Shown piece after piece: positions 1-64,000 of a DNA stretch of 64,000 nucleotides; positions within the stretch are counted from its first letter, which is position 1, and each line of letters begins with the position of its first letter. The notes below the pieces were generated by a model that saw only the letters and a list, made by a program, of their open reading frames with translations, was not told where the DNA came from and made no database searches. A program made the position numbers and the translations under genes. Source of the DNA: Plumapathes pennacea (lineage: Eukaryota > Cnidaria > Anthozoa > Antipatharia > Myriopathidae); NCBI GenBank assembly GCA_964036295.1, contig OZ038473.1, positions 13,406,501 to 13,470,500 of the forward strand. Direction: 5' to 3'.

Positions 1-243
1 TGGTCCGGCCACGTGTTTGAAACCGAAACAATAGCACGCGACTTTCACTTGGCTACAACAGTAACTGGCACAACAATGCTTATTGTCACATGGTGAGCGA
101 ACAGGTCACCAAAACACAACGCACAATAGCGGCGAATGATTTGAATTTGAATGCCCTTTACCGAACAAAGCTTGGTACCCATCATTGTTTACGTACAACG
201 TGTTCTCTTATAACGTCGGCTTGTACTTCAAAGGGCATAAAAC

Positions 244-3200
244 ATGGGAAGCACTGGAGTACATTACGACTATTTGGACGAGTTTCAAGCTCGCGACTCT
301 TTCAAGCAAATGGATAACTTTCGCGAAGTGGGCTACTTCTGTGATGTGATCATCTGCTCCGAAGATGGACGCGAATTCAAAGCCCACCGATTGGTATTAG
401 CTTCGGCAAGCGTTTACTTCCGAGCCATGTTCTTAACAGACATGAAAGAAAGCCAGGAGAAAAGAATCTTGATCAAAGAAGTGGATTCAGATTCTATGAC
501 AGCTCTGATTAATTTTGCTTATACTTCATCAATACAGATCAACTTTGCTAACGTCGAGCAGATTCTCTCTGCCGCAAGTATGTTGCAATTTCTGGGCGTC
601 GAAAACGCGTGTTATGATTTTCTGAGAAACAGTGTCAACGTGAACAACTGTGTAGGGATCTTGGGCCTCGCTGAGTTGCATGGTTGTACGGAGCTCATAG
701 ACATGGCAGAACAATTCATCCGCTCAAGCTTTGCGTCCGTGGTGAAACTTCCAGAATTCGACTTCCTGACCCTGGAACAGCTCATCCGGCTCTTTTGTTC
801 CGATAAACTGAACGTACCGTGTGAAAGCACAGTGTTCGTTGCTGCTATAAGATGGGTCTCACACGATCCGGAAAGCCGACAAGAGGCTCTTGTTCGACTT
901 GTGGAACACATTCGGTTTCCTCTTATGTCTAGGAAATTCCTCATCGACACCGTAGCACAGGAGAGTTTGGTGATGGGAGACCGGAAGTGTAGGGAGTACG
1001 TTCTAGAAGCTCTAGATTATCATCTTATTCCTGAAAGAAGAGGCAAGTCCAAAAGTCCGCGTACCATTCCAAGACAGAAGTTTACTCGCTCGCTGTACAT
1101 CATCGGTGGAGAAGGTAAAGCGCGCGGTATATGCGTCGTGCAGTGTTATGTTTGCGTCTGTGAGTCAGCATAAACTTACATGTAGCTATATACCCACTTT
1201 TAGCAAACCAAACCAAACCCAATTTTCTTTTCTACTTTTATCACCCGCTCCATCATGAAAACCCTCATGATGCTAGATAAATTTCTGCAGCTGCAGTGGG
1301 TACTCTTATCGCATTCGCGCGCATAAGCCTATTAGCAGCCTCTTAATCCAATGAAATATTATGTCAAAACACCTCACTTTCCACAAGCATTCAGTAGATG
1401 TGTAAAGAACCACTTCGCCTTTACAGTGGGCGTTACCTGCGTCACTGCATGAGTTTTGATTAAAAAGAAAAATTAGATACGCTAGTTGTTTTAAAATTTT
1501 TTCCGCGACTTTACACTTGCCCCAGATTTGTTCCTGAGCCACAAGTCAAATTTTTGAATTATAATGCCGTCAATGTCGATTAAACTAAAAAATGTTGTAA
1601 AATCTAGCTGCACTTCCGACCTCAATGTTTAGCAATTGTTTTTGTCATCATATACTTCCTTTCGTGTTCAGAGCCTAATTTGGACAGACTTGCTTTATGC
1701 GTGCACCTGCTCGGGTCAATTTAGGATAAGAAATCGATACAGTCACGTAGTCAATTTAATGATTTGCGATCACTCAGATTTCTTCGACTTTAGTTGTTTT
1801 GAGACTCAGTGATCGCAATTTTTTGTAAAATTCTGTCAGCCACAACAAGTTACTTTGATTGGGATGTCCTTGTATTACAGAGTGGTACACGAACGATTGA
1901 ATATATAAATATAAACAATTTTGAACACAATGAAAAATAAAGATGGTCAAGTTAAAAAGAAAATAAACAAAAAGATGCAGATGACAGTTCAATACACGTT
2001 ACAATGAAAAAAATACTATGAATCAAATGAAATGTGCGAGAACAAACTTTTGCGTAGAGGTTCTGTGATTAAACTTTAAATAAAGTTCCAAACAGTGACA
2101 TCAAAACCAATAACAACAAAGAGCAGTGCATACTAAAGCACGCGTTGTAACATTCTTCCACTCGCAGAGCAGCACAAAGTCCTTAAAACCGTTGAGTATT
2201 ACGATTTTTCCGAGAAGAAATGGCGCAACATCGTGCCCATGACGGTTGCTAGGAAGTACGTAGGTGCTGCAATACTTGATGGTCAGCTGTATGCCGTGGG
2301 AGGAGTGAACCAAGACTTCTCGGATCTCGAAACAATGGAGTGTTACAGCCCCAGCTCCAGTCAGTGGACGCCCCTAGCCTCGATGAACAGTTGTAAAGGT
2401 TAGTTAAAAGGGTGGAGTTACAGTGTTAATTTGACTATTACATTGCTGTTCTCTGTAATGCAAAAAAAAATGTTAACTCCTTTTGAGATTATTTAAGTGG
2501 TCACAACCTTTAGTGTAGGTTTCGCTTGACAGTTCGGGAGTTGAAAGTGAACACTGCTATTAGAATGTACTTATTGAGAGCTTTCATGTGAGTGGTCACA
2601 CCTTTAGGTTTCATTTGACAGTTCAGGAGTTGAAAGTGAACACTGCTATTAGAATGCGCTCACTGAGAGCCTTCATTTAAGTGGTCACACCTTTGACAGT
2701 TCAGGAGTAAGAAGTGAACACTGCTACTTAAATGCACTCATCAAGAGCTTTCATTTGGGTGGTCTTAGCTTTCATCTCAGCTGAGGAGTTGGATGTTTTC
2801 TTGGTCGAGTACTAGAAGTCGAATTCAGTGAACTTTCACCATCATCGTGGCATTCGTTTGTCTTTGCTTCCATTTAATCACGGATTCAATTTCATCAATA
2901 AAACCCAAACAATTTCGTTTTTTTTCCCACCCACATCAGGTGCACTGGCCGTCGCTGTGTTGGAAGGATGGCTATACGCCGCTGGAGGCTCGCACAACGG
3001 CTCAGCTTTAAAGTGCGTCGAACGCTACGATCCAATCAAAAATGAGTGGTCGCAAGTAGCGTGCATGCGCTTACCCAGAAGTCACTTTGGGCTGGCGACG
3101 CTGCAGGGACGCGTGTTTGCTATTGGTGGGCACTGCGGAATTTCGGAAATAGACCACGTGGAGTGCTACGACCCAATGGCGAACAAATGGGCAGACGTGA

Positions 3201-3556
3201 ACAGCATGAACAAAGCACGTATGGATCACGCGGTGGTCACGTACAACGAGCGCATTTACGTTGTCGGTGGGTCCAACAGCGTCGGAGCGTTGGACTCAAT
3301 CGAGAAGTACAACCCGGACTTAAACCTGTGGTTAATTATTCGGAATACTATGGACCCGCGGAGCGGAGCCTGCACGGCCGCCATCTTTGGTGGCGAGGAC
3401 GGGACACAAGAATTGTACATTATGGGAGGACACGATAATCACAACAGAGACTTGAACTCCGTCAAGAAGCTGAACCTCAAGTTTGCTGATTATTCGACTT
3501 TTACGGCACCTTCTCTCAATCAAGCCAGAGTCTTCGGAGGGGTAGCTTCGGCTTGA
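244..3556 (+). CDS. Kelch-like protein (BTB-BACK-Kelch), probable Cullin-3 substrate adaptor
   Basis: Three exons, 244..1114, 2168..2398 and 2940..3556, join in frame (phase 1 at both junctions) to give 572 residues, a normal KLHL length. Residues about 30-140 are a BTB domain (YFCDVIICSEDGREFKAHR, then FRAMF). Residues about 145-250 are a BACK domain (NCVGILGLAELHGC). The rest are about six kelch repeats with Gly-Gly doublets (YAVGGV, YAAGGS, FAIGGH, YVVGGS, YIMGGH) followed by YDP or YNP and a Trp. The splice sites read GAAG|gtaaag, tcgcag|AG, AAAG|gttagt and atcag|GT. In this family BTB-BACK binds Cullin-3 and the kelch propeller recruits substrates for ubiquitination. I cannot assign the ortholog among KLHL members. 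The ATG at 244 was chosen because it opens the BTB frame just before the domain. The gene converges on the tropomyosin gene. Confidence 0.93.
1115..2167 (+). other. Intron 1 of the kelch-like gene
   Basis: AT-rich intron between the BTB-BACK exon and the second kelch exon. I see no coding segment and no recognisable repeat in it. Donor GTAAAG, acceptor TTCCACTCGCAG. Confidence 0.85.
2497..2800. repeat. About 3.5 tandem copies of a ~90-bp unit in kelch-like intron 2
   Basis: Units start near 2497, 2589, 2679 and 2757. Each contains a 'gtggtcacacctt' block, 'gacagttcaggagttgaaag', 'tgaacactgctattagaatg' and 'gagagctttcattt'. Related copies lie at 11871..12045, near 15660..15760 and at 54955..55110, several followed by a similar 'aattcgcc'-like end. 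This is a dispersed family whose members carry internally tandem units. No coding potential is seen. Confidence 0.85.
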
Positions 3557-4299
3557 TTTATGGCGGACATTGACGACCTGTTCCTGACGCCTAGTTTTTA
3601 AGCAATATAATATTGTAAAATAATATATTAAAGAGTCAGAATATACGGAATAGGAAGAAATCGTAGAGAAATTGTACAATGTAACACTTATAAATGTGCT
3701 ATTGTGCCTTCAAACCAGTGACACAAAATTGTGCGCGGTTTCGGAGTAACTGTGAGGTGGTTACTTTACTTTTGCAGCGTTGGATTGGGTGTCACGCGCA
3801 ATTTCTTCTGCAACTTGCGTTGCACTGGCGCAAGTTGCAAGAAAATTTTCCTCGGGGAACATGGCCTTAACATTGTGTGGTCTCACTTCCATTCAACCAA
3901 TAAAAAGTAATAACTGATCCAAAGGACAAACGTACACCACAAGTGTGATACGACGCTATATTTTGACACCCACATTACAAACATTGTCAGAGCTCTGGAA
4001 GTAGCTTGTACATGGAGCCAGTTCTGTCCAACATGGGGAACTATGCACTCAATAAAAGAAAGTTTGCGTTCGCTAAAATTTCCTAAATGGATTATCTTTG
4101 CCGAATGCCTTTTTAAAACACACATACTTTTTTTGTGATAAAAAGGTGTATTTCCCCAGGAATTACAAGAATGAAGTTCTTTCATTAAAACTTATCAGAT
4201 ACTATAATTTAAGAGAATAAAAGTGATAAACTGATAAAAAATAGAAGCTACAATACTATCAATATCTCTAGAGCAGACTGTAAATTACATAAACTAGAA
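3557..4299. other. 3' UTR of the kelch-like gene and intergenic DNA
   Basis: The stop codon is followed by an ATTAAA poly(A)-like signal at 3627..3632. The remainder, up to the MITE at 4300, shows no supported gene. Confidence 0.7.
3627..3632 (+). terminator. ATTAAA poly(A) signal variant
   Basis: It lies 71 bp after the kelch-like stop codon in an AT-rich 3' UTR. This is the commonest variant of AATAAA and the first good candidate downstream of the gene. Confidence 0.5.
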
Positions 4300-4509
4300 T
4301 TAACCCCTTCACTCCCAAGAGTGATCAACTTCAATTTCCTCCTTCAGTTTCTCAGCAGAACTACATCAGATAGTAAGGAGATCTTGGCTTTTGACAACTT
4401 CCTCAGATAATGGCTGATTAAACTATCAATTCTCACTACATCACTGATACATTTTCCTATTTAAAGGTTGGGAGAATCTGCATTTTGAACTTGGGAGTGA
4501 AAGGGTTAA
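4300..4509. mobile_element. piggyBac-like MITE, copy 1 (~210 bp)
   Basis: It starts TTAACCCCTTCACTCCCAA and ends TTGGGAGTGAAAGGGTTAA, which are near-perfect terminal inverted repeats. Both ends carry TTAA followed by CCC, the target site and terminal signature of piggyBac elements. There is no ORF. Other copies in this window are at 31477 (reverse orientation), 39708 (same orientation) and a fragment at about 42976..43018. Confidence 0.85.
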
Positions 4510-4681
4510 GTGGGAACAGTGGTACACTCACTGACATTACAGAAACTACACACATGCATATGCTTGGAAATAATTGACAGGTTTAACTAGGGTGAATAAT
4601 TGTGAGCAGCTGCTACTCTTGGCTCTCCATTCTGTCACTTACTCCAGTTATTCACAGGTTTTAACTCGGGGCTGAGAGAAA

Positions 4682-6388
4682 CTAGAACTTGTTTATGTCA
4701 GCTAAAGTTCCTTCCAGTTCTCGTCTTAGATTTGTGACACGTTTGTTCCAAGACTGCACTTGGGCTGTAGAGAAAGGGCACTGGAGATTAGGGACAAACA
4801 AACAAACAAACAAACAGCCAAACAAACAAACAGACAGACAGACAAACAATCATCATATAACAACTGAGTTCAGTGAGCAACACAGGGTTCAACTTGGTTT
4901 GGACCGACCCAATTTCAACAGTAAACAGCTCTACACCAACAATAACAAAGGCCAAAATACAGTAGATACTTTCAAGATAAATGTGAATTACAACCTTGAT
5001 ACACACTGTAACTGCTCTAATAAGTTACCTCCCCCCTTCTCTCTCTCTAATAAGCCCCCCATCTACAAGATCAAATTTCAAAATAAGCTCCCCTGTCTCT
5101 ATTTAGCCCCTCCCCCTCTCCCCATTTTCATTTTGTCGACTTTGAGCACCAAAGTTAGTAGAGTCAATACAAGAAAAAGGATGTGCATTAGATGCTTGGC
5201 GACATATTCTTGAACTTTACATTTCCCACATCTAACTTCACAATGTATTTTGTTGACCAAGAATACAGTACCTCTCCCTGTCATCTCATCTTTTTAAATA
5301 AGCCCCCCCCCCCCCCCAACACACACACACACACACAAGGTCAATTTTTAAAATAAGATCCCCAGGCTTATTAGAGCATTTACAGTATAAATATGCATAC
5401 TGTACTTCCACAAATAACAATCATACTTACAACGTAGCTTGTCACGCTCGGTCGTCAACTCTTTGGCAATCACCAGATTCTCGTCCTCCACCTGGAGGGC
5501 AACCCCATAACTCTGATCAAGGCGCTCCATAACGTCCTCAAAATAATCTGCTCGTTTGTCATAACAGTTGTCCCTGTATTCCAGCTTCAAGAGTTTGCGA
5601 GTCTCATAATCACACTCTTCTTGGAGGGTAATGAGCCTGGACTCTGCGGTGTTTAACCTCTCCAGTGCATTGCTCAGGTCAACTTTGACTTTGTTATACC
5701 TGCAAAATCAAGGATCCATGAATATAGAAGTGCTAGCAAAGTTATTAACTTACAGTATAATGTACAGTCTGCTATACAATGCACTCTGTGGCTGCAAAAA
5801 AGCTACCACAAGCAATCAACTTCAATTTTTTCCTGCATGAGAAGTTTGCTATTGGTTACTGATGGCCAAAAATACGGCCAAACTCATTGGGACCAATCCA
5901 AAAGTAAAGCAAATACAAAACCAAACTCTCATCAGTAATCTGAAAACTGTTCTATAATACTCGCAGTGTATGCTGCTGTGTTACTGTCCTGTAGTTTTCA
6001 CTCTCACCCACCTGGCAACTGCATCATTTTGTTTCTTGCAAATCTCCTCTGCATGGCGATTGGCATCAGCCACCTTTACCTCCATCATGGCAATATCATC
6101 AACATGTTCAAACTCTTTCACTTCCATGTTCTTCCTTATTTTCTCGCTCTCATCAGCCTCGTCTCCTTTTGCGCTGAGCTGAGCATCCCTCTCCGACAAC
6201 TGGATGCAAACTTTTTCATATTTTTCATTACTCATCTTCACTCTACTTTGCAAGCTCCTAGCTTCGGCTTCTGCTATGTTCGCCCTCTCTTCGACTCTCT
6301 TGGAAACGCGTTTCAGATCCTTGCATCGATTATTGGCAGCTTCAATGTCTTTATTCATTTGCATCACTTGCCTCTTTAAAGCGTCCAT
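4682..6388 (-). CDS. Tropomyosin, 242-residue form
   Basis: Coding exons on the minus strand are 6012..6388, 5431..5699 and 4682..4764 (729 nt). The protein starts MDALKRQVMQMNKDIEAANN and is an uninterrupted heptad coiled coil rich in Glu, Lys, Arg and Ala. It ends LRRELEGTLADINKF. The start resembles the canonical tropomyosin MDAIKKKMQ, and 242 residues fits short, non-muscle-type and cnidarian tropomyosins. Tropomyosin polymerises head to tail along actin filaments and controls myosin and other actin-binding proteins. Splice sites are CCAG|gtgggt, tgcag|GT, CGTT|gtaagt and ctacag|CC, with phases 2 and 1. An acceptor (ctctctttcag) at 6423..6424 lies 34 bp before the ATG, so a 5' UTR intron is likely. 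Confidence 0.93.
4765..5430 (-). other. Last tropomyosin intron with simple repeats
   Basis: It contains an (ACAA)n/(ACAG)n tract at 4794..4848, pyrimidine-rich 'aataagcccccc' segments around 5020..5130, a run of about 15 C at 5303..5317 and (AC)n at 5319..5337. Minus-strand frames here are low-complexity artefacts. Confidence 0.8.
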
Positions 6389-7400
6389 TTTATGGTCAGG
6401 GTTTTGTAGCAGACAACGCTACCTGAAAGAGAGAATGAAAATTAGTTCTACTTGTATTGAATCAAAGCAGCCAGGCCACTAGATTATACAGTCCTCAATC
6501 AGCATGTAATGGTTTTCCCCACATAACAGCTTTACATGATTGGACAAAAAAGTAAACCTCTTACTTCATTTCTTTCACTTGCCATTTTAAAACTCTCTAC
6601 ATTAATTGTTTGGACTGAGTCTAGTCTCAACTCATGTGATTGCCACATCACACAAAATACCAATCATTTTTTGGTGTCCAGAAAACAAAATATCTGTTTT
6701 CAAGAAGTCTACCTATTTAATGAAAATCAAACATGCTGCAAATCAATAAGATGTAACAATATATTTCAAATCAGACTCACATACAAGTATGCCACAAAAG
6801 TTCTACTGCAATACAGTTTGTGCTTTTCCTGGCCACACTAAATGTTATTGTTACACGGTAAACCGGGGATTCACAGACTTTCAAGGGTTTAGCAGTTAAG
6901 TTACCGCACAAATTGTGTTCCAGTGGACAGGAAGACTATAACTAAATGTGGGCGTCACGAAGCCATATTAACTGCATGCATAAACAAGAACAACCTAACT
7001 TCACAGGGCAAACATAAACGCTTCCAAGAGTCAAAGATTGCACTGCATAAACAGGAATCTTTAGCTCGAGCCGAGTGATGGTTCTGGAACGAATGCCCAT
7101 CTGATATAAACAACGCGAAGGTTATGCACACAGCGCTCCCACCCGATCATCAAGTCTGTTCGATGAACGAATTGCTCGCATAATACAAATATCTTGTGAG
7201 CATCACTGCTACAGAAAAGGATCTTACTTACAAAATGAAACACCAACCAAATCTTTGTGTTGAAGTTGACTCCCTTTTGCTCGCGTTCACTCGTTCTCAG
7301 ACTTCTGTCCGCGCGACCGTTTGGGTGCGCGAGTGCTGCTGGGACCGATCGGACCACACCCTCATCCGAGACAAAAAGCAAGAGCATGCAAGATTCCGCC
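6389..7400 (-). promoter_or_regulatory. Tropomyosin 5' UTR, probable UTR intron and promoter region
   Basis: A splice acceptor at 6423..6424 precedes the ATG. A candidate matching donor, TTTT|gtaagt, has its GT at 7230..7231 on the minus strand, which would put a non-coding first exon near 7232..7350 and the promoter just to its right. I infer this from splice signals only; no TATA box is obvious. Confidence 0.4.
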
Positions 7401-7852
7401 CATTCAGTCCTGAAAGTACCAACCGTGCATTAAGACTTGTTTTTACTCGAGGGCAAGGAATTTGTAGGATAAATCTTCGCAGCCCACTCTGTTACTTTCC
7501 CTGGCCGTACGAAACAAGTCTGATAATAAACGGTCAATAAAAATGAGATCTCCCGCTTAACAGTTGAAGCAAACCAATAAATATCGCATGATCCGCTAAA
7601 CGAAATCTGTCATCAACAAATCAATGCGTGGTTCAAGTCCAAATGCAGTTGAAAGATCAGGTTACTAACAGGTCATGAACATTCTATATCTGTAATGCAA
7701 CACTCAAGACCACCTCGGTGAAGTAAATATAGATCTTGGAGTTTCTTTAGTAACTGAAGTCGGCAAATACCACAACTCTTAATGTTTACATTAATAGCAT
7801 GGACCATTCAACGGACATGTCGGAAGCACGTACTTGTCATGTTGGAAAAAGT

Positions 7853-8234
7853 TAAATTTAGTTGTCTTCCAGTACCCAATTTGCTATAAACACAACAACA
7901 ATTATGCATGCAGCTCAGTGGTATCAACGTTGCAAGAGGACCCTACCTCTAATCTACTTATCCCGCGATCTGGAGCTGTTAAACTGATTGACCCCTGGGT
8001 AGTGTTTAGCCGCCCGGGGCATGTCGAAGCAAAACAAATATATTCCTAAATTTATCTTTTTCAAATATGAACGAGTGCTTTCGGAAAGTGCATTGAACAG
8101 TCCATACTATTATAACACTACCAGGGGTCAATCAATGTAATCACAGAGAACATGAGATTAAAAGATATAGGTTGGTTTCTCGAAGCCTCCGTTTAGTTGT
8201 CTAGCAAATTGGGTACCGAAGGACAATAAATTTA
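7853..8234. repeat. Fold-back element with nested inverted arms (~380 bp)
   Basis: The outer arms, 7853..7887 and 8201..8234, are imperfect reverse complements sharing 'gtacccaatttgcta'. The inner arms, 7986..8006 and 8114..8133, are near-perfect, sharing 'gattgacccctgg' and 'agtgtt'. No ORF runs through it. The structure is that of a non-autonomous fold-back or MITE insertion. Confidence 0.7.
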
Positions 8235-11200
8235 CGTTCACATTCTTGAACATGCAGCAACCAAGACATGCAAGTTTGCACGTGTTGTCAAGTGTTTTTC
8301 ATAATCGACCGAGTGTGGAGGCGAAGGATAATTATTAACGTGGAACTGTAAGTTGAGAACCGCTCGAGATAGATATCCGGGCACTATTTCATTCGAGATT
8401 CAGTTCTGGGTTTTTCCGTCTTTGGAATTAACACTATCGGTTTCAGTTACACAACAAGGCTCGGAAAGCTTTGCGCAAGGTCATGCACGGAAGGACAGGA
8501 ACGTGACATGTTCTTCAAAAGGGAGGGGGAGGGGAAAGGGGGCGTGTAATTGGTTACACACCACAAACGTTTGAACGGATGTTTTGTCCGTGATATAACG
8601 GGCTGGTGAACGTCAGCTGTCATCACGTGCAAAAATGGAATTGGAACTAAGGAGTTATGTTCTGTAAAGCCAACAACTCGAACACTGTTGAAACTAAAAC
8701 TCTTTGTAGTTTATCTGGAGGCTCAGCCATCGCACACGCCGCAACCAGAAGGGACGTGCTCTGCATGTTCAGTGGCGTGCAGTGGAGTGCGACAAGTGGA
8801 CCCTTGAGTCGTTCAACGTGACGACGCGATTGGAAACATTTGTATACTAAAAAGTTGGCACGGATGTTTATCAGACAAAACTTCCTTTGCTGTCTAGACC
8901 TGGTCTGGTTTATACCAACATTAATCGTTGTGGAATGTTTTACGCTGTGTGCATGGATGCGGGGGAGGAAAGATTACTCGGAGGTCGGAAACACTGTAGC
9001 TTAGTAACAAAACAACCTTTTCGTATGTGGCTTTGGCTTGAATGCTCTGCTGAATTTGATACAGGAGCGAAATATTGTACAACAGCACGCTAAATACTGT
9101 TTGTGCTATATTTATGCTGGATCATTCGATGTGGCCGAGCCATCCAGTTGCAATCCACGCAAATTATGCAACATCTTGCATAATGAAACTTGATGTTACT
9201 AAAATGTGGAATGGGAAATGAGATCATAGAATCGCACAGAACAAATAATCTTGCCCTGACCAGTTCAGATGCGCAAAGTAATTTCCATCGTTTCTGCCGC
9301 CATTTTCTGTCGTGACTCTTTGCGGTTAACCCTGAGGCCGAGAATGTAATTATAGAAGCAACCCGGCGCGCCACGTGAGGTGGAGCATGACATGACCGCT
9401 CTATGCACATGTTGGACGGCTGGTCGGAAAAGCCAAATTAAAAGTGTCTCTTTTGCAGCCGTATTTAAGACCCCGCTCAGACGTCGCTCCGGCTCACATG
9501 CGCCGAATCTAATACGAATTAGCAAAAGCCATTGTTTGAGCTAATTTGCGTCTGAACCGGGCCTAAAAGTTTGTGAAAAGTGACCTTTGGTTCTACTCGA
9601 AACTGAATCGTACGACGTTGACTTTCCGTGTTCCGGCTTGCCTCCAAGAAAGAGAAATTTATAACATCAACATTAGCCGGCTTTCGTTGTACACTAAGGC
9701 ATGCGTTGGGCAGGTCACTCACTCACTCTCTCTCCAAATGGGTGCAGAGTTCGGATATGAAAATGGATAACACAAATCAGGTAAGCGTCGCTCGGTCTGT
9801 AAGTCTTCTGCTTTTCTCACTTTCAAATGTGGCACGATTTTCATGAATAACGGACGATTTTGGACCTTTCATAGCGCGAGAAAGCCAGTCGGCCTGCACA
9901 TAACTGAAGACCAGTAATTGAGCTACAATAGGTAGACTTTGCCAATCCCGACAAGTTAAAGTCAGTCTTCACTGAAAAAACAAATGGCTTATTGCTCAGT
10001 TTTCTTTTTACTTCTTTGAATTGTTGTTTATTAGCTAGACACGTGCTCTGTAGCTAGGGTTCAATTTTTTTTATCGGAAAAGTATAATTACCACAACCTC
10101 TGCTCTCCAAACAATAGGCATACCTTGAAGTGCTATGCTCTCATTATCAAAAGTTTAAAGCACGATGAATAACTCATCAAATTCACAAGAAAGCCGCTCC
10201 TGGTTGGGTAACGTAGTTCGGTGGTTCTGCTCTTCACCAGCAAGATTCAGGTCGTTTAGAGACTCCTGCTCGCGCAATTGAAAATTCTGCTCATGGTGAC
10301 GAGACTTAACTGGTGCTGCTGATCAGAAACAAAACAAGGGGCGCTGTAGTATATAACATGCCTCGTGTTATACTTTATATGACGAATCACTTGGGACACG
10401 TCCTAATATATAGTTATACTTGATCAAGGTTGATGTTCAGACGCGATGGCTAATGCTTCGACCGTTGACCCTTTGCTAGAGCCAGCACCAGTAATACTTC
10501 ACATGTCAGTGTCTTGAAACCTAACCAGTGTCCGGAGCTTCTAAAAGCGTTTAAATATATGTTCAATTGGCCATTTCAGCCTAAAGTCCTGGTAGAAATC
10601 TAAAGCGGAAAAAGAAAAGAAAAAGAAAATAGGTTTATAAAGTCGTAGGTAAAACTAAGGGCTGTCGCGTGACGCAATTTTCAGAATTAGTTGATAAAAA
10701 ACAAGCACTCAGTAAAGAGCAGAATGAAAGGACACCTGTAGAATTGACCACATTTATTCATGTCAAGGCTATGCAGCCAAGTTTGAGTGTCTTTTCTCTG
10801 CCCCTTTGGAACTGCCCACGCGTGCAGAGCGACAGCTGAGGGAGAAATCTCTAGAGACATCCGTTGCAGCTGAATTAAAAGCAAAGTACTAGACCAAACT
10901 AAGGCTTTGTCAGAGATCACCAAGTCACTGAAGAGTGTGTTTCCTTGTGAGTTTATTGTACGCAAGCTTCCAAATGATTGCCTGACTTCTCTGCACAGAA
11001 TTGGCTGTCGTTTGAGAGGTAGATGTGGGTGGAAAAAGCTGCTGTCTGGCAACAGAATTCCACAGCTGATCTACTATCAGTCCTGCCTAGTGCTAAGTCT
11101 TCTGGAGAATAGCCTGCGAGCAGGCTCTCCTGTCCGTTCTGGAGAGCAGAGTGCAGTTTACCAAATGAGCCTCCAGCAGAGGACAGGGTCCGGTATTATA

Positions 11201-14100
11201 TTGATCAGTGACTTGGTTTCGTCAAAAATTAGTAGGAAGTACATTAGTTCATCAGAGTCACGACTTTGTATTTCAAACCATATAGCAAAGTCGACGTTAC
11301 TAGTTCATTCTGGGCGGTATAAAATAATGTTGTTACTAAGGAAGTTCTTCCAGGGTTTTCCTTCTGAGCGATGGACACTCACAATATACCATACACCTGC
11401 TGTGCAAAGTAAAGAGGAAGCCTATAAACAAACAAAACCTCGGCCCACACCTCTTTTGTACTGGATCTTTGGACATAATTCATTGTTTATGTGTTGGACA
11501 TTGACTTGTGTTCGTAGGCCGTAACTCCCTCGCCGTATATTTTACAGCTTATGGGCCAGTAACTCTGAATGAAGGGATTGTGGGTGTTTTATATATCGCA
11601 GAGGCACACGTTTTGTAACGACGATTTCTGATCTCTATACTTGAGCCTTTTACTGTCGAGAGAAGGCCGAGCGCATGCACGACTGCAACAGAAACAAATA
11701 ACCCAATATCATAGTGACAAGTTATGATCTGTAACTAAGCGGGGCTCTGCAGGCAATACAACAAGAGCGGGGGCTTATCTACGGTTAGTATAAATCAACA
11801 CTGTCATATTTCTCTGTCCAAGATAAACTCGAATTGCCAAAACATGAACTGGAACTGAAACTGAAACAACGTGAACACTGCTATTAGAATGTACTTAGCA
11901 TCAAGAGCTTTCATTTGAGTAATCACTGCATTTTTAGGTTTTATTTAACAGTTCAGGAGTTGAAGGTGAACACTGCTATTAAAATGGCCTCATCAAGAGG
12001 TCACACCTTTAAGTTTCATTGGACACTTCAGACATTTAGACGTCTTCCAGGTTGAGTAAAATCCGCCTTCGGCCACTGCAAGAGTTTATTAATAACCTCT
12101 GACGCTACACGAAATGTGCAACTGAGCAAGCTCGATCATAAAGCAATGCATGAAGTTTGAGAAAATAGCAACCCATCTCTCATTGTTGGCGTGGGAAAGT
12201 CAGCTAAAGACACATATACGGTCGGACTGGAATCACTGGAGTAGCTTTGTGTAGGAGTAGTAAATCTATACGTCCAGTGTAAGCAAGCAGCGATGCCAAC
12301 GCACTCTCGTATTGCATGCCCGCGCGTGTTGGATGAACGAAAACAAAATAGCAAAATATTCATTTCTTACTGTAAACCTTTAAAGTTTACCGGTTCTAAT
12401 CCACAAAAGGGTGGAAAAAACAGGGGGCCGATCACCACAAATAACCTAATTTAGCTGCGCTAAACCCATTTACGATCAATATACTAGGCTGGCCTGTTTT
12501 TGACCGCATCGGTGCGTGGGACGGTCAAGTCACGTCCAACATCACGGCAAGCCAAGCGTTCAGTTCAGTGAAGGATGAAGAGATGTGGGACAGAATAGAT
12601 CCTTTCATAGTAAGCGTGGCGAACGTTCTTGTCGCCCACAGAGTGAAGACACAATGAAATGCTAATATTCCTTTGAAAACTCCTATTTGTTCTGCCTTCG
12701 GCCAACGCGCGAAATATCGGTCGAAACATATTTACAGTGTTCAGTATAATTATCAATAGTTACGTTGATACATTAGTATACCTTTTGCGGCGTTTGAGTG
12801 ATCAGAGGGAAGATTGTCAACTTTATGGTATCAAAAATGTTTTACACGACAAAACAAAGATAAAATTACGTCGAACTAATGCGAGATTTTGCCCATGACC
12901 TGGCGTAGGAAGCGTTGATCAGACAATTCAATATTACAATCAGATAAACGCTGACAGATGTAGAAATCAATCACTATCTGTCTACACCAACGTTTAACCG
13001 TGTTCTTGAAAATAGTAACCAATATAGTCAAAACAAAGCCCTCCAAGGTGACCTGTCACGTTGTGGGCCTCAAGTCACACCAGCCTGGCTATTAAAACAA
13101 GCACAGGCGCGCGCCACGATCAACATAATATTACTCGACGGTTCCATTTGGGTAGAAAACATGATAAAGCTGAAGACAACAATGTCGGTTTGGTGCAAGT
13201 TTGCAGTTTTTACCGGCTCAAGTTCCTCGCGGAATGCAAGGACATCAAATTGAGATCGTATTTAAATAAGTTTCATAATAAAGAGTAATGTTGCCAGTGG
13301 TACTTCGGGTATCTAACCCTCGAAAAATGGCGGAAGGTCGTCCACCAGTTGGCCAAGACGTCAATTAAATGTGTTAGGTGCTACGAGCGGTGTAAACTCC
13401 AGGAAGTAATCGGAACCGTTAAAATTATGATCAGGCTATAACCGTCCTTCCCTTGGATGTTATCACAAACTTACAACTTCCCTATTTCACATCCGCGATT
13501 TACAGAACGGAATTTTGCAACCGGTACTAGTGACACACGACTCCCCAACTGTTTCAAGTGTACCCGAGAAATGCCGGTGTTTCTTCGCGCATGTTTACTT
13601 CCTTGTTTGTCTCTCTGTTTCGATAACCTTGTCAGTTTGGTTTGGAGGAAACGTGATGGGAAATGTAATCTCATGTTGACAAAATCTAAAAAGTCAAAGG
13701 GCGCAAAAACATTCTGCGCGTGGTCAGTCGAGCACTCGACCCGATGGTTCGCCACGTGGGTGCAAGCAGAGAAACAAATATTTGGTCGAATAATTAATGG
13801 AGTTCGGATAAATCCAGCAAACAGTTATGCTTTGCTGAATAAAACTGGCATAAAAGCCGATCACAAATGTCACCACGATCAGCTCAGGCCAAAGTACAAC
13901 TGTTCGTATTTGTAACACCCACGTGCATGGAGCAAGAGAAAGAGTCACGACAACTCATCGAATTTGTTTTGTTTACCCGTTCCAGAAACCAAAGGGCAAT
14001 CAGCGGCACCTTATGGATCCATTTTTAGACAGACGATGTGCAGCACTTTTACTCAGATCACGTACAAAAAGTACAAATAAACAGATCATCGCGTGCCCTC
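8235..14100. other. Intergenic DNA without a supported gene
   Basis: Only short, composition-driven frames occur. The longest (10907..11524) has no conserved domain that I recognise. A CpG-bearing block at 9260..9560 precedes an exon-like segment ending CAAATCAG|gtaagc at 9780, which could be a first exon but is unsupported. The ~90-bp repeat family recurs at 11871..12045. Confidence 0.6.
11871..12045. repeat. Two copies of the ~90-bp dispersed unit
   Basis: Two 'gtgaacactgctatta' blocks are each followed by 'catcaagag' and 'tttcatt', with an intervening 'acagttcaggagttgaag'. They match the units in the kelch-like intron at 2497..2800. Confidence 0.8.
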
Positions 14101-14830
14101 TTAACCCGACACGCTATTTTCACACACCGTGAATAGACATCAAGGCCCGCCGAACTCTTAGTCCATTGTGATTGGCTGTCGTCGCCTACCGAGTAACAAT
14201 CGCACCGTCTCGGTGGTCTTCGCGATCATTCGGCCGGGGTCATCGGCCCACGCAGCAGTTCGTGATGTCCGGAAACGCCGCCCACTTGCTAACAACTTGC
14301 ATATAAATTAGTTCCACATAAGCCGCTTGCACCAGATGCGAAGTGTCAGTTGAGGAGCGATAGTCGGTAGCTGCACATCAAGAGCTGACGAAAATTTTGG
14401 AACTCATTTTTCTACTCAGTCTTACTCTGGGATGTTATCAATGGCGTTTCCCAGATTCCCGGCGTACGAAGGTTAGTTGTTATTAATTTGTGACCTGCAC
14501 TTAGTTCGATCTGTCACGTTGTGAAGTTGTAAAATTTGTCCGAACTCAGAAAGCGACGAAATAACCGTGTCCGGCGTGCGGGCACACGCGAGACTCAATC
14601 TGGAACCTACAGCGGTGGTCCTTGCTATTCTCTCGATCAAACATTTCGGATGTACCGACTCCGTTTACTACAGACGCGCGCCCATTTATAGACTGAGCGA
14701 TGCCGACGTGTGTTTTATGTAAACAAATTGTGCTAGTCATTCTACAAAGCGTTTTACGATAACATCATTCGGCCATGACTGCGGCTTCAGGCTCGTACAA
14801 CGTCACGACCGGATGGCTCCAGATTTGGAG
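14100..14830 (+). promoter_or_regulatory. CpG-richer promoter-like block with TATA box and short exon-like segment
   Basis: CpG dinucleotides are dense compared with the flanks. TATAAAT at 14302..14308 is followed about 130 bp later by an ATG at 14432 and a donor, TACGAAG|gttagt, with its exon end at 14471. The segment would encode MLSMAFPRFPAYE and end in phase 1. I see no downstream exon nearby on this strand. It could be an alternative first exon of a distant gene, a lncRNA promoter or an enhancer. Confidence 0.35.
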
Positions 14831-17800
14831 ACAGACACGCATCTTCCTTGTTTTGCATTCTGTCCGTCGACAGGGAACTATCATTAATTTCATATTCACA
14901 AAAAAAAAAAGAAAAAAAAAAAATCCTACGCTCAGCCAGAGGGGTGACGTCGATTCAAAAAATTACCAATTCTCGCCCACACATTTCAAGTCGAATGAAA
15001 CAGTAGCTTTTGCGTTCCAAAGCCGCATCAACTTGCTATTATGAGACTATGGACGACACACAATCTCCTGCGCTCGTCTTACTTCAGTTATCCACACTTT
15101 CACCGGTTTTTATGGGCTTGAATTATGTTTTTCCACAAGGCCAAATGTTAATAGTCCGCGTGGGTGTCAAGCAGCGGATTAAAATCGAAAGTCTTTTTGG
15201 CATGTTCCTTCACCTGGTTCTCGAGAACTATAATAAAGGATGCACGATGCAGCTAGTATTTAATATTGTACTATACTAATCCAGGCTTTGGTGATTGATT
15301 TCACCTTCTCACACTTGATCATGCCCGGTTGGACGACTGTTATTATTATGAATAAGACACTGCAGCACCAAATGTCGTCTTACTTAAAGGCTATTTCATG
15401 GAGGCGCCACAGAAAACGGCTGTTGGCATGAAGTCAAGGTTTTGCCCAATGGTGACTTATGTATGACGAAACCTTGTTTTATGACTGATAGCTCTGTACA
15501 GAGGGTGTATTCGATCTTGCAATGCCCGTTGTAACATTGTGGCTATTCACTAGTAGCAAACGCAAAGAATACTGCTTCGCCGGTTAACCACTCTATTTTT
15601 CGACAAATTAGGTTTAAAATGCAAAAAAATAAAAAGATACCTATAACCCCCACTAAAGAGCAACGTGCGCACTGCCATTTCTAGAATGAGCTCATCGAAA
15701 GTGGAGTCACACCTTTTGGTTCAGTGTCGGTTGAAAGATATTTGAATCGAATTCGCCCTTCCATAATCATGATTATCTTTTGGGGTGGCTGTTTTGTTAT
15801 GGCATAATGAGCCGCGCATATTCACTTCCAAATTCGGCACTAAGTCAGACTATGGTCATTTTACAGAAGAGTGTATTTGATATTTTCGTGAAATAATGAA
15901 GCATTAATATTGACCGCAACATAGCTAGAATGCGGACAGTCCACCCACTCTGTGGCTCTCTGTCTGTCTCCGGCTCAGTCTCTGTCCCTCCTTCCCTCTC
16001 CTTTCCTTCCTCTTCACATAGTATTGGTCAAGAGTTCCTTCACAGAACTTCACTTGTGTCAAATTCAAACTTCAATATGTCCCACACTTAACCACACGAG
16101 CGGCTTACTCTTAGGTATATCAGGCGCCAGTGAATACTAAACAACTGACAAAGCGTGTATATACCCACACACAGCAGTTTCCCTGCAATCCTTCCCCCGC
16201 TCACGAGAGAACACTTGAATTTGTGGCTACCGACCTTAACCCACGAGAGTAAGTGATCGATAATGCGTCCGCAACACAAATCATCGAATTGTTTGTTGGT
16301 GAACAAGCCTCGGGTCATTTTCCTAACACACTGCCACGTTGAAAAATGTGACTTGGGCCGTTTAGGACGAAGCAAACGATGATGATTAACATTCAGGTTC
16401 AGAGTGTATAGTTGAATCATGATGGGCCGGCATATTGCTCTATTAATGGAAGTGTAGGCTGAGCCGATAATTTGCGAGGTTTGTTCAAAGAGATCGGCCT
16501 TGATGAAGGTTTCTGCCATTGCATGTGTGAACTGTTGGGGAAGACAAAGGGCAATAAGCTTGCCTATTTTACGCTCAGGATCAGCCAGGGTCTGGGCGGA
16601 TCTCGTATTAATAGCTTGAACAAAGCCTTTAATTTGGAACACCTAAACGCGAGTTATATTACACACGAAAATGGCCACTCAAGTTATCATATCAGTCGCC
16701 GTCGCCCGTGAAGGTTACATGGCTTGGGACTAGACATTGTTTATCTAGCTCGTCACCTTTAAAATTATATTTATGCGTATTCAGTGCACTGAGTTTCTAG
16801 ATGTGATGCCCTAAAGGCCAGTGGAAACTCGGATATTCTGGGCTTCGACACGTGCGTAAGAAGTTTATGACAAAAGGCCTCAACGTGGCAATGTAGGGCC
16901 GGAATCGATGTGCCAACGATGCGGTAGCAGTAGTATCGACATTTTACGAGTCCCAACTTCCATACACTCGCGGTGTCATCTTTGATTAGCTGTGTAAATT
17001 ATACTACTCGGCGGAAATCATTTTACCGTTCGCCATGAATCCACAGCCTAAAAACCGTACATAATAATAATATAATAATTTTACCAAATAGTAAGCATAT
17101 AAATTAAAATGGTTTGCCGAGCAATGTTGATGAAGCTCAGATTCCTGTTTTTTAATGGCTCTTACCATTGCATGATCAACGCTTATACAGCTACCTGTAG
17201 ACTATGCTAAAACTATCAATCCAATTGTCACTTGACAACCTGTACACTAATAACCATCAATTGAAATACAGCAGGCTTACTAATAACCCAAAACGTATAG
17301 TTTTCACAGCCTTTTACCTCAGTAAGAAACTTACCAGTGACGGTTAAGAACTATAGTTTAATAGAGGGTTTTACTGCAGAATCTATTCCGTTATGACAGC
17401 CCATTGTAGTATGCCTCCTATAGCTGAGAAGAAGCCACGAAAACAGCCATTTGGGGAGAAAATATATTAATGTATATTCAGTTGATAATAAATACATGTG
17501 ATTAAGTAGTTTGGTCTTGTAGGATTGGAACACAGTAATCAATCATTCTATGCACAGAAAAGCTTTATTTATAGTTAGAAGCCGGCGACGCAGTGCTAGG
17601 TGTAGGTTGGCCGAGGCAGGTTGCTGCGTTTAATATTCCAGCCCGAGTCAGTAGAACACCCAATGACGTACGGAACCCGTATGCAAATACGGAAACTACC
17701 AGCAACGTACACCCACTCAGCCCGTTCAATAGGATAACCTGGTGAATTCGTTACATGGCACGAGAATAGAACACAACAGACGTGCGACTCTTCTTTTGTG

Positions 17801-17900
17801 ACGTGAATGTTGCACAGGAAAATATTCAACAAACGTCAGTTCCTTGATCATTCGGCTCTCTTTAGTAAATGCGAAGGTAACTTTTATAAAACACAACCGA
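14831..17900. other. Intergenic DNA without a supported gene
   Basis: An A-rich tract lies near 14900..14930. A degenerate single copy of the ~90-bp repeat lies near 15660..15760. A short exon-like ATG segment ends GTGAAG|gttaca near 16710. Nothing else is supported. Confidence 0.6.
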
Positions 17901-18872
17901 ATGTGCACTCTGATACTTGGAATAAAGCTATAATACTTTCTCACTTGCGACACTTCTGGACCAAACACCCAAACGAACAATTAATTGTACATGCGTGTAC
18001 ACAAGTCAAACGCTAATTCTTATAAACAGAGTTAGACTGAGGGCGTTGAGTTCTGTCATCTTCGTTCTTCAGGGACAATAAACTAGGTATCAATATGTTG
18101 GTAGTAAACTAGCTGAAGACACCTACGAGACAGTATTTAACATGCCTAGCCTATACGATAGAATATTCACTACGTAACTATAGCAAGTTGGCTTTCACTA
18201 AGGCCAAACACCTGAGTTGCAGCTCTGCATTTAAGACATGTATCGGTAATTTCATTATTTTTTACAGCCAATTTTTCATCAGCTCTGCTCAGTGGTGTTA
18301 GAATAATACTCAACTTGTAAATTACACGTGTAAATATTTATTATTTCCCTAATGTATAAAACAATGGCCTTTACAAAGACTCGGAAAATAGAATTTAAAA
18401 ATAGAATAACAGCACAACAAGGTGACGAACTTTCGCACGCGAGTAAAATGAATAGAGAAGGTATACCAGGCTTATGCAAAAGCGGTTTTACCTGAACCTT
18501 CTACTCAATGATCTGGTGTGACACACTAATTCCAATGAGCATTTTGTTATTTACTAACTTTTCTGGCTTGTGCTCGGCTCTTTCAGTCCACTGATATGAG
18601 GCTAAACCACAAATACAAGGCAAAATAAGGGGCGGGTGGAAAGAAAAGTCGCGTATTGAAATTGAACTATGAGCAGATTATAAGAATTTTCACAAACATA
18701 AGCGCCTTCAAGCGGCTCTCAAGTCGTCTTCTATTAGTGCTTAGCGGTCACGCGATACGAAACAGGTTCCGGTGTCAGCGGGTGTGTCGGAGTTATTCGC
18801 AAGGCTCTTTTTTGCGTGTTAGTAAACTATTGCAGTTTGGAGTAACAAAGAAGAAAAAGAATAATCGACACG

Positions 18873-18918
18873 ATGTATCGAAGAGCAATCGTTGAGGGAT
18901 TCGACTACATCAGGCAAG
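18873..18918 (+). other. Exon-like 46-bp block conserved in both duplication copies (copy A)
   Basis: It reads ATG to a donor (GGCAAG|gtaacc) and would encode MYRRAIVEGFDYIRQ plus one base (phase 1). The homologous block at 24508..24553 has the same length, the same start and the same donor position, without indels. No downstream exon is identified. Confidence 0.3.
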
Positions 18919-20386
18919 GTAACCTCGAGAATATCTTTCAGTGAATGCTTTGTGTAACAGTATGCAGGATACACCAAGGTCTAACAGATCTCTGCTCTCC
19001 CTCCTCCACGGAGATTAGTTAGCGACTTTAAACTTGCTGTACGCATGAGTCAAGTACTGTATGCAACGGGGGTATGCATCGCCATTAGTGCTTCAGCAAC
19101 AAAGAGGGACGTCTGACGAAGCGATTGCACAATGGATCATCAACGATAGCTTCAGCATGCACTGTCCGATTACTAACAAACTTAAACACTGTCTTGAACT
19201 AGGGGCGAAAAACCGGAAATTTTTCGGAAGCAATGCCGCTTTCCGGTTACGATTCCAGTTAGTTGGTGCACGCCGCTGCGAAACGTCCGCTCATCTGTCA
19301 TCCAGGACTACCATCGACCCTTCGTTTATTCATATAGTACGCAGTCAAGAAGTAGTTCTCCCAAGTAGTTGCTATCCACTGTAGTTGATACAAAGATTAG
19401 ATCATATAATTCAATGTAATTCAACAGTCGGAAATCTAATTCACTTCATGAATATTGTAACCTCGAATAATCAATAACCACAGTCAAAATACCGCTCAAG
19501 TGCTTGTTAATACACGCACACACAAAAATAGTGAATCCGTCAAGTTCGCATTTTGAAAAAGTTAAATATAAGCCTGGAAAGGGACGACAGTACCAAGACG
19601 TGTACAAGACTTCGAACTAAGTGTCAATAAATATTAGAGAGGTGCTTTCTCACTCTCGCAAACACTCAACTGATGATATGCTAGATGTACTTGATAACTG
19701 CCGACATGTACTAATTAAAAGCGACTCTCAAAACTATTGTACTTTCTGTTCGTTTATATGACTGCTGCCAAGAGAGTCTTCCCTAGGGAAGAAGCACTTT
19801 AAGTATCCATAAGCAACGAGGAAAATGAGACAGTGTTGGAAAAGAAACAACGTACTGTAGTGCTGTCTAAGTTGGCCTGGTACACCTTCGTACTGCAGGA
19901 AACACACACGGAATGTCGTCTACATCTACTTTATTATTCCTACAACGGTTTCCCATCAAGTAGAGAGCGTCAAAAGCAATCATTTGGCTTATTTCTCATG
20001 ACGACTTTCGCTTCAAGAATCAATTCACACTTCAGCAACTCTAGCTGATATAAAGGACCGTTACTTATGATAATAACATGGTACCAGGAAGTAATCAAAA
20101 TAACAAAAAAAAACCCTGTGCGTGGGGAACACAAATCTTGGAAACGAAAGAATTTGCTTCCCGAGGATCTGTTTTCATCATCTGTTCACAACAGTAATAA
20201 TAACAAAAGCAAGTAGCCAGAACACAAGATTTCTAAGTAGAATCACACGTAAAAATGTCATAGAAGGTTGATTATGGAAAATTATCGCCTGAGAAATGTG
20301 AAGGATATCAACGTAGTTGCAATGTACCATGCAGACAGTAGATGCAGTCCTGCGGTTGCCTTAGTTGCCAAAACAGAAAACCACGA

Positions 20387-20452
20387 GAAAATACGAAAAA
20401 ATATGAAAAAATACGAAAAAATACGAAAAAATACGAAAAAATACGAAAAATA
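20387..20452. repeat. 10-bp tandem repeat (about six copies)
   Basis: The unit is 'atacgaaaaa' in near-perfect copies. It makes spurious KYEKIRKN-like and FRIFSYFF-like frames. Confidence 0.9.
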
Positions 20453-21359
20453 CACATCTGAAAAATCCATAAAGCATGAACATTAAGCTGTAATAATAAC
20501 ATCTTCGAGTTGTGCAGGATTTCGACTTAAAAGTCTTGTGCTACAGTTGTGATTGCAGTCAAAAATGCAGCCATGAAATGATCTGGTAAACTAAACAGGT
20601 GTAATGAAATCACAAACCGTAACAGTTAAAGCTATTTTAGAACAGTTGATAATAAATATGTAGAACTTTTTAACGTGATACCCCATGACAGGTGTACGTC
20701 ATAACTAATATCAAAATTCATTGTGCTATTGTGGAGAAAAGTATGTGCAAATCGCCAAAAGTATATACCCTGCAGGAATGGAAGTATTCACAGGAAGCAC
20801 CAGCAAAATATAAGGGAATTATTGCCCTGGCACACTTTTAGGAAACTTACGTTGGTTCTCCATGTTCCGTAGTAGCCAGTAAATGTACTTGATTTTAGTT
20901 ATATATTGTTTATTTGCCAGTGTGGTCTACCACAAAAGTTACTAGTTCTCAAAATTTGAATATGCAATACACAGTGCAACATGATTTGACACTGCATAAA
21001 ATACAGGCTAATGATTTCTCCAGCAATCCTAAACCTGCTACTGGTGCAATGGTATGTAAACAAACTCTACTTCTTCCTCAGAATGCATTATGGGTCAACA
21101 ACAAAACGAGTTTAGTCGCAGCACTTTAGTTTTAGCATTTGATTTACTCAAAAAGTCATATAGCTACACTGGTTGCTTGCAAATGGAACTTCAGCGAAGA
21201 CACTTAAAAGGTTTGGGTGATGTAGCATGAATTTTGCCTGTTCAGATTCTCTGTTAGTGCACGACTGCAAAGGAAGAACTCGTCAACTAAAGTTGCTCAC
21301 AGTATATCATCCCGAATAAAAAGGAGGTCGGTTATTGGTAAGAGCATGTTTTAGTGTAA

Positions 21360-22115
21360 GTTCAGTGAGTGAACACTTGAAATAACTCTTGTACAATCCA
21401 CTCGGCAAAATTTTCAGTCATACAGAGCTTGAATTACACAGCTTGAGCAGTCACTAAATTCTTTCCGACAACAAACGTCCAGTTTGATAGTTTCTATGCA
21501 CTCCAACAAGATGCACGCCTTTAAATTATGCAGTTTTTGGACTGATATTAAATGCGAAATACACCATGCATATCTCGGATTGCAGACAATCATGTTTGAA
21601 GTGTTGTTTTATCTGCACTGAGTATTCCATGAGCAGCAGAACGAGTAGCTAGACATTTACGGTGTAGTTGTAAGATATGATTACTGGGCGCACACGTCAT
21701 TCACATCAGCGTATTACTGTTCAACCTTGTACAATCCACTCGGGTACACTACAAAACGGTTACACTACAGAAGTGATATACAGTACAACACTATTGCACA
21801 ATTATAAAGAGGATACACGTACCAAAAGCGTATGAACTCCAGCTGTTTACTACTGAAGAGGGAACAATCTTCCGTCCATCACCCAACACATATACCATCC
21901 AGAGTGTAAACAGGCAGTCGTTTGAGATGAAAACGTTTTTCGTGCCAGGAGTCAATTAAGAAGCTACACTTTAGTGGGTGAACACTTGAAAGTATCTCTT
22001 TGCATAATCCAAAGGTCACCATACAGGGCCTGAATTATGCAGTTTTATCAGTTAGTAAACCATTTCTTGACAAAAAACCGGCTTTTCAGTTCCTCTTATA
22101 CACTCCAACAAGATG
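21360..22115. repeat. Local direct repeat, ~155-bp arms
   Basis: The stretch 21360..21520 ('gtgaacacttgaaa', 'ataca', 'gggcctgaattat'-like, ending 'cactccaacaagatgc') recurs diverged at 21962..22115. It lies inside copy A of the larger duplication. Confidence 0.6.
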
Positions 22116-24507
22116 CTTTCTAAATTCTTGGACTCTCCGCCGTGCTATGTTCATCGCGTGACTGCAGACATACTTCGATTGACTGTTTTGTCGCGTCGTA
22201 CTTTGTCGAACCAACAGTGCACTAAATTCACGGTTGCTGCATGCAACACGGTTTCTGAGCCATGTAGACACCATGAGCAAACCGAGTACAAAGAGAACCT
22301 TACTATGGCAGACCTCCAAACACCGAACTCCTGCGAATCGTTGTTTAAGTTTACAGTGGGGCTCACGTAAGACCCTTATGCTGGTTTTGATCACTTCTCT
22401 TGTACAACAGGTACATAAGCGATCAATCTTCAGTGACTAACCCGGAACATTCGACATGAAATTCCGCCTCGCGTGTCAGTTGACTGCACATAGAAGACAA
22501 AACTCCATGGCTAATTTAACTAAGTTAATTTGATTGCTATAAATCCAGCCGCTTTTGCAGCCGGGCTCAAAAGGAACGTCATCATAAATTTGCGAGTAAG
22601 GTAATCCCGTTCCATAACGACCCGGTTGTCAGCCAACTAAGATGCCGCCTTGTCATTTTTGTCATTTGAAACCTTTATGTCAGGCAGAGAGTAGATCTGC
22701 ACAAACAGAAAGATTTGACGCCGCAGCCAGATCACTAAGTATCACCCACGTGTGTGAATAGGACAAAACACGACTCCTCAACCATCACTGTAGTTTCACT
22801 GAAGTACATCCCGTCCTTTTTGGACAAAAGCCAAGTTGGCAAGAGTTCATTTGATCACGTGATCATTTCGCTGGCGGGCGGATTCAAACAATTTCCGTGT
22901 CACTGACCCTTCCTGATACTATGATAAGATAACTGTGGCAAGCTTACTCAGGAAAAAGAGCGTGTTTCCTTGATCTAACGCCTCTCGTAATAGAAGAATT
23001 GGTCGATGTCTGTTGCATATTCACCTGATGAATTTGGCCCGTTGTCAAAAAGAATTACAAGACGTCAAGCAAGACAAGTCATTTACTATCGACTATTTAT
23101 AAACAAGCCCACGCCGCCCACGCGAAACTGTTGCATTTCTCCCTTTGGCGTTGCACAGAGGGAAATATAGTTCACGTTTACATCTGAAGGCTAAGACTCT
23201 TTAAGAGCACACATGACAAATGAGTGACCCACAGAAAGTAGATATTACGACAAACCAGCTGAAGTCCTGATTTTTTCACATTTCGTGTTTGCTTTTTGGG
23301 CCAAGGTTGCTGTCTGTTCCGACACCGGAAGTCTTTTAATACTTGTCACCTTGCAAAAATCAAATCAGTTATAAACTCCTTCGTCTTAAATACAAGGTTG
23401 AGAAGGTTGGCAAAGTCTCCATATTCGTTCAATCACTGAAGATAATGGGAGAGTTGAGAGAAAGCTCACAAAAATATAGCTGCCGGAGGTATGTTCTCGG
23501 GTACACAGGCCAACCAATGCACAAAAGACAACAAAGTTGGGAAGCTAATTTTGAAAACCAAACCCCACGTCGTGACGGTGAAAGACCAATGAATGTCAAG
23601 ATGGCAGTCTAGGTTGTAACTAATGTATAGAGATCCTCTTGGGTTTCATGCCTCACTAAATGCAGCCGGTGTACTTTGGGTTTCTTCCAAGTATGATATA
23701 TTACTCAGTAGAAGCTGGCCACGTTTATTTACAAGCACACTAAAAAGAATAGTATGATCAAAACAAGTTTTATGAATGTATATTTATTTGTAAAATTTTC
23801 CAGATTTATCAAATCAGTTACAAATTTGGTTGCACCTTCGTTTGCATGAAGCTGTCATAGTTCCTAAATTTATAGAACACTTAATCTTTTAAACGTATAG
23901 TTTTAAAGTAGGAAGGAGCAAGCAAGAGGTTGGGTAGCTAGCAAGCCAGTAGACACCTACAAGACAGCATTTAGCATGGTCTCTAAACGTCAGATTCCCC
24001 AGAAGTTTATTAAACGATAGCCATGGATTTGGCATATAAAATAATTCAAGAAAATAACAGAATAAAAATGACGCACTTTATAAATTAACACTATGGACTT
24101 ATTCTTTGGCGGCTTTACCTGGCGCATATCTGCACAACAAACCTATCAATTTCAAACCTATCAACGTACGTTTAAGATATTTCTTTCCTTGCTTGTATAC
24201 GGCTCTTTGTTCTGACGTGACAAAATTGCAAGGAAATAAATGGGGTGGACGGAAGGAAGGAAGGCCATGAATTGAAATTGAAATTTGGCTGGATAACAGG
24301 AATTATACGCCTTCGCGATCACCAAACAAACACTGAAACTCCCCCATGTGTTAACACATTTCCAGCCGTGTTTGTGCTCAGCGGTCATGCCATACTTACC
24401 TCAAATAAGGCGGGTGTGTTGGAGCTATTCGTGAGGTCGTGAGGTTACTCGTGTCAGTAAGCGATTGCAGCTTGGATATACAAAGAAGAAAGGGTATTAT
24501 CACCGTA

Positions 24508-24553
24508 ATGTATCGAAAGACGTTGGGCGAAGGATTTGTGTACACCGGGCAAG
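24508..24553 (+). other. Exon-like 46-bp block conserved in both duplication copies (copy B)
   Basis: It would encode MYRKTLGEGFVYTGQ followed by GGCAAG|gtataa, phase 1. Compared with copy A, several differences are conservative (Arg/Lys, Ile/Leu) or synonymous (Glu, Phe), and the frame is intact. Confidence 0.3.
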
Positions 24554-26873
24554 GTATAAAACACACTTTCGCAGCCAAATCTTAATTTATAGCAGTATGC
24601 AAGATAAAGCAATGGCTAAGGGCTGGATTGCTAGTTGAAATCCCTCATATTCAGCTACCCACTACATAACTGTGTACTAGGTTAAATTTAGGGAGACACA
24701 GTATCTATATAATGCGTGAGTGCGTATGAGTGAAACTATATGTACCGCCATTGCAGTGCTAAAAACGGACGAAGGGTAGAGTTTGCGACGAGGCGATTGA
24801 TATTTACAGTTTGCTGCAACCACTGTCTGATAAGAATTTAAACACTTGAACCTGGCCCTAGCAAATTAAGCCCGTAAATGCTCGGAAGTTATTGACTTTC
24901 CAGTTGGAGTTTTTATTAGTAAACCCTTTTATAGTGAACATAACGCACTGCGATTGAGGGAGTGAATGTGTTCACTGGTTTCCTCAGCAGCACCTAAACA
25001 TGAATTTGCTTCTTCCAACGAGTGTTTCTCCCTCTAGTACTGATTTTCTTCAGAAATTCGGTTCACATAAACGTTTTGCAAAGTGATCAGACAATGGCCT
25101 TTTGTGATGGACTTGAAGAGATACTGAGCATACAGGCTCGTCGCAGCGACGCTAACTATATCGGTGCACGAGATTCGGATTAACTTAAATCGAACATATT
25201 AATTACAGTTCTTGCACTTATAGTTTTATAAAACGCACAAGTTGCTAAACATTGAAAATTCGGCTCGGACAGCAAAGGGATGGTCGTCTCGGTGACTTCA
25301 TGGCCACAACGCTTGCTCAACTTCGCCATCTTTGAATATAAAAAATATCGATAAAGCAACTTAAAAAAAGAGACTTCTTGCAAAAATTCTGCAGACGGCA
25401 CGGAATAAGTATATCTGTGATGTAAAGGTATCCATCCGTAGACTGCATTGTCCGAAAAAAGGGAGCACTTTATGTAGACCACTTCGTTTTGATCGTAAAC
25501 TACAACATGCTGCGACTCCGGAATGTATGTCGGCGGATTTTATCAATTGATAACCGAACATCCATAAGCACACTGTCATACTTTCAGCAACCAAATAAAA
25601 ACCTAAATCCTCTACGGTTACAGTTGAGTGAAAAATATATATTACCTCCTAATTTGCAAGACAAAGTCAATAGAAGAGGCATGCGACAATATCAAAATGT
25701 AGCAAATATTAGACGAAGTCACAGAGTCTAAAATTTTAAGTGGTGTTGGAGTTGGAGGTACTTCACATCCGACATGTTTATAGTAAGGTCTCGAAACTAT
25801 AGTTATACTGTTGGTATCGAAACGTTTGTTATAAAACCATTGTCGAGTTCTTCGTTAAAACAAGGGGCGAAACTATATTCACAGACAGCTCTCAGTAAGG
25901 AAGTCCTAGGTGTTGGAGAAGCCGTAGTGTGCTGCATACTTTAAAACTGGGTTGGTTCCGACTAGGGGAAGATCGACTGTACACTACCCCTCTGCAGGAA
26001 ATACACACAAATGCCTTCAGAAGTAATGAAAGAGATGGATAGTTGCACTTTTTACAGTTTTCTGGCAGAAAAAGCCTTGCCTGACGAAATAATCAGACTT
26101 TTCAAACACCACAATTTTCTGTAAATTGTAGTGAGTAGCTGCGTAACTCACTCCTAAAGCAACTAAATTAGCAGTTAAAATCAGGGAATGATTCTTATGA
26201 TGAGAACATGTACCAGCAAATTGAAAATACGTATTCGACAAAGACTGATCTGCGAATGAAACAAGTTTCTGGAATATGAAGGAAATTCACTTCATTTCCA
26301 GTCAGAACCTGTTTTACTTGTTCAAAACAGCGATTACCAAAACCAAATCGCTGTTCATCTCACACGAAAGAGCAACGATAGTATCTCAGGAATCTGTCAG
26401 CGTGAATAATAATAATAATAACATGTTCGAGCTGTGAAGGATATCCACTCAAAGTTTTGCACTGCAGTTGTGTTGTGCTGTCAAACGACACAGAATCAAC
26501 TGGTAAGATTTCGAATGAAATATCAGACCACATCAGTTAAGCTCTTTTTAGGACAGTTAATAATAACTATGTAGGAAAGTCTTAACGAGATACCCCATGA
26601 CAGGTGTAAATTATATATAATTAAGGAAAGCTCAGTATTCTGAATTATAGAGGAAGTTTTCTCTGATCTCGAACAATATATAGCCAATGGTAGTAACTAA
26701 AGTACAAGCGAACTATAACGGAATTATTGTAAGAAGACAGTCTAATTGTTGCTACAACTGCACTAATTGTTTAATTTATGTTAAAATCATAAAACCACAG
26801 ACTACACATTACTACAATGCATAATTTGTTTATATGGAGTGTAAAATACCAGCAGTGCTCAGCATTGGAAGAA

Positions 26874-27141
26874 ACTACAATCAAATGCAAAAGTAGTTGA
26901 GACACTGTGCATATTTTGAGCAATTTATCGGCTTTTAAGTTTTGTTGATTTCTGTCCCCCCTCCCCCCGTCTCAATGTTGTTCGGGCCTGAAATCTCGTT
27001 GTGCGATATTGGATACTCAACATTGAAACGGGGGAGGGGGGAAGATGCTGTCAAATAAAATCCAGATGAGAGTGAGGGAATAGAAGAGAAGAATGGGTCT
27101 TTTGCTGCGAGTGTCTCAACTATTTTGCATTTGATTGTAGT
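26874..27141. mobile_element. Fold-back MITE (~268 bp) with nested inverted repeats
   Basis: The outer arms, 26874..26906 and 27110..27141, share 'actacaatcaaatgcaaaa' and 'tagttgagacact' in inverted orientation with a one-base indel. The inner arms, 26954..26980 and 27018..27041, pair a C-rich tract with a G-rich tract. No transposase frame is present. Confidence 0.8.
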
Positions 27142-30100
27142 ATACAAGCATCAGCAATAATTAGTGCAACGGTCGATGTAAACAAATCCTACTAATTACC
27201 CAGAATGCATATGGAGGAATGAAGAACAAAGCTACATTATATCTTCATGTTCTCTGTTCATTAAACTCGATTCGCTTCAGAAGGTTAGAAATGAGTACGT
27301 TGTTTGCCTGCAGGGCTTCATCTAAGATACGTGAAAATAATTCGACATTGCAACTTGAACCATGTTCACTAAAGAGGAAAAAGTGATTTCTTCAGCGTGA
27401 TCTCCATATCTACAAAGAAGTCGAAGCCTTGAAGCAGGTAGTCAACTAAGTTAGCTCAGAAGCCTACCATCCAGACCATAAGGCCAGTCGGTTGTAAGGT
27501 AAGAACATAACTATGCATGCCAATATTAAGTGAACAATTGAAACGTGTCACCCAACTTTCAAGTCATATATAAAGTTTCAAATTTTAATGCAGCTAGTTT
27601 CATAAATCAACCGACCTCCCTCAACAACAGATCTTACTAAGAATTTCTTCAGTTTTTGTCGTTACTTAGTTGACGTTAGTTTGTATTAATGCTACTATGC
27701 ACTGTGATTGCAGACAGAAAGTCACTGTGCGGACTTTGGACCATGTCGAAACAGTCAACTTCACATAGCTATACATTCATGATGGCTGAAAAAAGAAGGT
27801 CACATACTGTATTTCGCTTATTAAGGCACCAGTACATTCGTTGATCAACCTCTAGAACTGGGCACACGAGCACAGAATTACAATAAACTATAATTTTGTT
27901 GTTAAACGGTAGACCACAGCCAACCTACTCACAAAATGTTGACCGGAGCTTACAGCTGGATTTTCCTGTCATCATTTGATTTCGTTTTTCAGTGCTGGCT
28001 CGAATCTTGTTTAGCTGGATATATCTGACCATAAACTAACGTCTCTCTCACTAACTACCCTGCTTGACGCGAAACATTCCGTCAGGCGTCGATTGTGTAG
28101 AATTATTGATCAGGATGAAACTTCGCTAAGCCACTTGAGGTAGTCCACTAAACATGGCTGTATTTTCAATTGCTTTTTCAGTTCTCTAACAATAAACTTT
28201 AAAATCATAAATTGTAAGGCTGGTTTACACGTACGACGCAAGCATAAGCCTAGGCGTAAGAATAATCAGAGCGAGGATGGTTTCATAACTTCAGTATAAT
28301 AATACTGTCTTTGTCTTGGTGATCTTTTAGATTTATACCAAGCCCTCCCCACCTAAATTGCCACCTGTTGTCGCCAGTGAATCTACCGTTTTTTGTTTGT
28401 GTAATCAAAGTACATCACTATGATGTATTTACAACACTAAGCATAAGCTGTAATATACCGTGCGCGAACCAGTTCAACATTTTCGTGATGGAATGTAACT
28501 AAGCTTTGTCGCCTCGTGTTGCATCAGTGACTCTTGTCATAAATGCCTAAATTTTTATTCGGTGACTATCGCTCCATTCACGGCAGGCAAAGCACCAGAC
28601 ATGGACTTAAGAGAGCCAAACCGAACATTTCTATATTGCTACTCTCAGCCCGAAAGAAATATTGCATCCCACGTAAGACTGGAGACAATTGGAGGAAGCC
28701 GAACAACCATGATCCCAGGTACATGTACACAAAGCTTCATTTCATTATTTGGTGAATAGGATAAAATGCGGGTCCGATGAATACAAAGATGTAAACCATA
28801 TTGCATGAAATGTGTACTATTTACGTCTTTCTTCGTCAACCCATTCTTTAATTGACAAAAGGCTATATTGACACATACTTTACTAAAAACAACAGAGTGA
28901 GAGTATATTTGACAATCGATGAAAGTTGCATGGTATAGCTCCACATTACCCGAGCCTACTTCTCCTTTCTGGCAGGCAAAGATGAAGACATTTAGTGTCA
29001 TTCTGTAACCGTATAATGTTCTACAATCGACAGTCAAGTAATTGCGGAAGTATGAACCAACTTCAAGAAAAGAAAACCTTGAGAAAAAAAAAAACGCTGC
29101 TAGCGCAATATTGTATTATTTGTCACTGTCATGTCTTACTCCGTGAAAAACATAAACCACTAGCTAGAATAATAAGACAATATTTTCCACTTAGACATGC
29201 ACAGTAAGTTTTGTGGCTACAATTAATTGTAGTTGTAGCAGTATTCAGTGACACGTTTTGAGTAGGAATCCGGCTTTCACTTCAACACGGAAGTTAGACC
29301 ATCGAGAAACGTGAAGAGTTGTTGCACCGAAAACCTGCCTTTGTGCACATTGCTTGTTAGTACTTTTAAAAGAACTGCAGTAGCTTGTAAGTTACATAAA
29401 AGAGTTTCAACATGACACATATTTACGAATGAATGAGCTAGGAAAGAGTAAAACAACATTTAGAAATAGCAACTACATTAGTCATGTTTCTGAAATCATA
29501 GCAAGTCCTATCAGCTCCAAGAAAACAAGCGCACGCATAAATTGCTGGCATAGGAGGCAAATGACCTTCTAATTTCAGTTTCTTTACAGTACCTCTCTAA
29601 GAGTATAGCAGACTTGGCGTTTGGATCCAGAACACCAGAACTTTAAAAGCCATTCACTTCAAGTTTCGTCCACCGTTTTATTTATGCACGGTTTGAGTGC
29701 TGAACGGATGTACTCTCCCGTTTTTAACGGTTTGCTCTGTGCATCTTTATTTAAACCGGCGTCAACTAACTCTTTTATTCCGCGACGTTTTGGCCTAATT
29801 CCCAGTGTCGGCTTCTTTTCGTCATCAACATATAACAGGACCCCTTTCCTGTCGGCCTCTCCAGTAGTTTATCCAGTGGCCCCCGCAATACTTGCCAGAT
29901 GCAGCAACGTCGTTGCTAGCAGGGATCGCCCACCCAAATCGACTCCAAATCAAGTTTTCAGAATACATCAAAATGTAAGTTAGTTGGTAGGAATTGATGA
30001 CTAGCATGATTTTACTCAGTTGTGGTCCGTGACTATTCTAATTCAAACAGTTTCTCTACCACCCTTCCTGATCCTATGAAAGGAAATACAGTTATGACTG

Positions 30101-31476
30101 CGATACGTATATTAAGACAAAAAGACAGCGAAACGAAAAAAAGAAACTTACATTTTGCTCATCAAGGTTCAAAACGATTGTACTTAATCCTGACATTGAG
30201 ACTCCCTCTTGTACTATTAGATGCTGTTAGCATATTCATTTGAACTTGGCCTGCTGTTGTGCAGAAAGATTATACTTAGCTGTTTGAAAAAGACACATAT
30301 TTCTGAACGAGGGCGGAACAAACATACTGGCCGACTAGCACGCGATTGAAAACAGCCACCCACGTAATGTATCAGCAGCTTTCCAAGCCCACCCACCCTC
30401 CGCCCCCAACTCTCCATTAAAGAGTCATTTGACACACTCGAAGTGGTGTAGCTCACCATTGGGGAAGCTCGAGTAGGCAATCACCCACAAGAAAACTAAT
30501 TATCAGAAAGAAGTTATTGTTTTTTCGATTCAATTTGTGGTTACTGGCCGCCTATGTTCCCTTCTGAGAACAGAACACCATTTATTTTTGCAGTAGTCAG
30601 TTCTCCCAAGACGTAACCTTGGCCATCTTTTCCGTCAACCTGAGTAAAAATTGTCTAATATCGACTCTCTTCGTCAAAAGCCCCACTTCAGTATTTTATC
30701 TGAAAATGTCCCTACTCCGGGGCTGCCAAGCCGTCAAAGCCGGAACGTATGACCGGTGATGGGTAGGTTTAAATTTTGTAATAGACCGGCATTCCGATAC
30801 ATGACACTCATTTGTTTCGCTTGGCTTTCCAAGGAGACAAATATATTTGCAGCTTTAAATTTGCAGTCCTGTTTAAGAGTGCACTCGACAAGAAACTCTA
30901 TAGAGTACAGATGTTATGATAAGTCATTCGAAGTCCTGTTTTCACATTTCGTGTTTGGTTTTCTGCTACAATTTCTCTCCTTACCGACATCCGGAAGTAT
31001 TATTTGTCATCCTGCAAAAGTCTAATCAGTTGCAAATTCCTACGACTCAATACAAGGTTGGCAAAGTCCCCATCAGTATCAAATTCTGGTTTTTCAATAT
31101 TTTAGATAACCGGATAACCTGAATGCAAAACTGCTCTTGACAACATAGCAACCGGAAGTTCACTCTCATTAATTGGATCACTTAATTAGCAATGATCCCA
31201 GGGTTCGATTGGACTAGAGATTATGTTCGGAAATAAACCTAAACGTTGTGACAGTGAAAATGAATATCTTAATATATATACATCAAGACGAGTAACTTAT
31301 AGTCTCCAGGCTAGTATCCAATGACCTTTATTTTTAGAGATATACATCTTTCTTATTGTAAAGTACTGGCACTAAAACTGTATATATTCAATGGTGCAAA
31401 CATTGTACGGTTTGTAATAAGATTGCATCTAAATCCAACGGTTTAAGATTTGGTTAGTACGTGTTCTACAGTAATG

Positions 31477-31680
31477 TTAACCCTTTCACTTCCAAACTCA
31501 AAGTACAGATTCTCCCAACCTTTTAAGAAGAAACTGTACGAGTGATGTAATGAGAATTGATATTTCAATCAGTTTTCATCTCAGCAACAGTTATCAAAAG
31601 CCAAGTTCTCCTTTCTGTATGATGTATTTCTGGCGAGAAACTGAAAGAAAAATTTGAAGTTGATCACTCTTGGTGCAGTA
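31477..31680. mobile_element. piggyBac-like MITE, copy 2 (reverse orientation, one end decayed)
   Basis: It begins TTAACCCTTTCACTTCCAAA and runs through 'agattctcccaacc' to 'gttgatcactcttgg', the reverse of the copy at 4300..4509. The right terminal repeat is truncated or diverged after about 31675. Confidence 0.8.
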
Positions 31681-32239
31681 AGATAATGCTACTGATCTGG
31701 TGGGGATTAAATGTCTTGTATTCATAAATCTTGGTCATTCCAGTGCAATTCCGGCCTAAAGTTTACGAGATTGATAAAGGATGGAAGTAATTAGGGTGCA
31801 GTGTACGTGTTATGTGGTGCAAGCTGAGAACGTTTCGCACTTTGGAAGAGAGATCACATGATGAATAAGTTATATGGCTGTCTGTCTAGAAGCATGGATG
31901 CTTTGCAAGTTCCTAATTCCCCCTTTGACCCTTTTGATCAGTCTCTACTGATGTAAGCCTCTTCTGTGTTTTCAATTGATTGGATATAGGAGTGTGGTAT
32001 CGAAGACTCAGTCGAATTAACCCTCACGAGTAAAATATAATATTTTTTCTTTATTGTTTGAACATAGAAAAGTTGATGTTTTGATGCATTCTAAAGTGTC
32101 ATGAATACTTTAGTACTTTTGGACAATTGTACTGACAGTAAGCTAGTACTCTTCTTCCAGGCTCGCTGAAATTCAAGATTTTCAGTCTAGACAATAAGTA
32201 TATGTGGTACAGTATAGGTCCTTTAATTCTCACTGATGT

Positions 32240-33530
32240 AAGAGTCGGCCGTGGTGGAGGTCAGGACGACCACCTTCAACATTCTTACGTACTAAATCAT
32301 AGGCATTAATCACATGTATGATATCAGAAATGCTGGACATTCTATACAGATCACAGGCTCAGTTGAACAGGAACTGTGACACATGACCACATTCAAGTTC
32401 TTGCGTACTAAATAATGCATGATAGACACATCTATCACCACTCATCATAGGTTCAGTTTTGAACAGGACTGAACCGCGAGACAAATAGTCACCTTGAACT
32501 ATTCTCACCCTTACTAAATCACGTATTCATCAAATATATGGTGCATGCGGCTGGACATCCTATCATCTAACATAAAGTTCAGTTGAAGAGAGCATAATAG
32601 TTCCGGGCAAAGCCAAAATGTGATGTAATTCTTATAATCCACGGGACGAACCAGGACTAAGGCACGTACCGGCTCTCTTAAATGCAACATTAACAGTCTC
32701 GTGAAGCAAAGACAGCACAGAACAAGTCACCATATAATCTGGTCAGCCCATCATATCATATTCATGGGTATGTAATAAAGCCGGTATTGACCACGAGACA
32801 GTAGCAACGGCGGCACATCGTCACAGCAATTTCCGATCGGCTACTTTTAGGGCGCGTTCGACTGAGTCTATTCCGGAATAGGAATAGCTAAAATGACCAA
32901 AAGTGTTGCTTGTTGCGGGAGGAATTTTGTTCGAAATTGTTTCAAAAACCTTCACACTGGCATTTCGAACAGCTCGCGATGCATTTCTACCCAAGTCAGC
33001 TCTAAATCAAAGTATGCTACTGATAAACATCGCACGCGTCCTTAGAGAACTGTGTTCAACGTTCAATGTTCTCGCTGACTACTTAATGAAACATTCATCA
33101 TATATGATACCCAACATGGGCAAGATCAATACCTAAATGACACACTCGGTAACTTTAGAGAACAGTGACAGGCGCTCAATGCTCTCACTGGCTACTAAAT
33201 CAAGCCTTATTCACATATATGATACCACCCAACATGGGCAAGATCAATACCTAAACGACACACTCGGCTACTTTAGAGAACTGTGAGAAGCGATCAATGT
33301 TCTCAGACAACTAATCATACAATCATCACATACATGATACCACTGGAAATGGTGGGCAAGATCAATGGTGTTTCTGACACTACCTAAATTGCACACTTCC
33401 TCTATCCTATGATATTAGAAATGCAAAGCTGCCACCAACATAAGGGTCGAGAATTGTGAGACGAGGTCACGCCTTTAACGGTATTAATTATTTTCACTTG
33501 CTAATATCGTACGTTCATCATCATCACTGA
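32240..33530. repeat. Satellite-like array of diverged ~110-120-bp units
   Basis: The best units start near 33040, 33152 and 33274. They share 'tttagagaactgtga', 'ctcaatg.tctc', 'catcatatatgatacc' and 'gggcaagatcaatacc'. The left part (32240..32620) has related blocks ('cttacgtactaaatca', 'cacatgtatgatatc', 'ggctcagtt'). No coding frame is supported. Confidence 0.65.
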
Positions 33531-36000
33531 GGCAGTCGCCTGCGGTAATTATGCCCTGTTATAACTCTAATCTTACTTATTAGATAAAGCGACGGAGCAA
33601 CAAATAATGATCCCGGCTCGGTAGTTTGCTTGTGTGCCACTGAAACCTCTGAAGTTCGATCGGCGTCTTGTTCATCGTGTACTGACTCGATAGGGAATCA
33701 TATCACCCGGTGGGGTGTTGTAGCGTTCATTTTGACATGTTTTCCATTGAAATCTCGACCCGGCACTTTAACGGATGTCATGTTCTCCCAACCTCAATAA
33801 TCCATCGTAAAATCGCAGCATGTACATGAGTTATGCTCGAGCTACGTGAGGCCAAAGTCCGGTCGACGCGTACTAAACCGACTAGCGCGTGACGCATCAT
33901 TATGGGTGTAACCCGATCGTGACCCGGAAAATAGAACAGTCTAGCTCAATCTGTAACGGTCACGGTTCACTTGCACTGCGCCCAGTTTCTGGAACAGTGA
34001 CTGCACGTGTACAGTTGAGTTGCTGATCTTTTCTGGCCGTTAGTTGAATTCTGCCCGAGCGGAGTGCATGCAGTTAAAGTATCTGTAGACTCCCTAATTC
34101 TTCCTAATTACGAAGTATCTGAAGAATAACAACTTGCAAAACAGTCGATAAAGTTATCACTGGTCATGAACGAGTGAAGTTCTAGTATTCGCGCAAAAGT
34201 CCGTCGGCTGTAAGACCTCCAACATACCTCCAACCCTGCACTAAACGCTGCAAAAACAATCGAGTAACCTTTTCACGCAGTTTACAATTATTGTTTATTA
34301 CTGGCCCTATATTCTGCTGTCAAGACAATTTTCACCTAATCATACTCGGCTAAATATAGCCGTTGTATTTGTCCAAAATAGCACTATCGCGACTAAAGTA
34401 CGTGGCATACTTGATAATTATCAATACTCAGTACGTGAGAGATTAACCTAAAAAATATCAAGCAGCACGTCCGTGTGGAAACTAATCATCAAACGGCGTC
34501 TTTTATCAAGTGGCTTAAACGCTTGATATGCGTCAAGAACTTGGACTTGAATCGCAGCGGATTAAGAGATAAGTCTGTAGAACTCAAACCTCGTTTTCGA
34601 GTGCCAAAAAACTTAGTGATCATCAATTGTAACGGACCGAGAGACCTTGTGCATAGATCTGTTTGAGCGAAAACGACCGTATTCACATCCAGTCCAAGTT
34701 ACACCATTTGGAACCCCGGATGGGAAGTTCCGGCGGAATTATTCACTGCGGTCCGGGCGCTATGTAGCCATTTAAAGCTCGGGCTCAGTTCGACGGAAGG
34801 CCGCGCTGGGCAGATAAACAAATCTGAAATCTATTCCGCTAGCAAAATGCTTGACCAGAGATCAGAGAGAGCCACTACTATTGCCGCCAGATCTAACTGT
34901 TTCATCGGTGCACCCCTTAAGTCCGGTCGGTAAATTTAACCGCTAACACTTTATCTGACTAGGGTCTCATTGAACATGTACGAAGTTAAATGCGTCATAC
35001 TAGTCAGACGGAAACACTTTCAGAAAATAATATAATTCAAACGGAGGCTCGATCTCGGCTGGTTGAAGTGTTGACCGAGAACTCTCAAACGACTCAAAGC
35101 AATATCACCGGTGACTGCTGCAAAAGTAGCCCCCCCAAAAAACCCGACTTATCTCGTAAGGTAACTGTTAGTTTCATGGCATCGGTAGCACCGTTTGAGT
35201 CAATGATCGTGAATTTTCAGCCAGCCTGTTAAAAATAATCATATTCATTTCGGCTGGTTGTTTGCATGAATTATCAGCGCTTGCACCTGCCATTCTAAAT
35301 TAAGAATTCTGCCCAAGGTTTTTACGTCAAGAAATTCAAATCCACGTAGGGAGCCATCTAATTTTAGGCGCGTAAGGAAATGAGTGATAAAAATGAATTC
35401 TATCACCTGCCAAATGTTGTCTAAAAATCACCCACAGAGTCGGTATTAATGTAGCAGCTTTTCTAGACAAATTTATTTTTAGCAGGAAACAAAAAGCTTG
35501 TAACCTAATTCAATCGACACCACGGGACTTTTCAATTCGTTGCAGAATCGATTTTAGACCCAGCATGGATTATTTTTCTTTTAACGACTGCATGATATAA
35601 ATTTTTAACTTCCCCTCTTTTAGTTTTGCCTTGTATGCATGTGGAAATTGCACGCGGGCCCGTGGATTATTCAGTTTCACGACGATTTCTATAAAACATT
35701 TATACTTTCGTTTCGAACCACAGTTTTTCTTGAACTTTTAAGTATTGTGTCTGATTGTAAGTAATAAATTTTTAATGGTGCTTTTAGCATAATTACAACT
35801 TGGGTTTCAAATGTCTATGTATATTTGCATATGTGCTGACCATCACGTTTCTATTGGTCCAACGTTTCCGTTAACAGTCGGACAAAATCCACTAACAACT
35901 CGGTATTTGACGGATATCTCCGGAATTCGTCCAGAAGGTTCTTTCAAACAAAGCCGCACGTTCCCACAAGATAAACACTCAACAGAACAATCACTTTGTT
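33531..36000. other. Intergenic DNA upstream of EGR
   Basis: No supported gene. A CpG-bearing block at about 34680..34930 precedes an exon-like ATG segment at 34846 that ends GGTCG|gtaaat near 34930 (phase 2). It could be another first exon or a regulatory element, but evidence is weak. Confidence 0.5.
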
Positions 36001-36029
36001 GCCATGGCGACCATAAATTAAATAGTTCG

Positions 36030-36420
36030 TGACGTGAATGCAAATTACGTTCGTGTTTCCATAGCCGAAGAAATAAACAGTAGGGCAAGTTCAAAAGTGT
36101 GAGACTGTTTCGTCGCATAAACGAATGCTATTTGGACAAAGATCGGTTGTAAACGAGCGAGTGTTCGACCCATTTTCACTGTCGCACGTTTTTCGCAATC
36201 GCTATTTGACGTGCAAATGCAATCAACCGCTGTGACGCTCGGTGGGTGTCGATAACAATGCTTCTGACGCACGTTCCATTTGACGCAAATAGTCAATGAC
36301 GTGCGCGGGTTAAATTTAGCACTGATTTCATTGGCCGACAACTATCCTCGGAACAATCGAGTGCGTCACGAGTGAAAACCGACGAAAAGACGAGTTTTCA
36401 ATTTAAGCGAGGACGCCCAC
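36030..36420 (+). promoter_or_regulatory. EGR upstream region with clustered TGACGT/TGACGC (ATF/CREB-like) sites
   Basis: TGACGTG occurs at about 36030, 36207 and 36297, with TGACGC motifs near 36232, 36264 and 36281 and GCGTCACG near 36363. CGCCCAC at 36414..36420 is a partial EGR site. Octamer-like ATGCAAAT and GCAAATGC lie at about 36037 and 36213. EGR genes are classic immediate-early genes driven by CREB and SRF. Half-CRE clustering fits that, but binding is inference. Confidence 0.5.
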
Positions 36421-36627
36421 TGATCTCCGACACAGATCGTCAAGCTTCGAAGCAAAGAAGGGAACGAGTGGGCCACGAAAACCCCGAACACCGAAGTCAA
36501 GTCGTCGTTATTGCTGGTCGATAACGCGACATATAACTTATACTGTTGATCAGTTCCTTCCAAAAAAAACACAACACTTTCCGAAAAACTCGCTCAACTT
36601 CATTTTTACAACGAGAATATTTTCAAG

Positions 36628-38203
<1,576 letters not shown>

Positions 38204-39707
38204 GAACTTCTTACACAGAAGCAGTGCTGGCACTGTTGAACAGTGATGTGCAGAATGAACTTTGATGTAAGAGACTGCACAGTGAAAGAGTTTAAAAGTG
38301 TATTTATAAGTTAAAAATGATGAGGCTGGTCCTTTGTATATAGTTTTTATGAGTCCACACCACAAAGTTGTGATGCGTTCGAAAGGACTATTTTCATACG
38401 TTTCATGTTATAGATAAATGCAGCTGGTTTCTGTGTGATGATAATATTGATGCCATCTATTTTGTGTAAATTTTGTTTATTATTCTTCATGGTAAAGGAA
38501 CTGTTTCTAACATATTTTTTATTCTGCTTTAGTTATAAGCAAATGTTTCAGTTGGTTGCAGGTTAAACCTGCCACTGCCACAAACAGTTTCAAAGTAGTT
38601 ATGTTCCTTTATCAAGGAGAGTGATTTCAAATCACACAGAAATTTATTATTCATAGTATTATTATATTAAACAATGTCATGCTGGTCATTGACAAGATTC
38701 AGTGCTGGAAACTGAAAATATTAAACAAGTTGAAAACCTTGAAATATCTACTGTTATGAGTTACACAACTTTGGAGTGAAGTAAGATACTGTATATGTTT
38801 TACACTATATATAATACAAGCCCAAACATTCTAAGAACAATCCTAATACCAAAACAGATGGGGAGACTTGGTTCAAAATGGAAAACCTTGCAGAATATCA
38901 TTCCCTATTTTGTTGCTGAAAGCCAGTATCCACTTGGGGCAAAATGTTTTGCCCAGCAACACAGGAATTTTTTTTCATAAACAGATACACCCAACAGGAA
39001 TGTCGCTATACATTCTACTTTATAAACAATAGGATCACAAGAAAGGCATCTTTCACAAACCTGTCAAATGGCTGTCAAGCATCCCACGTTGGCTTTAGTT
39101 CTGCAAACAGAATATGCCTCAATGTTAACTTTAACTTTTCTGAAGGAATGCTAACCAGTTATTTGATCCAGGGGATTAAGAAGTGACGCATAGAGTATTC
39201 TCAAGCCTAAGCCAAAAGACAACAGTGTAACTAAAACATTGTGCCTGTGGGAAATTCAACATATAATACATATTTTAACATATTTTGAAAGACAAGCATC
39301 TGGTTATTTTCTTTGCTTTGATCATCACCTTTCCCAACTTTCAGTTGTACATATTGTATACAAATATGAATGAACCACAACTGTTCACCACCAATGATTT
39401 GCCAAAACTACTATTTCAGATATTTTTGGTAATGTGGGATGATTGAGCATACAGTACATACTGGATGTATGAAGAATTTATCGATCAAAACTAAAATACT
39501 TCGTTTTTTTTGTCAAGTGCAATATTCTCAACCAACAACAGTGGCTAAACACTTAAGTGTTTGTTGTGAATGGCTGTCATAGAAACCAAGCCCATGATAA
39601 TTGATTGTAAAGTCAACATGGGTCAGAGTAAAAACACGAGACTGTGTAGGGATCAAGCATGCATGGCCATGCTACACATTTCTAAAACCCTCAAGTGCTT
39701 TATTTCT
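38204..39707 (+). other. EGR 3' UTR and intergenic DNA
   Basis: AT-rich sequence with several ATTAAA motifs (for example near 38667 and 38723) and many ATTTA-like U-rich stretches. These would fit the long, unstable 3' UTR of an immediate-early mRNA. No other gene is supported. Confidence 0.5.
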
Positions 39708-39915
39708 TTAACCGTTTCACTCCTGAGAGTGATCAACTTCAATTTTCTCCTTCAGTTTTTTAGGACATATATTATACAGTATGGAGAGTTTGCTACTTGA
39801 TAGTTTGCTCAGATGAAAACTGATTGACCTATCAATTCTCACTACATCGCTCATACATTTTCTTCTGGAATAGTCGGGAGAATTTGTATTATGAGCTCAG
39901 GAGTGAAAGGGTTAA
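39708..39915. mobile_element. piggyBac-like MITE, copy 3
   Basis: It begins TTAACCGTTTCACTCCTGAG and ends GGAGTGAAAGGGTTAA, in the same orientation and with nearly the same length as the copy at 4300..4509. Confidence 0.85.
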
Positions 39916-39942
39916 TAAGGTAAACAATAAGGCCACATATTA

Positions 39943-40036
39943 AGAGGGCCTAGATGGGGTGGGGGGTCTGCATAACACTTAACAGTAAAAAATTCAGGCC
40001 CATAACACTTAACAGTAAACCTCATCTAGGCCCTCT
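39943..40036. repeat. Short inverted-repeat element with internal direct repeat (94 bp)
   Basis: The ends are AGAGGGCCTAGATG at 39943..39956 and CATCTAGGCCCTCT at 40023..40036, a perfect inverted pair. Inside, 'cataacacttaacagtaaa' occurs twice. It sits 28 bp after MITE copy 3. Confidence 0.8.
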
Positions 40037-40657
40037 AAGGGAAACGATTCACGCCATTATCTTTGGATTGCATCAGGCCGGCATATGTGTGCTACAGTAT
40101 GTTGAGCACCAGATACTGAATGCATGTGTCATAATGGTAGAATACTAGAGTGTATTATTGTTGCCCACTCCCCCAGCCACCGCTCCCAAAAAAATGAATA
40201 CAACTATTGTTGGTTGCTTTTATATATTGTCTGCATGTAGATCTGGAAAAATCATGGTTTGGTGTGAGATAATTCTAGTTTTTTTAAATAATTCGATTGT
40301 ATTGAGGGACAGTATGTCATGATTTACAAACAAAACTATATGAATAATTCTTAGTGGTTGTTCAAGAGAGCAAACCTACATCAGACAAAAGCTCAAAAAC
40401 GGAAAAATACTCACCCGAGTGAAAATGTGTGACTGTCGTTCATTGAAACTGCTGTGCTGGACTTTAAAGTCGTTGAGCAAAGCGCGAAGCAGTATAAAAA
40501 CAACGAAGACGCAGCTCAAGCGACACATATTTGCAAAAACACAAACAGCATGGCTCAGCTCAAGGTCTGCACAACACGCCCGGTGACAACGCGTCACAAT
40601 CAGTGTAGAAGAAAGTTCCCGCGCGCGCACCGGATCTTCGTTCCCAGGTTCCAGCAT

Positions 40658-40667
40658 CCATATATGG
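40658..40667. promoter_or_regulatory. Consensus CArG box (CCATATATGG)
   Basis: A perfect CC(A/T)6GG palindrome about 275 bp upstream of the RNF103-like ATG. SRF/MADS proteins bind this consensus. One such site can arise by chance, so a regulatory role is only possible. Confidence 0.4.
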
Positions 40668-40942
40668 GCATCACAACCCAATCCATCTCACACCACACAC
40701 TTCTGTTTTGGAAGAAAACAATAAAGAACACTTGTACGGTTACCAAACGTTCCTAAATTGCGATTAGTTTGTAAACAATATGAGAAAAGCTGCACAGAAA
40801 GACGATGATGTGACGAGGAAGGACACGTCATTACACGCGATATCCCCGGGACTGAGGTTGAATCAACCAATCAGAAGCGAGAATGCGACACTGCCGCGAA
40901 ATAATCAGCTGTCAGTCACAATAACACCACCCAACGCTCGCC

Positions 40943-42829
40943 ATGTTGGGCCGGCTATTACTGGTGTTAATCTACTTTCTGCTCGTTTTTGTGACAACCA
41001 GAATACTTGAGATTTCGGTTACATGGCTGGAAGCAGGCTGCCTTGCTTCGCAACTTCTTGACCCGTTCGCTCTGAGCGTGAAAAAGCTAAAATCCATTTT
41101 GGAACACAGAGGAGTAAGTTATCATGGGGTTATCGAGAAGAGAGAATTGGCAGCACTTGTGGAAGTATCAGGGAGTTTAACTGAGGCGGAGCAGTGCTCC
41201 ATAACACGCCAGAGTGCTCCAGATAACACTGAAGAAAGCGAGGAATTTACGTTTACAGGAAAATCGCACTTTTTCGAGGAGGTCGAAGACACGAAAGCGG
41301 GGAGTTGGCTTGTGGAAGTTGTTCCGAGAGGGCGGTCGCCCTTGCTGCGGAGAGCACAATGGGACAAGCTAAAAAGAAGAGTTGTTCGCTTTGGAATTCG
41401 CACAGGAACGTTTAATTGTGAAAACGATCCAGGACTATGTTTCAACTACAACTGGAAGAAGCCGTGTCTGGTGTTATCTATGCCGCAAGGAAACCAACCC
41501 AAGGGTAACGTCATATTACAACACTACGACAAGAAAGCATCTGTTGATCATATTTTCGAGTGGATAAACGCAAAGCTATCATCCAAAATGATTTCCCTGG
41601 ACTCCGTGGAGGATCTCAAGGCCTCATTTACTTCCCAACAGAAAAGTGCAGTTGCTGTGGTTCTGGTTTCTGGTTTGTCTTCCACTCCACCTCTGTATCT
41701 CAGTTCCCTCTCGGTCCACTTTACCGGCAGAGTTCGTTTTGGGCATGTTCGCGTGCCACATTGGCAGCTCAAAAGACAGTTTCTGAGTGAGTTCAACATT
41801 GAGAAAGTTCCACGGCTCGTAGTCTTCACCCCAGAAGGCAGCTTTTTATATGGAACCAGGACGGGGGAGAGCTTGGACTACCGCTCTCTCAACTTGTTAT
41901 TGAAAACCTTTCACCCTGAAGTGAATGATCTGTTTGTGTCAATCTTAACTGTGCTCAACTTGGGTTGTGTGCTGGAACTATTCCTGGTACAAGGAGGGAT
42001 ACTGAAACGGGTTTTCCGATTTTTCTGTCTGATGGCATTTTGTAACACAAGCCTTATTGTCCTATGTTTACCTGTTGTGGGCCTGTTTCAACTCTCGCTC
42101 TTTGACCCAGTCCTTCAGCTTGGGCTTCAGGTGTGTCGACATGTCATGACAAGTAGCTTTTTTTCAATTCTGAGAAATGACTTTTTGTTATGTATGGAAC
42201 ATAAATATGTGGTATTCACAGGGTATGCTCTGTTTGGCTTGGTCGTCAGTTGGATAACTCGCAAGTACAAATGTTACTTTGGTACAGTGGATGAAGACTT
42301 TGACGATGGTACCACTGACTGGATAACCCAAGATTTAAATTATTTTAACCACGCCTTTCAAACCTTTCCATCCCTCTGGCGACCACAGACCGAGTATAGC
42401 GGCCTGGAAGATGGAATTGAGTGGCTAGTTCGTCGCTTGGCAATTCCGGACCTGTGGCTTCACCCTCTAGTTCCCACTGATTACATAAGAAATCTACCCT
42501 CCTGGAAGTTCTGCCGTACCAATGTATTCTGCCATCGAAATTTCCAAGAAGGAAATTGTTTGAAAGTTCATGGTAAAAAGGTGAATTGCTGTAAAGAGTC
42601 CAGGAAGCCAGAAGGGATGTTAGTATGTCAGGAGTGCAGTATCTGCTTAGAGATGTTTGATCAAGGTTGCATTCTGCTTGGCCTTCCATGTGGTCATTCA
42701 TTCCATCAGAATTGTATCGAGGCATGGCTCTATGGCGGAAGTACAACTGCTCATCACTGCTGTCCAGTCTGCCGTTGGCCTGCCTATAAATTTAAGCCTT
42801 TGGGAGCAAGCATTTGTGTAAGCACCTAG
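40943..42829 (+). CDS. RNF103: RNF103-like ER membrane RING-H2 E3 ubiquitin ligase, intronless
   Basis: A single open frame of 628 residues. The N-terminus is a hydrophobic signal anchor (LLLVLIYFLLVFV) followed by LDPFALSVKKLKSILEHRGV, which closely resembles vertebrate RNF103/KF-1. FGIRTGTFNC and FHPEVNDLFV are also shared with that family. Further hydrophobic segments lie at about 330-410 and 425-445. The C-terminus carries a RING-H2: CSICLEMF, then LPCGHSFHQNCIEAW, then HCCPVC, with eight zinc ligands in order. Human RNF103 is an ER-resident ligase of similar length that acts in ER-associated degradation. AATAAA at 42875..42880 follows. The gene converges on the PEBP gene. Confidence 0.93.
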   Translation: MLGRLLLVLIYFLLVFVTTRILEISVTWLEAGCLASQLLDPFALSVKKLKSILEHRGVSYHGVIEKRELAALVEVSGSLTEAEQCSITRQSAPDNTEESEEFTFTGKSHFFEEVEDTKAGSWLVEVVPRGRSPLLRRAQWDKLKRRVVRFGIRTGTFNCENDPGLCFNYNWKKPCLVLSMPQGNQPKGNVILQHYDKKASVDHIFEWINAKLSSKMISLDSVEDLKASFTSQQKSAVAVVLVSGLSSTPPLYLSSLSVHFTGRVRFGHVRVPHWQLKRQFLSEFNIEKVPRLVVFTPEGSFLYGTRTGESLDYRSLNLLLKTFHPEVNDLFVSILTVLNLGCVLELFLVQGGILKRVFRFFCLMAFCNTSLIVLCLPVVGLFQLSLFDPVLQLGLQVCRHVMTSSFFSILRNDFLLCMEHKYVVFTGYALFGLVVSWITRKYKCYFGTVDEDFDDGTTDWITQDLNYFNHAFQTFPSLWRPQTEYSGLEDGIEWLVRRLAIPDLWLHPLVPTDYIRNLPSWKFCRTNVFCHRNFQEGNCLKVHGKKVNCCKESRKPEGMLVCQECSICLEMFDQGCILLGLPCGHSFHQNCIEAWLYGGSTTAHHCCPVCRWPAYKFKPLGASICVST

Positions 42830-42874
42830 AGATTATTCTGTGTGTTCCACAGAAAGACTTTTTCCATTATGCAC

Positions 42875-42880
42875 AATAAA
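42875..42880 (+). terminator. AATAAA poly(A) signal of the RNF103-like gene
   Basis: Canonical hexamer 46 bp after the stop codon. Confidence 0.75.
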
Positions 42881-42975
42881 CTGGATGTGTGAACTATCCT
42901 AAAAGTTTTTGAGTGACACTGTTGTAGGACTCACCAGATATGTTGAAGGCACAGGGGGACCCTTTCTTCTTGCAT

Positions 42976-43018
42976 GATTGGGAGAACTGCATTTATGAAC
43001 TTGGGAGTAAAAGAGTTG
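42976..43018. mobile_element. Fragment of the piggyBac-like MITE
   Basis: 'gattgggagaactgcattt' and 'gaacttgggagtaaaagagtt' match the right end of the copy at 4300..4509. The rest of the element is missing. Confidence 0.65.
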
Positions 43019-43288
43019 GAGGGTAGATGGGATAATAAACATGTATCTTCAATAGGTTGAGTTTTTTTGGGTACTCCAATAATTGGACATAGAACCCATT
43101 TAATGTTGTGTTTTATTACAATATTTACCATGTCCATGTGATTTTACATCAACATCAATACCTCCTTTAGTAATAAATAAGTGGCTGTCCTTGCAAAATA
43201 ATCTGCTTGTACAGTGTGGATGAGAAGTTAACTTAAAATAAAGGACAAGGCAACTTTATATGTCTGATCCTCCGTTAACCTTAAACTA

Positions 43289-45966
43289 CTAGTTGTCATT
43301 TGTCTCAAACATATTCATAGCAATGGGCGTGAGATGATTATTCTTGGCAAACTGGTCAATATTAAATCCACAGCGGCTGTTTGGGTTTGACAATGAAAGT
43401 TTTCCCTCCTGCTCAAAGATAAAGACAAAGTACCGGTGCTTTCCGCTGCCCTTGGGAGGAGTTGGTGGCTTGTAATCTGAAAAAGGAGGTGAACAAATAT
43501 ATAAAGTCCTGCCTTCAAATAGTATTTTATGGTTATGATATTATTTTGTGCACATGGTGCATGGGCACTTTCTACGATCTAGAAAAGAGATAGACAAACA
43601 GAAACAAACATCATGTGCATGGTTATATCTCATGACAGCACACAGTCCAATATTTTGTAAAAGAAGCCCCTACTCAAGACGCCATGCCCAGAAGCCAGGA
43701 TATGATGACCCAGATTACGGGCCTGTTTAACACACTGAAGCATACAATTTTATATACCCTGTTTAACACACTAAAACATACAATTTTATATACCCTGTTT
43801 AACACACTAAAACATACAATTTTATATACCCTGTTTAACACACTAAAGCATACAATTTTATATACCCTGTTTAACACACTAAAACATACAATTTTATATA
43901 CCCTGTTTAACACACTAAAGCATACAATTTTATATACCCTGTTTAACACACTAAAGCATACAATTTTATATACCCTGTTTAACACACTAAAACATACAAT
44001 TTTATATACCCTGTTTAACACACTAAAGCATACAATTTTATATACCCTGTTTAACACACTAAAGCATACAATTTTATATACCCTGTTTAACACACTAAAG
44101 CATACAATTTTATATACCCTGTTTAACACACTAAAGCATACAATTTTATATACCCTGTTTAACACACTAAAGCATACAATTTTATATACCCTGTTTAACA
44201 CACTAAAGCATACAATTTTATATACCCTGTTTAACACACTAAAGCATACAATTTTATATACCCTGTTTAAGACAGAGGACACTGAAAACCATGCCCTATC
44301 CAGTGGCAAACCCCCATTTGGCAAATAAAGGGAAGTACCCCCCTTGGTTACCTCAAGTGGGAAACAATATTGACAGGCTTGATCCTCACCAGTATACTTA
44401 CCAGTTACAGTGTCTCCATCAAACTTTCCACTGGCAAGGTCAGTTCCCTTTAGATAAAAACAAGTAAAACTTAATTTTAGAATTCTAATGATGAACTATA
44501 TTTGCCTCAATCGAAAAATACAGCTCACTTTTTTTCCAGAAAACAATAAAAATAAAGCAAAACATCTGCACAAAAAATGTACTTGTCTTGAACAACAGGC
44601 TCCATACAGTTTTCAGCATCAATATAAATATACCACATCCAGGAGGGCCAAAGCGAACACATCACAAACTAATACTGCTGATTGCTTTTTCTAAAAATAG
44701 AACCTAACAGAAATTATTTTGACTTCTTGATTGGTTGAGTGTTTCTCATAGCCTCTGCGATTGGTGGTTATAGGAACATTATGATGGCTTTAGTTTACAA
44801 AATTCACATGAAAGTTGCTCAAAAAAATTTATTGTTTAAATGGTAATCAACAGACCATGTGAATGTGCAAAATTTTAGAGAAAGATAGCATGAGTGAACA
44901 AAACAATACACTATACCGGCAGATCCTCCTGGATGAAATGGAGCCAGCTTCGGCATTGAGGGGCATCAGGGCTTGGAGCATCTGGATCAACCATGGCAAT
45001 CAAGTATAATTTGTCCTGTTGACAGAACAATACAGCAAAGTTAAGCTTGTATATTTTTGGGGGGGTCAACGTATATCACAACCCCAAGACGTTTTTCTAC
45101 TATCTACATTTTGTTGGGCTCTGTAGGTTTTTCAAGTAGGTTAGTGTTAGAAGACTCTGCATTTAGATATTAAACAAAAATAACCCAATTTGTATGCCAA
45201 TGACTCTTTCTTTCACACAGCTAAAACTAGCTGCCACAATTTTTAGTTTATCAAAATAATAAAAAATATAACATACTACTGTTACTACAACTACAACTAA
45301 TATTATTATATAATTTATTATATCCCTACGTCAGGTGATGCTGACTTGACAGTCATATGGTTTTCTTTAGGACCTTTTAATCTATTTTTCTTGGCTTGCA
45401 AATATGTATTCAATAATTGATGTGTGGTAAATTTGCAAAGAAACTAAGAGGGTCTAAAAAGAATAAATCTGTATAAATTATTCTCAAACGCACGTTACAA
45501 AATGGAATAGAAAAATAATACGTTTTGTACCTGCGCGTACAAATTATTATTATTATTAAATTATTAATATAATGCGTGCATCTGACAATATGATCGCTTT
45601 TCTAAAAGAGCAACCGAGGCAGTGCTTGCTCTTTACAAAGTCTCGTTGTATCCAGGCGACACGCGCTCGGACCCTACTTGAAAATATTTCAAACTTCAAG
45701 AAAAAGACCCTGTAACCCTGTCAAAAAAAAACCATATTAAACATCTTATCAAAAACAAATTTTACCTTTTTGGCTCCCTCAAAAGTCACGATGCTCGAAG
45801 GTGCATTGATTTTATCAAGGGTGTAATAATTGCCACATTCAACTTCTGTTGACCCAATTTGAAGCTTTGCATTCTCCAAATCTTTACACGAAGATTCAAT
45901 CAGAGAAGTCGATGCTGCTACAACAAAAAGGTCGAACAATACGAGCAAAACATTTGACCACTTCAT
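43289..45966 (-). CDS. Secreted phosphatidylethanolamine-binding protein (PEBP/RKIP family)
   Basis: Four minus-strand exons, 45766..45966, 44917..45015, 44402..44447 and 43289..43476 (534 nt), give 177 residues. The N-terminus is a signal peptide (KWSNVLLVLFDLFVVAAST). The PEBP signature MVDPDAPSPDAP follows at about residue 75, then the second signature GSGKHRYFVFIFEQ preceded by YKPPTPP, as in the conserved CR1 and CR2 motifs that form the anion or phospholipid pocket. Junction phases are 0, 0 and 1, and splice sites are AAAAG|gtaaaa, caacag|GA, GCCG|gtatag, ctaaag|GG, ACTG|gtaagt and tttcag|AT. The ATG at 45966 was preferred because no upstream ATG is in frame. A signal peptide marks this as an extracellular PEBP rather than cytosolic RKIP. 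The ligand is unknown. Confidence 0.93.
43722..44270. repeat. 36-bp minisatellite, about 15 copies
   Basis: The unit reads 'cctgtttaacacactaaa(a/g)catacaattttatata' (36 bp), with almost only an A/G change between copies. It lies in the last PEBP intron. Because 36 is a multiple of three and the unit has no stop in one frame of each strand, it makes long artefact frames on both strands. Confidence 0.97.
45016..45765 (-). other. First PEBP intron
   Basis: AT-rich intron with ATT microsatellite stretches near 45290 and 45545. Nothing else is recognisable. Confidence 0.8.
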
Positions 45967-46477
45967 CTCTTCGTCTTGTTTCAAATAACTAGTTCCCAGG
46001 TTCTCACGGTCCGTCCAAGGTTGCCTTCCCGAGAGGGAAATGATAACTAGTTTCCATGCTCTCTTAAAAACTACGCTGCTAACATCTTTTCAGGGCTATT
46101 GGGATATAACAGGGCTTAAAACACCGTTCATACTTAGAGAAAACAAGTAATAAAACAGAGACTCGCGATTTCTCTCTCCGTCTCTCTCTCTCTGAGAGAC
46201 GGTCGGCCGTGCGAAAAAAAAAAACCCTTTGATATACCGTACTCTTCAAAAAGCCTTTAAGACTGACATTTTCTTTTCTCTTCAGTCCCATTTAACGCTG
46301 AGAAACTAGATTGCTTTGTTTCAATGCTTGCTGGTTATTTCCTACGCTTGATTAAACACCGGTACAGCTACGATAGCCTCACTCAAAATGACAACATGGC
46401 GACTACCAGTCATAGAATTTGGCGGCGCAATTCTGGCCACAACAAGCGATAACTTCTCGTTTTAGCTGGCCGGCACA
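45967..46477. promoter_or_regulatory. Shared head-to-head promoter region of the PEBP and SLC17 genes
   Basis: The 511-bp gap separates two divergent ATGs, so both promoters must lie here or overlap. It holds a CT-rich tract ('ctctctctctctctgagag') near 46170..46200. No clear TATA box is seen for either gene. Confidence 0.55.
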
Positions 46478-49400
46478 ATGTCGAAGTCTCAAGGCGAGCT
46501 GGAGTCTGGGTTGACTAAATTTCTGAGGGCTTTATACGCGTGCTTTAGATGCATGTCTAGGTTCCTGGTTTGCTTCCAGTTTTGTGAATGTCCGAGTTTT
46601 GCCAAGAGAGGAAAGAAACCACCAGAAACGAAGTCAGACGCTGTACCCAGGAAACGCGACAACACGAACGAAAAACATGGCTTGGGGATTTTCAGCTTCC
46701 CGAAGCGCTACATATTAGCAATAATGACTTTTCTTGGCTTCTTGAACATGTATGCTCTCAGAGTGAACTTGAATGTCGCTATTGAAGCCATGGTGAATAA
46801 CCACACCATCCAACAGAAAGGAATCACAGCCGTAAGGGTACGTAAGTCAGATCGTGTTCTCTTAATTTGATCCGTATCCTCTGATCAATATCATAATGTT
46901 GGAATAATTAGTTCTTCGCACTTCTTGTCGCTTGTAATGAATTATTCACCTGCACAAAGTCATTAGTTTTATTGCTTTGATTGCGAGAATTGAATATTGA
47001 ATATTCTCTATAACTATGTAAAGATAGAACGCACAAAACTTCTATTTTCCTTGCGAGGAAAAAATAAAGTCCCGTGCGTTAAATAAGGAAACTCCTTCTC
47101 TCCCTGCCCCCCTCGCCGAGATTGCTCGAATATTATACCAGCAAGGTGTTTATTTTCGATGGCGCCGGTAACCAGCTTATTGTGACTGAAACAGACTACA
47201 ATGAAATGAACTATTGCCTCACTACTATTTTCTTTGTAAAAAAGAAAACATTCAACTAAAAGAATCTACTCCGACACGTTAATTTCGTAATTTTAGGGCG
47301 TACAATTTTATATTTTAGGTCACTTTAATTTAAAATTTTTAAATTTCGCGACACGGAAATTTCACGCAGTTCTTTTTTTACATAGGTCGATTCAACTTCG
47401 CCTTTGGTAGCGAAGAGTTAACACATTCAGGAACACAGACATACATGCACACACAAAAATACGCACATGAGTATATATTGTACATATATTTATGTACGAA
47501 TCACATAAACATTTACCAACCTTTGAAACCCACTGACTTGCCCTACAGAAATATACTTCTGCGGTACCAGGTTCCTTGTTCATTCTGAAGAAACAACAAC
47601 AACAAACAAACAAACAGACAGATAAAATTGTAAGATAATCTTTTAAAATAGCGGATAATCTGACAACAAATGATAGTGTTAGCGTTCATGTGTAAGAAAC
47701 TGAATTTTGATTTTGGTTTTGGTTTTGTTTTTTTGTTTGTTTGTTTGTTTGTTTTTTCAGGAGGCAGAATTCCACTGGAACTCAAAGCTCCAAGGTAAGG
47801 GATGACTGTAGCCGGCAAATTACTGCAGCTTAAAGTTTGAAGAAAGACGCTTTACTTATAGCAATCAAAAAAGTGCCCTTGATCATACCAAACAACTCCA
47901 CGTTTTCCCACATAAAAGTTGCAGACACAAGCACTGAAACTCTTATCGCTTTTGTTCGTGACAGGAATTGTCCTGGGTTCTTTTTATTATGGTTACGCGT
48001 TTCTTCAGCTACCCGGAGGTTGCTTGGCGCTAAAACTTGGCGGTACTCGCATTTTTGGTTACGCTATTTTCATGGCGTCTTTGCTGACTCTCCTAACGCC
48101 CGTAGCAACTCGCTGCAGCGTATATGGTTTGATTATCCTCAGAGTTGCGGAGGGACTGGTACTGGTAAGGAGGCCCAACCTGGAGTCGCGCATGCGTACC
48201 GCACTGTTTTAATTTTAGTTTTTCTCTGTCGTATCGTGTCAATGCTTCTTCTGTGTTGACTAAAGATAGTTATTTAGCACAGGATAACAGCGGGTAAGAA
48301 TAATCCATGACATGGTTCGTTATGGCATGATATGGTATAGTATAGTATAGTATAGTATGATATAGTATGTAATGGTGTGGTATGCCGATGGTATTGATGG
48401 TGTGTTATGGTATTATTTGACTTGGTCCGATGTGTGGTGAGTACGGTTCGGTATGGTGTCATGTGTTGTAGTGTAGTGTGGTATGTCATAATGTGATTTG
48501 TGGTAGGATGAGGTATAGTGCGATATAGTGTGGTGTGGTCTATAAAGCGTCTGTTAATTTGAGCATGTTCTATTCTCAGGGAGCAGTTTTTCCATGTAAC
48601 CACGCCATCTGGAGTAAATGGGCTCCTAAACTGGAGAGGACTACTCTCGTTACTATCGCCATTTCTGGTAATTATTACCAAACATCTGTAGGTGTAGCAA
48701 GTGCCCTTAGAAAAACAAATTTCATGACCCCTATGGTTGCTTTGGTTACTGATTTGCACGATACGAGCACCCGTAATTGATTACATGTCACGACCTTGCA
48801 TCAAAGCTTATATTCGTTACCCTTGGCTAGTATTGGTCACCTTTGATTTCTTGTACTGTCGAATATTACTTCCGACAAAAGATTAGAAATCAATTATCAC
48901 AGGCCGGTATTATTTCCGCGACTTGACTTCACAGGTCACACGATTTGGGCCGCATAAACTGGTGTCTATTTCACCTCTGATCTCTTATAACAGGCTGTCA
49001 CGTGGGCACAATCATCACCATGCCCCTCTCGGGTTTGCTGACCAAATATGGATTTGACGGCGGCTGGGCTTCCGTGTTCTATTGTTTCGGTGAGAAGTTA
49101 TGATGCATGCAGTAGTAATACACCACAATAGTTAAACGAGGGATCTCATCATACAAAACTAGAAGCTGATGCTGAGAAAAAGTATACAACTGATGCGTCC
49201 AGCGTTCGTTGTTTTTCTTATCTTTTTGTTTCTCCGTTGCCAACCAAACTTGTACATACAGGCAAGGTACGATGACCCACTGACAACAACATTCATAACT
49301 CATTTGTCCGGGTTCTCACAGGGCGCAGAGGAATTTGCTTGCTTTCCATTATGTAAAACCCAATATGTCAGTGTTTTAGTACGCGCATATGCCTTCGCGC

Positions 49401-51551
49401 GCCCGCGATGAAATCGTCTTGCGGTATCATTCATGCAGGTCAACAAAGAGGGTTTTACATAATGGTAAGCAAGCGAATTCCTCTGCGCCCTTTGGGTTCT
49501 TCGTCATGTGCATACTACTACAGCATTTCATATTTAAACCCGACTAGTCCTAAGGTATAAACTCTGCATATTCCAAAGTAAATAAGTAACAAATTACTAA
49601 CAAAATTATTTGAAAAACACTTGAAGAAAAGGCCACTATTAAAACAATGCGTGACATATCTCAGGGGCTGCTGGGATACTTTGGTTTGTTGCCTGGCAAC
49701 TAATTGTTCACGAGACTCCATCTGCGCACCCCACTATCACGGAGGAAGAGAAGCTTTTGATAGAGAATGGCCTGGAGGTCACCCAGGTAGGTAGCAAACA
49801 GAAAAAGAAAAAGTTTTGTTATCTGCATTCCCACGATGTACAGAGTATGTAGTGGTTTAGCGATATTACAAGTGTATTTGCAGCAAAACCTGTCTTACGA
49901 AAAGTGCAACAGAACTACTTGAGCATATTTACATCCTTGAATTAGAATTACATAAAATAACAACCTAGCAACTCTTGTCAGTAACACAGTGAAGTAATTT
50001 TTTTCCCAGCTATTGAAAACGATTTTTCAGTCGAAACTTGTTATGGTGCTTGTTTCTAGGAAGACGCGGGAATTCCTTGGAAGTCTATTTTTACGTCAGT
50101 TCCTGTCTGGGGCATCATATTTGGTCACCTCGCAGCTGATTGGGGACTCTATACGATCCTTATTTGTCTACCAATGTTCCTTCTCGACATACTGCATTTC
50201 GACATTCAAACGGTACGTGCGTTGGGGACATCACGCAAAAACGAGAAACGACAGCAAATTCGAGTTCAGCGGGCTTTTCATAGTTTGCGCATTGTTTGAG
50301 ACTTAGCAAGAACACTCAAAACTTGATACTCGAGCACACGTCTATATAACATAAGGAAAAACGTGGCTTGTACACGATGCGAGATTTTACTCTGAGTTGG
50401 ATATACTTATGGCTAACCAACCAAGTGACGTCAAATAACGTATTTCAAAGGAGAAAACAGATCATTGTGCACTCCACACTCTCTCGTCCTGTATTAGTAT
50501 ATATATATATCGAAAAACTGTGACACAGTGCTGTATATTCTCTACAACCATTGATTCCTTAGATGGGATTCTTGGCAGCCACGCCGTTCCTCGTCAAGTC
50601 CTTGTCTGGACCGTTCGGAGGAATCACAGCAGACTTTCTCAGACGGAGATCTATGACGACACAAGCAGTCCGCCGGCTTTACTTCTCAATAGGTAAGACA
50701 GAGGTCTACGTGAACGCGTTTTGAATGGATGTGAGTACCAAATCCTCCGACTAACTAACTTAATCGTTAACGGATATAGCAAAATAAATCACCAGAAAAA
50801 ATAACTTTGAGAACAATAAATATACATTCGTACAAGACCCTGTCGGATCATTGTATAACATTCGCAGCGGCATGCCCAATTTAGTGACCAGTTAAACGTT
50901 CTTTGAACTATTTTGTATGTTTGCAAAATTCCCTCTTCTTCAAGGTGCTATTGGCGCAGGGACGTTTATCGTGGCCGCCGGATACGCGAAAAGCGCGTCT
51001 GTTGCCGTGACCTGTATGTGTATCGGGGTGGCCGCCTCAGGGCTGATGCATTCTGGGTACAACGTCAACATGCTTGACATCGCGCCGAATTACGCATGCG
51101 TCATTATGGGCCTGAGTAATACTGTTGGAACGTTTGCCGGCTTTCTTAGTCCAATGATGGTCGGTTACGTCACACAGAATAAGGTAAGCAAGTCGACTCT
51201 AGCGATCACTTAGAGTATCGCTGCTTATTTGTGTAAAAATGAAGCATCATGAATACACGACTAAGGGAACTTCCTTCCTTTCCTTTGTAATTCCCTCTCA
51301 TCCTTGCTTTTTGGCCTGTTTCCTCGCTTCCTAATTCCCGCATTATCTCTTTCTTTTCCCAACAGAAAGCAGAAGAGTGGCAAACTGTGTTCTGGGTAAC
51401 TTTTGCTATTTACGTGGTCGGTATGTTTCTGTTTTGTCTACTGATGTCCGGCGAGCAGCAACCGTGGGCAGGAGGAAGAACGAGCTCGCCGCCAGACGAT
51501 GATGACGAAGAAGAAGAAGAAGAAGAGATAAAACTGCACGAAGAAAGTTGA
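46478..51551 (+). CDS. SLC17-like: SLC17-family anion transporter (sialin/vesicular glutamate transporter-like)
   Basis: Ten exons: 46478..46837, 47761..47794, 47965..48164, 48580..48667, 48994..49089, 49665..49786, 50060..50212, 50563..50692, 50945..51183 and 51366..51551. They total 1608 nt, or 535 residues, with all phases consistent. Family marks are NMYALRVNLNVAIEAM in TM1, FHWNSKLQGIVLGSFFYGY, LQLPGG, ILRVAEGL, then NHAIWSKWAPKLERT, PWKSIFTSVPVW and FLSPMMVGYVTQ. This is a 12-TM major facilitator. SLC17 members move sialic acid, glutamate, nucleotides or phosphate across lysosomal or vesicle membranes. The tail ends in seven consecutive Glu. Exon 1 could instead end at 46831 (GCC|gtaagg), which drops two residues. 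The substrate cannot be told from sequence. Confidence 0.92.
46838..47760 (+). other. First SLC17 intron
   Basis: AT-rich, with an (ACAA)n stretch near 47595..47625 and a (TTTG)n stretch at 47703..47756 that doubles as the acceptor pyrimidine tract. The two are roughly reverse complements and could pair in RNA. Confidence 0.75.
48300..48545. repeat. Degenerate TATGG/TATAG microsatellite in an SLC17 intron
   Basis: Repeated 'tatggtatagtatag', 'ggtatggtgtg' and 'gtagtgtagtgtgg' motifs fill the intron before exon 4. They give an artefact His/Thr-rich frame on the other strand. Confidence 0.85.
49320..49491. mobile_element. Hairpin element with 42-bp near-perfect inverted arms
   Basis: The arms 49320..49361 and 49450..49491 are reverse complements with two mismatches in 42 bases ('agggcgcagaggaatt' to 'attatgtaaaaccc'). 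They flank a loop of about 88 bp. It lies in the SLC17 intron between exons 5 and 6. This looks like a MITE or fold-back insertion. Confidence 0.8.
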
Positions 51552-53461
51552 TCACGAAAAACAAAAACCTGCTTCAACTGGAAGGACATTCTACGAATGA
51601 ACAAAAATCTAAATTGCTGCCCAGATGATGAAGATGAGGTCATATCCGGAGACCGCCTCGATCAGTATCTCGCTGCTATTCAATCAGAAACTTCAGCATG
51701 CAAAATTGGTACTCTCCCTCTCTCAGACAGAATGGAACACTATTCCTCGTAAAATCTGCTTTTCTGCATCTGCGAGACCACTTGAACAATGGATTGCATG
51801 TATCCTGACTAAAAATTGGATTTAGATTTGCTAAACGTCATAAAAAGAATACGCGGCACGCTCTCACTAGCTCACGCATAGTCACCATAAAATCCACAAT
51901 CAATAATTCTATATCTTAATTAAAATTTGTTATGAAAGCGAACATATTAGCAGTCAAGACAGAGGTCGCCGTATCCCCATGAGAGTGTTTTTAATTACGC
52001 GTGCCATCTCAAATACAACTCAGGTCTTTTAACACAATGAAGCTATGCATTCTAAATACGACATATGAACACATCGCTACTCCGGTTTACAGGTGAGAAC
52101 TAAAGTAGTTGTTTTGAACTGACTAGAATATACTTCGCTTTCGACTTGATAAACAAAGTATCGCGCCTTCCCGCTGCTTAACAGACTAAAGGGTTTTAAA
52201 AGTAATGTCTGGAATACCTAAATTATAAATGTCATACAGCTATTGTGGAAGGAAACCTGAGAAACAACAACTCACCTGATTTTTAATCCTGTCCGCCATC
52301 TTGAATTCGTAAGAATATCCGCTGGAAATTTAGAACGTAGGCACATGTACTTGGTTAGGTGTTATCCGCTGGCTGATCACAGGCTCAGGCTACAAAGTGT
52401 GGGAAAAATGCTTCCCGGCATAGAATATTAAAGAATTTTCGGCCCTTTGAAACAATGACAAAGTCTATTTAGTTCTGAAGCATTCCCGTACTGTACACGA
52501 CTTGAGTTACTTTGCTAAATGCCTACATCTACAACATCTTTGAAACATTCTGGTGTTAGGCAAACGCGGTTTGCTGGGCACGCTTGGCAAGTTGTGTCTG
52601 TGTGTCAGTGGCCGTACGTGTATGTCATGAGAAACTGTAACCAGAGTCAGAAACAAAGACTTTTCCAGGTTCTGCGATGTTTGGAAACAGTGGCGTCCGA
52701 ATTTGGCCAATTTGCATTCTCACAGCCAGAAGATATAAATTGCTTACATAGCGAGACAATGGCCATATGTGTTCCACAATGCATCGGATTAAAATGCCGT
52801 GAAACCTGTGAAATATTACACGAGAAAAGCCAACAAAATAATGCGAACATATTATGTTACCTATAAAAATTTTTGTACTCTAATTACTGCTGATCAATCA
52901 AACGAAAAATAGTCAAAAAAGGGAGATTGATAAGTCTAAAAAAAATTCGTGGTCTTGGCAGATGTGCAAAACACTTGTCTTTCATACATTATTTAAACGC
53001 AATAAGTTCAGGCAAAATTATGTCGATCCAACTTGACATTTCCTTTGCGAAGCACTTGATTTAGTCACACACGTAAGCAGCTGAGTATGTGTTGTACCTG
53101 CGAAAAAAATAAACAACTTAAGGTTAACGAATAACACAATTAAGTCACCAAGGTTTCCTATACCTTAACATCAGGTCAGTAGCGAGTGAAAAATCTCTAC
53201 TAGTCAAGGTCATATTACTCTCTTGACGAATCCCCGATAGCTGTAAAAAAACTTTTCAGTCATAAATATATATATATACTTTTACTAAGTTACTCCCACA
53301 CTTTTCGACATCTATTTGAAATCTGCATATTCAACGGTAAAACTCGTGTCAATAAGCGCAGGCCAGTAATCAAGAACGTCAGTTGTCGTTTCAAGGCGTC
53401 GCAGCAAATTACATCAAAGAGCTATCGGTCCTGAGACACAGTATTTTACAGTCCTCAAGCA
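51552..53461. other. Intergenic DNA between SLC17 and the GPCR
   Basis: Short frames only, none with a recognisable domain. It should contain the SLC17 3' UTR and the GPCR promoter. An (AT)n stretch lies near 53266..53278. Confidence 0.65.
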
Positions 53462-54664
53462 ATGGCACTTTGGCAAACCTCAACTAACAGCAGCGGAGGA
53501 CTGATCTTTAACTCCTCCATGAACCTGTCAGCGGACGAAAACTACTGCTTTATATTTGATGACATGACTGTGAAAGTCTCCCGATTCACCGCTTCCCTGT
53601 TGATAATGCTGGCTTCGTTGATCGGGAACGGGCTTGTCCTGGCAGTTACCTGGCTCGATACACACAGTAAAGACCCCAAAACAACTGCGAATCACCTAAT
53701 TTCTAATATGGCAGTAGCGGATTTGATAATTACTTTAACATATATGCCCAGGACGATGGTTCTAGTGATGCGAGGCTACGAATGGCTTGTCGGTGGCACC
53801 GCAGGTCTTATCATCTGTAAGTTGGTTCCCTCGCTCTATCATATGGCGATAATGGTGTGCATTTTGACACTAGTTGCCCTGAGTTTCGAGAGATTTTCTG
53901 TAGTCGCTTGGCCTTCGAGGATTCCCTTCACGACGCGGCGAGTGAAAGGTGTAATCGCCGTGATATGGCTCTTGGCGTTTCTTGCCCGTTTGCCTCGACT
54001 TATCACGCTGAAGACCAGGAGAGACAAAAAGGGAATACTTAAATGCATGTTCACAAAGCCGATGAATGAATTCTTCGGGAGCCCAAACGCAACCCAAACG
54101 TACGATCTGTTTTTGAAGTCAACCTTCTACTTAGTCCCACTGGTACTCATAGTTCTATTCCACACCATGACTATAGTGAAACTCAGAAGAAGAGCCAGAT
54201 CGAAAGGTAACACAAGCAACGTCACTGTGAACAAATCCAGGGAAGAGATGAATAAAAACGTTTTTAAAATGGTCCTGTCCGTTACGATAGCGTTTGCTGT
54301 ATGTTGGGTGGCTTATTTCCTTGCGAAAGAATCCGTAATTCAGACCTCCGTTGATTGCAACCTAACGTACATTCGTCTACTGCTGGCGCACTCAAACAGT
54401 GCAATCACCCCCTGCTTATACGCAGCGTTCAGCAAGAAATATCGTCATGGATTCATGCTGATTCTGCGATATGTGTTCTGTCGCTTGTCACCCAGGGAAT
54501 CCAGACGTAACAGTGAGATCGCACTGAGGATTATCCTGGATGAACGCGATGATTTGGACCCAGGGAGTCCCAAGCAGGACAGACGGCTGTCACGAGACGA
54601 GCAGAAGACAAAACAAGAGCGGAAAGAAAGCACTCGATCGACTGCGAAACTAATTTTATTGTAA
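53462..54664 (+). CDS. Class A (rhodopsin-like) GPCR, orphan, intronless
   Basis: A single 400-residue frame with seven hydrophobic segments. N-terminal NSSG, NSSM and NLS sequons suggest an extracellular glycosylated end. TM1 has IGNGLVLAV, TM2 has NMAVADLII, and TM3 has a conserved Cys (IICKLVP) and ends ERF in place of DRY. TM6 has AVCWVAYF, where the usual CWxP proline is missing, and TM7 has NSAITPCLYA in place of NPxxY. A basic, Ser-rich C-tail follows (RESRR, then DEQKTKQERKEST). It resembles neuropeptide-type receptors of the expanded cnidarian class A set. The ligand is unknown. AATAAA lies at 54697..54702. Confidence 0.93.
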   Translation: MALWQTSTNSSGGLIFNSSMNLSADENYCFIFDDMTVKVSRFTASLLIMLASLIGNGLVLAVTWLDTHSKDPKTTANHLISNMAVADLIITLTYMPRTMVLVMRGYEWLVGGTAGLIICKLVPSLYHMAIMVCILTLVALSFERFSVVAWPSRIPFTTRRVKGVIAVIWLLAFLARLPRLITLKTRRDKKGILKCMFTKPMNEFFGSPNATQTYDLFLKSTFYLVPLVLIVLFHTMTIVKLRRRARSKGNTSNVTVNKSREEMNKNVFKMVLSVTIAFAVCWVAYFLAKESVIQTSVDCNLTYIRLLLAHSNSAITPCLYAAFSKKYRHGFMLILRYVFCRLSPRESRRNSEIALRIILDERDDLDPGSPKQDRRLSRDEQKTKQERKESTRSTAKLILL

Positions 54665-54696
54665 AACGTTCAGAAACAGCTATACAATAGAAATTT

Positions 54697-54702
54697 AATA
54701 AA
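54697..54702 (+). terminator. AATAAA poly(A) signal of the GPCR gene
   Basis: Canonical hexamer 33 bp after the stop codon. Confidence 0.7.
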
Positions 54703-54954
54703 GGCCCCCGAAAAAGAATTTACTTTTTACCAAGATAATCCAAAGAGATCGAAAAATTGATACTGAACATGGAATTTACACAGCGTTTCAAGATAATTCA
54801 GTGGTGATGATTCGTTTCCTCTTGAATAAAGCTACAGCCCTTTTTATGCTACTGATGCTACCACCGTTGCCATGCCAGTTTATCACTTGACAAGTTTGGA
54901 CAATACTATTTTTACCTTTCACTGCCAAATTTAAAGAAAGACCTCCACTCACAA

Positions 54955-55110
54955 CAACCTGGAACTGCCTATTAGAACGTGCTCACTGAGAGCTTTTATT
55001 GAAGTAGTCACATCTGCAATAGTTTGGCTTTTACTTAACACGGTTTAACCGGTTGTAAGTGACTTTTTTTTATTAAATAGAATTGATTCGCCTTTGGCAG
55101 TGACAAGGTC
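54955..55110. repeat. Diverged copy of the ~90-bp dispersed repeat
   Basis: 'ggaactgcctattagaacg', 'ctcactgagagctttta' and 'agtagtcacatct' match the kelch-intron family, followed by the 'gaattgattcgcc' end also seen in other copies. A 24-base A run follows at about 55322..55345. Confidence 0.7.
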
Positions 55111-55674
55111 AGTTCGAGTGGCTGGAATAAGCTCCATACGTAGTTTCAACTAAAAGAGTTGCAGTTTTAGATAGAAAATTAAGTGTGCTTGACTCTCTGT
55201 GAACAATGAACATTTTAAAATGGTTTTCTCTCGAGAAATAAAGTCGCCCTGAATCACCGTAAGCTACATTCAACTACGCTGCTGATTTCTTGGAAGTCAA
55301 GTGCTGCACACAAAGAAAAGCAAAAAAAAAAAAAAAAAAAAAAAATACTTTTCTCGCACTGCTGATTGGTTTGTAAAACCAATCGCAATTACTTGGTTTT
55401 GGGTTTGGTATTGCTTGTATTTCTAATTGGTCTGATGTATTTTTGCTCGTCTCATTGATTGGCTCTGTGACTGCTTTGGTTTTGGTTTTCGACAGTCATT
55501 CGAAAAGCGCTCTATCCAGTACAAATAAATAGGCTCCTGTGTAATTGTTTTTTCGCTGTGGAGTGCACTGGACTGTGCCATAAATCGTCTCAGACGGACC
55601 ACTAGGTACTGCGGGCTCACAGGGAAAGAGATTGCTCCGAATACGTTTGGAGGCGAGAATGCGACGCAGGAACA

Positions 55675-58600
55675 TCAGCATAGTCTAGGATTTCCAGTGT
55701 CTCTAGCGGTACATGTCATCATCGGAACGGCGGTACTGTGAAGGCCTCTTGCTGATCACGCAAGGTAAAAGAAAACGAGAAAAGGAGAAAAGGAATTTTA
55801 GAGAATGAGAAAAGAGACTGGCGCCGAGTCTCAGGTCCTCCAAGGGGAGGGGGTAGGTGAGGAAAAAACCATACTTTGGGGGGAGGGGAGGCGAGGCTAT
55901 ACCACATACCTGATAGGATCCTTTCCCAGAGATCTTTGCACTGCTCCTCCCAAGAATACTTCTTGTTATAGTTTTCACGCAGTTGGTTCGCCTCTGTTAA
56001 CCGCAAATTTCTCTCCTTCTCCTTCACAGCCAGGATACGTTTCTTCCACTCCTCTGGGTTATCAGAGTTAACTATGAATGCGCCACTATTGGTCACACGC
56101 CACAGTGCATCTCCAAGCCCTGTAGTGGAGGACACAAGGACGGGGAGCCCTGCTGAGATGGCTTGCAGCGCGACAAGACCAAAATCTTCCGATTTGGAGG
56201 GCAGGAAGGGAAGGATCAGCAGATCTACCTCAGTAAGGAGTCTGCGACAACTTTCAATGTTTGGACAGTGGCTCCGCACTATTAGTTGGCTGGGGGTGAT
56301 TCCTTGCTTGTAAAGGATCTCTTTCAACTCCTCAGGTTCGCTGTGAGGGGAACAGCGAGCAAAGAGCCTGAACTTGTACCTGCCGTCAGGTAACAAACCA
56401 ACTGCTTTGGCTGGAATCTCATAGATCTTTTTGCTTGCTGATGCTTCATCCAAGGGTGGGTAAAATGCGAGTACAGAGAAAGTTTTCCCTTCAGTGGGCC
56501 CTTGTTTGCAAACTTGGAGCTCCTCAAATATGCCAGGAATAAATTCAGAAACTTTTTTCTGAATTAGTCGAAGTTTTCGAGCACAGGCCTCGGCCACGTT
56601 GCTCCCAAGGCCAACTGCTACATTTGAACTTTCACAAAGATTAGTTTCCTCGTCAACGTTTTCCTCGGAAGAAGAGCAAGAGATGTGAGTCCACGAGCAC
56701 TTGCACCAGTTCTTCACGGTCCGTGCAAGTGGTCCAATAGCCTTCCCACAACTAACGACCACGTCAACATCACGAACGTCATCTGGTAGGCAAGACAAAT
56801 CTTTGTGAGGAGCTCGAACCAGGTCAATCCCATCCTTCCTAGCTTGATCTTGCTGGTCCTTAGCGGATTCAATCACCAGAAAGGTAGCCCGCACCTTGTC
56901 AATCGTTGCGAAATGTTTCGCTATTTCTGTGGTGACTTGTGAAAGTCCGCTCTCCTCAGACCAGCCCCATGTTTGGCCCAACATGATAACGTGCTTACTA
57001 TTACTTTGTGCTGGTTGAACAGAGGAGTTTTCTTGGCTTGCACTGGCTTGGTGTTGAGGCAAAACAACTTGAGATGCCTAAACAGTAAGAATATATCAGT
57101 AACGATATTAGTAGAGAGCAAAAAACATCGCACAACAAGTAAGAAATGTGTATTCACGATTAAGACACTCTTTCTCCAACGAAAACTCGCTCGAAATTTC
57201 GTTCTGCTCAACAAAACTTCGCTCGAAAATTCGCGCTGCAAACAATAGGCGCTTTGAAATTTCGCCGAAAGTTCGCTTGGAGCGATACTTCGCCTATTTT
57301 CGCCGAATTTCGCTGTCATTACTTTTGCCTGACGCTTCATACCATCATTACCTCTAAGCTTGTTTGGCTTGCTCCTACTTGGCTTGAAGACAAAACAACG
57401 TCACTGGGTTCAGATGCCTAACATAGTAAGGAAAAGAAGAAAGAATGTTTTACAAATGTATTTACGAACAGCACACGGACATACATCTAACAGCATGCTT
57501 AGTTGGCAGTTGCTTGGCTTGGGAGCAAGATAGTTCCTCACCTTGTCAATATTTGCGAACTGTTTCGCCGTTTCTGTGGTGACTTGTGAAAGTCCGCTCA
57601 CCTCAGACCAACCCCGTTTTTGGCCCGACAACAGAACGTGCTTACTACTTCGTGCTGGCTGAGCAGAGGAGTTTGCTTGACTTGCACTGGCTTGGTGTTG
57701 AGGCAAAACAACTTGAGGTGCCTAAACAGTAAGAATATACCAGTAACGATATTAATAGAGAGCAAAAGACATCGCACAACAAGTAAAAAATGTGTTCACG
57801 ATTAAGACACTCTCTCCAACAAAAATTCGCTCAAATCTTCGTTCTGCTCAACGAAACTTCGCTAGAAAATTCCGCTGCAAACAATAGGCGCTTTGAAATT
57901 TCGCCGAAAGTTCGCTTGGAGCGATACTTCACATATTTTCGCCGAATTTCGCTGTCATTACTTTTGCCTGATGATTCATACCATCATTACCTCTAAACTT
58001 GTTTGGCTTGCTCCTGCTTGGCTTGAAGACAAAACAACGTCACTGGGTTCAGATGCCTAACATAGTAAGGAAAAGAAGAAAGAATGTTTTACGAATGCAT
58101 TTACGAACAGCACACGGACACTATGTATCTAACAGCATGCTTAGTTGGCAGTTGCTTGGCGGGAGCAAGATAACTTTATTAAATAGAGACGCCTAAGCAG
58201 AGTACACACTCGATATTATCTTCGCCGTGAATTTATAAGCTTCTTCTTAACAAACCTCTGACGAGTGTGACGTTAACGCCGTCATGCTGGGTCAGCGTTT
58301 GAAGCGATGAAATTTAATGTATTGGAAAATTCATCAGATAACTTGCTATTCCATAAAGGTTGTCAAATTACAGTTTGCGGTTACACGTCCGTTAAACTGT
58401 GTCCAGTATGGCTAGTACGTTTGTTAGTTTGTAACGTGACAATAGTAGCAAAAGTTTATCGCGTGACATGTAACGCGGTTCACTGTTCAGGCTCAAAAAT
58501 ACTCCTTCTGACGCACTAGCCTTGGGCTAGCAGATCACGTACAGTAGTGTGGTAGGCCGGACTCAGGAAACTCTAGTGATTGAACGTAACAGTTACATTC

Positions 58601-61600
58601 TCATCATAATTCTTTAATCAACTGCATATGCCTTTTTTTTTCTGTTGATGTGTAAAGTTGTTAACTAGCTTGTGCAACTTAAGGAAACTGAATTATCTTT
58701 TTTATGTATATTTGTACACAGAAAGTTGAACATTTTAAAGAAAAATATTACTTTTTCAACGAATGAGGAAATTGAATAAAAGATAAAGTCTGCTTGCCCG
58801 TTGTCAGATTTTGCCAGCCCCGCATTGTAGCAGAGTGAAAGCAGCTGAAATGACACTGGTACACACCTTGCTCTCTAGAGCTTGAAACCACGGAGTGAAC
58901 GGCTCTTTGGAAGAAGATGTGTGCATGGCATCACCGGACTTACAACAAACCAGAGGTTTATGGTCACGGACAAGCTCATCCTCTGGTATGTAGTGGACAC
59001 ACTGGTCCTGTTTACAACCAGCGACTTGGTGTCGATCACAGACACTGCTTCGGACTCCGCCCTTTGAACACACCGGGCACTGGACACAGATGATGTATCG
59101 CATGAATTTCAACCAGACATGTTCCTCCTGCATCGCTTCTAGTGTTTGCTTTAAAAAACCAATCACGGCGCGGCAGAACTTTGTCAGCTCCCTAAGGTTA
59201 GAACAAAAAAAACACAAAAATATGCCGCTTTAGTTCAATCAAAGCAATAAAGATAAACAATCAACTTCGATAGTGTCACATTAAAAGAAACTCTAACGCT
59301 TCATATAACCTGAGTACATTTACTTAATAGAATAGCTTTGCTCTGGTCCTGGCTCAGCATTGTGGTGTCGGAACATTGAAATTGGGAAACCGTTTCTCTG
59401 GGCAAACGAAAGACAGTCAACAGGAATGGCATCTCAACATCTTTACTATATATGTTGCTGTGTGCTCTTCACGTATAAATTCAAAAGGAGACCTAGAAAA
59501 ATCCTAGCTGTTTCGTTTAGTTTGCTTATTTGTTTGTTGTTGTTCTGCGTAACTTCTTTGGCAGAAAAGGCAATTTAATTGTGAACTTTTCCAAGTTAGT
59601 TTTTATCAAGCTTTGAGACAAAGCTGAAGCTTGATATGACATGCGTAACTTATTAATAACATACACTGTGTATCTAAATATGAGAATTGCAGACGTTTAT
59701 GGATCGGCACCTTTTGTGATTCAGAAGCTCTTCGTAGCACATAGAAACTGTTTCTCCCCGAACCACACTGAAGGCGACCACATTCATTCTGCTGGCCAGG
59801 ATCACCTGGTAAGTTCCACTGGCGCCTAAAAAGAAGCGTGCATAGTTCCTATAAAACTGGGGCTGCTCCCTGACGGTCCATTTCTCTGCGCACCAGTTCA
59901 CACAGCGGGTGACCAGGCGTGGAAAGAGTCCAAAGGGAACGTACATGCACTCGTCTGGAAACCGTACAACAAGAGCAGGAACCTCAGCTGATGCAATCAA
60001 CCCCAGGACTTTCGAATCTGCGGCAGTCATGAGCATGGAAGGCACCAAATACACCTGAATGGCAAATAATATTATAGAAAGTTCTTAAAACCAGTACACA
60101 TACATACAAATTTTCCAGGAGGAACAAAGGCGCAAAGTATAGTATTATCGTACCTCTGACCCATCTAGTTTGGTCCAGCGACAGGCCAGGCTGAACTTCT
60201 GAAGAAGCTGCAGAAGGCCAGTGATCTCCTCTTTTGGAATAAGGTCCTTCCACACGTGTTCCACCAATTCACGATTCAGCACGCCTCGTGTTTCCAAGGC
60301 CTTCCAATGTGGTCGGAATGATGGCTTTTGACTTGGCCGTGGCTGTACAGTGATAATTTTCTTGAAAATATCGATGAGCCACTGATGATTCAGCACCACA
60401 AGTTGGTCCAGTTCTGGCGTGTCACTGAAGTGAAGCACTGCATGACGGTCATGCAAGTAAGTTATCACAACTCTGAATTCGTTCTCATCTTGTATGTCAC
60501 ATTCCTCTTTTGCTGTGGATTTGGCCCTGTCAAGGCTCGTGTGGTTTGTACCATCAGCCTGAAAGCTCTTCAGGAGCTTTTCGAGGAGAAACCATCTGCA
60601 GCATAGCCCATATTACATGATTTATATAAATTATCAAGTGAGCTCGTGACATGCTTTCTTAATAGTATTCAATAGAGAGCGAAACAGCTTGGAAATATGA
60701 GTACAGTGCAGTACGAGTTCTTAATTTTTCAAACTGCGCAAATTAAAGATTAATTTGGCCACTTTTACAAAGGGTTTTACCCTAGGAAAACACTCTTCGA
60801 CGTGTAACGTGCCCATTGAATTGTGTTAAACAAAAAAACATAAGTCATTTTCGGTGTGATACCCTTAAATGTTCAAAAGGTCCAAAAATAGACTTACTTT
60901 AGGGGAATGAGCTCCTTCATATGAGGCAGTAGATACGCCGCTTTCAGGAGTTTGTCCCGCAGTCTCTTGAACACTTCATCTTCGCCCTCCTGACTTCCTG
61001 ACTTGGTGTTGTCCACTGTGAACGGATCCTGCTCCTGCACCACGTGGTCTTCATAAGACTTTCCCTCCAGGTTAGACAATATCTCCATAGCAACTTCTCT
61101 GGAGTTCTTGCACTCGTCAGCATGAGTACACACGAGAAAAACTGCGGGAAGCTTTGAAGGAAGATCTTCTGATTCACTGCTTGATGACTGTGAATCAGAA
61201 CTGAACGCGTGGATAGAGGAGAGCCAGTAGTGGATGTAATCCATGTTTGTCAGTTCGCACTCTTTGTCTGTCAACACACGTTCATACGCATCATGATTCA
61301 CTCTGGGCTCTGCTTTTGCATGCAAATCTCTGCTGAGGTCATGGGTCAATATATAGATGGCTATTCTTGACATAAACAGGACGTGGGTGGTGTAAAACAC
61401 TGACTGGCCAGCAAAGTCCCACAAGACAAATTCTGGGCCTTCATCTTTTTCCGGATTTTCCAATTCAGGGTTAAGTAGCTCCCTTACAACTTCTTTTGGC
61501 AATGCCGCGTCTGTCCCTGGTTTGGTTTGTGGAAATACGGAATCGCTCTCTGGTTTACTTTGTGGAAATGTGGAGTCTCTCGGACCTGATTTTATCGCTG

Positions 61601-62569
61601 TTAACGTGGGGTCTCCCCCCGGGGTATTCTGTCTTTTGCATTGTGGATCAGGGCGCGCGTTTGTGTTGCCAGTCAGGGTTCTAGTGGCTACTTTGTTGTC
61701 CTTCACGTCACTCTTATTCCATTGTTGTTCCTGCGTATTCTCGTGGGACTGTCCCCCTGTTAAGTTTTTTCGCATAAGCCTGGCAGCATCACGATCAAAC
61801 TTTACATCAGTGAATTCCACACGTTCTTTAGGTCTCCAAACTTCAGTTGTTAACTTACACAGCGATGGATCAACATCGATTCCAATTGTACTATTTTCAC
61901 CTGGAACAAACTTTTCTCCCTTTAAGGATTTTTTTAAGCTTGTCTTACCAGATCTGTCCTGACCAACAATCATGACTGGTACACGGCAGTCGCGCGTTTT
62001 CCCATTTTCCAGGGCTTTTTCATAAGCCCTGAGAGCTTCAAGCCCACGAGCCAGAATCTCGATAGGAACTGTGTAATGCAAGAAATTCAAAACCAGTTAT
62101 ACAAACATGTTCATTCCTGATTTGATGCATCGATTAATCTATCAGTGATGAGAAATTCAGACACGTTTTTTGTGACTATCGTGATTCTTCACGCAAAAGA
62201 TAATTCGCAAAGACAAAAAAGGTAAATAAATGCTACACAATGAAATGAACCTCTCACATTCTGGTGTTTTCATTTCGACAAATGGTGCGACGTCATGATC
62301 GTCAATGTATGTGAAACCTTGTGTCTCATAGCAAAACGACGAAGATCGTTTTAGGCGTCAAAACAATGTTTCTCTTTTTTCCTTTTTTTTGTTAATCATT
62401 AAGCCTACATTTTCCATACTTTCATGCACTCAAACAATATGTCAACAGTACAGTATAGAATGAACACAAGCAAACTTTATGTAAGATGAACAATTTCTTA
62501 TCGCTATCAAGACCACTACACAACAATTACCTGTCGATTTTTCCGATGAAAGACCATCCTCAATATTTC
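55675..62569 (-). CDS. ROCO protein: Roc GTPase-COR-Cys-rich-glycosyltransferase-like fusion (5' end not found)
   Basis: Minus-strand exons: 62531..62569, 60898..62068, 60154..60595, 59711..60054, 58867..59191, 57991..58056, 57542..57721, 57352..57417, 55910..57077 and a tentative last exon 55675..55751. All phases agree, giving about 1290 residues. Roc has P-loop GQDRSGKTS (about 61940..61966), WDFAGQ (about 61400..61420) and CTHAD (about 61120). A ~100-residue Ser/Thr/Pro-rich insert lies between the first two. COR begins LIPLKWFLLEKLLKS. Then come a Cys/His-rich module (CVQCPVC, CDRH, CKQDQC, CCKSG), four linker exons and a GT-B domain. ROCO GTPases such as LRRK2 couple a switch to an effector. 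Exon 62531..62569 enters in phase 1, so a coding exon lies further right, perhaps outside the window. The main doubt is whether exon 58867..59191 always splices on; unspliced, it stops at 58804. Confidence 0.8.
55910..57077 (-). other. GT-B (GT4-like) glycosyltransferase domain exon of the ROCO gene
   Basis: This exon encodes 389 residues. The first ~22 (ASQVVLPQHQ...) are linker. A Rossmann-like start follows (KHVIMLGQTWGWSEESG), then a central GLGSNVAEACARKLRLI and the C-terminal nucleotide-sugar half (SEDFGLVALQAISAGLPVLV). The family signature EX7E reads E-DFGLVAL-Q, so the second Glu (about residue 305 of the exon) is Gln. The exon is preceded directly by an in-frame TAG of its acceptor and has no Met before its first strand. 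It therefore needs an upstream coding exon. Activity and sugar donor are unknown. Confidence 0.8.
57070..58165 (-). repeat. Tandem ~645-bp duplication carrying linker exons
   Basis: 57070..57520 and 57715..58165 are nearly identical, including intron sequence. Exon 57352..57417 (66 bp) duplicates 57991..58056. Exon 57542..57721 (180 bp) duplicates the first part of exon 55910..57077. All four exons start after an acceptor TAG|GC and are phase 0 at that end. A decayed further copy of the same exon type (ASLFNKVILLPPS) lies near 58130..58190. Confidence 0.85.
58166..58866 (-). other. ROCO gene intron after the Cys-rich exon
   Basis: AT-rich, no additional exon resolved. A decayed linker-exon-like segment lies at its left edge. 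If the intron is retained, translation stops at 58804. Confidence 0.6.
59192..59710 (-). other. ROCO gene intron
   Basis: AT-rich intron between a COR exon and the Cys-rich exon. The plus-strand frame at 59360..59578 looks hydrophobic by composition only and is not supported as a gene. Confidence 0.7.
62069..62530 (-). other. ROCO gene intron upstream of the Roc exon
   Basis: Bounded by CGACAG|gtaatt and gcattacacag|TT. Nothing else is recognisable. Confidence 0.8.
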
Positions 62570-64000
62570 CTGGGGGAAAACGACGCTGAAATCATAGCAC
62601 ACAAAAGGCTGTATTTGAATGCTACAAACAGTTAAGAACAGAACTAATATTCAAGAGCAGAACTAATTCCTCCCTGACTGGCCATGTTACATTAATGCCA
62701 GAATTCCAAGCCTGTGGTGTGTCGGAGCGAATTGAGACCGTAACAAGTACTGTTCCCTTTAGAGACTACTAGTTTGTTAATAACTTTTACGTCCTTAGTA
62801 TTGTCTTTAATACAGAAACACATCACGGAGATACTCTGGTTGGATAAGGTAGTGCGATCACGCAACTTCCACTGTATAACTTCTCCTTTATTTCGGTACG
62901 AAAACTCTTTTTGTATTCCAGATTCGAATATATAGATAAATCAAAGCAGCGTCGCCGCTGAAAGGTCGCCCATTTCTTGTCAATCGATAGGTTTCGTCGC
63001 ACTTGCTAGCTCGGGTATACTTTTCTACTATTTAATGAGGCAGAGACAAATTCGATAATTGTTTGCAAAAGTTAGTTTGGGATGAGTATTGCTATATAAC
63101 AATGAAAGAATTTTTTCGAATATTTTTTAAAAAAGACTGAAAACAGCAAATCAAAGCAGCAAGGCAGCTCTAAGCTCGCGAATTTGTGAAAGTTACTTTT
63201 GCGGCTTCAGGTCGCATTTTATAATCTTAGTGCTCTGAACCGTGACGGGACTTCCCGAGCCAGCAAACAAAAAAAGATCTATCCGTGACTTTATTTATCA
63301 GAGACCATGATATTCCAGCCTGGGCTGCATCCAAACTAAATACGTGCGCAATAAAAACTATGCCTTTCTTCTTTTGGCTGAGTTTCAAGTTAAATAAATT
63401 TTAGGGAAATCTGATACACTTAACTTGTTGACAACTGTACTTGCGGTTTTGGTCAATCATATTCCCTTTTGAATTCTTCTTCCAGTATCCAGTATCATGC
63501 ACAGCTAGTATTTAACACCTACAAATTTATCAGAAGCCATGATACTACGCCTGGGCTGCATCCAAACTAAATACACATTGAGAGAAAACTGTGCCGTTCT
63601 TCTTTTGGCTGAGTTTCAAGTTCAAGGACATGACTTGCGGTTTCGGTCACGCATTATTCTTCTTTCATTTGTGTACAGTTTTTATTGCTGTGGAATATGA
63701 CAATTTGAACAAGTGACAGCGACGTTGTTTCCTTTTTTCCAAGAATCTTCGATGTTTGCGTAAAAGAATATGCGACGGTTCTCTGGTCGAGTCGCTTCTG
63801 AATATAAATCGACTTTATTTACCCTTACCACTCCGTTTAAATAGTAACGCGAGCGTTCGTCAAACATTTCAAGTTCACAAGCTGCTGTTGCACCCTCATT
63901 CAGTGGCTGGTTTTCGTTTAAAAGCAACGAAATGGCTGCACTTCATGATAACAGTATAGCCATGCAGTTTGACTATTAATTTCAGTGTCTTCAGCGTCAA
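62570..64000. other. Unresolved 5' region of the ROCO gene with a local duplication
   Basis: A direct repeat pairs 63289..63471 with 63529..63661 ('gcctgggctgcatccaaactaaata', 'ttcttcttttggctgagtttcaagtt'). I could not find a convincing exon ending in phase 1. The minus-strand frame at 63682..63927 has no ATG and no known domain. Confidence 0.55.

Follow-up and report, generated by a model that had tools for sequence, protein, structure and literature searches.

A putative ROCO protein of the antipatharian coral Plumapathes pennacea may carry a degenerate GT4-conflict domain in place of its C-terminal tail

ROCO proteins have been studied mainly through LRRK2, and what their Roc-COR unit reads and drives is debated. 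At a locus of Plumapathes pennacea, exons for a Roc-COR protein are followed on the same strand by exons for a glycosyltransferase-fold (GT) domain. This raises the question of whether the two form one protein and, if so, whether that protein would transfer sugar. We analyzed a window of 64,000 nucleotides (assembly GCA_964036295.1, contig OZ038473.1, positions 13,406,501 to 13,470,500), to which all coordinates below refer. The Pfam-matched neighbors at 241-54664 are ordinary animal genes (BTB-BACK and Kelch, tropomyosin, C2H2 zinc finger, RING protein, rhodopsin-type receptor), and a 36-bp tandem repeat at 43722-44274 (15.4 copies, 98% matches) has an open frame on both strands.

We prefer, at about even confidence, the reading that this is one ROCO gene whose tail has been replaced by a GT4-conflict domain that most likely binds and does not transfer. 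The initial annotation had placed Roc motifs, COR, a Cys/His-rich module and a GT-B domain in consecutive, phase-compatible exons on one strand, and this arrangement was confirmed by Pfam matches and GT-AG borders. Nine minus-strand exons were found between 62.6 and 55.9 kb, with a GT donor and an AG acceptor at every border. When joined, they give a single stop-free frame of 1246 aa with S1, G1, S2 and G2, or of 1184 aa with S2 and G2 only. Splice sites were scored with generic matrices not trained on P. pennacea. The features, in their order along the minus strand, are as follows:

62531..62569, minus strand: exon x0, 39 nt, NIEDGLSSEKST, a putative upstream exon in phase with the Roc exon.
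60898..62068, minus strand: exon A, Roc GTPase domain (Pfam Roc, 1.2e-13), with a long insert ahead of DFAG.
60154..60595, minus strand: exon B, COR-A (Pfam COR-A, 4e-18).
59711..60054, minus strand: exon C, remaining COR, the COR-B region by position.
58867..59191, minus strand: exon D, Cys/His module, ending in phase 0 at the donor AAG/GTGTGT.
57991..58056, minus strand: exon S1, small linker exon ASEPSDVVLSSSQAGASQTSLE, phase 0-0, placed by its splice sites.
57602..57721, minus strand: exon G1, shortened duplicate of the linker and the GT domain start, placed by the tandem duplication and its splice sites.
57352..57417, minus strand: exon S2, small linker exon.
55910..57077, minus strand: exon G2, linker rich in Ser and Gln, then a GT4-conflict GT-B domain whose active site is degenerate.
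57533..58172 (copy 1) and 57532 to about 56890 (copy 2), minus strand: 640-bp tandem duplication of S and the start of G.

Exon x0 was included for its high-scoring splice sites, its sole support, with none from homology. No start codon of the ROCO gene was found within the window, and the gene start may lie beyond 64000. Up to 62.6 kb no LRR was recognized, and the 5′ end may lie beyond the window. At the other end, a strong donor (CAG/GTATGT at 55910, minus strand) directly follows the GT domain; no next exon was recognizable between 55910 and 55000 on this strand, where several short terminal exons are possible. Exon G1 has two strong donors, the second of which would end it at 57542, and it may either lengthen the linker or be skipped.

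The upstream half is a ROCO core. A Pfam profile search, of the kind that the initial annotation had proposed, placed Roc (51.8 bits, curated cut-off 27), COR-A (66.1 bits, cut-off 35.3) and GT4-conflict all above their curated cut-offs. Roc is followed directly by COR in consecutive exons, the arrangement by which the ROCO family is recognized. The G1, G3 and G4 motifs (GQDRSGKT, DFAG and THAD), all from exon A (62068-60898), resemble nearly invariant columns of ROCO relatives. In tblastn comparisons, exon A matched relative P0036 with 41% identity (E 1.9e-71), and a match to P0088 spanned exon B and most of exon C (E 2.7e-56). Exons C and D had no Pfam match; exon D matched P0013 with 41% identity (E 5.4e-19), and, with the window counted among the 25 aligned sequences, its eight Cys/His positions are each identical in 24 or 25 of them. 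The predicted fold of exon D (mean pLDDT 74.0, pTM 0.57) gave four PDB matches, the best with E 4.9, and was assigned to no known fold. Over residues 1-800 of the joined model, relative P0010 matches with 96% coverage and 35% identity. The Roc-COR unit would bind GTP and act as a switch.

The search for ROCO relatives returned 889 sequences at E 1e-3, of which we compared the best 120. In this search and the GT search described below, the relatives with names come from the stony corals Acropora, Montipora, Porites and Oculina and share 32-40% identity, which points to an anthozoan source without a close match in the database searched. Among the best 120 of 889, 112 are 750-860 aa long and 111 are from ENA only, many of them nearly identical; they form a large family that perhaps stems from unannotated coral genome or metagenome assemblies. 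In named or long relatives, the partners beside Roc-COR include TPR repeats (P0081, P0116), Cullin (P0080, P0102) and kinase matches (P0115). A Death-type tail passes the Pfam Death cut-off in P0081 but falls short of it in P0102; P0080 and P0115 have a tail that looks similar by eye. PF20706, the GT4-conflict profile, was found in none of the best 120 of 889. Within this set, Cullin lies ahead of Roc-COR in P0102 (Montipora, 9.3e-29) and in the similar P0080, and P0115 (Oculina) joins its kinase matches to the same core, an instance of a constant core with swapped partners.

Whether exon D is the last exon of this gene or an internal one can be judged from the tails of these relatives. We aligned them on an anchor, the motif [PAVLS]W[FLI] behind the Cys/His module, which was present as a pattern in 105 of the 120. 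Seven residues past the anchor there is a Val in 96 of these 105 (best 120 of 889) and in 44 of 52 distinct tails, the latter being the better count because many relatives are nearly identical. One residue earlier, 101 of the 105 have Gln, Lys or Glu, and the frame ends within 40 residues of the anchor in 94 of the 96 with Val (P0093 ends at 41, P0129 at 66). Twelve of the 15 unanchored relatives have the same offset by eye; the other three (P0068, P0083 and P0123) have Val at another offset. Since Val is GTN and the codons CAG, AAG and GAG end in G, this is the pattern of read-through at a phase-0 donor, as far as a donor place can be read from protein tails alone and not from the DNA of the relatives. 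P0080, P0102 and P0115 diverge exactly at the Val residue and then run on for ~180 residues. In the window, exon D ends in the same way, with PWF-QALESK/V encoded across AAG/GTGTGT, and its donor score of 9.1 lies at the 99.7th percentile among all GT on the minus strand. Because exon D ends at the conserved donor place of its relatives, it is probably an internal exon, and the stop at 58804 probably lies in an intron. Transcripts stopping at 58804 had been named in the initial annotation as a case against a single gene; in 96 of the 105 anchored relatives, too, the frame meets Val (GTN) at the same residue and soon ends.

Downstream of exon D on the minus strand, the GT exons are the sole recognized coding sequence. 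No Death-type tail was recognized downstream in the window (tblastn best E 0.37; minus strand 0.55). Between D and S1 there are weaker acceptors at 58192 (5.8) and 58154 (5.6), neither leading to a scored donor; the S1 acceptor (6.9) is the first after D that reads in phase into one. D would be spliced to the GT exons. The result is an open, in-phase exon chain that would put Roc-COR and GT4 into one polypeptide, a fusion absent from the relatives compared. We infer that the Roc-to-GT exons form one protein, the best reading of the DNA given the conserved donor place, the lack of other recognized coding sequence downstream and the matching phase. In this respect the single ROCO-GT protein of the initial annotation is the likelier reading; the sugar transfer proposed for it has little support, given the active site described below.

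The main alternative is that two neighboring genes lie here. The ROCO gene would stop behind the Cys/His module or add one short, unrecognized terminal exon, and a separate, small GT4-conflict gene would have a promoter and first exon of its own between 58.8 and 58.06 kb. We regard this as somewhat unlikely. It would fit the nine coral GT4 relatives recovered, none of which carries Roc and in 7/9 of which GT4 lies near the protein's own Met, and it would fit the named coral ROCO models P0116 and P0010, which speak against a fusion in that they stop 26 and 43 residues past the anchor without a Death-type tail. Polyadenylation-like signals are present at 58618 and 58318 (ATTAAA) and at 58180 (AATAAA), and the weaker acceptors at 58192 and 58154 might each lead into a short terminal exon of the ROCO gene; however, one of these exons extends beyond the AATAAA at 58180, and the other begins after it. 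A candidate first exon for the GT gene, MTALTSHSSE at 58285-58256, is in phase with S1, but among 2000 stretches of 800 nt drawn at random from this strand, 1339 contained an equally good one; the candidate, being no better than chance, was not counted as evidence. Against two genes, the donor of exon D lies at a conserved place, so that a stop at 58804 would not be expected, and the second gene would be a degenerate GT4 domain with no recognized partner. The initial annotation had argued from an in-frame TAG before each GT-side exon, and from the lack of a start Met, that these exons cannot be an independent gene as they stand. The first of these points falls away: each TAG belongs to the acceptor itself, ahead of a phase-0 exon, and so says nothing on this matter.

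The GT domain of exon G2 matches PF20706 GT4-conflict with 7.4e-36 and 124.4 bits (curated cut-off 26) over profile positions 8-385 of 385, and a GT-B fold is predicted for it with pTM 0.76. Our GT query returned 9 relatives (P0001-P0009) with 32-37% identity, in a search whose scoring was confined to the 7992 candidates with the most words in common. In 7/9 a GT4 domain starts within a few dozen residues of the model's own Met; in P0002 ~290 residues precede it, P0009 is cut at its start, and P0001 has a second GT4 at 818-1196. Neither Roc nor COR appeared in the Pfam lists of any of the 9.

Active GT4 glycosyltransferases use a catalytic His loop, donor-binding Arg and Lys, and an E-x7-E motif. 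Of these residues only Lys217 and the first Glu are present here. Missing from the domain are GHG, the histidine loop VHT (where the alignment has a 16-column gap), the Arg of GRG and the second E-x7-E Glu, which the coral GT4 relatives mostly keep. None of the 8 relatives that are complete in this region has lost all four together; for P0009 the comparison covers just the last two. As most of the conserved active-site residues are missing, binding is likelier than sugar transfer: the domain would have lost transfer activity and most likely binds. Sugar sensing, the other role raised initially, is possible.

The locus also contains a 640-bp tandem duplication, absent from the initial annotation, whose unit comprises S and roughly the first 60 codons of G. 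S1 and S2 are identical at 64 of 66 bases. The copies differ at 19/180 sites in the exon-G stretch and at 19/385 in the introns (p 0.018). We did not take this faster divergence of exon G for positive selection, as one copy may simply be free. With dN 0.112 and dS 0.121, the copies give no sign of purifying selection.

These observations bear on a second alternative, in which the GT exons are a remnant of a GT4 gene lying behind the ROCO gene, a piece that has decayed or died recently and is silent or read only by chance. Such a relic would account for the active-site losses, the shortened duplicate G1, the apparent lack of purifying selection between copies and the modest Pfam score of 124 bits (vs 271 and 288 for the single-domain coral relatives P0002 and P0007). 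It is hard to reconcile with 389 stop-free codons that share 32-37% identity with the closest relatives recovered, with well-formed splice sites on both sides or with a fold predicted at pTM 0.76. An open frame of 389 codons has a chance of about 2e-11 at the composition of the window; the accompanying decay simulation counts stops only and leaves indels out. We consider a relic improbable. Least probable is the initial proposal of a single ROCO-GT protein that transfers sugar under GTP control. In its favor, the domain retains Lys217, the FGLVAL / SAGLPVLVS core and the first E-x7-E Glu, and some coral relatives also vary at single sites (His for the GRG Arg in P0008, Asp for the first Glu in P0003 and P0004, GELS for GGLS in P0002). 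Against it, the joint loss of GHG, VHT loop, GRG Arg and second Glu is matched in 0/8 complete relatives. His131 could come near the VHT column by a shift of a few residues, but P0001 has a His at this earlier position in addition to VHT.

Under the one-gene reading that we prefer, the Roc GTPase, COR and Cys/His core would have been kept while the C-terminal tail, Death-type in some coral relatives, was exchanged for GT4-conflict. Keeping the GT-B fold and not most of the catalytic residues, the GT4 domain may serve as a sensor, decoy or scaffold module. The GTP or GDP state of a Roc-COR dimer might set the exposure of the GT domain; alternatively, ligand binding to the GT domain might set GTP turnover. 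A nucleotide sugar or a glycan is a possible ligand. We propose only tentatively that the domain is a pseudoenzyme standing in for the Death-type tail. The GTPase switch would then govern whether a nucleotide sugar, a glycan or the glycosylation machinery of a pathogen is bound, or such binding would govern the switch. A role in immunity is suggested by analogy, in agreement with the families to which the parts belong, the coral NLR-type GT4 proteins (PMC12314368, PMC10236652, PMC4083563) and the bacterial Roc-COR conflict proteins (PMC8195603, section 15).

Among coral ROCOs, the Roc-COR-Cys/His core seems to stay constant, with an exon border at a fixed position behind it, while the partners around it are exchanged. 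If the GT4 swap is real, the partner exchange described for bacterial conflict proteins would also occur in animals, and a natural Roc-COR protein in which no kinase was seen would be at hand for studying the effect of the switch on its neighbor. The protein would then be an animal counterpart of the bacterial Roc-COR-GT4 conflict proteins, an enzyme turned receptor or decoy.

In LRRK2, DAPK1 and MFHAS1, Roc-COR lies beside a variable partner (kinase, Death or LRR), and none has a glycosyltransferase domain. The Death-tailed coral ROCOs (P0081 from Acropora, P0102 from Montipora, P0115 from Oculina, and P0080) share Roc-COR-Cys/His with our model at 34-38% identity, but have a Death-type tail, N-terminal TPR, Cullin or kinase parts and no GT4. 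The coral GT4 proteins with NACHT, NB-ARC or TRADD-like parts (P0001-P0009) belong to the same GT4-conflict family (32-37% identity), but in 7/9 the GT4 is near the N-terminus, the motifs are mostly kept, and the switch is a STAND NTPase or absent. Coral GT4 or glycosyl transferase group 1 proteins with NACHT and NB-ARC parts were reportedly described by Hamada in 2013, a study cited in PMC10236652 and PMC4083563. Glycosyl transferase group 1 is reported in corals with NACHT/NB-ARC, TIR, LRR, TPR or ankyrin (PMC12314368, PMC10236652, PMC4083563), and PMC8195603 lists GT4 with TRADD-N in cnidarians, cephalochordates and hemichordates.

Our searches for the same architecture in other proteomes, as the initial annotation had suggested, were limited and gave no Roc-COR-GT4 relative. 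More than 500 GT4 paralogues are reported in Acropora digitifera (PMC8195603, section 15) against the 9 that we recovered, so a fusion with a diverged GT domain could be missed. A query with the Cys/His module, the linker and the first half of the GT domain (residues 640-1085) gave nothing at E 1e-3 among 7182 candidates; it missed even the ROCO relatives and is thus too insensitive to count as absence. When prokaryote genome contigs were scanned with coral GT alignment A3, none of the 32 pattern matches was confirmed. We found no animal Roc-COR-GT4 protein in the open-licence literature text available, although Fig. 6A of PMC8195603 may show one.

The closest parallel is bacterial. GT4 is found at the effector position of prokaryotic AP-GTPase-COR proteins (PMC8195603, section 15), and PMC7159879 lists glycosyltransferase domains and AP-GTPase-COR among bacterial conflict systems. 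A bacterial LRRK2 homologue is reported to undergo a monomer-dimer transition during turnover (PMC5714945). Both parts and the order Roc-COR-GT4 are therefore known separately, the animal instance being the one not found in our limited searches, and the combination is less new than the initial annotation held. Like the bacterial AP-GTPase (Roc)-COR-GT4 proteins, our putative fusion would have Roc, COR and then GT4 in the C-terminal variable position. The bacterial proteins carry N-terminal LRRs, whereas none was seen here in the window, beyond which the 5′ end may lie. The GT active site is degenerate here; the bacterial proteins entered the comparison by their described domain order. Unlike them, the P. 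pennacea locus is an animal gene with introns, and it encodes a Cys/His module between COR and GT.
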